This document shows positions 1 through 64,000 of a stretch of DNA of 64,000 nt, one piece after another. Position numbers and translations under genes: made by a program. The DNA comes from Candidatus Neomarinimicrobiota bacterium. GTDB taxonomy: Bacteria > Fidelibacterota > Marinisomatia > Marinisomatales > TCS55. The notes beneath the pieces are model-generated. The model made no database searches, was not told where the DNA came from, and saw only the letters and a program-made list of their open reading frames with translations. The first letter of the stretch is position 1; each line of letters begins with the position of its first letter. The stretch is taken from the NCBI GenBank assembly GCA_018651745.1, contig JABIDL010000030.1, positions 4,850 through 68,849 of the forward strand. Direction: 5' to 3'.

Positions 1-2
1 TT

Positions 3-305
3 TATTTTCACACCCAATCTTTTTGGAGTGGGATTCCATTTTTACATATGCTGGGTCAGTATCGAAACCCAGATATTTGGGATGGAGAAGAAGCACCGAA
101 TTCAGGGGGAAGTGTACTGCAAATTGGCGGAGGCTTAACCTTTTCGAAGAACGGATATCTATTAACTGGATCGGCTCGTGTACCGATATATTTTAATGCA
201 AGTGTGGCAGGCCAAGAAGAAAAAGATGTATCAAATAGAACGGATGTTTGGGGAGGATCCTTAAGTATTAGAAAAACAATTAATCTGTTTAAATTTGAGG
301 ACTAA
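3..305 (+). CDS. C-terminal fragment of a putative outer-membrane protein (5' end outside window)
   Basis: The reading frame is open from base 3 and ends at the TAA at 303-305, so the true start lies upstream of the window. About 100 residues are visible. They alternate hydrophobic and polar residues with many Gly, Tyr, Phe and Ser (LQIGGGLTFSKNGYLL, ARVPIYFNASVAG), which is the texture of transmembrane beta-strands. The first internal ATG (48) is probably not the start, because sensible coding sequence precedes it. The gene is followed closely by a heavy-metal-associated lipoprotein, so a link to metal handling is possible, but nothing in the fragment shows it. Family not recognised; the barrel call is inferred from residue texture only. 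Confidence 0.5.
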   Translation, partial: YFHTQSFWSGIPFLHMLGQYRNPDIWDGEEAPNSGGSVLQIGGGLTFSKNGYLLTGSARVPIYFNASVAGQEEKDVSNRTDVWGGSLSIRKTINLFKFED

Positions 306-333
306 AACCATGAATATAATGAAAGGAAACAAC

Positions 334-669
334 ATGAAAAAATCACTCATTCTAATCGCCGGAGCAGCAATGATTATTGCAGCATGTGGCGGAGAAAATA
401 AAACAGCAGATGTGGCACTTAGCACAATTCAATGCGGAATGTGCACATCTACAATCGAGAATGCTTTATCTGATGTCAAAGGTGTAGTAAGTATCAAAAT
501 CGATGAAGAAAAGAAAGTTGGGAAAGTTGTGTATCAGGCAGGAGTTGTTGATTTGGCAGCAATTGAAAATGCGATAGCAGCTGTTGGTTACAATGCCAAC
601 GATACCAAAGCCGACCCAAAAGCATATTCCGAACTTGCAATGTGCTGTAAAGTCCCTGGCAAGGAGTAA
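334..669 (+). CDS. Heavy-metal-associated (HMA-like) domain lipoprotein
   Basis: A 111-residue protein. The start chosen is the ATG at 334, because AAAGGA sits 6 bases upstream and translation then begins with a clean lipoprotein signal peptide (MKKSLILIAG, lipobox IAAC with Cys18). In-frame ATGs at 310 and 319 would put a charged tail in front of it. The mature part carries a CGMC motif (Cys34, Cys37) followed by TSTIENAL, the metal-binding loop and first helix of the MerP/Atx1/CopZ HMA fold. It ends with a second pair of cysteines (104-105). Such proteins bind Cu(I), Hg(II) or Zn(II) between the two loop cysteines; here it would be tethered in the periplasm. The metal cannot be read from the sequence. 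Confidence 0.8.
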   Translation: MKKSLILIAGAAMIIAACGGENKTADVALSTIQCGMCTSTIENALSDVKGVVSIKIDEEKKVGKVVYQAGVVDLAAIENAIAAVGYNANDTKADPKAYSELAMCCKVPGKE

Positions 670-705
670 ACCATTTTAAGAACAATGAATCGGGGTTGAC
701 GCTTT

Positions 706-1872
706 ATGCTAATCCCGTTTTTGTTTACTTTTTTATTTGCAGGACGCTTTACGGATCCACCTGTTGGCGTTGGTAGCCGCTACCCCAATATCACCGAAAC
801 TGATCGCGGATTTACCCTTTGTTGGTTTGAACCGGTAGGAAAAAAATTCAGCCTAAAAATGTCTGAATTTGACGGAAACTATTGGACTAATCCGGTTACA
901 ATTACTATGGGCGAGAACTATTTTATAAACTGGGCAGATTTCCCCTCAATTTATTATTTAAATGATAATCGGTTTGCCGCACACTGGCCCCAAAAGAGCG
1001 GAACCGGTCCGTATGATTATGATGTGAAAGTTTCGCAGTCATTCGACCGCGGAAAAACATGGACAACCTCTGTGACGCCGCACCGCGATAAGAAATCCGG
1101 CGAACATGGTTTCGTTTCGTTCTTCACCAATTCCAAAGGTGGCCTTGCGTTGGCTTGGCTGGATGGCCGGAATATGTCCGATGGACATGGCGGAGGAGAT
1201 TACGGAGCTATGAATTTGTTCACAACCACTCTGGATCTGGATGGGAATCTTGGACCCGAAATAATGCTGGATGATAAAGTTTGTGAATGCTGCCCGACAT
1301 CGGCGGTTAATACCGAAGATGGTGTATTGGTGGCATACAGAGATCGTTCCGAAACTGAAATCCGCAACATAAATGTGGTAAGATTAACCGAATCATCTTG
1401 GACAGAACCCGAGCCACTTCACAATGATAATTGGAAAATTTCCGGTTGCCCGGTGAACGGACCGAAGCTTGCGGCTAACAGTAAAAATATTGCAGCTATA
1501 TGGTTCACGTCACCCAATGAAACACCACAAGTTCTGTTTTCTTTATCCAAAGATTTGGGGGAATCCTTTAATGATCCTGTAAGATTAGACAGCGGAATGC
1601 CGATTGGCAGGACCGACCTCATTTGGCTAGACGGACGAAAGGTTCTGGCAAGCTGGATGGAATACGGGGAAGACAATACACACATTATTTTTAGGACAAT
1701 ATCCATTGATGGGCGGTTAGGGAAACCGTTTATTGCAGCAGAAATTGACGCCGGTAGGGCCAGCGGTTACCCGGTGATTACTCGTATCGGAAGAAAGATT
1801 TTCTTGGCATGGACGAGCAGCGGCGAATCCGGGAAAGTGGAATCGAAATGGGTTCCGGTTTCAAAATTTTGA
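706..1872 (+). CDS. BNR/sialidase-fold exported protein with CxCC motif
   Basis: A 388-residue protein with a short hydrophobic N-terminus (MLIPFLFTFLFAG). An Asp-box (S112-x-D-x-G-x-T-W119, in SFDRGKTWT) and a degenerate second one (SLSKDLGESF) mark the six-bladed propeller of the BNR/exo-alpha-sialidase superfamily. Positions 192-195 read CECC, within VCECCPT. The arginine triad of true sialidases is not evident, so carbohydrate cleavage is not supported; the fold may serve another role. The cysteine cluster, and the metal-binding lipoprotein 36 bases upstream, make metal binding plausible. The start is the first ATG after the HMA gene. Confidence 0.6.
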   Translation: MLIPFLFTFLFAGRFTDPPVGVGSRYPNITETDRGFTLCWFEPVGKKFSLKMSEFDGNYWTNPVTITMGENYFINWADFPSIYYLNDNRFAAHWPQKSGTGPYDYDVKVSQSFDRGKTWTTSVTPHRDKKSGEHGFVSFFTNSKGGLALAWLDGRNMSDGHGGGDYGAMNLFTTTLDLDGNLGPEIMLDDKVCECCPTSAVNTEDGVLVAYRDRSETEIRNINVVRLTESSWTEPEPLHNDNWKISGCPVNGPKLAANSKNIAAIWFTSPNETPQVLFSLSKDLGESFNDPVRLDSGMPIGRTDLIWLDGRKVLASWMEYGEDNTHIIFRTISIDGRLGKPFIAAEIDAGRASGYPVITRIGRKIFLAWTSSGESGKVESKWVPVSKF

Positions 1873-1947
1873 TCTATTCAATTCTAATTTTTCCATTTAA
1901 AAACCCCTTTTTCTAATTTGATGATTGTGTAAATTCATTTTCATATT

Positions 1948-3549
1948 ATGAAGCAACTCATCACAGTCTGGCTCATCCGAATCTTAACCGCAACCATTTT
2001 CATCGGAGGCGTTTTACCGGTTTTAACTACACCGGTTTCTGCCCAAGAATCCAATAAGAAGAAAAAGAAAAAAAGCCGAAAAAAACCTTCTAAGAAAAAA
2101 TCATCTAAGAAGAAAAAGAAATCCTCTAAAAAAAAGAAGCGAGGAAAGGCTAAAAAGAAACGTAAAAAAAGACCCACAAAAAAGAATAAAGCAAAACGTA
2201 AAACCAAAAAATCGAGTAGTTCAAAATCAACCGTGGCAGACCGGTCACGTCCACCTAAGATGAATGTGACAGAATTTGCCGATGAGTTATACACCATTAC
2301 TGAGGCACTGAATGTCAGTTCAGATCAATTATCCCGAGCAACGTCTTATCTTAAAGAGCCGGATCAAAAGCGCCTTGTTAGGCTGGATTCGAGGGAAGCA
2401 TTTACGACAACGGACTATGAAAAAGCAGCAGATAATGCACCTCAAAATATCCGCCTTCAAAGACAACTCGGTTTGCATTATGAATCGGTTCAGGAATTCG
2501 AAAAGGCAAAAGATGTGTATTTCCGGCTTTTGACTAAAGAACCCCAGAATTCGGATTATCATTACTTTTTAGGTTCCCTTTATGCTAAAGTTGGCGCTAT
2601 TGGGAAGGCACAGCATTCATTCGAAGAAGCCTTAGATCTCCAACCTGATCATTATCAAACGTTAAATGCGATGGCATCTTTTTTAGGTTCGCCCCGTGAA
2701 AAAAATATGAGCAATGAAGTATTATCTCGATCTGCAGTAAAAAACCCGGATGGTCCGGCTCAGCAAATGACATCCATCCAAAATAAATTGAACTCGGGAG
2801 AAGCCCAAAAGGCAATTATGTTGGCAAAATCTGCTTCTGAAGAGCATCCTAACCACAGTGGATTTATATTTCTGCAAGGCAAGGGATATGAAGATCTTGG
2901 CGAAATTGATCAATCTAAAGCGTCTTACCAAAAAGCAATCCACATGGATCCAAAAAATAAGGAATCCCATATGGCACTTGCGAACTTGTACTACAACCAA
3001 GGAAAATATGTGTATTCTGCATTGGGTTATAGTGATGTAGTCTATCTCGATCCGTATAATGTTGATGCCCGATACATGCAAGGGCTCAGTTATTACAACG
3101 CATCCGAATGGGGAAGAGCCGCCAATGCTTGGGAAGATCTTTTGCATTATGATCCACAGCATCCGTTGGTCCGCATGTTGTTGCCCCAAGCATATTATGT
3201 ATTGGCAGTGGAATACAACCGAATCGGAAAATCGGCACAAGGACGCTCGGCATTTGAAAAAGCAATGAGCATTAATTCTAACACGAGATCTTGGCTTTCG
3301 GGTGCGATGCGAACCTTGGGGAAAACGTATCGGGAGCGAGGAATGTATAAAGAATCGCTGGCCGCTTTTCAGGAAGTGATCGAACTAAAACCAGCCGATT
3401 CAAATGCATACCTTGGCATGGGTGTAACCTATTGGAAAATGCAAGAAACTCAACTAGCAAAAGCTGCATGGAATCGCAGTCTGGAATTAAGCCCGGATGA
3501 CAATGAAGCAAAGGGTTGGTTGTTCATTGCACATCAAGCTGGTTCTTGA
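1948..3549 (+). CDS. Exported TPR protein with a long lysine-rich N-terminal tract
   Basis: A 533-residue protein. A signal peptide (hydrophobic residues about 7-30, cleavage near VSAQ) is followed by an extreme basic segment: residues 37-88 contain 38 Lys or Arg out of 52, mixed with Ser and Pro. From about residue 140 to the end there are repeated 34-residue TPR units (for example YFLGSLYAKVGAIGKAQHSF and AYLGMGVTYWKMQETQLAKA), a scaffold for protein-protein contacts. The basic tract would lie outside the inner membrane, where it could bind an anionic envelope polymer; that is inference. Next comes another exported TPR-like protein 38 bases downstream. Confidence 0.75.
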   Translation: MKQLITVWLIRILTATIFIGGVLPVLTTPVSAQESNKKKKKKSRKKPSKKKSSKKKKKSSKKKKRGKAKKKRKKRPTKKNKAKRKTKKSSSSKSTVADRSRPPKMNVTEFADELYTITEALNVSSDQLSRATSYLKEPDQKRLVRLDSREAFTTTDYEKAADNAPQNIRLQRQLGLHYESVQEFEKAKDVYFRLLTKEPQNSDYHYFLGSLYAKVGAIGKAQHSFEEALDLQPDHYQTLNAMASFLGSPREKNMSNEVLSRSAVKNPDGPAQQMTSIQNKLNSGEAQKAIMLAKSASEEHPNHSGFIFLQGKGYEDLGEIDQSKASYQKAIHMDPKNKESHMALANLYYNQGKYVYSALGYSDVVYLDPYNVDARYMQGLSYYNASEWGRAANAWEDLLHYDPQHPLVRMLLPQAYYVLAVEYNRIGKSAQGRSAFEKAMSINSNTRSWLSGAMRTLGKTYRERGMYKESLAAFQEVIELKPADSNAYLGMGVTYWKMQETQLAKAAWNRSLELSPDDNEAKGWLFIAHQAGS

Positions 3550-3587
3550 GCACTCGTTTATTTCGTAATATTCCCTTTCTTAATTCT

Positions 3588-4706
3588 ATGAGAATGAAAC
3601 CCATCTTATGTTTGGTTTCGTTTTCTATTCTTTTCTCATCACATCCTGCCGATGATAAAGTCCATGAAGGCGTTCGAGCTTTTTATAATTATGAATATGA
3701 TCAAGCTGTATCGATATTAACTGATGTAAGTTTTGAACATCCTGATCATCCCGGAATTTTTCTTATTTTGCCTGCTGCAAGATGGGTGCTGGCGCAGGCG
3801 CATAGTAGTGTTGAAGTTTCCTATACCGTATTAGAGCATGACTTAAATGAAGCGTTGTTTATCTATAAAGATCTGATAAAGGATAATCCGGACAATCAGG
3901 AATATCGTCTTTACTATGGTTCTGCTCTGGGCTTAAAGGCAAGGGTAAATCTTGGGAAAAAGGAATGGGTCAAAACGCTTTCAAATGCTTACAAAGGCTT
4001 CCGCATCATTCAAGATGTGGCGGAGAAAGATTCCTCCCTTGTTGACGCCAATCTCCCAATCGGTATTGTGGAATATTATGCCGGCATGAGCAATGGACTG
4101 ATTCAGTTTGCCGCCGGATTGTTTGGGCTGGATGCCTCACGCGAAGTTGGACTCTTGAAAATTCGTAAGGCGGTCGAAGCAGGTTCTTGGTCATGGACTG
4201 AAGCAAGTGCGATTCTTTCTTTTATCTATTTATGGTCTGACAGAAATCCGGACGAGGCTGAAAATTTCAGCCGAAAACTGGTGGAAACATATCCGCAAAA
4301 TTTTTATTACCGAATTTTGTTAACCGAAAGTTTAACTCGCAATGGGAAATTGGAAGATGCTAAAAAATCGCTGCTAATTTTGGATAATTCGATTGGAAGT
4401 CTAACGGAAATTCAGCAAAAATGGTTTTATGGATATCTTCAATTCGAATGGGCACTGTATCATTTCTATTCCGAGAATCAGGAAGTCTCAATGCGCTATG
4501 TGAAACAAACCATTTCCTCTTACGGAGCGGAATTGGATATCATTCTGGGCGAAGCGTTTTTATTGAATGGAAAATTACTCGACTTAAAAGGAGAGCGAAA
4601 TGAAGCGGTGTTATCCTACCGGCGATGCAAAGAATTGGATAACATGTCGCAAGCAATGCGTGATGCAAAAGAGTTTCTTAAAAAACCATTTTCTCTACCG
4701 AAGTGA
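3588..4706 (+). CDS. Exported TPR-like protein
   Basis: A 372-residue protein if started at the ATG at 3588 (alternative ATG at 3594). The open frame extends upstream to 3516 into the preceding gene, but only the later start gives a signal peptide (MRMKPILCLVSFSILFSS). The body consists of helical repeats with TPR-like spacing (AFYNYEYDQAVSILTDV, LSFIYLWSDRNPDEAENFSR, LTESLTRNGKLEDAKKSL). Likely a periplasmic scaffold or regulatory protein. It is probably co-transcribed with the lysine-rich TPR gene before it and possibly with ispG after it (38-base gap). No specific function recognised. Confidence 0.65.
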   Translation: MRMKPILCLVSFSILFSSHPADDKVHEGVRAFYNYEYDQAVSILTDVSFEHPDHPGIFLILPAARWVLAQAHSSVEVSYTVLEHDLNEALFIYKDLIKDNPDNQEYRLYYGSALGLKARVNLGKKEWVKTLSNAYKGFRIIQDVAEKDSSLVDANLPIGIVEYYAGMSNGLIQFAAGLFGLDASREVGLLKIRKAVEAGSWSWTEASAILSFIYLWSDRNPDEAENFSRKLVETYPQNFYYRILLTESLTRNGKLEDAKKSLLILDNSIGSLTEIQQKWFYGYLQFEWALYHFYSENQEVSMRYVKQTISSYGAELDIILGEAFLLNGKLLDLKGERNEAVLSYRRCKELDNMSQAMRDAKEFLKKPFSLPK

Positions 4707-4744
4707 TTGGATGTTGTGTTTCCTCACCGGTAAATTTGTAGTCT

Positions 4745-5830
4745 ATGATTGAACGGCATGAAACACGAAAAGTAATGGTTGGCGATGTTGCAATCGGAGG
4801 CGGCGCGGCAATTCCGGTGCAATCCATGACCACTACCAAAACGCATGACATCAAGGCGACGCTAAAGGAAGTGGAACGCTTGGAAGAAGCGGACTGCCAA
4901 ATTATCCGTATCACAGTTCCCGATGAAAAAGCAGCCAAGGCGCTACCGGAAATCAAAAAACACATGACGGTTCCGTTGGTGGCAGACATTCATTTCAATT
5001 ATCGCATGGCGCTCGAAGCCGTGGATGCAGGCGCTGATAAGATCCGCATCAATCCCGGAAATATCGGCGGAAAGGCGCGCGTGAAGGAAGTGCTGGAAAA
5101 AGTGAAAGGCGCGAACCTACCAATCCGCATCGGCGTAAATGCCGGAAGTTTGGAACGGGATTTAATAAAAAAATACGGATTTCCAACCGCGGAGGCGATG
5201 GTGGAAAGTGCACGCCGGCACATTAACATTTGTAAAGAGCACGATTTTGAGGAGATTATTGTTTCCCTAAAAGCATCGGACGTAAATCTCATGATTGATT
5301 CCTACCGCCTGTTCGCCGAAGAATTTGATTTTCCCACGCATCTCGGCGTTACCGAAGCAGGGCCGACCAAGGCAGGCAGCATCAAATCCGCTGTTGGCCT
5401 CGGAACACTCTTAAAGGAAGGCATCGGAGACACGATCCGGGTGAGCCTTACGGACGATCCGGTGGAAGAAGTGCACTGCGGTTACGAGATTTTGAAATCG
5501 CTTGGGCTCGCAACCAAAGGCGTAACGGTTGTTGCCTGCCCAACCTGCGGACGTTTGGAAGTGGACCTGTTCAAGATCGCCGGTGACATGGAAGAGCGGT
5601 TGAAAAATGTGAAAACGCCGATGTCAATCGCGCTGATGGGTTGCGCGGTGAATGGCCCCGGTGAGGCGGAACATACAGATCTCGGAATTGCCTTTGGGAA
5701 AGGCGCCGGGCATTTGTATTATAAGGGCGAAAACATTGGAAAGGTTAGCGAAGATGCGGCAATGGGAAAATTGGAAGAGCTAATTTCTGATTACGAAAAA
5801 GAGGTATCTACAAAAGGAGACGAATCATGA
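4745..5830 (+). CDS. ispG: (E)-4-hydroxy-3-methylbut-2-enyl-diphosphate synthase
   Basis: A 361-residue, full-length bacterial-type IspG (GcpE). It converts methylerythritol cyclodiphosphate to HMBPP, the penultimate step of the MEP isoprenoid pathway, in the cytoplasm. The N-terminal TIM barrel starts with VPVQSMT-like IPVQSMTT (about 23-30). The C-terminal ferredoxin-like domain carries the three [4Fe-4S] ligands Cys265 and Cys268 (CPTCGR) and Cys300 (GCAVNGPGEAEH), with Glu307 as the fourth ligand. The gene is visibly richer in G+C than its neighbours (about 55% in a sample at 5041-5100, against about 32% at 4261-4320). It overlaps the next gene by ATGA. Confidence 0.97.
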   Translation: MIERHETRKVMVGDVAIGGGAAIPVQSMTTTKTHDIKATLKEVERLEEADCQIIRITVPDEKAAKALPEIKKHMTVPLVADIHFNYRMALEAVDAGADKIRINPGNIGGKARVKEVLEKVKGANLPIRIGVNAGSLERDLIKKYGFPTAEAMVESARRHINICKEHDFEEIIVSLKASDVNLMIDSYRLFAEEFDFPTHLGVTEAGPTKAGSIKSAVGLGTLLKEGIGDTIRVSLTDDPVEEVHCGYEILKSLGLATKGVTVVACPTCGRLEVDLFKIAGDMEERLKNVKTPMSIALMGCAVNGPGEAEHTDLGIAFGKGAGHLYYKGENIGKVSEDAAMGKLEELISDYEKEVSTKGDES

Positions 5831-6270
5831 AAATATTACTCTCATTATTATTCATCACATCGTTTGCATTCCCTCAGGATGAAGCAAATCCGAATACCAT
5901 TTCCCCGGCAGTGGCTTACTGGAAAACACTGACACCGGGCGAAAAGGAACTGTATTTATTTTCGTACCTCACGCAGGTGTATGAAACGCACCAGGACTTG
6001 ATCAAAAAACGTGGCTACGATGAAATAACAACCTGGTATTACGAGAACCGTGCAGAATTAATTTATGGCATTTTTGACAAACTCGAAGAGGAGGAAATCA
6101 GTCGATTTGTAACTTGGATTGACGAATATTACAGCCATGAAGAATATATAAATCGTCCATTCTATGAAGCGATGTCCTTTGCTTTTCGGTTTCAAAAAGC
6201 ATCAGGAGAGACCCTTTGGGATAAGTACGAAAATATGAAATTTGATACAATAAAACCGGATAACGACTGA
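5827..6270 (+). CDS. Small exported protein of unknown function
   Basis: A 147-residue protein whose start overlaps the ispG stop (ATGA at 5827). It has a signal peptide (MKILLSLLFITSFAFPQ, cleavage near residue 17). The mature part is acidic, rich in Tyr, Trp and Glu, and predicted helical (FSYLTQVYETHQDLIKKRGY, WIDEYYSHEEYIN). No domain recognised. The overlap implies translational coupling to ispG, but nothing in the protein suggests an isoprenoid role. Confidence 0.6.
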   Translation: MKILLSLLFITSFAFPQDEANPNTISPAVAYWKTLTPGEKELYLFSYLTQVYETHQDLIKKRGYDEITTWYYENRAELIYGIFDKLEEEEISRFVTWIDEYYSHEEYINRPFYEAMSFAFRFQKASGETLWDKYENMKFDTIKPDND

Positions 6271-6461
6271 TGTCATTTTACCGGCCGCGTTTCCTCAAGG
6301 AATGGAATTTCATTCGGCAGGAAGGCGGATATAGACTTCTTTTCAAGAAAAAGGGTTGGGTGGTTTTTTTTGCCTTTTGCACATTTTATCTTATTCGAGA
6401 TTCAATTTTATATTTGCTGATTCCTTATCTTGCTTTCAAAGGAATTATTACCTGTAATTAA
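6270..6461 (+). CDS. Small single-span membrane protein
   Basis: A 63-residue protein starting at the ATG that overlaps the previous stop (TGATG at 6268-6272). A basic N-terminus (YRPRFLKEWNFIRQ...RLLFKKKGW) precedes one long hydrophobic stretch, roughly residues 29-61, that could form one or two membrane helices. Its stop directly abuts the start of the ComM gene. The packed context supports it being real; its function is unknown. Confidence 0.5.
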   Translation: MSFYRPRFLKEWNFIRQEGGYRLLFKKKGWVVFFAFCTFYLIRDSILYLLIPYLAFKGIITCN

Positions 6462-8003
6462 ATGGTTTCCAAAGTTCTTAGTAGCGCTGTCCTTGGGATT
6501 GATGCCTACATTGTTGAGGTTGAGGCAAACCTTTCCGGTGCTCAGTTACCCAAATTTATAACCGTTGGCCTCCCGGAAGGTGCCGTAAAGGAAAGCAAAG
6601 AACGAGTCACAGCTGCGATTCGCAACAGCGATTTTATTTTACCATATAAACATATTACAATCAACCTTGCTCCGGCGGATATTCGCAAAGAAGGATCTGC
6701 ATTTGATCTTCCGATTGCCGTTGGAATCCTTGCAGCCACCGGTGCGGTAAAACAAAATTTTCTCAACAATTTGCTTTTGTTGGGTGAACTTGCTTTGGAT
6801 GGCTCGCTCAGACCAATCAAGGGAGCGCTCCCGATCGCCATTAACGCTGCCAAAAAAGGAATTAAGGGAATCATTCTTCCAAACGAAAATGCGCAAGAAG
6901 CCGGAATTGTGGACGGTATAAAAGTAGCCGGTGTGGATTCACTGGCAGAAGTGGCGGCTCTGCTAAATGGAAAAATGTCCATGGATCCTATCAAAGTAGA
7001 TAGACAGAAACTCTTTAATGAACAAAAAAATTATGATTTGGATTTTGCCGATGTGAAAGGTCAGGAACATGTAAAGCGTGCAATTGAAGTGGCAGCAGCC
7101 GGAGGGCATAACGCCATTATGATCGGTCCTCCCGGAAGCGGGAAGACGATGCTGGCAAAACGTCTTCCGACCATTCTTCCGGACCTCGTATTGGAAGAAG
7201 CACTACAGACTACCAAAATTCATTCCGTTGCCGGATTGCTTCCAGATGGAAAGGGGCTGATTGCTACACGTCCGTACCGTTCGCCGCATCATACTATTTC
7301 GGATGCAGGACTGATTGGCGGCGGAACGGTTCCGAAACCGGGTGAAGTCAGTCTTGCGCACAACGGTGTATTGTTTTTAGATGAACTTCCGGAGTTCAAG
7401 AAAAATGTTTTGGAGGTCATGCGTCAACCGCTGGAGGATGGTTCTGTTACCATCGCGCGCGCAACAATGTCGCTAAGTTACCCATCCAATTTTATGTTGG
7501 TGGCGGCTATGAATCCATGTCCTTGTGGTTATGCGACAGATCCGAAAAATGAATGCACCTGTAATCCGCAATTGATTCAAAAATATATGAGTCGAATTTC
7601 AGGTCCACTCATGGATCGAATTGATATTCACATCGAAGTCCCGTCAATCTCATTTGATGAATTATCCGAGAAGGAAAGTGGGGAAGCATCCAAATTTGTG
7701 CAAAAAAGAGTGCAGAATACCCGCAATGTTCAATTAACAAGGTTTGAAGGAAGAGATTCCATTTTTTGCAATGCACAAATGGAATCCAAAAATATTGCTG
7801 ATTATTGTAAAATTGACAAAGAAGCATCTGATTTGCTGAAGACAGCCATGGAAAAATTGGGCCTATCAGCTCGAGCGTACGATCGGATTTTAAAAGTATC
7901 ACGGACGATTGCAGATTTAGAATCTTTAAAAGAAATCAGTTCTCAACATGTGAGCGAAGCAATTCAATATCGTAGCCTGGATCGTAAGTTATGGCTTCAA
8001 TGA
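6462..8003 (+). CDS. comM: ComM/YifB-family Mg-chelatase-like AAA+ ATPase
   Basis: A 513-residue protein, the usual family length. The N-terminal domain (1-165) is the ChlI-type Lon-protease-like fold (SSAVLGIDAYIVEVE, FITVGLPEGAVKESKERV). The AAA+ core has Walker A GPPGSGKT (222-229), Walker B with LFLDELPEF, and the cysteine insert CPCGYATDP...CTC. In naturally competent bacteria ComM is a hexameric branch-migration helicase that helps integrate transforming DNA. It starts right after the preceding stop. A RAYT gene overlaps its 3' end, which may be a later insertion. Confidence 0.93.
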   Translation: MVSKVLSSAVLGIDAYIVEVEANLSGAQLPKFITVGLPEGAVKESKERVTAAIRNSDFILPYKHITINLAPADIRKEGSAFDLPIAVGILAATGAVKQNFLNNLLLLGELALDGSLRPIKGALPIAINAAKKGIKGIILPNENAQEAGIVDGIKVAGVDSLAEVAALLNGKMSMDPIKVDRQKLFNEQKNYDLDFADVKGQEHVKRAIEVAAAGGHNAIMIGPPGSGKTMLAKRLPTILPDLVLEEALQTTKIHSVAGLLPDGKGLIATRPYRSPHHTISDAGLIGGGTVPKPGEVSLAHNGVLFLDELPEFKKNVLEVMRQPLEDGSVTIARATMSLSYPSNFMLVAAMNPCPCGYATDPKNECTCNPQLIQKYMSRISGPLMDRIDIHIEVPSISFDELSEKESGEASKFVQKRVQNTRNVQLTRFEGRDSIFCNAQMESKNIADYCKIDKEASDLLKTAMEKLGLSARAYDRILKVSRTIADLESLKEISSQHVSEAIQYRSLDRKLWLQ

Positions 8004-8533
8004 AAGGAAAAAGAAAACATATTCGATTAGCTGATTATGATTATTCTCAATCAGGTATTTATTTTGTCACAATTTGCTCTCAGATACGGGAATGTATTTT
8101 TGGTGAAATAACGAATGGAAACATGAAATTAAATCTAATCGGGAATATTGCTTACCGTTGCTGGGAGGGAATCGAAAAGCATTATACGTCTGTAAATCTG
8201 TTTGATTTTGTAGTGATGCCAAATCATGTGCATGGAATGGTAGGATTGAATTCAACTCAATTCAAAAATCCGGTATTAGGTGATATTGTTGGCAAATATA
8301 AAGCAGCAGTAACAAGGGAAATAAACAAACGTAGGGGCGAGATATATCGCGCCCCTACAAAGGTTTGGCAAAGAAATTATTATGAACACATCATTCGGAA
8401 CGAAACTGCATTCGAGAGAATTACAGAATACATTCGATCCAATCCATCCAATTGGAAACAGGATAAAGAAAACCGAGATCGAAACAAATTGAATAATTTT
8501 TATGGATGGGTAGATACCTACTGGAAAAATTAA
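7991..8533 (+). CDS. rayT: REP-associated tyrosine transposase (RAYT, Y1_Tnp/IS200-like)
   Basis: A 180-residue single-domain HUH protein. The start begins with KRKHIRLADYDYSQSGIYFV, typical of RAYTs. The HUH motif is NHVHG (His79, His81), and the C-terminal helix WQRNYYEHIIRN holds the candidate catalytic tyrosine (Tyr130 or Tyr131). An alternative start at 8000 gives an ATGA overlap with comM. RAYTs nick and join REP hairpins and are thought to spread them without self-mobilising like an insertion sequence. The coding sequence itself contains a REP-like palindrome (8331-8358) that encodes residues 114-123, between the two motifs. No flanking IS-type ends were seen. Confidence 0.9.
   Translation: MASMKGKRKHIRLADYDYSQSGIYFVTICSQIRECIFGEITNGNMKLNLIGNIAYRCWEGIEKHYTSVNLFDFVVMPNHVHGMVGLNSTQFKNPVLGDIVGKYKAAVTREINKRRGEIYRAPTKVWQRNYYEHIIRNETAFERITEYIRSNPSNWKQDKENRDRNKLNNFYGWVDTYWKN
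8331..8358. repeat. REP-type 28-bp palindrome inside the RAYT gene
   Basis: An inverted repeat with left arm GTAGGGGCGAGATA and a right arm complementary to it except for one A/G mismatch at positions 10 and 19. It lies entirely within RAYT coding sequence. It matches the perfect 28-bp palindrome at 43034-43061 at 27 of 28 positions. Its GTAGGGGCG...CGCCCCTAC form resembles REP elements associated with RAYT proteins. Confidence 0.85.
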
Positions 8534-8541
8534 AGAAAAAT

Positions 8542-9051
8542 ATGATACTCATTATCAGTTCAAGTTTGAATCCCAACAGCCTGAGCAGGGTCATGGCTCA
8601 ACAGGTCAAGATTAGACTTGAGGAAAATAATGCGGAAGCTGAATTTATTGATATGCGTAATTACGATCTTCCTTTTTGCGATGGAGACTCATGTTACAAT
8701 CATCCGAAAGTAAAGGAAGTAAAGGAAAAAATACAGTCAGCTCGTGCGATTTTATGTGCATCGCCTGTTTATAATTACGATGTGAATGCTGTTTTGAAAA
8801 ATCTGGTCGAACTTACAGGAAAAGCATGGGAAAATAAAACTGTTGGACTTGTATGTTCGGCCGGTGGACAGGGTAGTTATATGAGTCCGATGCCATTTTT
8901 AAACAGTTTGATGCTGGATTTCAGGTGCCACATAATTCCACGCTTTGTTTACACTACAAAATTCGCATTTACAGATGGCGCCATATCTGACGAAAATTTG
9001 AAGAACAGAATTAAAGAATTATCAGCTGAATTAAAAAATACAAGAAGATAA
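8542..9051 (+). CDS. NADPH-dependent FMN reductase (flavodoxin fold)
   Basis: A 169-residue protein starting at the ATG at 8542. An upstream in-frame ATG at 8506 lies inside the RAYT gene and adds an atypical tail. The N-terminus (MILIISSSLNPNSLSR) is the FMN-phosphate-binding loop of the NADPH-dependent FMN reductase family. The second flavin loop is ASPVYNYDVNAVLKN, then GLVCSAGG. The family reduces FMN, quinones or azo compounds with NAD(P)H in the cytosol. Substrate unknown. It is followed 4 bases later by proline iminopeptidase. Confidence 0.85.
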   Translation: MILIISSSLNPNSLSRVMAQQVKIRLEENNAEAEFIDMRNYDLPFCDGDSCYNHPKVKEVKEKIQSARAILCASPVYNYDVNAVLKNLVELTGKAWENKTVGLVCSAGGQGSYMSPMPFLNSLMLDFRCHIIPRFVYTTKFAFTDGAISDENLKNRIKELSAELKNTRR

Positions 9052-9055
9052 TGAG

Positions 9056-10021
9056 ATGGAAAAAGATTTAACATTAAAAGACGTTTTCCCACCCATTGAT
9101 CCGTATAATGGATTTATGTTAGATGTTTCTAGTCTGCATTCAATTCATGTAGAAGAGTCTGGGAATCCGAATGGTAAACCGGCTCTCTTCCTACATGGTG
9201 GGCCCGGAGGCGGAATTGAACCAATCTATCGCCAGTATTTCGACCCCGAGAAATGGCGACTGATTCTAATAGACCAGCGCGGCTGCGGAAAGAGTTTGCC
9301 GTTTGCCGAACTCGAAGAAAATACTACCTGGGAACTTGTAGAAGATATTGAGAAAGTCCGCGAATATTTGGGAATAAAGAACTGGGTAGTTTTCGGTGGA
9401 AGTTGGGGAAGCACCCTTTCTCTAGCCTATGCAGAAACGTATCCCGATCGTGTGATAGGGTTAATCCTGAGAGGTATATTTATGCTCAGAAAAAAGGAAC
9501 TGCAATGGTTCTATCAGGAAGGCGCTAGTGAAATTTATCCGGACGCTTTCGAGCATTATGTAAAACCTATCCTTGAAGAGGATCGAGATGATTTTCTGCA
9601 TGCTTTTTATAAACGCTTGACCTCTAAAGACAGGATGACTCGATTGGAAGCTGCCAAAGCCTGGTCAATTTGGGAAGGCGCAACCAGCAAACTGTATGCA
9701 GACTCAAATTTGGTTGAACGGTTCGGAAAGGACAAATTTGCGGAAGCCTTCGCGCGCATAGAATGCCATTATTTTGTGAATGGAGGATGGTTTAACCCGG
9801 AAGACCAGCTCCTGCGGGACATCAATAAAATTCGGCACATACCGGCCGTAATCATTCAAGGGCGGTATGATGTTGTATGTCCAGCAACTTCTGCTTGGGA
9901 GTTGCACAAAGCCTGGCCCGAAGCAGACTTTCATATTGTTCAGGATGCCGGTCATTCCATGTCTGAACCGGGAATTCGCTCAAAATTGATAGAAGCAACG
10001 GAGAAGTTTGCTACTTTGTAA
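9056..10021 (+). CDS. pip: Proline iminopeptidase (alpha/beta hydrolase, S33)
   Basis: A 321-residue protein of typical length. The oxyanion loop is HGGPGGG (47-53), the nucleophile elbow GGSWGST with Ser116, the acid Asp272 (GRYDVVCP) and the base His300 (AGHSMSEPG). The family releases N-terminal proline from peptides in the cytoplasm. The start at 9056 lies 4 bases after the stop of the FMN reductase gene, so the two are likely co-transcribed. No signal peptide. Confidence 0.93.
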   Translation: MEKDLTLKDVFPPIDPYNGFMLDVSSLHSIHVEESGNPNGKPALFLHGGPGGGIEPIYRQYFDPEKWRLILIDQRGCGKSLPFAELEENTTWELVEDIEKVREYLGIKNWVVFGGSWGSTLSLAYAETYPDRVIGLILRGIFMLRKKELQWFYQEGASEIYPDAFEHYVKPILEEDRDDFLHAFYKRLTSKDRMTRLEAAKAWSIWEGATSKLYADSNLVERFGKDKFAEAFARIECHYFVNGGWFNPEDQLLRDINKIRHIPAVIIQGRYDVVCPATSAWELHKAWPEADFHIVQDAGHSMSEPGIRSKLIEATEKFATL

Positions 10022-10141
10022 AAATGTCAGAATCTTGATAAAATGGATTATGAACGTATGCTTTGATCAACAGATTGGCGTTATTTCCGTGAATTCAATC
10101 CACTGTTTTGCGTTGCTGAGTTTTTTAACTAAATTGTAACC

Positions 10142-11011
10142 ATGGCTGGCCAATCCCGAAAGAAAACTAAAACCCTTGAAGTCATGGTTGCGGATGTAAT
10201 TCGTGAGACTCCCGATACTTCAACGATAATCTTTTTTACCGGCAATGACCATCTTGATTACGCGCCGGGGCATTTTCTAACAATTGAACCCCACCAGTTT
10301 CCAGCACTCGAACGGTGGACTGCATATCTTGAGGATCAAAAGGGTAGAAGAGAACCTCCTCGGGCGTATTCTATGGCAAGTTCACCGGATGAACATCACC
10401 TTGCGATCACAGTCAAGGAAGAACGTTATGTTACCGATGTCACTAAATATCCTCCACTTTTATCCCCGATCTTGGCCTACCGCACTGTCCGGGGAACCAA
10501 AATGAAAATCACCGGATTTGCCGGTCCGTATACACTCCCGAAGGATGGGGTTCCTGAGAGTATTCTGCATATTTGTGCCGGTAGTGGAATCGTCCCAAAC
10601 TGGAGTATTTTGAAGTATTGTCTTCGTAACCATCCCGATATGAAACACCGCCTCATTTATAGTAATAAAACGTGGGCAGACACTATTTTTGGCGAAGGAT
10701 TACTTGATTTGCAGAGACAATTTCCTGAAAACCTAGAAATAGTATTTACCATAACCCGTGAAGACACTTTCCTGAAAAATGGCGCAACCTTACAAAAAGG
10801 TAGGATTACGAGAGATTTAATAGAAAAAACGATTGAAGAGCTTGATAACCCGATGCTGTATGTTTGCGGTCCGGCTTTGTCTAAATGGGATAAATTGTTA
10901 GCCAAAAAGAATGGAACTACCCCACCGCCTAGATTTATGGAATCTGCCTTGGGATTGTTGGAAGATCTGGGGGTAGATAAAAAAAGCATTACAAAGGAAT
11001 CCTACGGTTAA
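10142..11011 (+). CDS. FAD/NAD(P)-binding ferredoxin reductase-like oxidoreductase
   Basis: A 289-residue protein of the ferredoxin-NADP+ reductase superfamily. The FAD-binding motif is RAYSMASSP (74-82), the NAD(P)-binding loop CAGSGIVP (145-152), and the C-terminal VCGP motif lies at 241-244. No ferredoxin domain is present at either end, so it needs a separate electron acceptor or oxygenase partner, none of which is adjacent. Resembles the reductase halves of ring-hydroxylating or epoxidase systems (BoxA/PaaE class), but assignment to one is not possible. A 120-base gap separates it from pip. Confidence 0.75.
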   Translation: MAGQSRKKTKTLEVMVADVIRETPDTSTIIFFTGNDHLDYAPGHFLTIEPHQFPALERWTAYLEDQKGRREPPRAYSMASSPDEHHLAITVKEERYVTDVTKYPPLLSPILAYRTVRGTKMKITGFAGPYTLPKDGVPESILHICAGSGIVPNWSILKYCLRNHPDMKHRLIYSNKTWADTIFGEGLLDLQRQFPENLEIVFTITREDTFLKNGATLQKGRITRDLIEKTIEELDNPMLYVCGPALSKWDKLLAKKNGTTPPPRFMESALGLLEDLGVDKKSITKESYG

Positions 11012-11148
11012 ACGGAAGTTTTAATTATTTCATTGTCTTAATCTTTTAACTATTTTTGGATAAAGCCCCAAAATCTTCAAAAAATAGGTTTCCATTCACT
11101 CATGAATTGTAACTGAAATTCATCTTACGTTTATTAGAAATAATCCCA

Positions 11149-11178
11149 TTGACAAATCATTGGTTTAGGGTTTAAAAT
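11149..11178 (+). promoter_or_regulatory. Candidate sigma70-like promoter of the pilus operon
   Basis: Within the 289-base gap before the first pilin gene: a perfect TTGACA (11149-11154), 18 bases, then TAAAAT (11173-11178, five of six consensus positions). This leaves a leader of about 115 bases before the pilin ATG at 11301. No other promoter-like pair of this quality was seen nearby. The lineage may use a different consensus, so this is tentative. Confidence 0.45.
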
Positions 11179-11300
11179 CTCAAAAACTAGGAATATGATG
11201 ATCGTCAATACGCTCGTTAGTAGAAATCATTAAAATTTTGTACATTACTTGGCTTTATTTGAACCCAATAAAACATCTTTACAAAGGAACAGGAAAAAAC

Positions 11301-11708
11301 ATGAATAAAATAATAGAATCCCTAAAGAAGGGTTTCACAATGATCGAGATTATGGTTGTGGTTGTAATTGTCGCGATTTTAGCGGCGGTAGCTGTGCCTA
11401 TTTATATTGATTATGTTGAAAGTGCCCGTGCGTCTGAGGCGAAATCGGTAATTGGAAGTATCACAAATGGTGCAAAGATGTATCGGCAAACGTACGGCGA
11501 ATGGCCGTCAGATGTTGAAGAAATTGAAAGTGCAGGACAAATAAGTGTCGATCGAGCAACCAAACGTCAATGGATTTTCGAAATCCAAATGCCCGAACGT
11601 GTTCTTGCTACCAGCACCAGTGAAATGGAAGGTGGCGAAGGAAAGGTTGTTGAATACAATGCCGAAACGGGACAATACACAGGGTACGGAACCAAAAAAC
11701 GTAATTAG
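11301..11708 (+). CDS. Type IV pilin (major pilin candidate)
   Basis: A 135-residue protein. Start ATG at 11301, preceded by AAAGGAACAGGAA. The short leader (MNKIIESLKKG) ends in Gly11, then FTMIEIMVVVVIVAILAAV: the type III signal of prepilins, with Glu at mature position 5 and a hydrophobic alpha-1 helix. The C-terminal region is small and lacks the usual paired cysteines. It is the first gene of the operon and immediately precedes pilT (6 bases), as expected for a main pilin or core pseudopilin. Prepilin peptidase (PilD) is not in the window. Confidence 0.9.
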   Translation: MNKIIESLKKGFTMIEIMVVVVIVAILAAVAVPIYIDYVESARASEAKSVIGSITNGAKMYRQTYGEWPSDVEEIESAGQISVDRATKRQWIFEIQMPERVLATSTSEMEGGEGKVVEYNAETGQYTGYGTKKRN

Positions 11709-11714
11709 AATTGT

Positions 11715-12767
11715 ATGAACATTGATAAACTTCTATCCTACGCTCTCGAAAGCGGTGCTTCGGATTTACATTTAAGTACCGGATCTATTCCGATGGTTCG
11801 CATTAACGGAACCATGAAGCCGTTGAATCGTCCTGAAATGGAAGATTCTGATATGGAGACTATTCTTCCTCAAATCATGGACGAAGATCAAATTTCTCGG
11901 TACCGAAAAGATAAGGAAATTGATTTATCTTACAAATTAGATGGTCAGGGAAGATTCCGCGTGAATTTCTTTCACCAAATCAGCGGGCTTGCAGGAGTAT
12001 TTAGAACTATTTCTGAAGTTCCGAAAGGGTTTGAAGAACTTGGATTGCCGCCTGTTTTATCGAATTTAGCAATGCTCGAAAATGGTTTGGTTTTGCTTAC
12101 CGGTCCTACGGGATCGGGGAAAAGTACCACGCTTGCCGCTATGATTGATTATGTGAATCAAAATAAGTCGAAGCATATAATCACGATCGAAGATCCTGTT
12201 GAATATTTCCATAGTTCTAGCCAATGTCTCATCAATCAGAGAGAATTGGGTCTTACGACCCATAGTTTTGCAAATGCGTTGAGAGCAGCTCTTAGAGAAG
12301 ACCCTGATGTGATTTTGGTTGGTGAAATGCGGGACCTTGATACGATTTCACTTGCACTCACCGCGGCGGAAACGGGACACTTGGTTTTGTCAACTCTTCA
12401 TACTTCGAGTTCCGTAAAAGCAGTGGACAGAATTATTGATATTTTCCCCGCCAGCCAAAAAAGTCAAATCCGATCGATGCTTTCGGAAAGTTTGGAAGCA
12501 GTCATTTCCCAAAAATTATTACCAACCAAAGATGATAAAGGTCGAGTCCCGGCATTGGAAATTCTTATGGCGACAACGGCTATTCGGAATCTTATCCGAG
12601 AAGACCGAATTTACCAAATTCCTTCCGTGATGCAGTCCGGAGGAGTGGATGGAATGCAAACGCTTGACCAAGACCTTCAAAGACTTGTTTCTCAGGCAAT
12701 TATCGAACGATCGCAAGCAGTTGCATTAGCAGATAATCCGAAACTATTTGAATCAAAAGTCCTGTAG
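11715..12767 (+). CDS. pilT: Type IV pilus retraction ATPase PilT
   Basis: A 350-residue hexameric secretion ATPase with the PilT layout. The N-terminus is MNIDKLLSYALESGASDLHL. Walker A is GPTGSGKST (130-138). The Asp box is TIEDPVEYFH. Walker B and the His box are VILVGEMRDLDTISLALT and GHLVLSTLHT. In typical pili it powers retraction and twitching or DNA uptake. The extension ATPase pilB is encoded at 22391 in the same operon. It has the short N-terminus and no zinc-binding cysteines, unlike PilB. Confidence 0.95.
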   Translation: MNIDKLLSYALESGASDLHLSTGSIPMVRINGTMKPLNRPEMEDSDMETILPQIMDEDQISRYRKDKEIDLSYKLDGQGRFRVNFFHQISGLAGVFRTISEVPKGFEELGLPPVLSNLAMLENGLVLLTGPTGSGKSTTLAAMIDYVNQNKSKHIITIEDPVEYFHSSSQCLINQRELGLTTHSFANALRAALREDPDVILVGEMRDLDTISLALTAAETGHLVLSTLHTSSSVKAVDRIIDIFPASQKSQIRSMLSESLEAVISQKLLPTKDDKGRVPALEILMATTAIRNLIREDRIYQIPSVMQSGGVDGMQTLDQDLQRLVSQAIIERSQAVALADNPKLFESKVL

Positions 12768-13220
12768 ATGAAACTGCACAATTCAAATGGATTTACGTTT
12801 ATCGAAGTGTTGATTGCTGTGGTAATTGTGAGTGTGGCAGCATTTGGCTTAATGCTCGGCGCTGTACATGCAAGAGGAGAATTGCAGGCGCTTGAAATCC
12901 GCGAACGTGCGACAGAAGAATTATTAAGTTTTGTAGAAACCATGAAAGGTCGCGTTGCAGATGGACGATTAACTGGAATTGAGCGTAGTGGAGATTTAGA
13001 AGGGAAACAAGTTTTTCTTTTGGGGAACAATGAAAACCCCGATAAAATCGAAGCAAAAATTTACTACGATCCGATTTATGAAGAACCTTCAGATTCTTCC
13101 GGTGGAATGGATCGCTATAGGTTTAAAACATGGATCACATGGAAGGATTATACGTCTGCAAGAAACGATGTAAAGAAAACCCGTGTATTAGAAATGGTAA
13201 TGCTGGAGTATCCGCTGTGA
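12768..13220 (+). CDS. Minor pilin/pseudopilin (PilV-like)
   Basis: A 150-residue protein beginning directly after the pilT stop. The prepilin motif is NGFTFIEVLIAVVIVSVAAFG, with cleavage after Gly8 and Glu at mature position 5. The rest is a small beta-rich domain (WITWKDYTSARNDVKKTRVL) typical of minor pseudopilins of the PilV/GspI kind. Minor pilins prime assembly at the pilus tip or membrane. It shares a GTGA overlap with the next pilin-like gene. Confidence 0.8.
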   Translation: MKLHNSNGFTFIEVLIAVVIVSVAAFGLMLGAVHARGELQALEIRERATEELLSFVETMKGRVADGRLTGIERSGDLEGKQVFLLGNNENPDKIEAKIYYDPIYEEPSDSSGGMDRYRFKTWITWKDYTSARNDVKKTRVLEMVMLEYPL

Positions 13221-13837
13221 AGATTTCTTTCACTGAAAAATCATCTCCGGGACTTACTCTCATTGAGTTGGTTACATCTATGACGGTGATTGGCATTATG
13301 GTTGTCGGACTCTCAATGGGTGTACAAGGAATTCTTTTTCATTATCAAAACGACTCAGTCTTGTTGGAAGTTCGGCAATATGGTCAGGCTGTTATGCGGG
13401 AAATTATGTATGAAATTAATTCTTCAAGATTTATAGAAAGAGATTTTGCAAACGGATATGCACGTCTTAGTCTTTATAAGTATGATAAAAATGGGAACGA
13501 ATCTACTTTGTTCATATCCGGGCATGCGCTGGATGGAATTCAATTTGATGGAAGAAATCCGGTAGGCGGAACACTCGGGTTTCCCAGAAAGGGTCGCTTT
13601 CGTGATAACCGTCAGCGGATTGTTCGGCTCGAAACATTCAAGGCAGACCAGAGGATTGAAGAACGACCAAGTCTCCAAAAATTTGCAGAAGCCACATGGG
13701 ATATCGAATTGATTTTTTCAATTGAATCAGATGTAAACGATCAGAATCCGTTGAATACAAATATCCGGGTAAAGCGAACCGTATTTATGCCGAATAAATA
13801 TATTTCTCTCTACGAAAAATCCAGCGAACAAGGGTAA
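13217..13837 (+). CDS. Minor pilin/pseudopilin (PilW/GspJ-like)
   Basis: A 206-residue protein. The open frame runs back to 13130, but the better start is the GTG at 13217, overlapping the previous stop (GTGA) with GGAG 8 bases upstream. It yields a short leader ending in Gly at about residue 12, then LTLIELVTSMTVIGIMVVGLS, a prepilin signal. The body is a longer beta-rich domain, as in PilW/GspJ minor pilins. Translationally coupled to the neighbouring pilin genes. Confidence 0.8.
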   Translation: MKISFTEKSSPGLTLIELVTSMTVIGIMVVGLSMGVQGILFHYQNDSVLLEVRQYGQAVMREIMYEINSSRFIERDFANGYARLSLYKYDKNGNESTLFISGHALDGIQFDGRNPVGGTLGFPRKGRFRDNRQRIVRLETFKADQRIEERPSLQKFAEATWDIELIFSIESDVNDQNPLNTNIRVKRTVFMPNKYISLYEKSSEQG

Positions 13838-13839
13838 TT

Positions 13840-15960
13840 ATGGGACATTTTCAAAAAGGTACTGCAACAATTACGGCTGTTATTTTTACCATGATTAGCC
13901 TACTGCTAACCATTGCCTATTTACGATATTCCTTGTCGGCTGCAGTCGTTGAAAAATATAGGTTTGCTGAATCGACCGCCATATTGCTTGCGGAAACAGG
14001 AATTAATAAAGAAGGGATGCCGAAATTGCCCTATTTATCCGATGAAGCTTTAGTGTTGGCAACCGAAAAAGTAAAATTCAGCGAAACGCCTGAATTTGAT
14101 GGGTATTATCACGACGTTGTTTGTTCATCATATGTGAATGAATACGGGAAAACTTTCTTTTACGCTAGCGCCTGGGGAACGGTTGAATTTGAAAGTACGG
14201 AGGGGCAAACGGTAGAAATTAAACGGAAGGCCGAAGTCAACCTTGTTGCGGAAGATTTTTCAAAATTTATGTATTTCACAAATTCAGAAGAACCGGGTGG
14301 TGGTCCGCAGGTGAGTGGAACAGTTACGTTTGGTGCATCTGATTCCCTTGAAGGGATTGTTCATACTAATGGCGAAATAACAATGAGCAATTGGGGTTGC
14401 CCTGTGTTTTCGGGAAAGGTGAACGCTAGCGACGGGATTAATATGGCGAATTGTGAGGGAACATCTTTTGCGAATGCTACTTACGACGACTCCGCGGACG
14501 TTATAAGTTATCCACCAACAAATACGGTTCAATTAGTTAAAAATGCAGCAGATTACGTGTTTACAGCTGATGATTTACTTGGGCGAGGTTCCATTAAAGA
14601 TTCTTTGATTATGACAGAAATTGAATTTGTAACAGGGGGATTTAAAGTTGCACAATGGGCGTATGTTGTTCCTCCGATTACCTTAGATGGCCAACCTGTT
14701 CTTTCATTTACTTGGGATGAAGATAACTCAATTGCCGAGTTAGATAATGGAAAAATAGGTTTGGAACTTCCCTTTAATGATATATCCGGATATGCCGGTG
14801 CAGATTCAGTTTTCATAAGCAGTTACGATTCTGAGGGTGAAGATGTTGATAACGTTTTGTCTGATTATGCTATTGGTGATACTATTGTTATTTCTTCTGT
14901 GGATACAAGTTATAAATATTGGGCTGCGGTCATTACCTCTAAATCAACCACAGGAGGCAATCATATCTACAAAGTAAGTTACCAAGAACAAGGCGCTTTT
15001 ATTTTCGGTGGATTTGTAGATGGGGAGTCTGTTCAATTATCACACCGAACAGGATTAGAATCTGGAAGATTTAATCAATATGGTTTTTACCATAATCATA
15101 ATGATAATGGTTCAATGTGTGCATCATCCGGTTTTCACCATTTTGATTTTGACCCACCAAGTAGTGGGGCTCAATATGTAATGAATTGGACGATGTTTCA
15201 TAGAGACAGAGCTGTGATTTATGTGAAGAAAGGTCAAGTTCGAGTTTACGGGGAGGTGGATGGACAGTTTACGATTGTGACGGATGATAACGTTGAATAC
15301 AGGCGCCACGATGATTTACAAATATGGGATAGAGTATGGGGGAATATTTGGCTGATTGATGATGTTATTTATGCCGATTCAAACCCGACTACCGGCGAGG
15401 TTGTATATGGCACATCCAATCGCTTAGGACTCGTATCCGGAGGAAATGTAATTATTGCGAATACTGCAGAAAACGGTGCAAGAAACAAAGCAAATGGTGC
15501 GGATATCATTGTCAATGCAGGCATTATTGCTATGCATGATTCTTTCGTAGCACATTATTGGCAGAATTCAGTTACCGGTGATGCGGAAAATGGTTGGAAC
15601 CCTTTTACAAATGCGCCATATTATGCTTCAAATCCTACAAATTCTAGAGCAGATGGACGCGGTACTTTTAGGAATCCAAATTCAATTTTGCAACAGGATA
15701 CAGGAAATGATTTGCGTGGTACGGTAAAATTGTGGGGGTCGATTACTCAAAATTTGCGTGGATATTTGAAAAGGAATCCATACGGTCCTTATGGTAATTA
15801 CAAAATTGAATATGAAAAGAGTTATCATTACGATTATAATTTCAGCGATTTTTATGCGCCTCCCAATTTTCCCAATACAACGGGTGCTGACGGTGGTTTA
15901 AAATTAATTCTGAAAAGTTACAACGAAGTTCAAACTCGGAACGGAGGATCTGAAGGATGA
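13840..15960 (+). CDS. Large PilX-like pilus-associated protein
   Basis: A 706-residue protein. The N-terminus (GTATITAVIFTMISLLLTIAY) resembles PilX-type minor pilins, with one membrane helix but no canonical FTxxE site. Early residues RFAESTAILLAETGINK match the alpha-helical stalk of PilX N-terminal domains. The exported part is very large and beta-rich (VHTNGEITMSNWGCPVFSGK, SGGNVIIANTAEN), resembling DUF4900-like proteins and unlike classical 200-residue PilX. It probably forms a bulky tip or surface adhesin. No PilY1 propeller is present in the operon. Confidence 0.6.
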   Translation: MGHFQKGTATITAVIFTMISLLLTIAYLRYSLSAAVVEKYRFAESTAILLAETGINKEGMPKLPYLSDEALVLATEKVKFSETPEFDGYYHDVVCSSYVNEYGKTFFYASAWGTVEFESTEGQTVEIKRKAEVNLVAEDFSKFMYFTNSEEPGGGPQVSGTVTFGASDSLEGIVHTNGEITMSNWGCPVFSGKVNASDGINMANCEGTSFANATYDDSADVISYPPTNTVQLVKNAADYVFTADDLLGRGSIKDSLIMTEIEFVTGGFKVAQWAYVVPPITLDGQPVLSFTWDEDNSIAELDNGKIGLELPFNDISGYAGADSVFISSYDSEGEDVDNVLSDYAIGDTIVISSVDTSYKYWAAVITSKSTTGGNHIYKVSYQEQGAFIFGGFVDGESVQLSHRTGLESGRFNQYGFYHNHNDNGSMCASSGFHHFDFDPPSSGAQYVMNWTMFHRDRAVIYVKKGQVRVYGEVDGQFTIVTDDNVEYRRHDDLQIWDRVWGNIWLIDDVIYADSNPTTGEVVYGTSNRLGLVSGGNVIIANTAENGARNKANGADIIVNAGIIAMHDSFVAHYWQNSVTGDAENGWNPFTNAPYYASNPTNSRADGRGTFRNPNSILQQDTGNDLRGTVKLWGSITQNLRGYLKRNPYGPYGNYKIEYEKSYHYDYNFSDFYAPPNFPNTTGADGGLKLILKSYNEVQTRNGGSEG

Positions 15961-17012
15961 TTCTTGGATTGGATGTAGGAAGGCAGGTTATCAAAACTGT
16001 TACTGTGGAAAAACAGCGATCCGGAGGATATAAACTTCTCCATGTAGCTCAACGGCTTATTCCGGAACAGCATAAAGCGTATGACCCGGAAGCTGTAAGT
16101 CGTCCCATTGTTGTGATGGCAATAAAAGAAATCCTGAAACAGCAAAAAATAAATCCGAAACGTGTGCGAAATCTTGTAAGCAATATCAACGGCACCAATG
16201 TCAGTGTTCGTCAAATCATGACAATGGATATGGCGACGGAAGAATTGCAATCAGCGCTCACTTTTGAGGCAAGAAAGCATATTCCGATGGATGGCACAGA
16301 TGCGGTCATTGATTTTCAAATCTTCGGCCAAAATCCCAATGAAGTGGATAAAATTGATGTTGGTATGGTCGCTTGTACGAAGCGCGTTTTGAATGGACAT
16401 TTGGATTTATTAAAAGAATCCGGGTTTAAACCGGGAATCGTTGATACAGATCCCATTGCACTTTCTAATGCGTTTGTGTTACACCACGATTTCCCTGAAG
16501 AGGGTGTGATTGTGTTATTAGACATCGGTGCTGTATCCAGTTCCTTGGTGGTTTGGGGACAAAAAGACCAATTTTTTACACGAGACATTCCGGTAGGTGG
16601 ACACTTGTTTGTAAAAGGATTATCAGATGTACGAAAAATGGATTATATAACGGCGCAAGATGAATTGTACAAAGATGGCGTGAATGCTTTTCAAGAAACA
16701 AACGGTACGCAGGAAATCGGTCTAGCCGAAACTCAGCGAACGGTTTTTGATAATTTAGTTGAGGATGTTCGAAGGTCACTTCGGTATTACGCTAAAACAA
16801 CCAACCAAAGTTTCTTTCAAAAGATTTACCTTACAGGTGGCTGTGCAGGTACTCCCGGTCTTTGTGATTTTATTCAAAGTAATTTGAATATTGATGTAGA
16901 AATATTTAATCCGTTCGCAACTCTAGATGGAACGGATGGGTTGGATATTTCTAATCCCGGCCAATACGGTGTAGCCGTTGGGCTTGCCATTCGCGGAGGG
17001 GTGGAAGCGTGA
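15957..17012 (+). CDS. pilM: Type IV pilus assembly ATPase-fold protein PilM
   Basis: A 351-residue actin-like protein (FtsA fold). The N-terminal phosphate loop is LDVGRQVIKTVTVEK, and the second is VIVLLDIGAVSSSLVVW. The C-terminal loop is IYLTGGCAGTPGLCDFI. PilM is the cytoplasmic ring that binds the PilN N-terminus and connects the motor ATPases to PilO/PilP and the secretin. It overlaps the previous gene by ATGA and pilN by GTGA, so translation is coupled. Confidence 0.92.
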   Translation: MILGLDVGRQVIKTVTVEKQRSGGYKLLHVAQRLIPEQHKAYDPEAVSRPIVVMAIKEILKQQKINPKRVRNLVSNINGTNVSVRQIMTMDMATEELQSALTFEARKHIPMDGTDAVIDFQIFGQNPNEVDKIDVGMVACTKRVLNGHLDLLKESGFKPGIVDTDPIALSNAFVLHHDFPEEGVIVLLDIGAVSSSLVVWGQKDQFFTRDIPVGGHLFVKGLSDVRKMDYITAQDELYKDGVNAFQETNGTQEIGLAETQRTVFDNLVEDVRRSLRYYAKTTNQSFFQKIYLTGGCAGTPGLCDFIQSNLNIDVEIFNPFATLDGTDGLDISNPGQYGVAVGLAIRGGVEA

Positions 17013-17605
17013 AAAAATTTATCACAATTAACCTGAATCAATCCGAAACAAAGGAAGCACGGATTGAAATCTGGCGTGATCGCGTTAGATGGGGAATTTT
17101 TGGAATGATCATTTTGTTTTTACTGGGTGCAAACATCGGGGTGTGGATGATTGGGCAGGGATATCGCACACTAATTGAACAAAAACAATCTGAAATAACT
17201 CAAGTTAAAGAAGACATAAATAATCTTCGGAAAAAAGGAAAAAACCTATCTAAAGATGACATCATTTCCTTGGCAGATTTAGAGGGTAACAGATATCTGT
17301 GGGCGCGCTATCTTGAATTGCTGGGTGAAATGACTCCCGAAGATATGGCTTTGACAGGGCTAAAATACCGTAATAAGAAAATGATTATTGAAGGGATTGG
17401 TGTTATTTATCAAGATGAGGAACAAAAATTTGAAATTGTGTACAATTTTATAAATACACTGAAACAAAATCGCGATTTTTCGGATAATTTTAGCAGAATC
17501 AAATTTGATCAAGGTTCGCGAAAAAAAGTTCGCGGGCAGGACATTTATGAGTTTAGAATTGAAGCAACGCTGAAGCCTGGCGGAAGGACACTGAAGTCAT
17601 CATGA
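17009..17605 (+). CDS. pilN: Type IV pilus alignment protein PilN
   Basis: A 198-residue protein from a GTG start overlapping the pilM stop. The N-terminal cytoplasmic segment KKFITINLN corresponds to the PilM-binding INLLP-type motif in degenerate form. A single membrane helix follows (about residues 28-52), then a coiled-coil (LIEQKQSEITQVKEDINNL) and a ferredoxin-like periplasmic domain. Together with PilO it forms the periplasmic alignment dimer. Confidence 0.85.
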   Translation: MKKFITINLNQSETKEARIEIWRDRVRWGIFGMIILFLLGANIGVWMIGQGYRTLIEQKQSEITQVKEDINNLRKKGKNLSKDDIISLADLEGNRYLWARYLELLGEMTPEDMALTGLKYRNKKMIIEGIGVIYQDEEQKFEIVYNFINTLKQNRDFSDNFSRIKFDQGSRKKVRGQDIYEFRIEATLKPGGRTLKSS

Positions 17606-18171
17606 AACAACGAAATACAATGTTATTCTTTGTGCTAATCGGGTTATCGGCTGTTTTTTGGCTTAACCTGAAATTTTCAATTTCTGATCATCCTGTAACA
17701 ATGCTGGATTTGGAAGATGAACAGGAAGAATTAAATGAGCAGCTGATTAGTGCACAAATTTTAGCCAGTAAGCTAGATAGAGTCTATACCCTGTTTGATG
17801 AAAATTTAGCGATAGGAATTGCAGACTCAATTGCGGAAGATGCATCTATGCCCTTCTTACAGAATTTGACTGAAATGATGAATGATTTAGGTGTAACTCT
17901 GATGAATATCAAACCCAAACCGCGTGAAAAAAGAGAAAACTATTTCAGTGCTCCATACGAATTACTGTTAAAATGTAATTTTGATCAGTTGGGAAAATTT
18001 GTTGCTGAAATTGAACGATCACCGAGATTAATTACAATTGATGAATTTCTAGTAAAAAATGGGATTGAACGTGTGAAAACAACAACCTCAGAAGCAGATT
18101 TAAAAGAGCAAATTGTTGAGCTTCATCTATCCACTTTAACTTTGGTTAAATCTAAAGGATCATCGTCATGA
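17602..18171 (+). CDS. pilO: Type IV pilus alignment protein PilO
   Basis: A 189-residue protein, ATGA-coupled to pilN. A short N-terminus with one membrane helix (about residues 7-24) is followed by a coiled-coil (LEDEQEELNEQLISAQ) and a periplasmic alpha/beta domain, with NDLGVTLMNIKPKP and LLKCNFDQLGKFVAEIERSPRLITI typical of PilO. It partners PilN and passes contacts to PilP and PilQ. Identification rests partly on gene order. Confidence 0.82.
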   Translation: MKQRNTMLFFVLIGLSAVFWLNLKFSISDHPVTMLDLEDEQEELNEQLISAQILASKLDRVYTLFDENLAIGIADSIAEDASMPFLQNLTEMMNDLGVTLMNIKPKPREKRENYFSAPYELLLKCNFDQLGKFVAEIERSPRLITIDEFLVKNGIERVKTTTSEADLKEQIVELHLSTLTLVKSKGSSS

Positions 18172-18698
18172 GTAGAGAAAGAACCGTTTGGGCTTTACTG
18201 CTGATCTTGAGTACCCTTTCAATCGGGATAATGGCGTACAAAGTGGCCCCGCTCAATACCAAATGGTCCGGGGCAAAAGAAAGAGCAGAACAGATTCAGT
18301 TCGGTACAGATGAGGAACTTGAAAAAGTGATTGAATTTTTAGAAACAAGACTATTAAATCGCAGTCAATACCAGTTTGCCTTGGATGAAGAACCGATGCG
18401 TCTTACCAATGTATTGTACCTCACAGACGCATACGGTCGTCCCATGCGATATCGAAAAACTGGGAAACTTCGTGTTACAGCAATCATCGATGGATCTACC
18501 CAAAGAGCCATTGTTAATTATCGTGATAGGAATTTTGTAGTGACTGTAGGCGACTCTGTTGCCAAGGGTGAAGTAGTATGGATTGATGCCGAAGAAGTGG
18601 TTATTATTTCAGAGAATAAAGAAATCCATTATAGGGTATCTGGACTAAGTGTAGAAGAGGATGTATCCTCAAAAAACGGACAGAGGAGAGAATATTGA
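18168..18698 (+). CDS. pilP: PilP-like inner-membrane/periplasmic pilus protein
   Basis: A 176-residue protein, ATGA-coupled to pilO. One N-terminal membrane helix (WALLLILSTLSIGIMAYKVA) and a C-terminal beta-rich domain (VNYRDRNFVVTVGDSVAKGE, WIDAEEVVIISENKEIHYRV) like the GspC/PilP homology region that docks on the secretin. No lipobox is visible, unlike Neisseria and Pseudomonas PilP. Its assignment rests mainly on position between pilO and the secretin. Confidence 0.7.
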   Translation: MSRERTVWALLLILSTLSIGIMAYKVAPLNTKWSGAKERAEQIQFGTDEELEKVIEFLETRLLNRSQYQFALDEEPMRLTNVLYLTDAYGRPMRYRKTGKLRVTAIIDGSTQRAIVNYRDRNFVVTVGDSVAKGEVVWIDAEEVVIISENKEIHYRVSGLSVEEDVSSKNGQRREY

Positions 18699-18699
18699 T

Positions 18700-20196
18700 A
18701 TGAAACGGCTGATTGCAATCATGTGTATCGGGATACTGGGTTCCATATTACCCGCACAGAAAAATACAGAGAAAAATATTGGAACTGTTTCTGCAAAGGA
18801 GGCTATGGAACCGACACTGGTAACCATTCATGCCGAAGATGCATTTTTACCGAGTATTCTTGCTATTCTTGCCAGCGAAAGCGGATATAATATCGTTACA
18901 GATCCCAATGTGAACCGGCAGGATAAAATTACAATTCATCTTGATGCTGTCCCTATTGAACAGGCAATAAATCTTGTAGTTCGAGCTGTGGGCTTGAGTT
19001 ATGAAGTTGTCGGAAATTCTTTTTTGATTGCAGAACCAAAAAAATTAGCCGAAGAGGTTGGTATTACATCTCATGTGGTGGAATTAAAGTATTCCGATGC
19101 GCTTGAAGTCAAAGAATTATTGAAAGATTTGACAGAACAAATTCAAGTGGATGTTTCCGGGAATAAATTATTGGTGAATGCATCGCCGAAAAAAATCGCT
19201 GAAATTGAAGAAGTGATTCGCGAAATTGATATTCCGGCAATTCAGATTATGCTAGAAACCAGGTTGATTGAAGTAGCAATGGACGAGGAACAGAAAAACG
19301 GAATTGATTGGTCAAGACTCGCGAAATATACCACAATCCTTGCTGAAAGCGGCACACCTCCACACGGCGTAACCGGGGCCGGAAGCATCATTCCTGGATT
19401 GGGCCAAACCCCAAACGATGCCGGTACGGGAGTTGTGGAAGAATACGGCGATATGCCTTTTGAACAACTTCCAGCTGATATGCCATTCAACCGCCTCTAC
19501 TACACCGATGCCAATGACCAAAGTATTCTGCCCACAAAATTCAGCCGCCAATTAACGGCATTTGATGTGACCCTTGATTTATTAATGAAAGAGAACAAAG
19601 CAGAAGTATTGGCAAATTCAAAATTGGTTACGCTTAACGGGAGAGAAGCCTATATAAAAATGATTGACATTGTACCGTATATTTTAAGTTCGGGCGGTGT
19701 GGGCGGACAGGTTCAGGTTCAGCGTGAGGAAGTTGGAATAAAACTGACGATTAAACCCAAAATAAACACAGATGGATACATTACAGTAAAGGTAGAACCT
19801 GAGGTTTCGTCTATTTTTGAATTTATTGGACCGGACAACAACATCCCGCGGGTTAAAAGCAGGCTTTCTTCAACCACAATTCGGGTGCGAGATGGAGAAT
19901 CTATCATTATTGGTGGACTGATTAGTAAAGATAAAACAGTTACGGAATATAAAGTCCCTTACTTAAATAAAATCCCGCTGCTGGGTAAAAAGCTGTTTAC
20001 CAGTTCTTCTATGACAGACAGAACAACCGACCTTATTATTCAAATAACTCCAACGGTTGTTAAAGATAACTATACAGGAATACTAAAGCGCCAAGACATG
20101 ATTGAACTTGAAGAAACTGTTATTCAATTGAAAGAAATAGATTCAGATGAAGCTGAAACTGAATCGCAAGAAGAGGAAAAATCTAATGAAGAATAA
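18700..20196 (+). CDS. pilQ: Type IV pilus secretin PilQ
   Basis: A 498-residue protein. The start is the ATG at 18700, with GAGGAG 11 bases upstream, 1 base after the pilP stop; it gives a signal peptide (MKRLIAIMCIGILGSILPAQ). The N0 domain is about 40-115 (VTIHAEDAFLPSILAILASE), then an N1-type domain, then the secretin beta-domain (about 290-475) with KLVTLNGREAYIKM and LTIKPKINTDGYITVKVEPEV. It lacks AMIN domains, so it is shorter than Pseudomonas PilQ. It forms the outer-membrane pilus channel. Confidence 0.93.
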   Translation: MKRLIAIMCIGILGSILPAQKNTEKNIGTVSAKEAMEPTLVTIHAEDAFLPSILAILASESGYNIVTDPNVNRQDKITIHLDAVPIEQAINLVVRAVGLSYEVVGNSFLIAEPKKLAEEVGITSHVVELKYSDALEVKELLKDLTEQIQVDVSGNKLLVNASPKKIAEIEEVIREIDIPAIQIMLETRLIEVAMDEEQKNGIDWSRLAKYTTILAESGTPPHGVTGAGSIIPGLGQTPNDAGTGVVEEYGDMPFEQLPADMPFNRLYYTDANDQSILPTKFSRQLTAFDVTLDLLMKENKAEVLANSKLVTLNGREAYIKMIDIVPYILSSGGVGGQVQVQREEVGIKLTIKPKINTDGYITVKVEPEVSSIFEFIGPDNNIPRVKSRLSSTTIRVRDGESIIIGGLISKDKTVTEYKVPYLNKIPLLGKKLFTSSSMTDRTTDLIIQITPTVVKDNYTGILKRQDMIELEETVIQLKEIDSDEAETESQEEEKSNEE

Positions 20197-22387
20197 TTAT
20201 AAAATTCTCACTCCATTGTTGTCAGGATTTTTACTATTTGTTACGTGCGATGAACAAAATCCTGTGGATTCGAGTGGAAGCGGATCCGGCGCAGAAGGGG
20301 CAAAATATACGCTTACACTTTCTATGCAACCCATGGCAACCGATTCCCTAGGGAATTTTGTAAGTGTTGGGGAAGATTTTGCCGGAACTCAAGCAAGTTC
20401 TCCGTTCACGTATTTAACTGCTGCGCTAACAGATACTGCAGGTTTGGCTGTGTCGGAAAAACTTATCAGTTTCAAAGCAGAAGTTGGTGGATCTGAATTT
20501 GGTAGTTTTGATTTATCTTCTGATTATACCAATGCTACAGGAATTGTAAATGTCAAATTTTATGATGGAAGTAGTAGTGCATATGATAATTCAGCAACCC
20601 AGGTTTATGAAGGTGTGAAAGTGACAGCATCCTTTATTGCAACAGAAGGTAGCACGGATGATATTGTTACAGCTTCATCACAATTTAGCGTATTTGATAC
20701 ATCTGCAGTTACCTTATGGCCATACAGTTTACTCTTTAACTCAGATAAAGAATCTATTAATCTTGGGGGAGACGCTAAAGCGACGTTGGAAGCGAAAGTT
20801 TTAGCCAAGAGAAACAATACGCCGGTTCAGGGCGCTGATATCTTCTTTTATTCCAAGGATGATAAAGGACTTTTTGCAGATAACTATAAAGCAACAGACT
20901 CGTCCGGAACGGCTTCCACAACATTCGAAGATACAGGGAATCCTGAAGAAGTTGGAGTCATTACATTAAGAGTTGCATTTGATCACCCCAATTTTGGAAC
21001 AGTTTGGGATTCAATCAGCATTACCATTGTCGATACAACGTATAGTGGAGTGCCTGCATATATTGAAATCCCGCCTGTGAATCCAGGTGAATTAATTATT
21101 GTTGGTGGGGGTGGAATTGAATCAACCAATTTGAAGGCAAATGTTTATGATGAAAATGGTATTTTAGTAAATGAGCCAACTTTGGTTACTTTTACACTTG
21201 GCCCGAATATACCTGAAGGTGCGAACCTTAATAACGCAGGAACAACCGATACAGCTTATACTATTAATGGAGTTGCTACTGTATCTTTAAACAGCGGGAC
21301 CGGCCCCGGCCCTGTTCGGGTCACAGCAACGGTTTCTTATGACACTTCTTTTATTTCATCAAATGCTGTTCCGGTTATTATCGCTACCGGCCCTGCAATG
21401 AGTATTTTTCCGGATTATGATTTAAATGATGTTACACCAATTGGCGCTGGCTTTTATGAAATGCAGGTTGCTGCAATGGTGTATGATCTGTGGAACAACC
21501 CTGTAGCGGATAGCACCTATGTGTATTGGTCCATGGCTATTTCCGGCGAAGACCTTGATGGAGTTCTTGCAGCACAAATTGAAGGTGTAAGTTTTACAGG
21601 AAATATGAATAAAGATGAAAATGCGTTCCCGGGAATGGCGTTCTCAACAATTATTTTCCCAAGCGGAGATATGCTTAGCAATGCGGTGGTTACCTCATTG
21701 TGTTTTGGTGGGGATTTAAATAATGATGGTGTGTATGGAGATACTGTTATGGCCAGCGTTGACGATGGTGTAGTGTTGCCGTTTTATGAAGGTTCGAATG
21801 GATCGCTGACCATATTCGTGAGCGCAACGTATTTTGATTTTACTGTAAGTGGTACCCCTGCAACTATCACTGCGACCGCAAGATTGTTAGATCATTATGC
21901 AAATCCGATTAAAGATGCGAGAATTTTATTTTCAGCATCAGCGGCAACTTCATACTCTGAATATGGGGAAACGCATTCAGATGATGGGTGGGGCCCAACA
22001 AGCACAGGTGGCGGCGATGGCTGTTTTAGTTGGTTTGATGTAAATGAAAATTCGTGGCCAGATACAGGTGAAACATGGACAGAAACGTACACCGATTCGG
22101 ATGGAAATGGTTTCTGGACTGGTTACCCCCATATTGTACAATGTGGAAATCCAATTGTGCGTACCGATGCAGATGGATATACTAGTGTTGTCATTACTTA
22201 CGATCAATCTATTTGCACACCGATTCCAAATAGCGATCCACAGCAGTACGAAGATTATACTTCATCAGTTACTGCCACTTTATTAGATCCTGTTGGAATT
22301 ACCACAGAAACGCCCGCTCAAATTGAATTCCTTCGATCTTGGGCCGGCAAATCCAAGCCGAATTCAGAAACATTAGGGTCGAAATAA
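20186..22387 (+). CDS. Exported lipoprotein with Ig-like (Big_1-type) repeats in the pilus operon
   Basis: A 733-residue protein starting at the ATG at 20186 (the open frame extends to 20147 inside pilQ; only the later start gives a signal peptide). Signal LTPLLSGFLLFVTCDEQ gives a weak lipobox, with Cys at residue 21 and Asp at +2. At least two Ig-like modules are visible: TDTAGLAVSEKLISFKAEV and NPVADSTYVYWSMAI have the PVxxxxVxF phrase of Big_1/invasin repeats. Located between pilQ and pilB and overlapping the secretin gene, it is probably a pilus-associated surface protein or secretin partner. Unusual for this locus. Confidence 0.65.
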   Translation: MKNNYKILTPLLSGFLLFVTCDEQNPVDSSGSGSGAEGAKYTLTLSMQPMATDSLGNFVSVGEDFAGTQASSPFTYLTAALTDTAGLAVSEKLISFKAEVGGSEFGSFDLSSDYTNATGIVNVKFYDGSSSAYDNSATQVYEGVKVTASFIATEGSTDDIVTASSQFSVFDTSAVTLWPYSLLFNSDKESINLGGDAKATLEAKVLAKRNNTPVQGADIFFYSKDDKGLFADNYKATDSSGTASTTFEDTGNPEEVGVITLRVAFDHPNFGTVWDSISITIVDTTYSGVPAYIEIPPVNPGELIIVGGGGIESTNLKANVYDENGILVNEPTLVTFTLGPNIPEGANLNNAGTTDTAYTINGVATVSLNSGTGPGPVRVTATVSYDTSFISSNAVPVIIATGPAMSIFPDYDLNDVTPIGAGFYEMQVAAMVYDLWNNPVADSTYVYWSMAISGEDLDGVLAAQIEGVSFTGNMNKDENAFPGMAFSTIIFPSGDMLSNAVVTSLCFGGDLNNDGVYGDTVMASVDDGVVLPFYEGSNGSLTIFVSATYFDFTVSGTPATITATARLLDHYANPIKDARILFSASAATSYSEYGETHSDDGWGPTSTGGGDGCFSWFDVNENSWPDTGETWTETYTDSDGNGFWTGYPHIVQCGNPIVRTDADGYTSVVITYDQSICTPIPNSDPQQYEDYTSSVTATLLDPVGITTETPAQIEFLRSWAGKSKPNSETLGSK

Positions 22388-22390
22388 ACA

Positions 22391-24115
22391 ATGACAACTG
22401 AATTTAATCCGCAATTTAAAAAGATTGGTGAAATCCTCATCCATGAGAGGAAAATATCTGAAGCTGATCTAGAAAAAACGTTGTCATCTCAAAGAAACAG
22501 TAATGACAAATTGGGGACTTTATTAATAAAAGCCGGATATATCACAGAAGATGAATTGATACAAGTGTACTCCATGCAATTGGGTTATAAATCAGTATCG
22601 GAAGATGAATTATTCAAAGCAGATCCGGAAGCAGTAAGATTGATCCCCGAAGATTTTGCAATACAAAATCGCATGCTTGCTATCCGAAAAAATGAGAGTT
22701 CTTTGGTAGTCGCCATGGAAGACCCCGAAAACTTGATTGGCATTGATGCCCTAAAGCGCCATACAGACTTAAACCCGGAAATATACGTTGCCCCGCCATC
22801 TGCCCTTGCGAAAGCTTTGAAAGAAATTTATGGAAAAATTCAAAAATCGGGCGAGGTAGAAGAAGCGATTGAAGGAATCAGAGTTATTTCTGGAGATGAA
22901 GATCATCAGGAAGAAGTTGACCTTTCTCCGGATAAAGCATCTAGCGAAGATGCACCTATTGTCAGATTAGTAAACCTGATTATACAGGAAGCGATCAAAG
23001 AACGTGCCACAGATATTCATATTGAACCTCAACAAAATTCCGTTGAAGTCAGGATTCGAATTGACGGTGTGTTACAAATGATTATGACTCCGCCAAAATC
23101 TTCGCTCAGTGGATTGGTTACGCGAATAAAAATTCTTTCGAAGCTCAATATAGCTGAACGGCGTTTATCTCAAGATGGACGGTTCGGAATTAAAACATCG
23201 TCTAAAGATATTGATGTTCGCGTGTCTATTCTCCCAACTGTGCATGGAGAGAAGGTAGTTATGCGTCTTCTAGACAAGTCCGGATTTGATTTTAACCTAA
23301 GTAGTTTAGGATTTGATAAGGATATGTACCACATTTTCAGAAAAGTGATCGCCCAGCCGTATGGAATGGTTATGGTTTCCGGGCCAACCGGTAGCGGAAA
23401 ATCAACATCGCTCTACGCATCTTTGAAGGAAATCAAAAATGTGAATACTAACATTACAACGGTTGAAGATCCGGTTGAATATCAATTAGATGGAATTAAT
23501 CAAGTTCAGGTTAATGATAATATCGGTCTTACGTTTGCTTCTACACTACGATCTATCCTTCGTCAAGATCCTGATATTTTGCTGATTGGTGAAATTCGAG
23601 ATGCAGAAACAGCCGATATTGCAGTAAAATTTTCACTTACAGGACATTTAGTTTTTTCAACAGTTCACGCAAACGACGCCGCTTCAACAATAACTCGACT
23701 ATTGGATATTGGATTAAAACCCTTTTTGGTTGGTTCTTGCGTGAATCTTGTGATGGCTCAGAGATTGGTCAGGCGTATATGTGAAAATTGTAAAGAAGAA
23801 TACATACCGGATAAAGAAACCTTGGATCTGCTTGGCAAGGATGTGGAAGCCCTGAAAGGAAAAAAGTTTATCCATGGAAAAGGCTGTAATCACTGTAGAG
23901 ATACCGGGTACCTTGGACGGATTGGAATTTTTGAATTAATTGCGATGTCGAGAGACTTAAGGCAAATGGTTTTTGAGAATGCGAGTGAAGATGATATTCG
24001 AGCGAAAGCAATTGAAGAAGGAATGGTATCACTGCGCGACAGCGGTATTCGAAAAGTTGGGGATGGAATTACCACAGTGGAAGAAGTATTGAGGTCAACA
24101 GTAGCGGATTCCTAA
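22391..24115 (+). CDS. pilB: Type IV pilus extension ATPase PilB
   Basis: A 574-residue protein. The N-terminal MshEN domain is at 10-145 (KIGEILIHERKISEADLEK, LGTLLIKAGYITEDEL), a likely c-di-GMP-binding type. Walker A is GPTGSGKST (331-339), Walker B is around ILLIGEIRD (397-404), and the zinc cysteines are at 464, 467, 499 and 502 (CENC, CNHC). It powers pilus polymerisation opposite PilT. The stop overlaps the pilC start (TAATG). Confidence 0.95.
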   Translation: MTTEFNPQFKKIGEILIHERKISEADLEKTLSSQRNSNDKLGTLLIKAGYITEDELIQVYSMQLGYKSVSEDELFKADPEAVRLIPEDFAIQNRMLAIRKNESSLVVAMEDPENLIGIDALKRHTDLNPEIYVAPPSALAKALKEIYGKIQKSGEVEEAIEGIRVISGDEDHQEEVDLSPDKASSEDAPIVRLVNLIIQEAIKERATDIHIEPQQNSVEVRIRIDGVLQMIMTPPKSSLSGLVTRIKILSKLNIAERRLSQDGRFGIKTSSKDIDVRVSILPTVHGEKVVMRLLDKSGFDFNLSSLGFDKDMYHIFRKVIAQPYGMVMVSGPTGSGKSTSLYASLKEIKNVNTNITTVEDPVEYQLDGINQVQVNDNIGLTFASTLRSILRQDPDILLIGEIRDAETADIAVKFSLTGHLVFSTVHANDAASTITRLLDIGLKPFLVGSCVNLVMAQRLVRRICENCKEEYIPDKETLDLLGKDVEALKGKKFIHGKGCNHCRDTGYLGRIGIFELIAMSRDLRQMVFENASEDDIRAKAIEEGMVSLRDSGIRKVGDGITTVEEVLRSTVADS

Positions 24116-25362
24116 TGCCTACATTTGCATATCTCATCAAAGATCCTGAGGGAAACCGACAAGAGGGAGAAATCAGAGCTGACTCAATTGATAAAGCAAC
24201 GCAAAAATTATCCTCTAATAGTCAAATGGTTATCAGTCTCAAAGAGCAAGATACATCATGGGATTTTCTTGGCCCGTTTCTGGATGAAATAAATTTATCA
24301 ATCGAGCGGATTAAAAATCGTGTTCCGCTAAGCAATCTCGTTTTTTTCACTCGCCAGCTTTCTACCATGTTTTCTGCGGGTCTCACATTAGAGCGTGCTA
24401 TTCATGGCCTTGCAGCTGAAGAAAAACACTCGAAATTAAAACAGGTGCTCACTAATGTAGCCGAAAACATCCGAAAGGGACTTTCTCTTTCAGAAGCACT
24501 TGCCCGTCATCCGGGAGTATTCACAAACCTCTACGTTGCACTTACTAAAGCAGGAGAAGTTAGTGGAAACTTAAACGAAATTTTGGATGACCTTGCCACC
24601 TATCTTGAAAATTTGGATGATACACGGCGAAAGGTGCGATCGGCTATGACCTACCCAATTTTTATGGTTTTGTTTTTAGGTGCGATGATGTCAGCGATGT
24701 TTTTGTGGATTATTCCAATGTTTTCGGGAGTCTACGCACAACTCGGAGCCAACTTACCTCCGGCAACACAAACACTTGTCGGAATGAGTGAGTGGATGAG
24801 TGGGCACTTCGGCCAGATTATCTTTATGACCTTTTTTATATTAACGTCAATTTGGTTGGTTTCAAAAACACAGCAAGGTGGGTTCGTTGTGGATTCTATT
24901 AAAAGACGAACTCCTATTTTTGGAAATTTGCTTGATCAGTCTATTTTGAATAAATTTTCTAAAACACTCGGAATTTTACTCGGGGCCGGTGTACCTGTTA
25001 TCGAATCAATGAATCTTATGCAAAAGATTGTTGGCAATCGTGTGTATGAGCGTGCCATCCAGGATGCGACAAATTTTATTCGAGATGGATTTAACATTAG
25101 TACAGCGCTCCGGCGGACAGAAATATTTCCCGCTATTCTTCTTCAATTGGCTTCAACGGGTGAAGAAACGGGAGAATTGGACTCACTTCTCGGGAGGGCG
25201 TCAGATTATTATTTTAAACAAGTGGATGCTTTGGTAGAACGCATGACTACGCTTATAGAACCTTTATTAATTTTAATGGTTGGCGTTGTGATCGCGGTCA
25301 TGGTTATTGTTACCTATCTACCCGTATTTTACCTCGGCGCTGCACTTCAATCGGGACTGTAA
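24115..25362 (+). CDS. pilC: Type IV pilus inner-membrane platform protein PilC
   Basis: A 415-residue GspF/PilC family protein. Two repeated cytoplasmic domains are visible (FFTRQLSTMFSAGLTLERAI... and LDQSILNKFSKTLGILLGAGV), each followed by hydrophobic segments (near 170-210, 225-250 and 380-405). It is the membrane platform turned by PilB and PilT. Last core gene of the pilus operon; the next start is 2 bases downstream. Confidence 0.94.
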   Translation: MPTFAYLIKDPEGNRQEGEIRADSIDKATQKLSSNSQMVISLKEQDTSWDFLGPFLDEINLSIERIKNRVPLSNLVFFTRQLSTMFSAGLTLERAIHGLAAEEKHSKLKQVLTNVAENIRKGLSLSEALARHPGVFTNLYVALTKAGEVSGNLNEILDDLATYLENLDDTRRKVRSAMTYPIFMVLFLGAMMSAMFLWIIPMFSGVYAQLGANLPPATQTLVGMSEWMSGHFGQIIFMTFFILTSIWLVSKTQQGGFVVDSIKRRTPIFGNLLDQSILNKFSKTLGILLGAGVPVIESMNLMQKIVGNRVYERAIQDATNFIRDGFNISTALRRTEIFPAILLQLASTGEETGELDSLLGRASDYYFKQVDALVERMTTLIEPLLILMVGVVIAVMVIVTYLPVFYLGAALQSGL

Positions 25363-25364
25363 TC

Positions 25365-28300
25365 ATGATAAATAAAAATAAACTCATTCCAATCTTTAGC
25401 CTTTGTATTTCCCTTGGGCTTCTATCCGCACGGTCTGGTTCAGGTTCTGTCGCCGTAAAAACCAATGCAGAATTTTCTGTAAATCGGTCAGAATTAGGGA
25501 ATGTCCTTACCTTTAATTTGCCTGATTATGCTATTCAGGAATTAACTCATTTAGGATCCCAATTTCATCAAATAGCGGTGGATGGATCTGGATCTATCGC
25601 CACTACAGAAGAACCTGATTTTCCGTCATTCACAACTTTCTATGCAATTAACCCCGAAAAAGAATACCATGTTACCGTAGATATTCTTGATTCTGAATTT
25701 CATTCAGGTGTGAATATGATTCCAAAAGGTACGTGGGAAGATTCTGATTTGGATCCGGTGATTCCCTTGGTTAAAAAATCTTCAGTTTATTTGTCATCAC
25801 AATCGTATCCTGAAAAAATGGCAGTTATTTCTGAAAAAATGGTAATGAGAGATGTTCATTTTGTTTCTGTAACTGTGACTCCATTTCAATATAATCCGGT
25901 AACGCAAGAACTTGAAGTAGTAACATCTGCACGGGTTGAATTAACGGAAACAGGAAATACGAATGTTAATATGGAGGGAATCAGGAAACCATCTCGCGCG
26001 TTTGAAAATTTATACAATTCTTTTATTGTCAATTATGAGCGTAGATCCATGGATTACCAAAAACCGTCGATTTTATATATTTTATCAAATAATTCTTCGT
26101 CATATCAATCTATTTTAGATGTCTTATTGGATTGGCGCAAAGAACAGGGCTACGTTGTAAATACGGCCAACATAGCGGATATTGGTTCGTCCACAGGTTT
26201 AATAAAAAATTATATTTCCACTGCTTATACTAATTGGACAAACCCTCCGGAATTTGTTGTATTGGTTGGCGATGCAGGCGGTTCTTACAACGTTCCTACT
26301 TATTTTGAATCGTGGAGTGGATACTCCGGAGAAGGTGACCATCCCTATACTACATTAGAAGGGAATGATCAATTGTCGGATGTTTTGATTGGTCGGCTAT
26401 CTTTTTCTGGAACGACGGAACTGGCAACTATTGTCAATAAAATTATTAACTACGAAAAAACACCATATATGGGAGAAAACTGGCTTTCAAGAGCAAGTCT
26501 TGTCGGTGATACAAATCCATCTGGAATATCTACAATCACGACGAATGAATATATTCACGAAGTTTTAGACAGGAATGGATTTGAAGATGTTCGAACTATA
26601 TATAGTGGAGATTTTGATGCGCAAATGGTGAGCGACATTAATGATGGGGTTGCCTTTACAAATTATCGTGGTTATATAGGTATGAGTAATTTCGGCGTAA
26701 ATGACATCAATGGATTGAATAACGGATTTATGCTACCTTTTGCAACATTTATTACGTGCGGTACTGGGTCGTTCTCAGGTTCAGGTTCCACTGTTATTGA
26801 AGCTATGATTCGCGCTGGTACACCGAGCCAACCCAAAGGAGGAGTTGCTGCTATTGGTACTGCGACCATTTATACGCATACCATGTTTAATAATGTGATG
26901 GATATGGGTTTTTATTCGGGGATTTTTATTGATCATATTCATTCTGCCGGCGGTGCGCTCATGGCAGGGAAATTAAATCTTTGGAAACAATACCCATCAA
27001 ACCCATCTGATTTTACCAATATCTTTTCCCATTGGAATAATTTAATGGGAGATCCTTCCTTAAGGCTATGGACAGGAACCCCCAAATCCATGGATGTAAC
27101 ATTGAAGACATCCATAAAAGTCGGCACAAACTTTTATGATATACTTGTTGAAGATGATGTTCATAATCCAATTCAAGATGCAAGAGTGGTGATATACCGC
27201 GCAAATCAATTGCAGGAAATCCAATATTCCAATGAAAATGGACTGGTCACTATTCCATTAGGTGCTATTACAGCTGGTGAGGTTACCGTTACGGCTCTCA
27301 AAGACGGATTTATTCCTTTTCAGACGGATATTCTTGTTGAAGATCCTCCCGTAAATATCAATGTGGATTTGAATGATGTGATTATCACGGATAATGGGTC
27401 GGGCGCATCGATTGGGAATGGGAATGGATTGCTCAATGGCGGAGAGAGCATCGAACTATCTATCCCCTTATCAAACCTTAATTCATCTGATGCAACCGGA
27501 GTGTATGGATTATTATCATCAGCAAATCCACGGGTTACCCTATCAATTGATAGTGTGTTTTATGGGAACATATCCGGTTCGGGTGGACCATTTCCATCTG
27601 ACCCATTTGTATTTCACCTTTCCGCTAATGTAAGGGAAGAAGAAAACCTTCAAATTCGGTTATTAATGGTGGATGATAACAACCGGGAATGGGAAACTGA
27701 CTTACAATTGACTTCAACTGCGAGTGAAGTTGTTTTTAGTAATATGAATATATCAGATAATAATGATGGTATTTTAAATCCGGGTGAAACAGTAAACTTA
27801 AATGTAGTACTAAAAAATAGTGGATCTTCTACAGCCTTCAATGTTTTTGGCGTTTTAAGTACAAATTCATCGCTACTTACCGTAGAAGATGGAATTGGTT
27901 CATGGGGATCCATGAGCCCCTCAAACGCGAATGTAATGAATACAGATGGTTTTAGTGTTTCGGCAAATCCCTCCGCAATTCCGGGATCCATTGTAAATCT
28001 GGAATTAACTTTAACCATTGGCGGCGGACAGCAATCTACAATCATGTTTCCGGTTCAGATTGGAGAGGCAGAAGTAACCGACCCATTGGGACCGGATGAA
28101 CACGGATATTATATTTATGATAGTGGCGATTGGCTTTACGCAAATGCACCCACATTTGATTGGATTGAAATTGATTCCCGTTATGGAGGGGAGGGGACAA
28201 CTGTTTCACTTAGTGACGGCGGGGATAATCAAGATGATGTCCAAGTGTTGACTTTGCCATTTATGTTTCGAATGTATGGGCAATCGTATAATCAAATATC

Positions 28301-28973
28301 TGTTTGTAGCAATGGATGGATTTCTATGGGTACCACCACATTAAATTCATTTCGTAATTATCGTCTTCCCGGAACGGGGGGTCCATCTCCGATGATTGCC
28401 GCATTTTGGGACGATCTTGTACAAACAAACAGCGGGCGTATTTACAAATGGCATGACGCTATAAATCACCGATATATAGTTCAATGGTCTTCTGTAAGGA
28501 CGTTTGATAAAAATGATACAGAAACATTTCAGGTTATTCTTAAAGATCCAACATATTACTACACACCCACTGGCGACGGTGAAATTATTATTCAATACAA
28601 AGTTTTTAATAATACATCTTCCGGTCAATATTCTTGGAATCAGGTTCATGGCAATTACGTTACCATTGGAATTGAAGATCAAACAGGAACGGTTGGACTT
28701 GAATACACCTTTGACAATCAATATCCTGTGACGGCCATGCCGTTGGAGGATTCTACGGCCATTTTAATTACCACACGCGGTTCAGATATTTTGTCCAAAG
28801 GTGATATCAACTTCGATAAAAAAATTGATCTTTTTGATTTATTAGCTCTCATTGATTATATCCAATCTGATCAAAACGGGTCCATAAATCCTTATCTTGC
28901 TGATATTAACGGTGATGGAAATGTAAATTATATTGATATGATTAGTCTCATCAAAGAAGTGATGAATTACTGA
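25365..28973 (+). CDS. Gingipain-family (C25-like) secreted protein with C-terminal dockerin
   Basis: A 1202-residue protein. The signal peptide is about 1-21; a C25-type propeptide region is at about 30-215 and the C25-like domain at about 230-560 (ILYILSNNSSSYQSILDVLL, VVLVGDAGGSYNVPTY). The putative nucleophile is Cys465 (TFITCGTGSF), but the GHG position that holds the catalytic His in gingipains reads NYRGYIGMS, so activity is doubtful. The middle carries Ig-like modules; residues 905-1130 resemble a beta-sandwich also found in the protein at 40043. The last 60 residues have two dockerin loops (DINFDKKIDLFDL, DINGDGNVNYIDM). No YPNPFN sorting domain. Starts 2 bases after pilC, so possibly co-expressed with the pilus. 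Confidence 0.75.
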   Translation: MINKNKLIPIFSLCISLGLLSARSGSGSVAVKTNAEFSVNRSELGNVLTFNLPDYAIQELTHLGSQFHQIAVDGSGSIATTEEPDFPSFTTFYAINPEKEYHVTVDILDSEFHSGVNMIPKGTWEDSDLDPVIPLVKKSSVYLSSQSYPEKMAVISEKMVMRDVHFVSVTVTPFQYNPVTQELEVVTSARVELTETGNTNVNMEGIRKPSRAFENLYNSFIVNYERRSMDYQKPSILYILSNNSSSYQSILDVLLDWRKEQGYVVNTANIADIGSSTGLIKNYISTAYTNWTNPPEFVVLVGDAGGSYNVPTYFESWSGYSGEGDHPYTTLEGNDQLSDVLIGRLSFSGTTELATIVNKIINYEKTPYMGENWLSRASLVGDTNPSGISTITTNEYIHEVLDRNGFEDVRTIYSGDFDAQMVSDINDGVAFTNYRGYIGMSNFGVNDINGLNNGFMLPFATFITCGTGSFSGSGSTVIEAMIRAGTPSQPKGGVAAIGTATIYTHTMFNNVMDMGFYSGIFIDHIHSAGGALMAGKLNLWKQYPSNPSDFTNIFSHWNNLMGDPSLRLWTGTPKSMDVTLKTSIKVGTNFYDILVEDDVHNPIQDARVVIYRANQLQEIQYSNENGLVTIPLGAITAGEVTVTALKDGFIPFQTDILVEDPPVNINVDLNDVIITDNGSGASIGNGNGLLNGGESIELSIPLSNLNSSDATGVYGLLSSANPRVTLSIDSVFYGNISGSGGPFPSDPFVFHLSANVREEENLQIRLLMVDDNNREWETDLQLTSTASEVVFSNMNISDNNDGILNPGETVNLNVVLKNSGSSTAFNVFGVLSTNSSLLTVEDGIGSWGSMSPSNANVMNTDGFSVSANPSAIPGSIVNLELTLTIGGGQQSTIMFPVQIGEAEVTDPLGPDEHGYYIYDSGDWLYANAPTFDWIEIDSRYGGEGTTVSLSDGGDNQDDVQVLTLPFMFRMYGQSYNQISVCSNGWISMGTTTLNSFRNYRLPGTGGPSPMIAAFWDDLVQTNSGRIYKWHDAINHRYIVQWSSVRTFDKNDTETFQVILKDPTYYYTPTGDGEIIIQYKVFNNTSSGQYSWNQVHGNYVTIGIEDQTGTVGLEYTFDNQYPVTAMPLEDSTAILITTRGSDILSKGDINFDKKIDLFDLLALIDYIQSDQNGSINPYLADINGDGNVNYIDMISLIKEVMNY

Positions 28974-29011
28974 TCGTATGAACTTGATCTGATAACCATC
29001 AGTAATCTATC

Positions 29012-30190
29012 ATGTTTTCCCCATTGATCATTTTATCTATTATAACGCTTACTTTGATAATGATCGGGGGGGTCGAATATTTTCGCCACAAACAGGTCTT
29101 GGGGCTACTTCCACTTAGAATTCACATCAATGGAACACGAGGGAAATCAAGTGTAACGCGCCTTGTTGCTGCCGGGCTTCGGGCAGGTGGGTTAAAAACA
29201 TACGCCAAAACTACCGGCACTGCCCCAAGAGTTATTGATCCCAAAGGAAGGGACAGGATTATTCATCGGTTAAGATCACCATCTATCGGAGAACAAGTTC
29301 GTTTGTTAAAGTATTTCGCCCAAGATAAACCTGATGCTGTGGTGCTTGAATGCATGGCTGTCCAACCGCAATACCAGTGGATTTCCGAACAAGAAATGGT
29401 TCGCTCACATATTGGCGTTATTACAAACGTTCGCCCGGACCATGTGGACGAAATGGGACAAACACTTTCTGATATTGCATCTTCTTTGAGCAATACAATT
29501 CCAAGACAAGGAGTATTTATTTCAGGAGAAGAATCTGTAATAACCATATTTGACGAAGTAGCACAGAAAAGGCAAACAAGGGTAGTTAAAGTGAACGAAT
29601 CTGAAATTGGTGACGATATTTTGGACCAATTTTCTTATATGGAACACCCTCAAAATATCGCGTTGGCTTTGGCAGTTTGTGAACAGGCAGGCATCGAACG
29701 AACCATTGCGCTTGATGGTATGGTAAATGTTAGCCCGGATTTAGGTGCATTGGTTGCATGGAAATTGGATTTTTCAGATAGATCTGTTTCCTTTATCAAT
29801 GGAATGGCTGCCAACGATCCTGTGTCAACTCTAACAATATGGAACTACATTTCCGGACGGTTTTCATGGAATGGTGAATCCTGTGTATTCCTGAACACTC
29901 GAGAGGATCGTAGAACAAGATCCCGCCAATTATTGAGTTTGGTTATGGAAGAAATCAAACCGGATTACTTTATCATTCGTGGCGAAAACCTTGAAAAAAT
30001 GGTGAGTCATCTGAAGCATTATTCACCGAATACACATGTAATCATGATTCATTCTCAAGACACGGTCAAAGCTGTCTCAAACGCATTTTCTAATCTTTCC
30101 GATGATTCTCTGATTTACGCTATGGGAAATCAAGTGGGCTTTGGGCAGGAATTGGTTGACCATATTAAAATATATCGACATCATGGTTGA
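29012..30190 (+). CDS. pgsB: Poly-gamma-glutamate synthase PgsB/CapB
   Basis: A 392-residue protein, the usual length. N-terminal membrane anchor (MFSPLIILSIITLTLIMIGG). The Mur-ligase-type P-loop is NGTRGKSS (40-47). VLECMAVQPQYQWISEQ and ITNVRPDHVDEMG are PgsB signatures. It is the ATP-dependent amide ligase that polymerises glutamate through the gamma-carboxyl group. It overlaps pgsC by 8 bases. Starts 38 bases after the C25 gene. Confidence 0.93.
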   Translation: MFSPLIILSIITLTLIMIGGVEYFRHKQVLGLLPLRIHINGTRGKSSVTRLVAAGLRAGGLKTYAKTTGTAPRVIDPKGRDRIIHRLRSPSIGEQVRLLKYFAQDKPDAVVLECMAVQPQYQWISEQEMVRSHIGVITNVRPDHVDEMGQTLSDIASSLSNTIPRQGVFISGEESVITIFDEVAQKRQTRVVKVNESEIGDDILDQFSYMEHPQNIALALAVCEQAGIERTIALDGMVNVSPDLGALVAWKLDFSDRSVSFINGMAANDPVSTLTIWNYISGRFSWNGESCVFLNTREDRRTRSRQLLSLVMEEIKPDYFIIRGENLEKMVSHLKHYSPNTHVIMIHSQDTVKAVSNAFSNLSDDSLIYAMGNQVGFGQELVDHIKIYRHHG

Positions 30191-30626
30191 AATAACTATC
30201 GGGCTTGGAATCGTTTTAAGTTTGATTTTATCTGAGACACTCGGTGTTACAGCAGGTGGAATTATTGTCCCAGGCTATATCGCGCTGAATTTGCACCAGC
30301 CGCTTCAGGTAATTATAACTTTATTGGCTGCGGCACTGGTGTTGGGCATCATTCGCGGTTTGGGAAGATTTATGTTTATCTATGGAAAGCGACGCCTTGT
30401 TTTAGCGCTTATCCTCGGATTTATGGTAGGATATGCTTCTCGTAATTATTTCTTTTCTCCGTTAGAAGATGTTTCTCTTGCTGTAATAGGGAATATCATT
30501 CCCGGCCTTATCGCAAGTTGGATGGATCGACAAGGAGTTATCCGAACTGTTTCAGTCATTTTAGTTACAGCCGTTTTGGTAAAACTGATAGTAATGCTTT
30601 TTTCAGGCGGAGTTCTGAATGCCTAA
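30183..30626 (+). CDS. pgsC: Poly-gamma-glutamate synthesis membrane protein PgsC/CapC
   Basis: A 147-residue integral membrane protein. The start at 30183 (within the pgsB stop region) fits the family, MVEITIGLGIVLSLILSETLG and GITAGGIIVPGYIAL-like VTAGGIIVPGYIAL. Four or five hydrophobic segments. PgsB and PgsC together are the minimal ligase-membrane complex for poly-gamma-glutamate. It overlaps pgsW by 8 bases. Confidence 0.93.
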   Translation: MVEITIGLGIVLSLILSETLGVTAGGIIVPGYIALNLHQPLQVIITLLAAALVLGIIRGLGRFMFIYGKRRLVLALILGFMVGYASRNYFFSPLEDVSLAVIGNIIPGLIASWMDRQGVIRTVSVILVTAVLVKLIVMLFSGGVLNA

Positions 30627-31773
30627 TCCATCTAAATCCGGAATGTTTCGCCCAATCATCCAAATGACACGAACATTGACTATAATGGCCGGAATAAGTG
30701 TCTTATGTTTTTGGTTTGCCTTCAATGCAAGAGTAGAAAAAGTGTCAGATAATTTTGATAGTAAAGTTCAAGCAGCCACCCGTATGCAGGAGGCAATGAA
30801 TATCTTAAAGTTATTTCGGATGGAAAAGGGTGTATTTGTTGACATCGAAAATGATCCGAATGAAACCGGACTTGTAGGAGCTCAATTTAGTTTGATAACC
30901 ACTGACGAAGGCGACCTTGATGCAAAGCTTACAACGCTTGATCCTAATTTTGCGGCGGCAATGATTGAATTATTATCCCGTGCCGGATTAACAACAGACG
31001 ATACAGTGGCAGTTTTATTAACGGGGTCTATGCCCGGCGCCAACATGGCAGTTTTGATTGCGGCAGAAACCTTGGGAATTAACACGGTAGCAATAACCTC
31101 ATTAGGAGCATCTCAGTGGGGTGCAAATTATCCCGATTTCACATGGCTGGATATGGAAGCAATTCTCATTGAAAAAGGAATGTTAAAAAACCGTTCTATT
31201 GCAGCTTCCATTGGCGGCAGGAATGATCTCGGTCGGTTACTGAGTCCCAGAGGACGAAATCTAATTATTCAAAATATTGAAAAACATTCATTGCCACTTA
31301 TTCGGGCAACGAGTTTGTCGGCCAATATCGATATGAGGATGGAAACACTTTTCAAATATGGTCCGAGCCGGGGATATGATTTAATGATAAATGTTGGAGG
31401 TGGCGTTGCGAGCTTGGGAACATCATTTAATTTAAAGCTTTTGAATCCGGGGTTAGTGACGCGTGCGAACATTGAACCAATCAGCCGACCAGACGGAATC
31501 GAAGGTGTAATGGTTCGATTCCTAAAATCTGGCGTGAATGCGCTTCATATATTAAATATTTCAGCATTGACAGACATGCTTCAAATGCCTTACGCTCCAA
31601 TACCCAATCCTGAAATCGGGAAAGGTCCATTATATGCAATTGAACAATTTAATTTGACGATTACTTTTCTATGTTTTCTAATTGTTGCCGGAATGGTATT
31701 TGCAGTTGGACACCATAGCCACAATCAAATATCCCAACGGATGAAAGAACATGAACCTGACAGCGTATTGTAA
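30619..31773 (+). CDS. pgsW: Poly-gamma-glutamate system protein PgsW
   Basis: A 384-residue protein with one N-terminal and one C-terminal membrane segment (about 17-33 and 350-368). Between them is a globular part with GSMPGANMAVLIAAETLGI and FKYGPSRGYDLMINVGGGVASLG. It matches the family that follows pgsBC in loci lacking pgsA. The reaction or role of PgsW is not established; by position it acts in polymer synthesis or export. It overlaps the next gene by 23 bases. Confidence 0.8.
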   Translation: MPNPSKSGMFRPIIQMTRTLTIMAGISVLCFWFAFNARVEKVSDNFDSKVQAATRMQEAMNILKLFRMEKGVFVDIENDPNETGLVGAQFSLITTDEGDLDAKLTTLDPNFAAAMIELLSRAGLTTDDTVAVLLTGSMPGANMAVLIAAETLGINTVAITSLGASQWGANYPDFTWLDMEAILIEKGMLKNRSIAASIGGRNDLGRLLSPRGRNLIIQNIEKHSLPLIRATSLSANIDMRMETLFKYGPSRGYDLMINVGGGVASLGTSFNLKLLNPGLVTRANIEPISRPDGIEGVMVRFLKSGVNALHILNISALTDMLQMPYAPIPNPEIGKGPLYAIEQFNLTITFLCFLIVAGMVFAVGHHSHNQISQRMKEHEPDSVL

Positions 31774-32635
31774 ATTACTTCTTTTCTGCATTTTCTTCGG
31801 ATCATTGGATGTCCTTTCTGCTGAACTATTGAAACCAGTCGAAGGGGGAGAAGAAAAAGAAATTTTAATTGTTAGCGGAAATCGGAGATTGTATTATGTC
31901 GTTCGCTCTAAAGAATTGATGTACGAAGTTAGCGGACCGGTGAGATTAAAATTCATCACTCGCTTTCCTGCGATGCAACCAGGGAAAAGAACCCGCCATG
32001 CGTTTAAATATGATCTATTAATTGATGAAGCAGACACCATACATGTGAACCATAAATATCTCCGACAAAAAGGAATTCGATCCATTCAACATCCGAATCA
32101 TCATTATACACATTCAGGGCATTATACAATCAATATCCCTGAAGGACGTCATTGGGTCAGAGTTTTGGTCCCTGAAAATCAAGATTATCCTGTTTTGATG
32201 CGAGCGGTTGCAAAAACATTTGAACTACCAAAAGGTGCGAAAAAAATTCTGACACCAATGGTTCACCAACTCAGCAAAATTGTTCAAGTTGGTAGTAAGG
32301 AAATTGAGTATTTTGAGCTTAAATATGGTGCACCTCTTCAAGTTGCAGTTAAAGGTCCAAAAATACTTAGGGTGACTAGCAGACTATTATTTGAAAATTG
32401 GATGGGAGATGAAGAAGCTTACCGGCTTCAGTTGAAAGAGGGTAAAGACATTTTTGGAACATATTATTTTAGTACGGATCGATCAGATAAATCATCGCTG
32501 AAATCGAATGATGAAATTGTTCCAGGAAAATGGCGTACTTGTGAAATCAAACTTTCGGAAGGAGACCATATTATAACGGTCAAGGTATTAGAAAAAGACA
32601 AAACAGTATTATTGAGATTTTTGGAATTCAATTGA
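31751..32635 (+). CDS. Exported protein of the poly-gamma-glutamate locus, unknown function
   Basis: A 294-residue protein starting within pgsW and sharing 1 base with the next start (TGATG). Signal peptide MNLTAYCKLLLFCIFFGSLDVLSA, cleavage near residue 24. The mature protein is basic and beta-rich, with two similar halves (SGNRRLYYVVRSKELMYEVSGPVRLKF against VGSKEIEYFELKYGAPLQVAVKGPKILRV), suggesting a duplicated domain. No known family recognised. Context suggests a periplasmic factor for polymer handling. Confidence 0.65.
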   Translation: MNLTAYCKLLLFCIFFGSLDVLSAELLKPVEGGEEKEILIVSGNRRLYYVVRSKELMYEVSGPVRLKFITRFPAMQPGKRTRHAFKYDLLIDEADTIHVNHKYLRQKGIRSIQHPNHHYTHSGHYTINIPEGRHWVRVLVPENQDYPVLMRAVAKTFELPKGAKKILTPMVHQLSKIVQVGSKEIEYFELKYGAPLQVAVKGPKILRVTSRLLFENWMGDEEAYRLQLKEGKDIFGTYYFSTDRSDKSSLKSNDEIVPGKWRTCEIKLSEGDHIITVKVLEKDKTVLLRFLEFN

Positions 32636-33678
32636 TGCGTTTTAATTATATCGGAATTATTTTTCTCGGTTTGGGATATCCTCAAGCACAAGCAACCATT
32701 TTAAACACACCGATATATTTCAACATCAAATTGACCAATGGATATGATTCCAATGTACTTCGTTTTTCTAGTGGAGAACAAGAATCTGCTGCGGTCGAAC
32801 CGGACTTAATGGGTGGAATGTCCACATTTGATTCCCACTATTTACGTGGCGAATTGCTTGGAAAATCTATTTTCAATTTTAGCAGGAAACGCAATATAAC
32901 TTTTTCGGGGAGAGCAGCATTAATCCGATATTCTCACAGTCAGGAAAAACAATACACAAGTGGAAAAATAGAATTGAAGTACAGTTGGGGGCCGTATAGA
33001 TCTTTTAAATATTCTATCCGTGATTTGTCTGATTATTATTTGCGGGACTATGTGAATAAAGATGTGACGAATACTCAATTTATCGCCTGCATGTTTTCCG
33101 ATAGAGATCAACAAATTGCTTTATCATATCCAATTGTTCGTCGAACTTGGATTTCACTTGCTGGCGGATACTTGCAGCGATATTTTAATGGTGATTTTTC
33201 TGAATTTGATTTGGACATCCTATATCAGAAAGGTCGAATTTCATGGAAAACTCCATGGAATTTGACGATGAGTATAGAAGGGGAAATTGGAAAAGCAGAT
33301 AATATCACTTTTGGAGAAACCGCCCGCGCGAGCGATTTGGATAGATCTTATCAATATTCCCAATTCTATTTTCCTCTTAAATCATCTACTTCCCTTTGGT
33401 TATTGGACGAATTAGGAGGCGCTTTTCGACAGGAAATTCGTCAATATGCTGCTGAATCATTAGATGATCCACTTCACAGCGGAAGGGCGCACACCGATCG
33501 TAAATTAGATATATGGATGAAAAAAAATATCTCAGAATCGTTATCTGTTAAACTCATGGTAAGAAACCGCGAAAGAATTACACACTCCAATTATAGTTGG
33601 GTCCAAAAATTAAAGTCTTTCAGACAAGTTCAGGTGTGGGTTGAAATTGGATGGAGGTCGGTGTATGACAAATATTAA
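32635..33678 (+). CDS. Predicted outer-membrane beta-barrel protein of the poly-gamma-glutamate locus
   Basis: A 347-residue protein started at the ATG at 32635 (a TTG at 32632 is also in frame). Hydrophobic N-terminus MRFNYIGIIFLGLGYPQAQA is a signal peptide. The rest alternates aromatic and polar residues in strands (YFNIKLTNGYDSNVLRF, ISLAGGYLQRYFNGDFSEFD, SFRQVQVWVEIGWRSVYDKY). This fits a beta-barrel. It overlaps the next lipoprotein by 14 bases. It may be the outer-membrane exit for the polymer; that is inference. Confidence 0.6.
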   Translation: MRFNYIGIIFLGLGYPQAQATILNTPIYFNIKLTNGYDSNVLRFSSGEQESAAVEPDLMGGMSTFDSHYLRGELLGKSIFNFSRKRNITFSGRAALIRYSHSQEKQYTSGKIELKYSWGPYRSFKYSIRDLSDYYLRDYVNKDVTNTQFIACMFSDRDQQIALSYPIVRRTWISLAGGYLQRYFNGDFSEFDLDILYQKGRISWKTPWNLTMSIEGEIGKADNITFGETARASDLDRSYQYSQFYFPLKSSTSLWLLDELGGAFRQEIRQYAAESLDDPLHSGRAHTDRKLDIWMKKNISESLSVKLMVRNRERITHSNYSWVQKLKSFRQVQVWVEIGWRSVYDKY

Positions 33679-34711
33679 ACATTTCAAAATACTTGGTATT
33701 TTGGCAGTTTTCATGCTGCAGTCTTGTATGGAACCAGACTTAGACTCTGTTTGGGATATTGAGAGAATTACAACATTGAATACCATTGGATATTGCCGAT
33801 CAGCGGTTGTGGTGAATGACACCGCTTATGTTGCTGCCGGTCAGAACGGATTTCAAATTTGGGATATGTCCGCTTTTATAAATATGGGGACCGATCCAAC
33901 TCTTGTTGCAGCTATGGATTCTTATGCTACAGAACAGGATTTTGATGATATTACACAAGTAGAATATTCTCAAACTCACAGAGTTGTTTTTGCAGTTGAA
34001 AGCAACTCTCTTGTAAATATTATTGATAAAATTGGTAGTGATAGTTTGGATTGGGACGGTGCAAAAATGAGCGAGAAAACTCGCGAAATTCGTGTCATAG
34101 ATGATAGTAGCGGATTTACGATTTATGCTGCAGATAACGATGACGGTCTCAAATGGAATTATTTCGAATTACAGAGTTGGGGAGAATGGTTTCATACGTC
34201 CGGGGAAGAAATTTGGGAAAATGGCAAACCGACGGGAATTGATATTGTTGGCAATCAACTTGCACTTACAACTGACCAAACCGGAGTAAGTTTATATCAG
34301 TTGAGCGATTTAAAAACGAACCCAGAGTTCATCAATTCGGTTGATACCCAAGGTAGCGCCGATAAAGTAACATTAACCAATACCGGCTTATTTGTGGCGT
34401 CCGAAGAGGCTGGGGCTTATTTTATTCCATTTATGGATTTTCCCAGTAGTGCTAATAGAACACCGCCCGAACTGTTAAAAACAACTCGATTTGCTGAAGA
34501 CTTGTATGTTAAACATATATCAGTTTCTGGGAATACAGCAGTTTTATCGCTCGGATCCGGAGGCATAGCATTATACGATATTTCAAATTTGTTTGTCCCA
34601 ATTTCGCGAGGGATTTTTGAAATTGGGTATGTGTATAAAACAGTCTTTGAATCTAGCTATATTCTTGCTTGCTCACGAGAAGGACTACAAGTTTTATCCA
34701 TTAAGGAATAA
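33665..34711 (+). CDS. LVIVD-type beta-propeller lipoprotein
   Basis: A 348-residue protein from the ATG at 33665, 7 bases after GGAGG; an upstream TTG frame exists but would remove the signal. Lipoprotein signal MTNIKHFKILGILAVFMLQSC (lipobox LQSC). Repeats of about 40-50 residues with a xVxxNDTAYVAAGQNGFQIWDM-like phrase (also SGNTAVLSLGSGGIALYDI) are typical of LVIVD/propeller proteins. Probably outer-membrane anchored and part of the preceding operon. Function unknown. Confidence 0.65.
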   Translation: MTNIKHFKILGILAVFMLQSCMEPDLDSVWDIERITTLNTIGYCRSAVVVNDTAYVAAGQNGFQIWDMSAFINMGTDPTLVAAMDSYATEQDFDDITQVEYSQTHRVVFAVESNSLVNIIDKIGSDSLDWDGAKMSEKTREIRVIDDSSGFTIYAADNDDGLKWNYFELQSWGEWFHTSGEEIWENGKPTGIDIVGNQLALTTDQTGVSLYQLSDLKTNPEFINSVDTQGSADKVTLTNTGLFVASEEAGAYFIPFMDFPSSANRTPPELLKTTRFAEDLYVKHISVSGNTAVLSLGSGGIALYDISNLFVPISRGIFEIGYVYKTVFESSYILACSREGLQVLSIKE

Positions 34712-34712
34712 T

Positions 34713-37700
34713 ATGAACCACCCAATAAAACATACCAAAATTCTTGTTTCATCCATATTTCTAATAGTGTTTCTCTTTGGACAAACTGATGCATGGCAAG
34801 CCAATGGAGTCGCAATTCGGCAAGGTGTTCATATTGAATGGCAAAAAACTACGTGTCCGGGTTCAGTTGGATCGGCTATTATGATTTGGTCAGATACAAG
34901 AAATGGGAATCGAGATGTTTTTGCACAAAAAGTCAGTTTTACCGGTGATGTTTTTTGGGGAACAGGTGGCGTTCCGGTTACAGAATTGCCGGGAAGACAG
35001 GAAGATCCTGTTGCGATTGAGGACAATGCTGGCGGCGCGTTTATTGCATGGGTGGATTATCGTTTTGATAAAGAGGGAGACATATATTTACAACATATTA
35101 ATTCAGACGGAAATAGCGTTTTAGATAATTTGGGTATTGCAATATGTAATGTGGCTGGAAAACAGGGTTCCATCAATATGTGCACAGACAGTTCCGGAGG
35201 TGTTTTTATTACATGGCAAGACGGACGTAACGGTTTAGATGAAGATATTTATGGAACACATGTGGATTACAATAATAATGTTGGTCACCCGGGAATCGGT
35301 GTTGCAATTATAGAAGCATCCGGTACTCAAGGACCAAAAAGCATTGAATATGCAGGGGACGGTGATGCTTTTGTAGTTTGGTCCGATGCAAGAATCAGCG
35401 CAGAAAATTTGGATATTTACGCTCAAAGAATTCACCAAGATTTGTCTCTTCAATTTGATGTCGGTGGTTTACCGATAGCAAATACGATGGAATTAGAAAC
35501 ACGCCCAAAAGTTACATTTATGTCAGGAGTAAAATCCTGCGTTGTTTGGCAGCAGGGATCAGGAATTACGGAAGTCGTTTACCAAGTAGTTGACACATCC
35601 GGTTTAGTTTTGTCCAATGAAAAACCATTAACAAAAGACCCGGCGTCAAAGGCAGGTCCCCGTGTGAAGCGTGGAACCGGTGGTACAGTTTTCGCATCAT
35701 GGGAAGATTACAGGTTTGACTCCACAGATCCGACTTATTTTATCCAAAAAATTAGCAACGATGGCTCTATTCTTTGGGATTCAGCAGGAGTGCCTCTGGA
35801 TTCAATTTACAATACACAAGATGGCGCCAGATTTTCCGGTGATGAAAATGGTGGCGTAGTTTTCGTATGGGAACGAGGTACATTTCCAGATAAGGATATT
35901 GTAGCCCAACATTTTGATTCGTTTGGAAATCGTATTTTGCCGGATTCCGGTCTTGCTATTTCTAACGCAAATGGGAATCAAGATTCACCGATTATTACAT
36001 CAGATGAAGTGGTTGGGCAATTTGTTATTTTTTCTGATGTAAGTGGCGGAAGTATTGATCTTAAAACTCAGTTAATTGATGATATGAATACTATTGGTTT
36101 TTCTGAAAATGGAATCACAGTCATCGAAGGATTGGATGGGGATATAAATTATGTTCGAGCGGAAACTATGGAAAATGGACAAGTAGTGCTTGCTTGGGAG
36201 GATAATAGATATGGGAAAGTGTTGTTTGCGAACTATATTTTAGAGGAGGGCTCAGATTCTACCGAGCCAAATGGAAAACAAATCGGCTTTGCCTCTTTCC
36301 ATTCAGATCCCCTAATAAATGAACCGGTGTTTACCAATTCATACGGAAGCTTTTATACAGGTATTTACGATAAAAGTAGCGGTGTAGCATTATCTCGCGT
36401 TAACCGTTTGGATATGAATTTGATAAACCAATGGGATTCTACCGGTATATATCTTAATAATGGATCTGATCAGATTAACCTACATTTAACACCCCATATA
36501 TCTGGTGTTGCGTGTGTTTGGTCAGAAATTCGCAATGTATGGGATTATGATATATATTTTACTGTACTGGGTGATGATGGCAATATCCTAGAAGCTGAAA
36601 ACACCATTGCAAATGAATCAGTTAATGAATTTGTTGAGTTAGTTTTTCAGCTTCCTGATGGAGATTATATGGTTCTTTGGCAAGAGGGGCATTGGAATGC
36701 AGGCGTTCTAAAATATATTCGTCTAAATTCGTCCGGAACACCTGCGAGTGGGTGGGTATCGAGCGGAAAAGTATTATCACACTCGGGAGATGCCAGTAAT
36801 CTAATTGGAACAATGAACCATGATTCAACAGAAATTATTTTGGTTTGGGAAAACAGATTTTCAGCGACAAAAAAAGACATTTATAGTCAAACCATTGATT
36901 TGGATGGGAATACACTTTTTGGTGAGGATCCCCTTATTTTGACAGAAGCTATAAATGATCAGAGATCTCCGTCTATTGCTCTAGATGAAAACACCGCTGC
37001 ATTTGTTTCATGGGCAGATTTTCGAAATGGTGATGCGTTCTCAATCTATGGCCAGCGGATTGATGTGGAAAATCGATCCTTAATTGATTCTAATATTCTT
37101 ATTTGTTGTGACCAAGATACATTTTACCGAGACAATCCTGATGTGATAGCGTTTGGTGATGATTCATTTTTTATCACATGGGAGGATGAACGTGGTTCAG
37201 CGGTTGACGATCCTCTTCTTTCTGGTGGGTTGGATATTTATGGTGCAAAAGTAGTCAATGGTTTAGTTCAAAACCAAATTATCATTGCTGCAGAATACCA
37301 TGATCAGAAATCCCCAAAAATAATTCCCATCGGTGGGATCGATTCTAATGCTTGGTTTTTATATTGGCAAGATTATAGAAGTTCGGGAAAAGCTGATTTA
37401 GTGAATTTATATGGACAAGTGTTGTTAATTGATCCAAATATGAATATCAATTCACATACAGTTCCAATTGAGTTTAGAGTTGGTCCGGCATACCCTAACC
37501 CATTTAATGGGATAATTTCAATCCCGATCCAAACCCATTCTTCAGCACCAATCCGGATTTCTATTTACAATGTGCTTGGCCGTCAGGTTTATGATGCAAT
37601 ACTCATCCCAAATCATCCGGGCGAAATGACGTTTAATTGGACGGGGGAAGATATATTTGGTCGTGAAGTAGCAAGTGGAATTTATTTGTATCAGATTCAA

Positions 37701-37745
37701 TCAAGAGATGCTGTTTTTAAAGGCAAGGTCTCTTTTTTAAAGTGA
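34713..37745 (+). CDS. Large secreted repeat protein with type IX sorting domain
   Basis: A 1010-residue protein from the ATG at 34713, directly after the LVIVD gene; signal peptide MNHPIKHTKILVSSIFLIVFLFGQ. Many imperfect repeats carry a WSDxRNGNxDVFAQK-like phrase (WEDYRFDSTDPTYFIQKI, WSDARISAENLDIYAQRI, WADFRNGDAFSIYGQRI), suggesting a beta-propeller or beta-solenoid. The C-terminal 90 residues form a type IX-like sorting domain: AYPNPFNGIISIPIQ, ISIYNVLGRQVYD, ASGIYLYQIQ, FLK end. Expected at the cell surface. Function unknown. Confidence 0.75.
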   Translation: MNHPIKHTKILVSSIFLIVFLFGQTDAWQANGVAIRQGVHIEWQKTTCPGSVGSAIMIWSDTRNGNRDVFAQKVSFTGDVFWGTGGVPVTELPGRQEDPVAIEDNAGGAFIAWVDYRFDKEGDIYLQHINSDGNSVLDNLGIAICNVAGKQGSINMCTDSSGGVFITWQDGRNGLDEDIYGTHVDYNNNVGHPGIGVAIIEASGTQGPKSIEYAGDGDAFVVWSDARISAENLDIYAQRIHQDLSLQFDVGGLPIANTMELETRPKVTFMSGVKSCVVWQQGSGITEVVYQVVDTSGLVLSNEKPLTKDPASKAGPRVKRGTGGTVFASWEDYRFDSTDPTYFIQKISNDGSILWDSAGVPLDSIYNTQDGARFSGDENGGVVFVWERGTFPDKDIVAQHFDSFGNRILPDSGLAISNANGNQDSPIITSDEVVGQFVIFSDVSGGSIDLKTQLIDDMNTIGFSENGITVIEGLDGDINYVRAETMENGQVVLAWEDNRYGKVLFANYILEEGSDSTEPNGKQIGFASFHSDPLINEPVFTNSYGSFYTGIYDKSSGVALSRVNRLDMNLINQWDSTGIYLNNGSDQINLHLTPHISGVACVWSEIRNVWDYDIYFTVLGDDGNILEAENTIANESVNEFVELVFQLPDGDYMVLWQEGHWNAGVLKYIRLNSSGTPASGWVSSGKVLSHSGDASNLIGTMNHDSTEIILVWENRFSATKKDIYSQTIDLDGNTLFGEDPLILTEAINDQRSPSIALDENTAAFVSWADFRNGDAFSIYGQRIDVENRSLIDSNILICCDQDTFYRDNPDVIAFGDDSFFITWEDERGSAVDDPLLSGGLDIYGAKVVNGLVQNQIIIAAEYHDQKSPKIIPIGGIDSNAWFLYWQDYRSSGKADLVNLYGQVLLIDPNMNINSHTVPIEFRVGPAYPNPFNGIISIPIQTHSSAPIRISIYNVLGRQVYDAILIPNHPGEMTFNWTGEDIFGREVASGIYLYQIQSRDAVFKGKVSFLK

Positions 37746-37748
37746 TTT

Positions 37749-40064
37749 ATGGTAAACAAATTTATATTATGTCTGTTTGCCTTGAATTGTGGTCTTTTTG
37801 CCGAGCCGCTCGACCCGCGCTTTCACTCGTTTAATGAAATAAAATCCTTCCTCGATTCGCTCGATCAATTAGAACAATACGAGGATATATTTCGTGTGGA
37901 TACGATTGGCTACTCCGGCGCCGAAACTTTGCCTATACTTGCGGTGAAAATTTCCGATAATGTTCACATAAAAGAAGATGAACCAAGAGTATTATTTCTT
38001 GGACAATGCCATGCAGAAGAAATACTTGGTGTGGAGGCAGTATTGGAAATGATTTTGACACTACTGAGTCCACCCCCCCCTATGGCAAGTCATGTTCAGA
38101 TTTTGCGACAGGAAATTGAAACATGGATCATTCCCACCTACAATCCGGAAGGCTTAAATGTGGTTCATTCGGAAATGGATTTAAGCTATCGAAAAAACAA
38201 ACGCGATTTCAGCCCGACCGGGCCGACTCCCAACGGTGTGTTTGATTTTGATCCGAGTATCGGTAACGATGTGGATGGTGTGGATTTAAACAGGAATTAC
38301 GATTTCAATTGGTTTTTTGGTGATTCGTTTTTAGTTAATGATCCAACGGATTATGCTGCCCATTATGATTATTATCGTGGTCCTGAACCTTTTTCAGAAC
38401 AGGAGACAAAGGCTATTCGTGATTTTGCATTGGAACAGGATTTTCTTTTTTCCATTGCGTGGCACAGTGCTAGATCGGGGCGTTATTCTGAATTGGTGAT
38501 TTCATCTTGGAAATGGGCAGAAGGGAAAAATACCCCGGACAATAATGCTCAAAATACCATTGCCGATGCATTGGCTGGAAACCTTCAAAAAGAGTACAGT
38601 GAAGATTTTTACCAGTCTGAGCAGAGTGTGTCACGTCGGGGGAATGCTCACGATTGGTTTTATACTGCAACGGGTTGTTTTCAATATCTTGTTGAGTGTG
38701 GGACTGCAAATCTGCAACCCGACAGCGCGTTGATTGAAGATACGATCCAGAGGTTAATCCCTGGAATGGTGTACTTAATGGATCGAACGATTGGTTATCA
38801 AGAAGATGCCGCCCAAATCACCGGAATTGTAACGGACGAATTGGGAAATCCTTTTGAGGATGTGGAAATTATCATCAATGAATTAAACGGTGGTGTTAAC
38901 GATCCGCGCCTGACGGATGAATTTGGGCGGTATCGGCGTATTGTCACTGAAGGCACTTATCAGTTAACGGCGCAAAAATACGGGTATGAACCGGTAACAA
39001 ATACGATCACCGCAAACAACAGTGGAACCACAATACTGGATTTTTCTTTGGATCCGCTAACCGAGGTTAACATCAATTTATCGATCGGGTTTTACCAACA
39101 ATTATGGCACGATGAACATTTCTCATGGATAATGACTAATGATTTTTTTACAGATACAATCATTGTTGATGATGGTAGTAATACATTTGCGATGCCAAAG
39201 GGTAATTGGGACATTCAAACAGTTTATGACGACAGCTATTTTCCGTGGATAAGGAATCTTGAATTGGACTCAGACATGGAAATCAACGTGAGTTTTAGGC
39301 AGAATGTAATTGACACAGTTTTAGGCTTCGGCGATTCGACGATGTGGAACCAAATTGGAGGTGACTGGACAATTGATTCGGGATCTCTTAGATCTCAAGT
39401 TGGTTCTTTCTACAATAATGGAAACAGGGAAGATACCCTTGAAATTCGATCCCGATGGTTTGATATGACCGGAATGCAACAGATTGCTTGTGTAATCAAT
39501 CACCGCTACGAACTTGAATGGGACGTGGATTCCCTGTTTCTTACACTGGTGAACGGACAGGACAGCGTTTTAACAGAATGGTCCGCGACCGACCAGAATT
39601 GGCATGCATTTCGTACGGACAGAATTGTTGCGCGGGATACGTCTGGATTTGACTCAGTCCGAGTGCGGTTAAGGTTTTCACGGGATGCTTCTGTCAATTA
39701 CCGCGGCTGGGAAATAGCATCATTGCGCATCTTGGGTTTGGATGACCCGTATCTGAATGTTACAGAATCAGGCCCTCAAATCCGTTCTTCTTTCTCGGTT
39801 TCCGACCCGTATCCAAATCCGTCATCCGGTATGATTTCCATTGATATGGAGCACATTCAATTTCCGTTGCAAGTAACTATATTTAATCTGCTAGGACAGG
39901 AAATATTCAACCAATCGTTGAATCAGGGATTTAGGGAACAAATTACATGGCAATTGAATTTGTTTAATCAAATGGATGTACCAATAAGTTCAGGTGTATA
40001 TTTCCTGCGCTTTTCTACCTCACACAAGGAGTTCATCAAAAAATGCGTTTACTTGCGGCCGTAA
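37749..40064 (+). CDS. Secreted M14-family zinc carboxypeptidase with sorting domain
   Basis: A 771-residue protein with signal peptide (MVNKFILCLFALNCGLFAEP). Zinc ligands His88 and Glu91 (GQCHAEEILG), His239 (AWHS); catalytic Glu316 (LVECG); substrate Arg in DLNRNYDFNW (Asn181, Arg182). A CarboxypepD_reg-like module (about 355-430, ITGIVTDELGNPFEDVEI) follows, then a beta-domain and a C-terminal sorting domain (DPYPNPSSGMISI, VTIFNLLGQEIF, SGVYFLRF). Digests peptides outside the cell. Its 3' end overlaps the next gene by 22 bases. Confidence 0.9.
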   Translation: MVNKFILCLFALNCGLFAEPLDPRFHSFNEIKSFLDSLDQLEQYEDIFRVDTIGYSGAETLPILAVKISDNVHIKEDEPRVLFLGQCHAEEILGVEAVLEMILTLLSPPPPMASHVQILRQEIETWIIPTYNPEGLNVVHSEMDLSYRKNKRDFSPTGPTPNGVFDFDPSIGNDVDGVDLNRNYDFNWFFGDSFLVNDPTDYAAHYDYYRGPEPFSEQETKAIRDFALEQDFLFSIAWHSARSGRYSELVISSWKWAEGKNTPDNNAQNTIADALAGNLQKEYSEDFYQSEQSVSRRGNAHDWFYTATGCFQYLVECGTANLQPDSALIEDTIQRLIPGMVYLMDRTIGYQEDAAQITGIVTDELGNPFEDVEIIINELNGGVNDPRLTDEFGRYRRIVTEGTYQLTAQKYGYEPVTNTITANNSGTTILDFSLDPLTEVNINLSIGFYQQLWHDEHFSWIMTNDFFTDTIIVDDGSNTFAMPKGNWDIQTVYDDSYFPWIRNLELDSDMEINVSFRQNVIDTVLGFGDSTMWNQIGGDWTIDSGSLRSQVGSFYNNGNREDTLEIRSRWFDMTGMQQIACVINHRYELEWDVDSLFLTLVNGQDSVLTEWSATDQNWHAFRTDRIVARDTSGFDSVRVRLRFSRDASVNYRGWEIASLRILGLDDPYLNVTESGPQIRSSFSVSDPYPNPSSGMISIDMEHIQFPLQVTIFNLLGQEIFNQSLNQGFREQITWQLNLFNQMDVPISSGVYFLRFSTSHKEFIKKCVYLRP

Positions 40065-43000
40065 TTATATCCATCAATGTTTTATTTTCTGCGGATGCAA
40101 ATTTTCGCGGAAAATCAAAAGCAGATTTAACCGGTCAAGCAATTCCGATGGCATTTAAATCATTAGTACAAGCGGAATACGGCCTTGCTGGGAATGACAT
40201 CAATCCGATGCGCGGGACGTATATGATTATTGTTCCGGATGCTTGGGAATCGTACATCAGTATGTTTGCCTCTTTCAAAATGTCTCAGGGATTTGATGTG
40301 ATTGTCAAGAAACAATCTGATGCTGGTAGTTCGGCTGATGAAATAAAAGCGACTATTTCCAATCATCTCGATCAAGATCCACTCTTGGAATATGTACTAC
40401 TAATTGGTGAAGTGAATGAAGGCTCAGGAAGTGTTATTCCTACTTTTTATTATGGTGATGCTAACGATGTTACGGATCAAAAATACTCGCACTTGGTTTC
40501 GGATGATTTCATTCCTGATATTTTTATCGGACGCATGTCGATTACATCTGTAACAGAATTGATGGTTATAACACAAAAGACGATCCAATACCATCGTGAT
40601 CCCCTGGCGTTCAACCCAGATTGGTTGAACAAGGCGCTAGTTGTCGCCGGAAATTACAGCAATTCAATTCCGATTCCGACTACACCCAAATGGACTTCCT
40701 ACTGGCTACGGGATGAACTTTTAAACAACGGCTATGCTTCTGTAGATACGGTCTATTATCCCCCGACACAGCAAGGTGCTTCTCAAATATCTGCTTCAAT
40801 TGATGCCGGCGTAGGCATTGTAAACTACCGCGGTTGGGGTGATGCAAATGGATGGCATTATCCCGAGTTTCATGTAAGCGATGTGGCAGGGCTTAACAAT
40901 GGCTGGATGACCCCGGTCTTCACCAGCTTTGTTTGCAATGCGAATGATTTTGGGAACCCTACAGTGCCAACTTGTTTTGGTGAATCGTTAATTCGTGCTG
41001 GAACACCCACAGTTCCGCAGGGTGGCGTTGCCATTATCGGTCCGTCAGATTTACATACGAGCACAAAATTCAATAATGTGATAAATGCTTATATGTTTGA
41101 TGCAATGTTTGACAACGGTGTTACGGAACTTGCTCCGGCAATGCTTGCAGGACAGTTAGGATTACTAACCGAATTCCCGCATTTAGACGGACCGGGTGAA
41201 GGACAAGAATTTTATTTTCACGTGTACAATATCTTGGGCGATCCTTCGCTTTCCATGCACTTGGGTACGCCGGATGTATTTGCGATTGAAGCAGATTCTA
41301 TCTGGTCGGCTGATGGATATATTTCATTAAACGTCACAAATGCCGCCGGGAATCCGGTACGGGATGCAGTTGTCGCAATCATGGCGGATGATTCTCTATT
41401 AGCAAAAGGAATCACAAATTCCAGCGGACAATTTCAAGTTTCGGTGGATCCGGGAGATGCTGCAGCATTGGACATTTACGTGAATAAAAGTGGATTTATC
41501 CAGGGACATGAAGAAGTGTCGATTCATGAATCCGGACAGTCCATTGGATTTATTGGATACGTCTTGAGTGACAATGGAAACGGGCTTGTAGATCCTGGAG
41601 AAAAGGTGGCACTTTACCCAATATTAAAAAATCATTTGGATATCATGATTTCAGGTGGGACCGGAACTGTTTCATCTTCATCCGATATTGAACTTTTGGA
41701 TTCCACCTTTTCTTTTACAGATATTCCGGAAGGAAGTGAAGTGACTGCTACAGATTCTATTGTTTTCCGTTATAAAGGAATGGGATCAATGACTGATCCA
41801 TTGCTTTTATCATTTGAAGCAAATGGGGACGTTGGAAATACATTGGTTTCTGTAAGTGATCCAATTCTCAAAATTGACCTGATTAATACCCCATCACAAT
41901 CAACGGACGGATCTTTATCCATTAGTCCTGATTTAATATTCCACAATTTCAGTAATGCACAACTTGATACAATAAATATCGTGTTGCTCTCTTTGACGGA
42001 TTCAATTTCCATTGATGTTTTTACTACAGAAGTAAAACCACCATTTACTTTGAATTCTTGGGACACCGCTTTTGTGGATTTGGAATATTACAATTTAAAT
42101 ATTGGTGATGTTTCCATAAGCAGTGAGTTATCTCTTGCGATAATATTAACGGATGCAGTTTGGAATAAATTGGATTCTATACGCATTGATATTCCTATAA
42201 ATCCATCAAATGAAAATCAGACAATGAACCCATCGGATTACGGTTATTGGTCCTACGATGATATTGATTCAGGTTATACACAGACACCTGAATTCAACTG
42301 GGTTGAGCTTGATCCTGCTCACGGGGGTTCCGGCGGAACGGAATATGTTTTGGACGACGACGATCACATCCGCGTGGACCTGCCGTTTGCATTCCAATAT
42401 TTTGGGAATTCCTACGATCAGATTACCATCAGTTCCAACGGCTGGACATCCTTCGAAACAACGCCAGTGGATTATTTCTGGAATTTTTCGATTCCCATGG
42501 CGATGGGTCCGAATGCCATGCTTGCGCCGTTCTGGGATGACCTTGAAACCATTGACACGGACGGAGACGACGCAATTGATGTGTGGATAAATGTTTTCAC
42601 AAGATATGACGAATTGGAAGGCCGCTTCATCATTGAATGGTCTCGCGCACTGAACGGTTACGACGAGGCGACAGAAGAGACATTTGAAATTATTTTGTAT
42701 TCCCAGTCCGCCATACCGACAGCAACCGGCGACGGCGTGATTGAATTTCAGTATTACAAGATAGACAATGTGGATGTGACTAAGAATTATTCCACGGTCG
42801 GGATCGAGTCGCCGGACAAGAATGACGGACTTCAAATCACTTTCAATAATACATACGCCGCCGGCGCGGCAGCTTTGGACAGCGGGCGGGTGATTCGATT
42901 TACAACTGAGGCGCCGGAAAATTATGTGCCGTCCTTGAGCGTTGAGGATGACATTATTCCAAGCGGATTCCAACTGCATCCCGTATTTCCCAATCCATTC

Positions 43001-43237
43001 AATCCTTCCACAACCATTCGTTTTCAAATCCCTGTAGGGGCGAGATATATCTCGCCCCTACAATTACGGGTTTACGATATAACCGGAAGATTGGTGGAAA
43101 CATTGGTGGATGGAAACATGCAACCGGGAAGGCACGAAATTGTTTGGAATGCCAAACAACACAGCAGCGGAATGTATTTTGTAGAATTAGGGTCAGGGTC
43201 ATTCCGCCAGACGCAAAAAATGATTCTCCTGAAATAG
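40043..43237 (+). CDS. C25-like secreted protein with sorting domain and in-frame REP insertion
   Basis: A 1064-residue protein; signal MRLLAAVIISINVLFSA. C25-like domain (about 60-400): YMIIVPDAWESYISMFASF, LLIGEVNEG, putative nucleophile Cys298 (TSFVCNANDFG), but the gingipain GHG site reads NYRGWGDANGW. Residues about 735-950 form a beta-sandwich like that of the protein at 25365. The C-terminal sorting domain has FPNPFNPSTTIRFQIP, then residues encoded by a 28-bp REP palindrome, then LRVYDITGRLVETL and SGMYFVEL. G+C rises sharply from about 42240, so the 3' third may be recombined. Activity is uncertain. Confidence 0.78.
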   Translation: MRLLAAVIISINVLFSADANFRGKSKADLTGQAIPMAFKSLVQAEYGLAGNDINPMRGTYMIIVPDAWESYISMFASFKMSQGFDVIVKKQSDAGSSADEIKATISNHLDQDPLLEYVLLIGEVNEGSGSVIPTFYYGDANDVTDQKYSHLVSDDFIPDIFIGRMSITSVTELMVITQKTIQYHRDPLAFNPDWLNKALVVAGNYSNSIPIPTTPKWTSYWLRDELLNNGYASVDTVYYPPTQQGASQISASIDAGVGIVNYRGWGDANGWHYPEFHVSDVAGLNNGWMTPVFTSFVCNANDFGNPTVPTCFGESLIRAGTPTVPQGGVAIIGPSDLHTSTKFNNVINAYMFDAMFDNGVTELAPAMLAGQLGLLTEFPHLDGPGEGQEFYFHVYNILGDPSLSMHLGTPDVFAIEADSIWSADGYISLNVTNAAGNPVRDAVVAIMADDSLLAKGITNSSGQFQVSVDPGDAAALDIYVNKSGFIQGHEEVSIHESGQSIGFIGYVLSDNGNGLVDPGEKVALYPILKNHLDIMISGGTGTVSSSSDIELLDSTFSFTDIPEGSEVTATDSIVFRYKGMGSMTDPLLLSFEANGDVGNTLVSVSDPILKIDLINTPSQSTDGSLSISPDLIFHNFSNAQLDTINIVLLSLTDSISIDVFTTEVKPPFTLNSWDTAFVDLEYYNLNIGDVSISSELSLAIILTDAVWNKLDSIRIDIPINPSNENQTMNPSDYGYWSYDDIDSGYTQTPEFNWVELDPAHGGSGGTEYVLDDDDHIRVDLPFAFQYFGNSYDQITISSNGWTSFETTPVDYFWNFSIPMAMGPNAMLAPFWDDLETIDTDGDDAIDVWINVFTRYDELEGRFIIEWSRALNGYDEATEETFEIILYSQSAIPTATGDGVIEFQYYKIDNVDVTKNYSTVGIESPDKNDGLQITFNNTYAAGAAALDSGRVIRFTTEAPENYVPSLSVEDDIIPSGFQLHPVFPNPFNPSTTIRFQIPVGARYISPLQLRVYDITGRLVETLVDGNMQPGRHEIVWNAKQHSSGMYFVELGSGSFRQTQKMILLK
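43034..43061. repeat. Perfect 28-bp REP-type palindrome inside a coding sequence
   Basis: Arms GTAGGGGCGAGATA and its exact complement, without a central loop. It lies in frame between FQIP and LRVYD of the sorting domain of the C25-like protein. Differs from the copy in the RAYT gene (8331-8358) at one position. REP elements of RAYT systems are typically intergenic; this one is coding. Confidence 0.9.
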
Positions 43238-43292
43238 GAATTTTCCACCGAAATCTGTAATTTTTACCGATTAAAAAGAATGGAAAACTAAA

Positions 43293-43547
43293 ATGAACGT
43301 CACAATTTATACCACATCCCGTTGCCCGTACTGCTCCATGGCGAAACGCTTATTTGATGAGCAGAACATTGAATATAATGAAATCGATATTGAAGCTGAA
43401 AAAATGAGCAGGGAAGAGATGTCTAAAATTGGTAAAGGGTCAACTGTTCCACAAATTTTAATTGACGAAAAACCAATCGGTGGTTATGATGATCTTTTGG
43501 TTTTGTATCAATCCGGGAATCTTGGTTCCAATCAGGCGGGTGAATAA
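43293..43547 (+). CDS. grxC: Glutaredoxin
   Basis: An 84-residue protein with the dithiol active site CPYC (residues about 11-14) and the cis-proline region TVPQILI followed by GGYDDL, the glutathione-binding signature. A cytoplasmic oxidoreductase using glutathione or an equivalent thiol. It sits alone between a secreted protein gene and a lipoprotein gene, with a short inverted-repeat element just downstream. Confidence 0.93.
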   Translation: MNVTIYTTSRCPYCSMAKRLFDEQNIEYNEIDIEAEKMSREEMSKIGKGSTVPQILIDEKPIGGYDDLLVLYQSGNLGSNQAGE

Positions 43548-43550
43548 AGA

Positions 43551-43630
43551 AATTATGTCACTCTGATCCTGACGAAGGGTAACATAATATCAATTCCTAA
43601 TCATGCTTCGTCTAGCTCAGCATGACAATT
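43551..43630. repeat. Imperfect inverted-repeat element between grxC and a lipoprotein gene
   Basis: The left arm (43551-43577, GTCACTCTGATCCTGACGAAG) and the reverse complement of the right arm (43605-43630, GTCATGCTGAGCTAGACGAAG) agree at most positions, enclosing an AT-rich loop. The element fills nearly the whole intergenic gap. It has the look of a small palindromic mobile repeat; it might also form a hairpin in RNA. It contains an in-frame ATG (43603) for the next gene that is unlikely to be the real start. Confidence 0.6.
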
Positions 43631-43638
43631 ATTCTTTC

Positions 43639-44484
43639 ATGAGGTTTTTCTCATTTTCATTGCTTCTCTTTGTCTTTATTTCCTGTGCTGGACATAAATC
43701 AACAATCCGGAAATATCAGGATGTCCAAGCCATGACCTCCCAAGTGTTGAATTATCGGGAAAAGATTCGCGATAATGGAAATGATTTAATAGCGCTTAAA
43801 GGAGCATTGGAACCCACACTTACTTTTTCACTTCGTAAAGATTTTGAACTATATGATGAACTTTCATCCGCTCTCACAGCTATGGATGAAACACACAACT
43901 TTATTCTTGGGAAAGTTCAGATTCAACGCAAAACAGTTTCGATGATTCGAAAAGACTCGAAAGTTTCTTTAGATACAGAAATCCCGGATACTGAAACGAC
44001 ATACGGCGATAATTTTTCAAAACTGGATTCTCTAATAAATGATGCTTTCAATAAACTTAATCGGGACCGAGAAAGGCTCATTAAAGCGTTGAAAAAAAAG
44101 AATAAAAATCTCATCTTTATTTCGAATCAATTGCTCAAATGGAAGCCAACTATTTTAAAACTTCAGGAAAAACGGAAAAATTTTCAACCACGTATTGATA
44201 AATTAACTGAGTCTATTGCGATTGAAATCACGTTTGATAAGGCAGGTGAATCTGTTGAACTTATTTCTCAAAAGACGGCTAAAGTTGATGAAGTAACCCA
44301 ACGCATGATAAAAATTGACAGATATTTTTCTGCAATGGAATCTATTGCAAAAAAGGAAGCTGGCGGGAATGTTTATCTCATTGGGATAGGTAGTAAGAAA
44401 ATGAAATACGAACGAAGGTATCATCAATTTGTCGAAGAATACAGAGACCACCTGAAATCTCTCAATATTTTGCTACCGGATTAA
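43639..44484 (+). CDS. Putative coiled-coil lipoprotein
   Basis: A 281-residue protein. The frame opens at 43603 inside the inverted repeat, but the ATG at 43639 gives a proper signal (MRFFSFSLLLFVFISC, lipobox FISC). The rest is highly charged and helical (RDRERLIKALKKKNKNLIFI, LQEKRKNFQPRIDKLTESI), probably coiled-coil. No domain recognised. Its stop abuts the stop of the convergent metalloprotease gene with no gap. Confidence 0.6.
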   Translation: MRFFSFSLLLFVFISCAGHKSTIRKYQDVQAMTSQVLNYREKIRDNGNDLIALKGALEPTLTFSLRKDFELYDELSSALTAMDETHNFILGKVQIQRKTVSMIRKDSKVSLDTEIPDTETTYGDNFSKLDSLINDAFNKLNRDRERLIKALKKKNKNLIFISNQLLKWKPTILKLQEKRKNFQPRIDKLTESIAIEITFDKAGESVELISQKTAKVDEVTQRMIKIDRYFSAMESIAKKEAGGNVYLIGIGSKKMKYERRYHQFVEEYRDHLKSLNILLPD

Positions 44485-46224
44485 TTATTTAAGATATAAT
44501 ATTTTTTCAGATGTCGTAGTTGATTGCCCAATTGCATTTACAAAATATAAACCGGATGGAGCACGTTCACCGGTTTCCATTCTTCCGTCCCATGTTAAAG
44601 GTGTACCACCTGCTTCTACATTTCCTTCCAAAATCGTTCGAACTGTTTGTCCAATGGAATTAACAATTTCCACTTCCATTTGTTGTGTCTCGGCTATATT
44701 GATTTGAAATGATGTGGTTCCATTGAATGGATTTGGGTAATTGGATTCTATTTTGATTTCACCCGGGAGTAATGGCTCGCCGATTACTGATGGAATTCCA
44801 TCCGTAATCGAAATGGAATAGTCCCAGTCTCCGCCAACAGTATCTTGGCTAACAATTGCAAGCGTCATAGCTATCATTCCGGTTGGATCAATATTGACTT
44901 CGTTTCCGCTGAAGATTGTAATCAAGCCGGTATTATTTTGTAAAATTGCATTCATTTGAAAATCAGCGGTGTAGGTGGAGACTGAAGATAAAACAACTTT
45001 CATAGGATTATCAGATTCGAGTTTGATATACTGAGTTGCATATTTGTTGAGTGATGTACTTGTGACTGAGGATTCAAATCCTTTGATAAAACTCACTGTT
45101 CTATAAATGCCGGGCTCTGAAATTGGATAATCTTCTGCTTCGCTATAAGTGTAGTCACTTGTTTCTGAATCGGAAGTGAGGAGTAGGTTTGCAATTGCCA
45201 TTCCATTGAGTGCCTCTATAAAAGAAAATCCTTGTTCCACCAACGCTTGGTCAATGTTTGATTGGCTAAAATCCGTTTCATCGCTTGGTTGACTTACACC
45301 AATCTCAAAAATCCGCTGCATCGCACTACTTCCACCCATGTGTTCCTCAATATATTGAAAGAAAATGAAAGAGCCGTACCAATGTGTTCCTCCCGCATTC
45401 AAGGAAGTTTGCGGGTACGCAAACCAAGACGGAAGATATTGATAGCAATCGTTAATAGAATCGTAAACCTGCTCTTCCATCCAAACGGCTGTAGCTTCCA
45501 TCAGCCAAGGTTTTTCGTAGGCATTGTACCCAAATTGGATTGCATGAAAAAACTCATGTGCTGCAGTAACCTGAATATTTTCGATCGGTGTGTTGGACGG
45601 GAATCCATCGTAATCATTTCTCATGGCCATATAACTTGTAACTGCCAGCATTTCTGTTCCCTCGCTATTTTCATTATCGCCATTTCCACTGGCAAAATTT
45701 TCAGCTTGAACGTATCCATAATATCCTGCTTGTAGATTGCGGATATAGATATCATAATGGTCAGACCCACCGCCGGAACCATCTGAAGGCGGTTGAACAT
45801 AATTCATATCTAAAAGCTGATTCGTATGAACATTGCTAAAAATTGTTACCATAGAATCAACGTAGTCAGGGATAGAATTTCCATTCAAATCTTCGCTGCC
45901 AACCGAATGGGTTCCATCGGTTGTGTAATGAAATCGAAACATTCCACTATCGGTAAATTGGTCCAGACCATCGGCCTCCCAACGTGTTATGGATGTATGG
46001 TTGACCAATTCTCCGGTAAATGAATATCCCAATTCTCTTAGAGATTCCTTTTGATTTTCGGAAAGTGAATGTCCATGAAGGGCGATATTAAGAAGGTGTG
46101 GAGTTGTATGAATCCATGGATCAGCTGTCGGATTTAAAATGAAATCAGCAGATAATTCTACTGGTCTTTTCTCAGCAGTGACTACAGACAAAAGAGCCAA
46201 AATTAGTAGGAAATATCGTATCAA
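44485..46224 (-). CDS. Secreted MXAN_6640-like HExxH metalloprotease with sorting domain
   Basis: A 579-residue protein with signal peptide MIRYFLLILALLSVVTA. The zinc motif HEFFH (His223, Glu224, His227) is followed by the third-ligand candidate Glu in MEATAVWMEE (about 242-251), as in the MXAN_6640 family of putative metalloproteases. A Ca-binding-like DLNGNSIPDYVD phrase lies at about 112-123. C-terminal sorting domain: YPNPFNGTTSFQI, VEIVNSIGQTVRTIL, APSGLYFVNA, ending in KILYLK. Last gene of a three-gene minus-strand set. Confidence 0.8.
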   Translation of the reverse strand: MIRYFLLILALLSVVTAEKRPVELSADFILNPTADPWIHTTPHLLNIALHGHSLSENQKESLRELGYSFTGELVNHTSITRWEADGLDQFTDSGMFRFHYTTDGTHSVGSEDLNGNSIPDYVDSMVTIFSNVHTNQLLDMNYVQPPSDGSGGGSDHYDIYIRNLQAGYYGYVQAENFASGNGDNENSEGTEMLAVTSYMAMRNDYDGFPSNTPIENIQVTAAHEFFHAIQFGYNAYEKPWLMEATAVWMEEQVYDSINDCYQYLPSWFAYPQTSLNAGGTHWYGSFIFFQYIEEHMGGSSAMQRIFEIGVSQPSDETDFSQSNIDQALVEQGFSFIEALNGMAIANLLLTSDSETSDYTYSEAEDYPISEPGIYRTVSFIKGFESSVTSTSLNKYATQYIKLESDNPMKVVLSSVSTYTADFQMNAILQNNTGLITIFSGNEVNIDPTGMIAMTLAIVSQDTVGGDWDYSISITDGIPSVIGEPLLPGEIKIESNYPNPFNGTTSFQINIAETQQMEVEIVNSIGQTVRTILEGNVEAGGTPLTWDGRMETGERAPSGLYFVNAIGQSTTTSEKILYLK

Positions 46225-46225
46225 T

Positions 46226-46429
46226 TTAATCTCGATTTCTCCGGTGTTTCTCGGCGTCCTCTTTTATCTTTTTCGCCATTTCTTCTGCTACTTTTTCTCC
46301 ACCACCTATTTTTAAGATTTTCTCATTTTCCCTAAGACGTTTTCGAGCAAGATAAAACCGAATAAAAAGTCCAAAAGCTATAATGCCGATTCCATAAAAT
46401 ATTGCAAAGTATGGTAAAAATTCACCCAT
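46226..46429 (-). CDS. Small single-span membrane protein with charged helical tail
   Basis: A 67-residue protein if started at the ATG at 46427-46429; a longer frame (to 46501) overlaps the upstream gene. One membrane segment (YFAIFYGIGIIAFGLFI, about 7-23), then a basic, helical tail (RFYLARKRLRENEKILK... EKHRRNRD). It resembles CcmD-type small membrane proteins only in layout. It lies 1 base before the metalloprotease and 5 bases after the preceding gene, so it is probably co-transcribed. Function unknown. Confidence 0.5.
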   Translation of the reverse strand: MGEFLPYFAIFYGIGIIAFGLFIRFYLARKRLRENEKILKIGGGEKVAEEMAKKIKEDAEKHRRNRD

Positions 46430-46434
46430 GGTTT

Positions 46435-47058
46435 TTAGTATCCATATTTTTCCCAAAGCCACGTTCCAACAATCATTCCGGCTCCCGTAGGTAATTCCCA
46501 ACCAAGATTTTCTCCGTGATCTTGGTCAATGATTCCGGCAACGAAAAGGGATGCGCCAATAAAATAAAGCCCTTTCCTAATTAATAGAACATTCTTTGAA
46601 ACGGGGTTCATATTTGAAGAAAGAAATTCGGCCTCATCTTCTTTTTTTGCTATCAATTCTTCAATCGGGAACCGTAATGATGCTAGAATTTCCGGAGGAT
46701 TTTCAGAAAAATAAAATTCGGATTGTTCAATATATCGAGCGGATTTAATTGCAATTTGTGCCGAGCTGTCTTCGGTTGAAGCCTGGATTTCCAAAATGGG
46801 GAATGTTGTTTTCTTAGTTGAAAGAGATGCGGAATCTACTTTTGCATGAAGGATGGAAATGTAAAACCAGCCTGTGGTGGGCGCGTACCACGATGTTAAA
46901 TTATTTTGAAGTACAGGACGAGTACAGGACAAGGAAACCATGTATCCATTCTGTTTCGTTTCAATGGAAATTCCGGTGATTTCTGTTATTTCCTCAGAGA
47001 AAACAATCTGGATAGAAAATAGGATCAGAATAATTGACTTGGGTATGTTATGCATCAT
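46435..47058 (-). CDS. Exported or membrane protein of unknown function
   Basis: A 207-residue protein with signal peptide MMHNIPKSIILILFSIQIVFS. The mature N-terminal half is beta-rich and could be an AMIN-like domain (ITGISIETKQNGYMVSLSCTRP). The C-terminal third contains a hydrophobic segment (YFIGASLFVAGIIDQD) and GAGMIVGTWLWEKYGY. First gene of the minus-strand set. No family recognised. Confidence 0.55.
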   Translation of the reverse strand: MMHNIPKSIILILFSIQIVFSEEITEITGISIETKQNGYMVSLSCTRPVLQNNLTSWYAPTTGWFYISILHAKVDSASLSTKKTTFPILEIQASTEDSSAQIAIKSARYIEQSEFYFSENPPEILASLRFPIEELIAKKEDEAEFLSSNMNPVSKNVLLIRKGLYFIGASLFVAGIIDQDHGENLGWELPTGAGMIVGTWLWEKYGY

Positions 47059-47153
47059 ATCTTTGCAGGAAAATTAACAAAACACTCTTCATTTAGCGAA
47101 GGATTTAGACGTTGAACCATCCCTGCTCTCAACCCTAATTTTTGACCTTACAC

Positions 47154-48719
47154 ATGAGCCACATATCCTTACATCGTTTTTTATGGATTTTAGTTCCATT
47201 AGGAATCATATCCCTGAAAGGTCAGCCTCAAGTCCAAGGTGCGTTTGGCGCGGTTACGATTGATGGAAAAATTTGGAATCAAATAGCACTGCGCCCGGTT
47301 ATTCCAATTGGGAAATGGGGAGTTGCACTTGATTTAGTATTTTATATTGACGAAGATGGAAATCTTCATAAAGATGAATGGGATTTTTCTTCCGGTGAAG
47401 CATCTAAAAATACGATTATCGATAAAATTTATTATATCAGGTATGGATTCCCAAATCAACCACTTTATTTTAAGGTTGGTGCGCTAGACCAAGTTGACAT
47501 GGGATACGGTATTTTAGTTAGCCAATATTCAAATTCTATTCAATATCCATCTGTTCGAAAAGTTGGATTGGATTTCGGATTTAGACGATCTTCATTATTT
47601 ATTGAAGGATTTTCTAATGATTTCAAAGAAAACCTTGGGTTGGTTGGATTCCGCGCAGGATCAACCAATATATTTTCGGTTCCGGTTGCAGCATCATTCG
47701 TAATAGACCGAAATCAATTTCTTGGTCTTAAAGATCGAGATGGTGATGGAAGACCGGATATTGTGGATGATTTCCCCGAAAATAATATGTACTGGCTTGA
47801 TTCGGACGATGATGGGATTGCCGATGCTGATCCTGCCGAATGGGATATTGACGGTGATGGCATTACGGATACACTTGATTCCGATATTCCCGGTTGGGAT
47901 CAGGATACTATTCTTGTATTAGATACTGATATTTGGAGGAAAAATGAACCTCTGAACGTGAGAGAATCTCAAGATGATATTAGCGCTATTGCAGTTGATG
48001 TTGCCTACCCAATTATTCGGGAAGAAAAATTATCTGTGACACTATATGCTCAGGCAGCTAAAATGATTGGTGAAACCGATCACCCGAACCAGTTGGGAGA
48101 AAAACTGCAATTAGGAACAGGATTGGTCCCGGTTGCCATCAGTGCAAAATTTGGCCCAGCACGTTTTAATCTTGAATATCGGATGATCCCACAAGGACAG
48201 TTTGAATTCGGTTATTGGAATCGATCTTATGAAATTGAACGTGTTAGTTTCTCATCAACTTCGTCTGGGAATGTCACGATTCGTACCAAAGAATCCCAAT
48301 TGGGTCGTTATGGAAAACAAAAGGGGTTTTATGCGCAATTAGGTGTCAGCCTCGGATCTTATTTGGCTTTTAGTTCGTCCTATCAGAATTTGAATGGCGA
48401 TATTTGGGATGATGTTACTCAAGAATACGAAACACAAGAAAACAGCAGTTTTTTATCGATTTTGTCGTTAAGTAAATCCATTAGCAGAATCAAAAAGGCG
48501 CAAGGATTTTACCAACAAAGAAATGTTCCTAACCCTTTTAAATTTGAATACTCAGAAAGCACCATCATGGGATACGAAGTCGGAATAGAACTCGGATCTG
48601 GAATGGTGCTGATGTACAAATTCCAACGATCTTTTCGAGATTTAAACGGCGATGGTTCTGTTGATGGTCCAAATGAAACCGTGAACAATTCCACAGTTGA
48701 AACGTCTTTCATGTTCTAA
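47154..48719 (+). CDS. Predicted outer-membrane protein with type-3 thrombospondin-like repeat
   Basis: A 521-residue protein from the ATG at 47154 (a TTG at 47142 is in frame); signal MSHISLHRFLWILVPLGIISLKG. Most of it alternates as beta-strands (YFKVGALDQVDMGYGILV, LGVSLGSYLAFSSSYQNL), barrel-like. Residues about 193-260 hold acidic calcium-binding-like loops (DRDGDGRPDIVDDFP, DSDDDGIADADPAEWDIDGDGITD) typical of TSP type-3 repeats, probably exposed at the surface. Its stop overlaps the alaS start by one base. Confidence 0.65.
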   Translation: MSHISLHRFLWILVPLGIISLKGQPQVQGAFGAVTIDGKIWNQIALRPVIPIGKWGVALDLVFYIDEDGNLHKDEWDFSSGEASKNTIIDKIYYIRYGFPNQPLYFKVGALDQVDMGYGILVSQYSNSIQYPSVRKVGLDFGFRRSSLFIEGFSNDFKENLGLVGFRAGSTNIFSVPVAASFVIDRNQFLGLKDRDGDGRPDIVDDFPENNMYWLDSDDDGIADADPAEWDIDGDGITDTLDSDIPGWDQDTILVLDTDIWRKNEPLNVRESQDDISAIAVDVAYPIIREEKLSVTLYAQAAKMIGETDHPNQLGEKLQLGTGLVPVAISAKFGPARFNLEYRMIPQGQFEFGYWNRSYEIERVSFSSTSSGNVTIRTKESQLGRYGKQKGFYAQLGVSLGSYLAFSSSYQNLNGDIWDDVTQEYETQENSSFLSILSLSKSISRIKKAQGFYQQRNVPNPFKFEYSESTIMGYEVGIELGSGMVLMYKFQRSFRDLNGDGSVDGPNETVNNSTVETSFMF

Positions 48720-51310
48720 TGAAAAGTAAACAAATCAGATCTTCATTTATTGACTTTTTTGAAAAAAAGGATCACCATTTTGTTCGCAGTTCACCTGTGG
48801 TGCCAATTCAGGATAAAACACTTCTGTTTACCAATGCAGGAATGAATCAGTTTAAACCCATATTTTTGGGTGATGAATCTCCGGAACATCCACGAGCAGT
48901 CAACTCTCAAAAATGCATTCGAGTAAGCGGAAAACACAATGATCTTGAAGTAGTAGGATTGGATGGATTTCATCATACCTTTTTCGAAATGCTAGGAAAT
49001 TGGTCCTTTGGGGATTATTACAAAGCAGAAGCTATTGAATGGGCTTGGGAATTGTTAACAAACGTTTGGGGATTGGATAAAAACCGGTTGTGGGCAACGG
49101 TGTATAATGATGATGAGGAATCATTCAACCTTTGGCCTGATGTCACGGATATTTCAAAGGACAGGGTGTTAAAGTTTGGTGATAAAGAGAACTATTGGGA
49201 AATGGGTGAAACCGGTCCCTGTGGACCGTGCTCAGAAATTCATTATTATGTCGGTGATGATCTAAATAACCAATCAGCAAAAGGTGTAAACCGATCTGAT
49301 GATTACTGGGAATTATGGAATTTGGTGTTCATTCAATCCAACCGCGATGTACATGGTAAACTGAACGATCTTGCGCAAATTCATATTGATACCGGCGCAG
49401 GGCTTGAGCGAATTGTGTCTGTTATTCAAGGGAAAACGAATAATTATGAAACGGATTTATTTTCGCCAATCATTCAATCCATTGAAAAACTGACTAGCTT
49501 GAAGAGCGAAGATAACCCATCTCCGTTTCATGTGATTTCAGATCATATCCGTATGCTGTGTTTTTCAATTGCAGATGGTGCATTGCCATCTAATGATGGC
49601 CGCGGCTATGTCCTCCGTCGTATTCTAAGACGTGCATCACGATTCGGAAGAATGTTGGATCAGCGAGAACCTTTTATGTTTGAACTTGTTGATTCCGTTG
49701 GAAAAATTATGGGTGATATCTATCCGGAAGTGGCGGAAAAATCCGCGCATATTAAAAAAGTAATCCAAGCAGAAGAGTTGATGTTTAACAATACGCTGGA
49801 TCGCGGTCTGGTTCATTTTGACAAATGCCTCCAAGCAACAACAGGAAAAACCATTTCGGGAAATGACGCTTTTAAACTGTATGATACCTATGGATTTCCA
49901 CTAGATTTGACAGTTTTAATGGCACGTGAAAAAGGATATTCCATTGATGAGAAAGGATTTGAAACTGAAATGGGAATTCAAAAGAAAAGGGCAAAATCTT
50001 CGGGGAAATTTAAAGCGGACAGTAGCTCATTGGATTGGGTGGATTTGTCGGATGGGGCTGATTCACAATTCGTCGGTTACGAAACGCTCGAATTTGATTC
50101 TAAGGTCAGACGTTTTTCTGAGGCGAACCAAAACCTTCATCTCTTGTTGGATAAAACACCGTTTTACGCAGAATCAGGTGGGCAAATTGGAGATACGGGC
50201 ACCATTAATGGGGAAGGAATTTCACTGATTGTTGAAGATACGCTGAAAGATGGGAATTCGCATATTCATGTGTGCTCAGGGAAATGGAACATTTCCGCAT
50301 TAAAGTCAGTTTTGTCCTGCAGTGTGGATAAACCTCGCAGGCAAAATATCCGCAAGAACCACACAGCCACTCATTTATTAAATGCTACCCTGAAAGTTGT
50401 TCTCGGAGACCATTGCCAACAGGCCGGTTCGCTTGTTCACTCGGATTATTTAAGATTTGATTATACTCATTCCGAAAAAATGACGCTCGAACAAATTCAA
50501 AATGTTGAAACCATTGTCAATTCAGAAATCCAAAATAATACTGATTGCAACCTTTCGATTAAGGATTTTAAGCAAGCTCAAAAAGATGGGGCTGTTGCAA
50601 TGTTTGGGGAAAAATATGGTAAAAAAGTTCGGGTGCTAACCATTGGCGATTTTTCGATGGAACTTTGTGGCGGAACGCATTGCGATACAATTGGAGAAAT
50701 CGGATTATTTAAAATCACCGAAGAATCATCCTTGGCTTCCGGCGTAAGGCGAATTGTTGCATTGACCGGCCCCGGTGCTGTTGCGTGGGCACAAAAACAG
50801 GCTGGAATTTTGGGGGTCTTGCAAGCGGAATTAAAATGTTCAGCGGATGATTTACCAGAAAGAATTTCGCAATTAAAGACCCAACGAAAAGATCTTGAGA
50901 AAAAATTAAAACAAAAGAAAAGTTCTTCTGATTTTAATGCGAAAAGTCTAGTAGAAAAGGGAACAGAACAGGATGGATTCACCATCGTTGTTTCCCATGT
51001 GGATGCAGTTGGAATGAATGAATTAAAATCCTACGGCGATTCCCTCATTTTAGCATTAAAATCCGGTGTAGGCGTCCTTGGATCTTCTGATGGCGAAAAG
51101 CCCGGAATTGTTGTGGTAGTCACGGAAGATTTGATTGAAAAAGGATTAACAGCTAATGATTTAGCAAAAACTATTGGCACTGTGATGGATGGCGGCGGCG
51201 GCGGAAGTGCCCGCTTGGCAACTGCAGGAGGAAAAGATAAAAAGTTGTTACAAAAAGCAATGAAAAAAAGTAAATCAATTATTTATAAAGCACTTAAGGA
51301 AAAAACCTAA
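48719..51310 (+). CDS. alaS: Alanine-tRNA ligase
   Basis: An 863-residue protein, close to the usual 870-880. Catalytic core motif 1 is LFTNAGMNQFKPIFLG and SFGDYYK, then the tRNA-recognition domain. The editing domain carries HTATHLLNA and CGGTHCDTIGEIGLF (zinc-binding His/Cys), and the C-terminal C-Ala region ends with DGGGGGSARLATAGG. Attaches alanine to tRNA-Ala and deacylates Ser/Gly-tRNA-Ala. The start codon overlaps the preceding stop. Confidence 0.98.
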   Translation: MKSKQIRSSFIDFFEKKDHHFVRSSPVVPIQDKTLLFTNAGMNQFKPIFLGDESPEHPRAVNSQKCIRVSGKHNDLEVVGLDGFHHTFFEMLGNWSFGDYYKAEAIEWAWELLTNVWGLDKNRLWATVYNDDEESFNLWPDVTDISKDRVLKFGDKENYWEMGETGPCGPCSEIHYYVGDDLNNQSAKGVNRSDDYWELWNLVFIQSNRDVHGKLNDLAQIHIDTGAGLERIVSVIQGKTNNYETDLFSPIIQSIEKLTSLKSEDNPSPFHVISDHIRMLCFSIADGALPSNDGRGYVLRRILRRASRFGRMLDQREPFMFELVDSVGKIMGDIYPEVAEKSAHIKKVIQAEELMFNNTLDRGLVHFDKCLQATTGKTISGNDAFKLYDTYGFPLDLTVLMAREKGYSIDEKGFETEMGIQKKRAKSSGKFKADSSSLDWVDLSDGADSQFVGYETLEFDSKVRRFSEANQNLHLLLDKTPFYAESGGQIGDTGTINGEGISLIVEDTLKDGNSHIHVCSGKWNISALKSVLSCSVDKPRRQNIRKNHTATHLLNATLKVVLGDHCQQAGSLVHSDYLRFDYTHSEKMTLEQIQNVETIVNSEIQNNTDCNLSIKDFKQAQKDGAVAMFGEKYGKKVRVLTIGDFSMELCGGTHCDTIGEIGLFKITEESSLASGVRRIVALTGPGAVAWAQKQAGILGVLQAELKCSADDLPERISQLKTQRKDLEKKLKQKKSSSDFNAKSLVEKGTEQDGFTIVVSHVDAVGMNELKSYGDSLILALKSGVGVLGSSDGEKPGIVVVVTEDLIEKGLTANDLAKTIGTVMDGGGGGSARLATAGGKDKKLLQKAMKKSKSIIYKALKEKT

Positions 51311-51312
51311 TT

Positions 51313-51735
51313 ATGAAATCATCGCAGCGGAACCAAAACCATATTATTTTCGTCGAAAAGGGCGAAAATGTAATGGAAACATTAACTGAGTATTGCGTAA
51401 CCCATGGAATCCGGAATGGGAAAGTTTCTGGAATTGGTGCCGTCGAAAAAATTAATATGGGTGCCTTTGATATAACCAGTAAACAATATGTGCAATCAAC
51501 TATTCTTGATGTAAGAGAACTTGTTTCTTTTCAGGGAAATGTTACGTTGAAAGATGGACAACCGTTCATTCATGCGCATGCAATTGTTGGTACCCACGAT
51601 TTGGATATTAAAGGAGGGCATATGTTTGAATGTACTGTAGCAGTGGTCGGCGAATTTATTATCACGGAAATAGACACCAACATTTCTCGAAAGATTGATG
51701 AAACAATTGGTCTTGCCACCATGTGCCCCCAATGA
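51313..51735 (+). CDS. PPC/DUF296-domain protein
   Basis: A 140-residue protein 2 bases after alaS. The PCC (plants and prokaryotes conserved) domain covers nearly all of it. The histidines in FIHAHAIVGTHDLDIKGGHMFE are the usual metal-site residues. Bacterial members form trimers; a DNA-binding role is known for plant AT-hook members but not shown for single-domain bacterial proteins. Probable operon with alaS and ridA (ATGA overlap). Confidence 0.8.
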   Translation: MKSSQRNQNHIIFVEKGENVMETLTEYCVTHGIRNGKVSGIGAVEKINMGAFDITSKQYVQSTILDVRELVSFQGNVTLKDGQPFIHAHAIVGTHDLDIKGGHMFECTVAVVGEFIITEIDTNISRKIDETIGLATMCPQ

Positions 51736-52118
51736 GCGAACCAACCGTAATTACTACCTCAAATGCACCGGCGGCAATTGGACCATATAGTCAGGCAAAA
51801 GTTGTCAATGGGTTTATATTTACTGCCGGGCAAATTCCATTGGTGCCGGATACCGGAAAACTAGTGGATGGTGGTTTTACCCAACAGGTTACCCAGGTAT
51901 TAACCAATCTGGATGCGATTTTAAACGTAGCCGGATCTAATTTGGGTAAAGCGGTAAAATTAACGGTATTTTTAAAGGATTTTTCCAACTATGCAGAACT
52001 AAATGACGTATTTGCAGATTTTTTCTCTGAGTCGGAACCACCCGCAAGATCGGCATTGCAAGTCACCAAATTGCCTATGGATGCAGAAGTAGAAATTGAG
52101 TGTATTGCTGTTCTTTAA
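51732..52118 (+). CDS. ridA: RidA/YjgF-family enamine/imine deaminase
   Basis: A 128-residue protein. Start at the ATG at 51732, overlapping the DUF296 stop (ATGA); a GTG at 51723 is possible. Shows APAAIGPYSQAKVVNGFIFTAGQIPLVP and the conserved Arg in PPARSALQVTKLP. Hydrolyses reactive 2-aminoacrylate and related imines in the cytoplasm. Confidence 0.94.
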   Translation: MSEPTVITTSNAPAAIGPYSQAKVVNGFIFTAGQIPLVPDTGKLVDGGFTQQVTQVLTNLDAILNVAGSNLGKAVKLTVFLKDFSNYAELNDVFADFFSESEPPARSALQVTKLPMDAEVEIECIAVL

Positions 52119-52132
52119 ACTTTGGTGATTGA

Positions 52133-52528
52133 TTGGTCCGCTTATCATTTTTAATCGTATTTGCAACCTTGAGTTTTGCCCAGCAGCCGGACAGCCTTAT
52201 CTATCCTTCTCCCAAAAAAGCAGGGATGTATGCTTTACTTTTTCCGGGTGCAGGTCAATTATATAATGGGCGATATTTGAAGGCAGCTTTCATACTGTCT
52301 TTGGAAGGGATATCAATCTGGAGATATTCTGAAAATGCCAACTCTTATGCTAATTTTGATGAATCAATTCATACACTTGGGAAACATCGTTATCTAGAGA
52401 AACGGAACAAATATATTTGGTGGGCAGCATTTTTGTATCTTTATGGTTTTTTAGATGCCGTAGTTGACGCACATTTATACCCCTTCGATCAGGTGATGGA
52501 AGAGGATTTGGAAGTAAACAACCAATAA
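52133..52528 (+). CDS. DUF5683-like small exported/membrane protein
   Basis: A 131-residue protein from a TTG start, the only one that gives a signal sequence (MVRLSFLIVFATLSFAQ). The region KKAGMYALLFPGAGQLYNGRYLKAAF matches the DUF5683-type membrane domain found in Bacteroidetes and relatives, followed by a second hydrophobic segment (YIWWAAFLYLYGFLDAVVDA). Role unknown. Confidence 0.7.
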   Translation: MVRLSFLIVFATLSFAQQPDSLIYPSPKKAGMYALLFPGAGQLYNGRYLKAAFILSLEGISIWRYSENANSYANFDESIHTLGKHRYLEKRNKYIWWAAFLYLYGFLDAVVDAHLYPFDQVMEEDLEVNNQ

Positions 52529-52553
52529 AGTAAAAACACATTTAGGGAGTTAC

Positions 52554-53999
52554 ATGGAAAAAAGAGAGCATTGGGGATCTAAATTTGGATTTATTCTAGC
52601 CGCCGCAGGCTCAGCGATTGGTTTAGGAAATATTTGGAAATTTCCATACATCGCCGGTGAAAATGGTGGAGCTGCTTTTGTTTTTATTTATCTTATTTGT
52701 ATTGCATTAATTGGATTACCAGTGCTCATGGCAGAAGTGCTAATGGGACGAACAACGCAGCGAAATCCTGTAGGTGCTTTTAAAAAACTATCGGGTAAAC
52801 CATTTTGGGTTGCGGTTGGAAGCTTGGGCGTTATCGCCGGATTTGTGATTCTTTCATTTTATACGGTTATCGCCGGTTGGTCTATTGGTTACATTGTTGA
52901 AGCATTAAAAGGATCTTTTTCACAATTCTCGGATCCCGCCGTTTCGTCCGCATATTTTGAAGCGCGAGTCGGTGACGTCAATTGGATTGTCGGTTATCAT
53001 ACTTTATTTTCAATTTTAACAATGTGGGTGGTTTATGCCGGAATCAATAAGGGCATTGAACAGGGAAGCAAAATCATGATGCCCATTCTCTTTTTTCTAT
53101 TAATTATTTTAGTAATTCGAGGTATAACGCTTCCCGGTGCAGAAAAAGGTTTGAATTTTTTATGGTCACCTGATTGGTCCAAAATTACTGGTCAGTCCGT
53201 GTTAATTGCACTAGGGCATGCATTCTTCACCATTAGTCTGGGGATGGGTGCGATGATGACGTATGGGTCATATTTATCAGAGAAAGATCATATTCCGAGT
53301 GCAGCGCTTCAAATTGTTTTCTTAGATACATTAATCGCTTTATTAGCAGGTATTGCTATTTTTTCATCCGTTTTCGCGATGGGACAAGATCCAGCGGCGG
53401 GACCGGGACTCATATTTCATACGTTACCGGTTGTCTTTGCAAAAATGCCCGGAGGTGCAATCTGGGCTGTTTTATTTTTCTTACTACTAACGCTTGCCGC
53501 GCTGACTTCTGCCATATCTTTGTTAGAAGTTGTCGTAGCTTATTTTGTGGATGAACGGCGATGGAAACGCCATAATGCTGTGTTGGTATTTGGGTGTATT
53601 GTATTGCTGATTGGAATTCCAAGTGCCCTATCTTTTAATGTCATGAAAGAGGTTCACTTTTTTGGAAAAACATGGTTTGACAATGCAGATTATTTAGCTT
53701 CTAATATCTTGCTTCCGGGAGGCGGACTTTTTATTGCCATTTTTGTAGGGTGGATTTGGGAATTCGATAAAGTTTTGATCGAGCTGAAAAAAGGATCTGA
53801 ATCATTATTTGACACCTATCCAATTATCATAAAAGGATGGAGGATATTTTTACGGTATCTATCGCCGGTAATGATCCTCATTGTTTTTCTGCATTCTGTA
53901 AACTTGTTAGAAAGCGCCTGGCAGCAGGTTCAATCGTCATGGGTTATAATCCTGATGTTGGTTTCAGTTTTGATAAAGGTATTTCAAAATAAGAAATGA
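52554..53999 (+). CDS. Neurotransmitter:sodium symporter (NSS) family transporter
   Basis: A 481-residue membrane protein with about 12 hydrophobic segments. The first has the sodium- and substrate-site phrase SAIGLGNIWKFPYIAGENGG of LeuT-like transporters. Probably imports an amino acid with Na+, coupling use of a sodium gradient to uptake; substrate not predictable. Start ATG at 52554 with GGAG upstream. Its end overlaps the next gene (ATGA). Confidence 0.95.
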   Translation: MEKREHWGSKFGFILAAAGSAIGLGNIWKFPYIAGENGGAAFVFIYLICIALIGLPVLMAEVLMGRTTQRNPVGAFKKLSGKPFWVAVGSLGVIAGFVILSFYTVIAGWSIGYIVEALKGSFSQFSDPAVSSAYFEARVGDVNWIVGYHTLFSILTMWVVYAGINKGIEQGSKIMMPILFFLLIILVIRGITLPGAEKGLNFLWSPDWSKITGQSVLIALGHAFFTISLGMGAMMTYGSYLSEKDHIPSAALQIVFLDTLIALLAGIAIFSSVFAMGQDPAAGPGLIFHTLPVVFAKMPGGAIWAVLFFLLLTLAALTSAISLLEVVVAYFVDERRWKRHNAVLVFGCIVLLIGIPSALSFNVMKEVHFFGKTWFDNADYLASNILLPGGGLFIAIFVGWIWEFDKVLIELKKGSESLFDTYPIIIKGWRIFLRYLSPVMILIVFLHSVNLLESAWQQVQSSWVIILMLVSVLIKVFQNKK

Positions 54000-54799
54000 T
54001 TCTCGAAAGATTATTCCCTAAAAACACTTCCCGTTATGCACAAGCACGGGACGCTATGGCCTTTTTGAAGCCGATACTACAGTGGAATCCTGAACGGTGG
54101 ATTTCCGGATGGCTAATGGTTCTGAGCGGTGCGAATGTTGTGTTTGCCGCTGATGATAGATATTTCTACTGGGACATGTCCACTTTTTCAATTCCACTTT
54201 TAATATTTTTAATTGGAGGTGGAATAGGGACGGCAATGCTTTCAAAGTTTCCGAAATTTCCCCAATCCATTGTATCGGCAAGGGGGATATTGTTTTATGC
54301 CCTTACCGGTTCAATTCTGTTTATTTCGGGATTTGCTACATTTGAATTCAATATCAAGTACCTATTTTCTGGAGGGGCTTATTTGGCATACTTTTTGGCA
54401 GCGTGGTTAGTGTATTCCATTGAAATCAAACTCGAATCGGATAAAAAAACAGTTCCGCCAAAAATAGATCAGGTTGGGATATTGATTTCGGTTCTAATAC
54501 TTTTGTCTTTTTCATGCTTTGCCGGGTTTAGTCAAAATGATCCTATGATTAGCACCGTTTCGGCGATTTTCATTCCATTCATTTTGGTTGCACTGATTTT
54601 TCCGGCTCACGTAAGGCACATTCAACGTGCACGGATGTATGGTGTATTTGTACCGGCTATGTTTCTTTCAATTCGGTTTCCATGGTTTTTAATTCCGTTG
54701 GCAGTTGTTTTTTACGGATTGAGAAAAATAACCTATTTCCAGACCGATGAAGTGTATCCTTCATTTCGGGTAGATTTTGACGAATTAGAATCGGACTAA
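53996..54799 (+). CDS. Polytopic membrane protein of unknown function
   Basis: A 267-residue protein coupled to the NSS gene by ATGA. About seven or eight hydrophobic segments (for example WISGWLMVLSGANVVFAA, VGILISVLILLSFSCFAGF). The layout is UbiA-like, but no paired DxxxD prenyltransferase motif is visible, so UbiA is not supported. Next to a geranylgeranyl-reductase-like gene (3-base gap), suggesting a lipid role, unproven. Confidence 0.5.
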   Translation: MILERLFPKNTSRYAQARDAMAFLKPILQWNPERWISGWLMVLSGANVVFAADDRYFYWDMSTFSIPLLIFLIGGGIGTAMLSKFPKFPQSIVSARGILFYALTGSILFISGFATFEFNIKYLFSGGAYLAYFLAAWLVYSIEIKLESDKKTVPPKIDQVGILISVLILLSFSCFAGFSQNDPMISTVSAIFIPFILVALIFPAHVRHIQRARMYGVFVPAMFLSIRFPWFLIPLAVVFYGLRKITYFQTDEVYPSFRVDFDELESD

Positions 54800-54802
54800 T
54801 TC

Positions 54803-56017
54803 ATGTTTGATGTCATTATTGTTGGAAGTGGTCCTGCAGGCGCCACAGCAGCTTTGTATTGTCACAAAGCCGGATTAAAAACCATTGTTCTAGATAAAGC
54901 CACTTTCCCACGAGATAAAGTTTGTGGCGATGCGTTATCAGGAAAAGCTATCCGAATTCTAAGAGAACTTGACTTATTAGAATCTCTGCAAAACCTAGAA
55001 GGCGCACCGATCCGACGGATCACGTTTGGGAGTCCAAATCACAAACAGTTTGATCTCGAATTAAAGGACTCTCCGAACACAAATCACATTAGGCAAGGAT
55101 TTGTAATTCCTCGAAAAATATTCGATCACTTTTTGTTTCAGGAAGCACAAAATGTAACAGAAATACGGGAAAATTTTTCAGTAAAGGATGTTCTGGTTGA
55201 AAATGGAAATGTTACTGGAATAATTGGGTGTCAAAACGACGGTTCGGATGAAGAGATTCGGGCAAATATAGTTTTTGGCGCTGACGGATTTAACTCGATT
55301 CTTTCGAGGAAATTAGGATTGTATAATATGGATATGGAACATACATCTGTAGCAATTCGGTGTTATTACGAAGGAGTGAAAAACCTGACAGACCAAATCG
55401 AATTACATTATGTTGACGAGGTGAATCCGGGTTATTTTTGGATTTTTCCTGCCGGCGGAAATAAAGCGAATATCGGGCTTGGATTATCAAAAGATGATGT
55501 GAAGAAGAAAAAAAAGAATTTGGCGAATCTTTTGGATGATGTAACGGCTTCTCCGTATTTCAAAGAACGGTTCGCCGATGCAAAGCCATTGGAAAAACCG
55601 GTCGGGTGGAATCTACCGCTGGGTAGCATTCGCAGGCCAAATCATGGGGATGGATTTATGCTCCTTGGCGATGCGGCCGGATTGGTCGATCCCTTTACGG
55701 GAGAGGGAATCGGCAATGCGCTTGTAAGTGCAAAATTTGCGGCAGAAACGGCACAAAAGGCCAAAGCCAGTAACAATTTCAGTTCAGCGGTTTTACAAGA
55801 ATATGATACCCAACTTTGGGATGAAATAGGTTCTGAGTTAAGGGTGAGTTATAAACTTCAAAAACTTGCAAAATCGCGCTTTCTGTTAAACTTTGTTATG
55901 AATCGTGCCACGCGAAATGTAAAAGTTCGGAATATCATTTCCGGTATGCTTGCGAATGAGATTCCACGTAAGGATCTTGCTAACCCTCTTTTTTATCTTA
56001 AAATACTTTTTGCATAA
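54803..56017 (+). CDS. Geranylgeranyl-reductase-family FAD oxidoreductase
   Basis: A 404-residue flavoprotein. N-terminal Rossmann motif DVIIVGSGPAGATAAL, then FPRDKVCGDALSGKAIR, the cysteine-containing motif of this family. The C-terminal GD motif is LLGDAAGLVDPFTGEGIGNAL. Members reduce double bonds in isoprenoid chains or act on related hydrophobic substrates; the exact substrate is unknown. Operon with the preceding membrane protein. Confidence 0.85.
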   Translation: MFDVIIVGSGPAGATAALYCHKAGLKTIVLDKATFPRDKVCGDALSGKAIRILRELDLLESLQNLEGAPIRRITFGSPNHKQFDLELKDSPNTNHIRQGFVIPRKIFDHFLFQEAQNVTEIRENFSVKDVLVENGNVTGIIGCQNDGSDEEIRANIVFGADGFNSILSRKLGLYNMDMEHTSVAIRCYYEGVKNLTDQIELHYVDEVNPGYFWIFPAGGNKANIGLGLSKDDVKKKKKNLANLLDDVTASPYFKERFADAKPLEKPVGWNLPLGSIRRPNHGDGFMLLGDAAGLVDPFTGEGIGNALVSAKFAAETAQKAKASNNFSSAVLQEYDTQLWDEIGSELRVSYKLQKLAKSRFLLNFVMNRATRNVKVRNIISGMLANEIPRKDLANPLFYLKILFA

Positions 56018-56025
56018 GGAATTCT

Positions 56026-58833
56026 GTGGATACATCTACCCTATTAGAAAAGCTTGATTTATCAAATTACGTTGCCTTCGATTTTGAAACCACCGGGCTA
56101 AGTTCCGAAGATGATAGAATCATTGAAGTTGCTGCAGTCTTGTTTGAAAATGGCGAAGTGAAAGATTCGTATGTAACCTTAATCAACCCCAAGCGACCGA
56201 TTCCACATTTCATCACTCGAATTACGGGAATTTCGGATGAAATGCTTATTGACGCTCCTTACGAAAAAGATATGGTGTCTGATTTATTTAAATTCATTGG
56301 GAATCATCCATTGGTTGCGCACAATATTCATTTTGATATTGATTTTTTGGGTGTGCTCGCTAACAGGTACGATCTTCCTGAGCCGGAAAATGACTTATAT
56401 GATACGCTTCAACTGAGCCGAACTTTTCTCTATTTTCAGCCTACGCATAACTTGAGTGCTCTCGCGGAATATTTTAATCGATCATCCGCAGGTGCACACC
56501 GCGCAGAATCTGATACCATGAATACCGGGTTTGCATTTCAGGATTTGGTGCAAGAAGCGGCAAGTTATCCGCTGGATGTAGTGTCTAAGCTTAATGCCGT
56601 GTTGGATTCGGGTCTTCCCAATAGCCGTTTATTTGCATCTCTTGCATCCGCACTTACAAAGGCAGGTGATTTAAAAAATGGATTGATGAAATCCAATGTA
56701 GATCGCCCTCGTCTAACCAATATATTTCATTATGACGGTGAAACTAACTTAGATACTGTTTCTGTAGAGGATGTATTTGCAGAAAATGGGAGTTTGAGTG
56801 GAGTCGTTGAAGCATTCGAAAACCGGCCGACTCAGGTAAGTTACAGCCAATTTATAGGTGAAACGTTCCAAAAAGGCGGGATCGGAATCGCTGAAGCCGG
56901 AACCGGACTCGGCAAATCTTTTGCCTACTTGTTTTCTGCGTTGAAATCAGCCAAGGCAGATCCGGACCATAAACCGGTCATTATTTCCTGCTATACGCGA
57001 CATCTGCAGGGACAGCTTTTTCAAAAAGATCTTCCTATGCTGGCCAATGCGCTGGATACGGAGGTTCTTGCTGTTGTGCTAAAGGGGAGAGGAAATTATT
57101 TATGTAAAACGCGACTCAGCTGGCTTTTGTCTGAACCGTCCCGATTTTTGAAAAAAAGAGAGGCAGAAGGATTGCTGCCTTTGATTGTATGGTTGCACTG
57201 GACTTCGACCGGCGATATGGACGAATGTTCAGGATTTTGGAATTCCTTTGCTTCCTCTAGAATATATTCACTTGTGCAAAGCGAAGCGGGTTTTTGCACC
57301 GGACGATTGTGTGTCAGACATCAAGGATGTTTTTTCGGTCCGATCCGACAGGCAGTTCACGATGCCCAACTTATTGTTGTCAACCATGCATTGCTTTTGG
57401 CTGAAGTTGAATCTCCCGGGTTTTTACCAGCTTACGATACAGTTTTAATTGATGAAGGACATAATCTTGTAAATGTTGCCTACGGGCAATTCACTGTTAA
57501 ATTGGGTGAATATGAATTAAGAAGTGCGCTGGATAAAATGGATCCCGGTCGTCCTGGAAGTCTTCGCTGGAGTAGTAAACTAAAGTTGTTGGGGCAAATG
57601 CATCACAACCTTGGCACGTTAATATCGGATCTTGGCGAAACTCTCTCAGATGTTAGGGAAGCAGTAAAACAGTTTTTTGAAGCAATTCAATCAGAAGTTT
57701 CTCCTAAAATGAATCCGGAAGCGCGATATTCTCAATCATTTATTATTCAAAACCCTGTGGAAGAATTTACCAATTACCATCAGGAATTGAGTTTTATTCA
57801 AAGGTCATTCAAGGAATTGCTGGATATTTTGGCTAGAATTAAAGGTGAATTGAATGAAATTGATCCAGAAAAAGCTGATTATCTTGAGATTCACCAAGTC
57901 ATGGACATGGCGATTGAAAAAGCAACGGACGGTCTCACTAGATTTATTCTATTAACCCAATCTCAAAAAGATGATTGGGTGTATTGGTATGAAGGAATTA
58001 TACGAGGGCAAAATACACAGCAAATTATTATTTCGGTCAAAGGTGCACCGGTAGATGTGGCTGAAGATATAAGCGAGGGGTTTTTTAAACAAATTCGGGC
58101 GTCTGTTTTAACATCCGCTTCGTTTCAGGTTGAAGAATCGTTTGAGTATTTACTACACCGCACCGGTTTAGACCGACCCGGAATCAATTCAGTAGAAACA
58201 CGGGTGTTTCCAAGTCCATTCCATTATAGCGATCAGGTGAAATATTATCAATATAGCGGAGCGCAAGGTTCATCTGCAGAGGCAATTGCATCCATCATTT
58301 ATGAATGCCATAAAACATATAATAAAAGGATGTTAGTTCTATTTACCTCAAGGAAAAGATTAAATGATACAACGGATCTTTTAAAGGGTTTCGAAGGTGG
58401 GAGAGACATGCCGATTTTAGCTCAAACAGCGCGGAGCTCACATGCAGGATTGGTTCGTGGACTCAGACAAACTCCCAATGGAATTCTACTAGGAACCGAT
58501 GCCATGTGGGAGGGGTTAGACTTGCCAGGCGATTTACTGGAAATTTTAATCATTACCAAGCTTCCGTTTGATGTACCGAGCGAGCCATTGGTAAAAGCCT
58601 ATTCACAACTGTTGGGCTCTGAAGGAAAAAATTCTTTTATGCAATATTCTGTTCCCGAAGCGGTGATTCGCTTTCGGCAAGGATTCGGGAGATTGATTCG
58701 TACCATTTCAGATTCAGGTATTTTTATCGTCACAGATGAACGGATTGTTCAAAAAAGGTACGGCTCTTATTTTAGTGATTCAATTCCGGTACAAATGACG
58801 GTGTTTACGGATCCAAAAGAAATTCAAATGTAG
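56026..58833 (+). CDS. dinG: DinG-like ATP-dependent helicase with N-terminal DEDD exonuclease
   Basis: A 935-residue protein from a GTG start with AAGGA 5 bases before it. Exonuclease domain 13-175: DFETTGL (Asp19, Glu21), Asp104, His158 and Asp163, of DnaQ type. Helicase: Walker A AGTGLGKS (291-298); XPD/DinG Fe-S cysteines at 360, 424, 429 and 435; DEGH box 476-479; C-terminal motif RFRQGFGRLIRT. Similar to the Firmicutes DinG exonuclease fusion, with the iron-sulfur domain retained. Acts in DNA repair. Confidence 0.92.
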   Translation: MDTSTLLEKLDLSNYVAFDFETTGLSSEDDRIIEVAAVLFENGEVKDSYVTLINPKRPIPHFITRITGISDEMLIDAPYEKDMVSDLFKFIGNHPLVAHNIHFDIDFLGVLANRYDLPEPENDLYDTLQLSRTFLYFQPTHNLSALAEYFNRSSAGAHRAESDTMNTGFAFQDLVQEAASYPLDVVSKLNAVLDSGLPNSRLFASLASALTKAGDLKNGLMKSNVDRPRLTNIFHYDGETNLDTVSVEDVFAENGSLSGVVEAFENRPTQVSYSQFIGETFQKGGIGIAEAGTGLGKSFAYLFSALKSAKADPDHKPVIISCYTRHLQGQLFQKDLPMLANALDTEVLAVVLKGRGNYLCKTRLSWLLSEPSRFLKKREAEGLLPLIVWLHWTSTGDMDECSGFWNSFASSRIYSLVQSEAGFCTGRLCVRHQGCFFGPIRQAVHDAQLIVVNHALLLAEVESPGFLPAYDTVLIDEGHNLVNVAYGQFTVKLGEYELRSALDKMDPGRPGSLRWSSKLKLLGQMHHNLGTLISDLGETLSDVREAVKQFFEAIQSEVSPKMNPEARYSQSFIIQNPVEEFTNYHQELSFIQRSFKELLDILARIKGELNEIDPEKADYLEIHQVMDMAIEKATDGLTRFILLTQSQKDDWVYWYEGIIRGQNTQQIIISVKGAPVDVAEDISEGFFKQIRASVLTSASFQVEESFEYLLHRTGLDRPGINSVETRVFPSPFHYSDQVKYYQYSGAQGSSAEAIASIIYECHKTYNKRMLVLFTSRKRLNDTTDLLKGFEGGRDMPILAQTARSSHAGLVRGLRQTPNGILLGTDAMWEGLDLPGDLLEILIITKLPFDVPSEPLVKAYSQLLGSEGKNSFMQYSVPEAVIRFRQGFGRLIRTISDSGIFIVTDERIVQKRYGSYFSDSIPVQMTVFTDPKEIQM

Positions 58834-58913
58834 CAAATTGAAGTGTTAGTTATTTCCCAATCCTGATCCTTCTCTGTCTTTGCGATGAAGAAAATTTCTC
58901 GGTAAATTAGCCG

Positions 58914-60440
58914 ATGGCGAACCTATCGATTTCAGACCGTTCCTTCGCGTATGCGGATTTTGAATCATTTTTATGCGCTCCCCGAAAATGTTCTCTTGCG
59001 GGTTCTGCTCGATCAACCATTCGCAATTCCCATAAAACACTTTCGAATATTATTGCCTCCGGGAAACCGGTGTATGGAGTCAATACCGGATTTGGAAAAT
59101 TGAGCGATATTCCCATTAAGCTCGAGGACCAGCAACAGCTTCAATTGAATTTAGTCCGTAGCCACGCCGCTGGAGTTGGTTCACCATTTGACACAGGAAT
59201 TACACGACTAGCGATGGTGTTGAAAATCATGACAATTGCAAAGGGATACAGTGGAGTCCGGCTTGACGTAGCGGATCAACTTTTATTTTTCCTGAATCAT
59301 GACATATTGCCTCTTATGCCAAAACAGGGTTCGGTCGGCGCCAGTGGAGATCTTGCACCGCTTGCGCACATGGCGCTTGCGTTAATTGGCGAAGGTGAAG
59401 TGCATTTTCTTGATAGAATTATGCCGGCAATGGTTGCGCTTAAAGAAGCAGGTCGTCCGCCATTGGAACTGCACGCTAAGGAAGGTCTTTCCCTCGTGAA
59501 CGGAACCCAGGTTTCAACAGCGATTGGACTGAAGGCGGTCATCGAGGCAAGCCGTATTGTAAAATCTGCAGATATTGCGGGAGCTCTATCAGTTGAAGCA
59601 AGCCTTTCGTCTAAACACGTTTTTGCTGTTAAGATTCATCGGCTAAAAAAACATACAGGACAGATTACATCTGCACAGAACATCGTAAACTTGCTTAAAG
59701 GGAGCGAAATCGTCCAATCGCATGCGGATTGCGGGGTTATCCAAGATCCATACAGTTTTCGCTGTATTCCGCATATTCACGGCGCATCTCGGGAATTGTT
59801 CAACGCCGTCGTGGACATTATTGAAAATGAAGCCAATAGCGTGAGCGATAATCCGCTAATTTTTCCTAACGAAGAGGCAATCAGTTCTGGGCATTTTCAT
59901 GCAGAGGCCGTTGCGCAGGCATTGGATATGTTGGCTATTTCCATCTCAGAAATCGGTGCAATTTCAGAGAGAAGAATTCATCATTTTATGAAAGGAATTG
60001 GCGAAGATGTTCCACCTTTTATTACTTCAAATCCTGGAATTGAATCCGGTTTTATGATGGCCCACGTGACGGCGGCGGCAATTGCTTCCGAAAATAAATC
60101 ACTTGCACATCCGGCTTCAGTAGATTCCATTACAACATCCGGCGGACAAGAAGATATGGTTAGCATGGCTCCATGGGCGGGGAGGAAGTGTCTAAGAATT
60201 ATTCGAAATGTCGCCCAAATACTTGCGATTGAATGCTTGGTGTCAGGGACAGTTACGGCTGTGTTTCATTCCAAGAAAAAACCCGGCGCAGGAACCGGTA
60301 AAGCTGTCGCATTATTGAAGAAACATATCAAATTTAGGTTAGAAGACAGACCGCTTCAAAAAGACATGGAAACTATAGCAAACCTCATCCTACAAGGCGA
60401 TCTATTAAAAACAGTAACTAAAACAATACGGGTGAAATAA
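58914..60440 (+). CDS. hutH: Histidine ammonia-lyase (HutH-like MIO enzyme)
   Basis: A 508-residue protein, the usual length. The MIO cofactor is formed from Ala143-Ser144-Gly145 (GSVGASGDLAPL). The catalytic Tyr54 lies in YGVNTGFGKL; other conserved segments are SSGHFHAEAVAQALD and ASVDSITTSGGQEDMVSM. Converts His to urocanate and ammonia; a tyrosine or phenylalanine lyase activity cannot be excluded. No hutU, hutI or hutG gene is nearby. Confidence 0.88.
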   Translation: MANLSISDRSFAYADFESFLCAPRKCSLAGSARSTIRNSHKTLSNIIASGKPVYGVNTGFGKLSDIPIKLEDQQQLQLNLVRSHAAGVGSPFDTGITRLAMVLKIMTIAKGYSGVRLDVADQLLFFLNHDILPLMPKQGSVGASGDLAPLAHMALALIGEGEVHFLDRIMPAMVALKEAGRPPLELHAKEGLSLVNGTQVSTAIGLKAVIEASRIVKSADIAGALSVEASLSSKHVFAVKIHRLKKHTGQITSAQNIVNLLKGSEIVQSHADCGVIQDPYSFRCIPHIHGASRELFNAVVDIIENEANSVSDNPLIFPNEEAISSGHFHAEAVAQALDMLAISISEIGAISERRIHHFMKGIGEDVPPFITSNPGIESGFMMAHVTAAAIASENKSLAHPASVDSITTSGGQEDMVSMAPWAGRKCLRIIRNVAQILAIECLVSGTVTAVFHSKKKPGAGTGKAVALLKKHIKFRLEDRPLQKDMETIANLILQGDLLKTVTKTIRVK

Positions 60441-60442
60441 TT

Positions 60443-61912
60443 ATGAGCAATCAACCTCCATTTGAACTTGCATTAACCTTTGACGATGTTTTGCTGGTAC
60501 CGCAAAAATCATCTGTCCTTCCAAAGGAGGTGGACATTACCACGCGCCTCACCAATAAAATATCTCTTAACATTCCCATTTTAAGCGCTGCCATGGATAC
60601 GGTAACAGAATCGAAAGTGGCGATTGCCTTGGCGAGAGAAGGTGGACTAGGTATTATACATAAAAATTTGAGTATCGAAGATCAAATTGCGATGGTTGAC
60701 AAAGTAAAACGATCCGAAAGCGGTATGATTCAAAACCCGATATCTCTTGGTGAAACAAAAACCATTGGAGAAGCTCGCGATTTAATGGCCCATTACAGAA
60801 TTAGCGGGCTTCCGGTAGTGAAAGGAAAAAAACTCATCGGTATTTTAACGAATCGAGATATTCGATTTGAAACTGATTTGAATCTAAAAGTCAGAGATAG
60901 AATGACCAGCAAAAATTTAGTAACAGTTCCGGTTGGAACTACCTTAGAAAAAGCAAAAATTATTCTGCAAAAACATCGGATCGAAAAATTATTAGTTGTA
61001 AATAAACGTGGAACGCTTGTTGGGCTTATTACGGTTAAAGATATCCAGAAAAAGGAACAGTTTCCCCATGCGTGTAAAGATGACGGAGGCCGTCTGCGGG
61101 TTGGCGCTGCAGTGGGGGTTGGAAATGATCTGATTGAAAGAGCCCAAGCCTTGGAATCTGCAGAAGTAGATGTCATTGTGCTTGATTCTGCGCATGGTCA
61201 TTCCAAAGGAATTTTGGATGCAGTTGCACAGTTGAAGAAATTGTTTAAATCGACTCAAGTAATTGCCGGAAATGTTGCTACGCCGGAAGGTACGAAAGCA
61301 TTGATTGATGCCGGTGTTGACGCTGTAAAAATTGGGATTGGCGCAGGTGCAAGTTGTACGACTCGGATTATTGCAGGCGTAGGATTTCCGCAATTTTCCT
61401 CTATTTTGAATTGCGTGGAATCAGCCCAGAAAAAAAATATACCTGTTATTGCTGATGGCGGAATCCGGTATAGTGGAGATATCGCCAAATCATTGGCGGC
61501 CGGCGCGGATACGGTCATGCTAGGTAGTTTGCTTGCAGGCGCAGAAGAATGTCCGGGAGAAACCATTTTATTTGAAGGAAGGCAATATAAATCGTATCGT
61601 GGAATGGGATCGCTTGGCGCAATGAAAAGAGGCAGCGGCGATCGATATTTTCAGGAAAATTCCGAACCGTCTAAATTGGTGCCGGAAGGGATTGAAGGTA
61701 TTGTGCCATTTCGTGGACCCATAAGAAATACCATTCACCAGTTGCTCGGAGGAGTTCGCGCTTCGATGGGATATTGCGGTGCAAAGACAATTTCAGAATT
61801 TACTGAAAATGCGAAATTTGTTAAAATTACTGCAGCAGGATCAAAAGAAAGTCATCCGCACGAAGTACGGATTGTTAAAGAAGCACCGAATTACCAGATT
61901 CTGGATAAATAA
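60443..61912 (+). CDS. guaB: Inosine-5'-monophosphate dehydrogenase
   Basis: A 489-residue TIM-barrel protein with tandem CBS domains (about 95-145 and 152-205). The catalytic loop is GIGAGASCTTR with Cys305; usually GPGSIC, so two loop residues differ. Flap FRGPI and RASMGYCGA are visible. Oxidises IMP to XMP in guanine synthesis. Starts 2 bases after hutH, so probably co-transcribed. Confidence 0.97.
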   Translation: MSNQPPFELALTFDDVLLVPQKSSVLPKEVDITTRLTNKISLNIPILSAAMDTVTESKVAIALAREGGLGIIHKNLSIEDQIAMVDKVKRSESGMIQNPISLGETKTIGEARDLMAHYRISGLPVVKGKKLIGILTNRDIRFETDLNLKVRDRMTSKNLVTVPVGTTLEKAKIILQKHRIEKLLVVNKRGTLVGLITVKDIQKKEQFPHACKDDGGRLRVGAAVGVGNDLIERAQALESAEVDVIVLDSAHGHSKGILDAVAQLKKLFKSTQVIAGNVATPEGTKALIDAGVDAVKIGIGAGASCTTRIIAGVGFPQFSSILNCVESAQKKNIPVIADGGIRYSGDIAKSLAAGADTVMLGSLLAGAEECPGETILFEGRQYKSYRGMGSLGAMKRGSGDRYFQENSEPSKLVPEGIEGIVPFRGPIRNTIHQLLGGVRASMGYCGAKTISEFTENAKFVKITAAGSKESHPHEVRIVKEAPNYQILDK

Positions 61913-61919
61913 TCAAACT

Positions 61920-61955
61920 CTGTCAAGCTTAGCTTGACGCCCGCCTGCCGGTGGA
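61920..61955 (+). repeat. 36-bp direct repeat, copy 1
   Basis: Starts CTGTCAAGCTTAGCTTGACG and continues with CCCGCCTGCCGGTGGA. It contains a short inverted repeat around CAAGCTTAGCTTG. Differs from copy 2 at only two positions. Confidence 0.85.
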
Positions 61956-61959
61956 GGGA

Positions 61960-61978
61960 TTTTCGCCATTGGCGAAAA
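61960..61978. repeat. 8-bp-stem hairpin TTTTCGCC/GGCGAAAA
   Basis: Perfect 8-bp stem with a 3-base loop (ATT) lying 5 bases after direct repeat 1. It could be a hairpin terminator core for guaB, but no T-run follows on either strand. Confidence 0.6.
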
Positions 61979-62108
61979 AGGTATGTAATAATAATCCTGA
62001 CATTGCGAGGTTCCACAAAACCGAAGTAAACTCACTTTTTTGGTGATTGCCGCGCCTTTTTGGCCTACAATGAAACAAACAGGCGAATGGTTTGTGATTT
62101 ATATATCT

Positions 62109-62133
62109 GTTCTTTTGTCTGATACAAAAGAAC
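62109..62133. repeat. 10-bp-stem hairpin
   Basis: GTTCTTTTGT, 5-base loop, ACAAAAGAAC: a perfect 10-bp inverted repeat inside the region bracketed by the 36-bp repeats. The theme cttttgt...acaaaag with following aaccaaaaaatc is reminiscent of dispersed noncoding repeats in FCB genomes, from memory. Confidence 0.7.
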
Positions 62134-62174
62134 CAAAAAATCACAGCTGGATAAATTTTTCCTAAACCTTCGTC

Positions 62175-62251
62175 CGGTTTTTAGAAGAAACAAACTCGTT
62201 CCCGTAATGGTGCGGGAACTCAGACAACGTTTCTTCTGCAAGAAAAAACCG
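62175..62251. repeat. Nested long inverted repeat
   Basis: Three pairs of arms nest in order: CGGTTTTT (62175-62182) with AAAAACCG (62244-62251); AGAAGAAAC (62183-62191) with GTTTCTTCT (62229-62237); GTTCCCG (62198-62204) with CGGGAAC (62213-62219). It would fold as one long hairpin with small bulges, in DNA or RNA. Confidence 0.75.
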
Positions 62252-62306
62252 TACTTGTTTTTACACGGTAATATTTATCAGGCGGAATATTTCTTAATAA
62301 AAAAAA

Positions 62307-62342
62307 CTGTCAAGCTGAGCTTGACGCCCGCCTGCCGGCGGA
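62307..62342 (+). repeat. 36-bp direct repeat, copy 2
   Basis: Reads CTGTCAAGCTGAGCTTGACG then CCCGCCTGCCGGCGGA, same orientation as copy 1 (61920). Ends 20 bases before the rpsT stop. Confidence 0.85.
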
Positions 62343-62362
62343 CAAGAAGCAGGGTATTACAA

Positions 62363-62617
62363 TTAACTAAGCGAATTTAAATGACGGGTGATCTGCGATT
62401 TACGTCGGGCTGCTGTATTTTTATGAATCATATTCTTGCTCGCCATCTTGTCGATGGTGCTTACAGCATTTGCATACAATTTATCTGCCTCGGCCTTATC
62501 TGTAGTGTTCAGTACATTTTTGACGGCAGTTTTTAGCGTTGATAATCGAGCGACATTCCGTGTGTGACGGGTTTTGTCCTGACGGGTGCGTTTGATCTGT
62601 TGTGGATGTCTGTCCAT
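62363..62617 (-). CDS. rpsT: Small ribosomal subunit protein bS20
   Basis: An 84-residue basic protein with the S20 pattern: KRTRQDKTRHTRNVARLSTLKTAVK and the C-terminal helix with KNMIHKNTAARRKSQITRHLNSL. Binds 16S rRNA in the 30S body. Start ATG 62615-62617, preceded (minus strand) by AAAGGAAAA. Monocistronic by appearance. Confidence 0.93.
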   Translation of the reverse strand: MDRHPQQIKRTRQDKTRHTRNVARLSTLKTAVKNVLNTTDKAEADKLYANAVSTIDKMASKNMIHKNTAARRKSQITRHLNSLS

Positions 62618-62827
62618 TAATTTAGTTTTCCTTTTGTTTCGGGCGGCGAAGTTATTGCGGATTCACTCTTAAGTCAACTGGATAACGATTTAATTAAATT
62701 TTTGTTTTCCATTGTGATTAGTACAAACATCACCGTTTTAAATTGCATTTGAGAATAGCACGATGAATGATGAGCTACCCTAACCCACGGTTTTGTAACG
62801 AATTTGTGGTTCAACTGCAACCGTTTC

Positions 62828-63400
62828 TTAGACAGAAAGTGAACCATCGCTGGATCTACGGCGGGTTTTTCCCCGAAAAAAGAGTACCAGTGATCCACAG
62901 AAGAGTGGCGTCATTATAAGCCATGGAAGTTGCCCCTGAAAGGTAATGGTCCGGCCGTTAAACTCGAATAGCGTGGGATTTAACCAAGGGCCTGTTGGGG
63001 CGAAAGGCGCCCAAGACAATGGCTTTCCCACAGCAACCTGATCATGGTAGAGAAACATTTCAACAAAAATATTTTGCCCAAGAAACCAGATTAAGAGAAG
63101 CAGGAATGCCCCCCAATGCCAGCGGACGAATACTGATGCAGGATCACCGAAAAACCGCCATACTAGCAAGAGGCCAACCAGGCAGATGGACCCCGCATCT
63201 GCAAGAGAATTGAGAATCCAATTCAGGTGAATCGGAATTGCTGCACTCAAAGCTGGTGCGCGCCGAAGGTCGACAGAATCTCCGGCGACCCAACCATAGG
63301 TAAACCAGAGTTCCCACCCTATTGCACAGGTTGCAAAGCAAGCTCCGTAAAATGGAAGCACCCAAGATGGGATGCGCTGCTTCTGATGCAACACCGACAC
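62828..63400 (-). CDS. Polytopic membrane protein of unknown function
   Basis: A 190-residue frame from a GTG at 63398-63400, with about four hydrophobic segments (PFYGACFATCAIGWELWFTYGWVAGD, WHWGAFLLLLIWFLGQNIFVE). The frame continues upstream without stop for 29 more codons and encodes another likely membrane helix (RIVAVIYLSSLIPLVLVSV). The GTG also has no visible ribosome-binding site, whereas AGAGGA lies before an ATT at 63464-63466; the real protein is probably longer. It follows a thioredoxin-like gene on the same strand. Function unknown. G+C is higher than in the rest of the window. Confidence 0.55.
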   Translation of the reverse strand: MSVLHQKQRIPSWVLPFYGACFATCAIGWELWFTYGWVAGDSVDLRRAPALSAAIPIHLNWILNSLADAGSICLVGLLLVWRFFGDPASVFVRWHWGAFLLLLIWFLGQNIFVEMFLYHDQVAVGKPLSWAPFAPTGPWLNPTLFEFNGRTITFQGQLPWLIMTPLFCGSLVLFFRGKTRRRSSDGSLSV

Positions 63401-63518
63401 GAGAACGAGTGGAATAAGTGAGCTCAGATAGATGACGGCGACAATCCTAATGTGTTCGGGACTAATAGCTGTTTTTCCTCTGCTTTTTAACGAATAAACT
63501 CACCGGCGGCATTAATTC

Positions 63519-63989
63519 CTAATTCTCATTGCCGTCCGGGGGTGGAGTGAGGGATATATTATTTCCGAGCCACTCGAGAAATTCAGCTTTGTTCATTCCC
63601 CCTTTTTTCCATTGCAGGACATTACCTTGTGGGTCAGTGATGATGGTGATTGGCGTCATGCTCACGCGGTAACGACTCAACACTGCGGCCGCGTCAGGAT
63701 CATCCACGTCTATTGTTACAGGGATAAATGCTGCATTGACCATAGCCGTCACCTGCTCGTCGGACCAGACTTTGCGTTTCATGATCCGACAAGGAACGCA
63801 CCACTTGCCCGTGAAGAAAATGATGATAGGCTTGCCAGATTTGGAAGCTTGTTGTTGAGCCGACCTGTAGTCGTCTGCCCAAGCGACGTTGTTGGAAGGG
63901 GCATAGAAAGAGTACCAAGCGTAACCAAGTGAGACAACGAGAAAGACAAGCCAGAAAAAGCGCCAAAACTCACCAGTTTTAAATTTCAT
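63519..63989 (-). CDS. Membrane-anchored thioredoxin-like protein
   Basis: A 156-residue protein. N-terminal membrane anchor or signal (FWRFFWLVFLVVSLGYAWYSF, about 8-28). The thioredoxin motif WCVPC lies within TGKWCVPCRIMKRKVW (about 62-66), with cis-Pro region RVSMTPITII. It faces the periplasm and probably reduces or oxidises thiols. It belongs with the membrane protein downstream (gap about 50-120 bases depending on that start). Confidence 0.85.
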   Translation of the reverse strand: MKFKTGEFWRFFWLVFLVVSLGYAWYSFYAPSNNVAWADDYRSAQQQASKSGKPIIIFFTGKWCVPCRIMKRKVWSDEQVTAMVNAAFIPVTIDVDDPDAAAVLSRYRVSMTPITIITDPQGNVLQWKKGGMNKAEFLEWLGNNISLTPPPDGNEN

Positions 63990-64000
63990 TGTCCGGTGGA

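Follow-up and report, generated by a model that had tools for sequence, protein, structure and literature searches.

An in-frame REP-type palindrome within the coding sequence of a subclass 2.4-like RAYT from Candidatus Neomarinimicrobiota

The DNA analysed here (the window, 64,000 nucleotides from a Candidatus Neomarinimicrobiota bacterium) contains a RAYT gene which probably encodes an enzyme of the published subclass 2.4 type and carries the cognate double-foot REP in frame within that same gene. The palindrome is real, is common to orthologues of two genera, changes on both arms together, and is a member of a low-copy REP family. Few short repeats in bacteria are as common as REPs, and it is not settled what holds enzyme and repeats together. 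A gene with its substrate built in would be a compact and testable unit for studying this association. Such an arrangement was already described in 2018 (PMC6006769), and the window is a further example of it, not new in kind.

The palindrome and the gene that holds it

The palindrome occupies positions 8331-8358 (GTAGGGGCGAGATATATCGCGCCCCTAC) and spans 28 bp, with 13 of its 14 pairs complementary and an A-G mismatch at pair 10/19 as the sole exception. It is translated in frame within the ORF 7991-8533 as codons 114-123 (RRGEIYRAPT), between H79-V-H81 and Y147 of the RAYT, so that the sequence confirms this part of the initial annotation. The main features of the region are the following:

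6462-8003, plus strand: upstream neighbour, a Mg-chelatase/ComM-type AAA ATPase (Pfam PF01078), which marks the orthologous locus
7991-8533, plus strand: RAYT/TnpA_REP gene, 180 aa (ORF, Pfam, NCBIfam, PDB and fold match)
8222-8236, plus strand: HUH motif region, residues 78-82, N-H-V-H-G (invariant alignment columns)
8331-8358, no strand assigned: internal REP palindrome with a double foot (GTAG...CTAC), read in frame as codons 114-123 at site B
8366-8371, plus strand: W126-Q127, aligned with W94/Q95 of E. coli TnpA_REP through 4er8
8429-8446, plus strand: Y motif, Y147-I-R-S-N-P152, with Y147, I148, N151 and P152 invariant in an alignment of 11 RAYTs; the Tyr is the probable catalytic residue, judging from the family
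8506-9051, plus strand: downstream neighbour, NADPH-dependent FMN reductase family (Pfam and comparison with genomes G002 and G004)
43034-43061, no strand assigned: second palindrome copy, free of mismatches, read in frame within the sorting domain of a C25-peptidase-like protein (CDS 40043-43237)

The double foot GTAG...CTAC agrees with the REP pattern of subclass 2.4, GT[AG]G...C[TC]AC. Folded as single-stranded DNA, the internal copy reaches -14.3 kcal/mol (z = -5.6 versus shuffles), and the second copy shows a z of -7.5. At up to three mismatches the 28-mer is found only twice in the window (8331 and 43034), where dinucleotide shuffles expect 0.00 copies. The family is not restricted to these two, as the whole genome (G000) holds six related palindromes, of which the RAYT contains one and sorting domains four, the sixth being intergenic. 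A control search with the reversed pattern gave no matches across 61 genomes. A palindrome of chance origin, a reading with virtually no probability left, is thus ruled out by the shuffles, by the six genome copies, and by the control. A link to phages was also dropped; phage records gave a single distant match.

The initial annotation had regarded REPs as normally intergenic. This is not the case in G000, where five of the six copies are intragenic, including the second copy of the window, so that the family cannot be called truly intergenic here. REPs are mostly intergenic in three other genomes (G019, G048 and G059).

The protein encoded by the gene matches Pfam Y1_Tnp (33.3 bits) and the NCBIfam model REP_Tyr_transpos (NF047646) with 68.1 bits, which is under the cut-off of 80, a value also missed by relatives with intact cores (68.2 bits for L057 and 74.2 for L087). 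By sequence, its sole relative in the PDB is 4er8, the E. coli TnpA_REP. The AlphaFold model (pLDDT 87.9) matches this structure with a TM of 0.56-0.61 and an rmsd of 3.0, and IS200-type transposases match too. H79-V-H81 and the Tyr motif show little or no variation among 11 and 50 relatives. An IS200/IS605 insertion sequence was rejected: the model NF033573 gives 21.9 bits versus a cut-off of 55, and the ends of the gene show no subterminal hairpins of the IS200/IS605 kind. According to the AlphaFold model, the loop coded by the palindrome (site B) would be located after helix 96-113 and before strand 131-135, just ahead of W126-Q127. A second ATG of the RAYT gene, at 8000, is part of the sequence ATGA (8000-8003), which also contains the TGA stop of the chelatase gene upstream; this overlap suggests translational coupling.

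Relation to described RAYTs and intragenic REPs

REPs located in frame within tnpA_REP genes, with a double foot, have been reported for subclass 2.4 (Bertels group 4) (BMC Genomics 2018;19:475, PMC6006769), a subclass with the motifs NH[IFV]H, WQ, and YIxNNP (PMC6006769). The window RAYT shares NHVH and WQ, its YIRSNP is one residue off the third motif, and it likewise holds its in-frame double-foot REP between HUH and Y. However, this REP occupies the loop before W126-Q127, whereas the usual place is the loop that immediately follows HUH, and no REP hairpins flank the gene within 1.5 kb, the internal one being the only one. Judging from its sequence, the case fits subclass 2.4 save for one residue of the Y motif and the missing flanking REPs. 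The presence of two inverted REPs flanking the gene has been used as a criterion for RAYTs (Nunvar 2010, PMC2817692); given that they are missing here, the cognate pairing rests on a single internal copy and on four or five copies dispersed elsewhere.

The E. coli TnpA_REP (PDB 4er8, REPtron) resembles the window protein in its fold and its HUH-Y1 core, and its W94/Q95 motif has been linked to the recognition of GTAG (PMC6006769). In contrast, the gene of E. coli has flanking REPs, and the literature examined mentions none inside it. By analogy with the foot recognition of the E. coli enzyme, the window RAYT would recognise the hairpin as single-stranded DNA at its GTAG foot.

In-frame REPs of the GTAG/CGTC kind have also been described in assorted genes, listed as repair and RNA genes (Di Nocera 2013, PMC3733652). 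Both there and here, GTAG-tagged palindromes are translated as part of a protein, but here they reside in sorting domains and in the RAYT itself. The Rickettsia palindromic elements (RPE), as far as they are described where cited in PMC3733652, are also mobile palindromes that stay in frame in coding sequences, with a different sequence and, in some of them, a greater length.

The palindrome in orthologues of another genus

The chelatase gene is likewise followed directly by a RAYT gene in G014 and G034 (another genus of the same family), and the two genes also adjoin in G001. No RAYT separates the chelatase gene from the FMN reductase gene in G002 and G004, where the two are immediate neighbours. 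The palindrome is present in both G014 and G034, at the codons that it occupies in G000. This occupation of one site in two genera rules out the recent insertion that the initial annotation had offered as one possible explanation, and the segment is palindromic DNA in these orthologues too, not merely an ordinary stretch of protein.

Comparison of G000 with G014 shows two base pairs changed on both arms (GAGATATATC versus GAGGCATGCCTC), and the amino acids within the palindrome codons change along with them. The G034 copy has two mismatched pairs and appears to be decaying, indicating that maintenance is not strict. Outside the REP codons the dN/dS is ~0.28, which shows that the gene is constrained, and silent change is low inside them (pS 0.13 versus 0.64 outside, with just 10 codons inside). 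Taken together, the shared site, the two-sided changes, and the low silent change indicate that the palindrome is old, and that the symmetry of the DNA outlasts the peptide. This symmetry is kept either by selection or by overwriting by other REP copies, and for the two-sided changes overwriting, not selection on the hairpin, may be the cause. The occupation of site B in orthologues together with two-sided changes was not found in the literature examined.

The peptides encoded at the REP site differ among the three orthologues (RRGEIYRAPT, CRGEACLAPT, and RRSEACLAAT). This lack of conservation argues against a function at the protein level, in which the peptide, placed beside the foot-recognition motif W126-Q127, would tune the REP that is recognised. 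Such a role would suit the position of site B between helix C and strand 4, a region close to REP recognition in other subclasses (PMC6006769). Nevertheless, two unrelated reading frames are used among the relatives (see below), and we regard this role as very unlikely. At site B, a palindrome (GGGCGAATTGCAATTCGCCC) is also present in a distant RAYT from Bacteroidetes (L083, ORF 2968-3558), so that this placement either has several origins or is more ancient than it appears.

Internal hairpins among the relatives

The alignment of 11 RAYTs was used to fetch 80 named loci from many phyla, together with further loci of the phylum of the window. As the relatives were sampled by similarity, the counts among the resulting 114 full-length RAYT ORFs are not estimates of prevalence. 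An internal hairpin with a score of at least 10 is present in 61/114 of these ORFs versus 3/114 in codon shuffles (the best of ten shuffles being taken for each gene), and one with a score of at least 12 in 46/114 versus none. In the 61 ORFs the hairpin is nearly always found between HUH and Tyr. Under a looser rule, REP-like hairpins appear at site A (the loop after HUH) in 75 cases and at site B, that of the window, in four. The internal palindromes start in codon phase 0 in 29 cases, in phase 1 in 32, and never in phase 2, which would place a TAG in frame. The two phases used yield two unrelated peptides, and consequently what is shared is the DNA and not the peptide.

The internal and the flanking REPs are found together in relatives of the window RAYT, and they agree closely. 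In the 19 loci having both, their inner 18 bases show a mean agreement of 0.92, versus 0.53 for permuted pairs, and none of 2000 permutations reached the observed value. REP distance also tracks the distance between RAYT proteins (r = 0.34, 0/5000 permutations). Whole-genome searches revealed that the internal sequence is the main REP family in several genomes (G249 and G250, for example), and in G247 it is the only one, present upstream of, within, and downstream of the RAYT. The initial annotation's view of the palindrome as a REP-type element of the family of its RAYT is therefore upheld by the relatives, in which the internal palindrome matches the REPs beside its own RAYT, is often the dominant REP family of the genome, and diverges in step with the RAYT.

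A neutral alternative is that REPs land anywhere around the RAYT, or anywhere at all, and those seen within genes are the ones lodged in harmless in-frame loops, with no function. The internal positions are indeed tolerant loops, the sorting-domain turn described below likewise hosts REPs in loops, and the insert of subclass 2.4 has been placed in a peripheral extension away from the DNA (PMC6006769). However, REP-like hairpins reach 0.86 per kb within the RAYT gene, compared with 0.41 and 0.29 per kb in the two adjoining 400-bp stretches, which are free of constraint, and 0.04 per kb farther away, a density ~20 times higher inside the gene than in the distant flanks. Uniform placement would, moreover, give 0.0005-0.004 hits per RAYT per genome. 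This neutral origin is a real possibility, although we lean against it.

According to the preferred reading, that of a RAYT with its cognate REP lodged in its own gene, an ancestral RAYT would have inserted or copied its own REP near its own gene, and the survivors would be only those placements in tolerant loops and in a phase without an in-frame TAG. The internal copy would persist because gene and substrate travel together, and also because copying between REPs of the genome would refresh both arms. The cost would be that the gene bears a breakpoint, with RAYTs decaying through deletions that stop at this REP.

Degraded RAYTs that break at the internal REP

G001 belongs to the same genus as the window, and its RAYT is a remnant, in which everything from the chelatase stop to the 5' end of a degenerate palindrome is gone and the 3' part is kept. 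Among 12 usable degraded RAYTs, five (L167, L170, L172, L178 and L184), the G001 remnant included, break at the internal REP, versus ~1 expected (P ~0.002, in a test conceived post hoc after the first case). Only the part after the REP remains in L170, L172 and L184, while L178 misses the part directly after it. The loci left out were those at or near contig ends (L175, L177, L180-L182, L186, and L189), L179 due to a run of N, and L187, which has both halves present.

REP breakpoints: L170, 975-1008; L172, 1072-1101; L184, 994-1021; L178, 1220-1247; L167

The initial annotation had proposed that the arrangement could be self-limiting. In this explanation, the enzyme binds or nicks the hairpin of its own gene or transcript, resulting in restrained expression and in loss by deletion. 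The five breaks, that of G001 among them, point in this direction, if weakly. Against it, recombination of the internal REP with one upstream leaves the same remnant without any action of the enzyme, and could explain three of the five breaks; furthermore, G002 has neither a RAYT nor a REP scar. We consider self-limitation rather unlikely. If the breaks at the REP were enzyme-dependent, this would represent a simple case of a self-limiting domesticated transposase. Degraded RAYTs that end at a REP were not found in the literature examined, and this observation is possibly new.

Copies in sorting domains

The domain that holds the second copy of the window is the C-terminal T9SS sorting domain of the protein encoded by CDS 40043-43237. 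In G000, four of the five copies outside the RAYT are located in the T9SS type A sorting domain (TIGR04183), in four proteins and at one identical turn. The 53 sorting domains of this genome represent ~0.7% of it, and such a concentration would be expected with P ~1e-8. Similarly, all six of the other REP copies of G003 occupy this turn of sorting domains.

Sorting-domain REP loci: 43034-43061 of the window; L003, L004 and L005, near 1501; L202-L207

The native turn has 11 residues, and those bearing a REP have 11, 12, 13, or 15 (a net change of 0 to +4), from which it follows that the REP mostly replaces codons rather than adding them. As the flanks of these REPs are homologous domains, spread through gene conversion between domains is possible. 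The niche suggests that repeats can spread via the turns of secreted proteins without breaking the proteins; it was not found in the literature examined and may be new. A broader model, in which the REP is a working self-target, enzyme-dependent deletion limits the persistence of the enzyme, and the beta-turn of the sorting domain is the main landing site in these genomes, is in our opinion improbable as a whole.

Among the loci L231-L259, several sorting domains (L235, L253, L255, L256, and L258) carry apparent decayed REPs at the same turn, that of L256 being GTAAAGACGCAGCATGCTGCATCTCTAC. Colonisation of this turn may therefore be older and wider than the exact matches show. Another palindrome of the window, of 30 bp and without GTAG feet, is found at 44781-44810, inside a gene for a sorting-domain protein (44485-46224, minus strand), immediately before its sorting domain.
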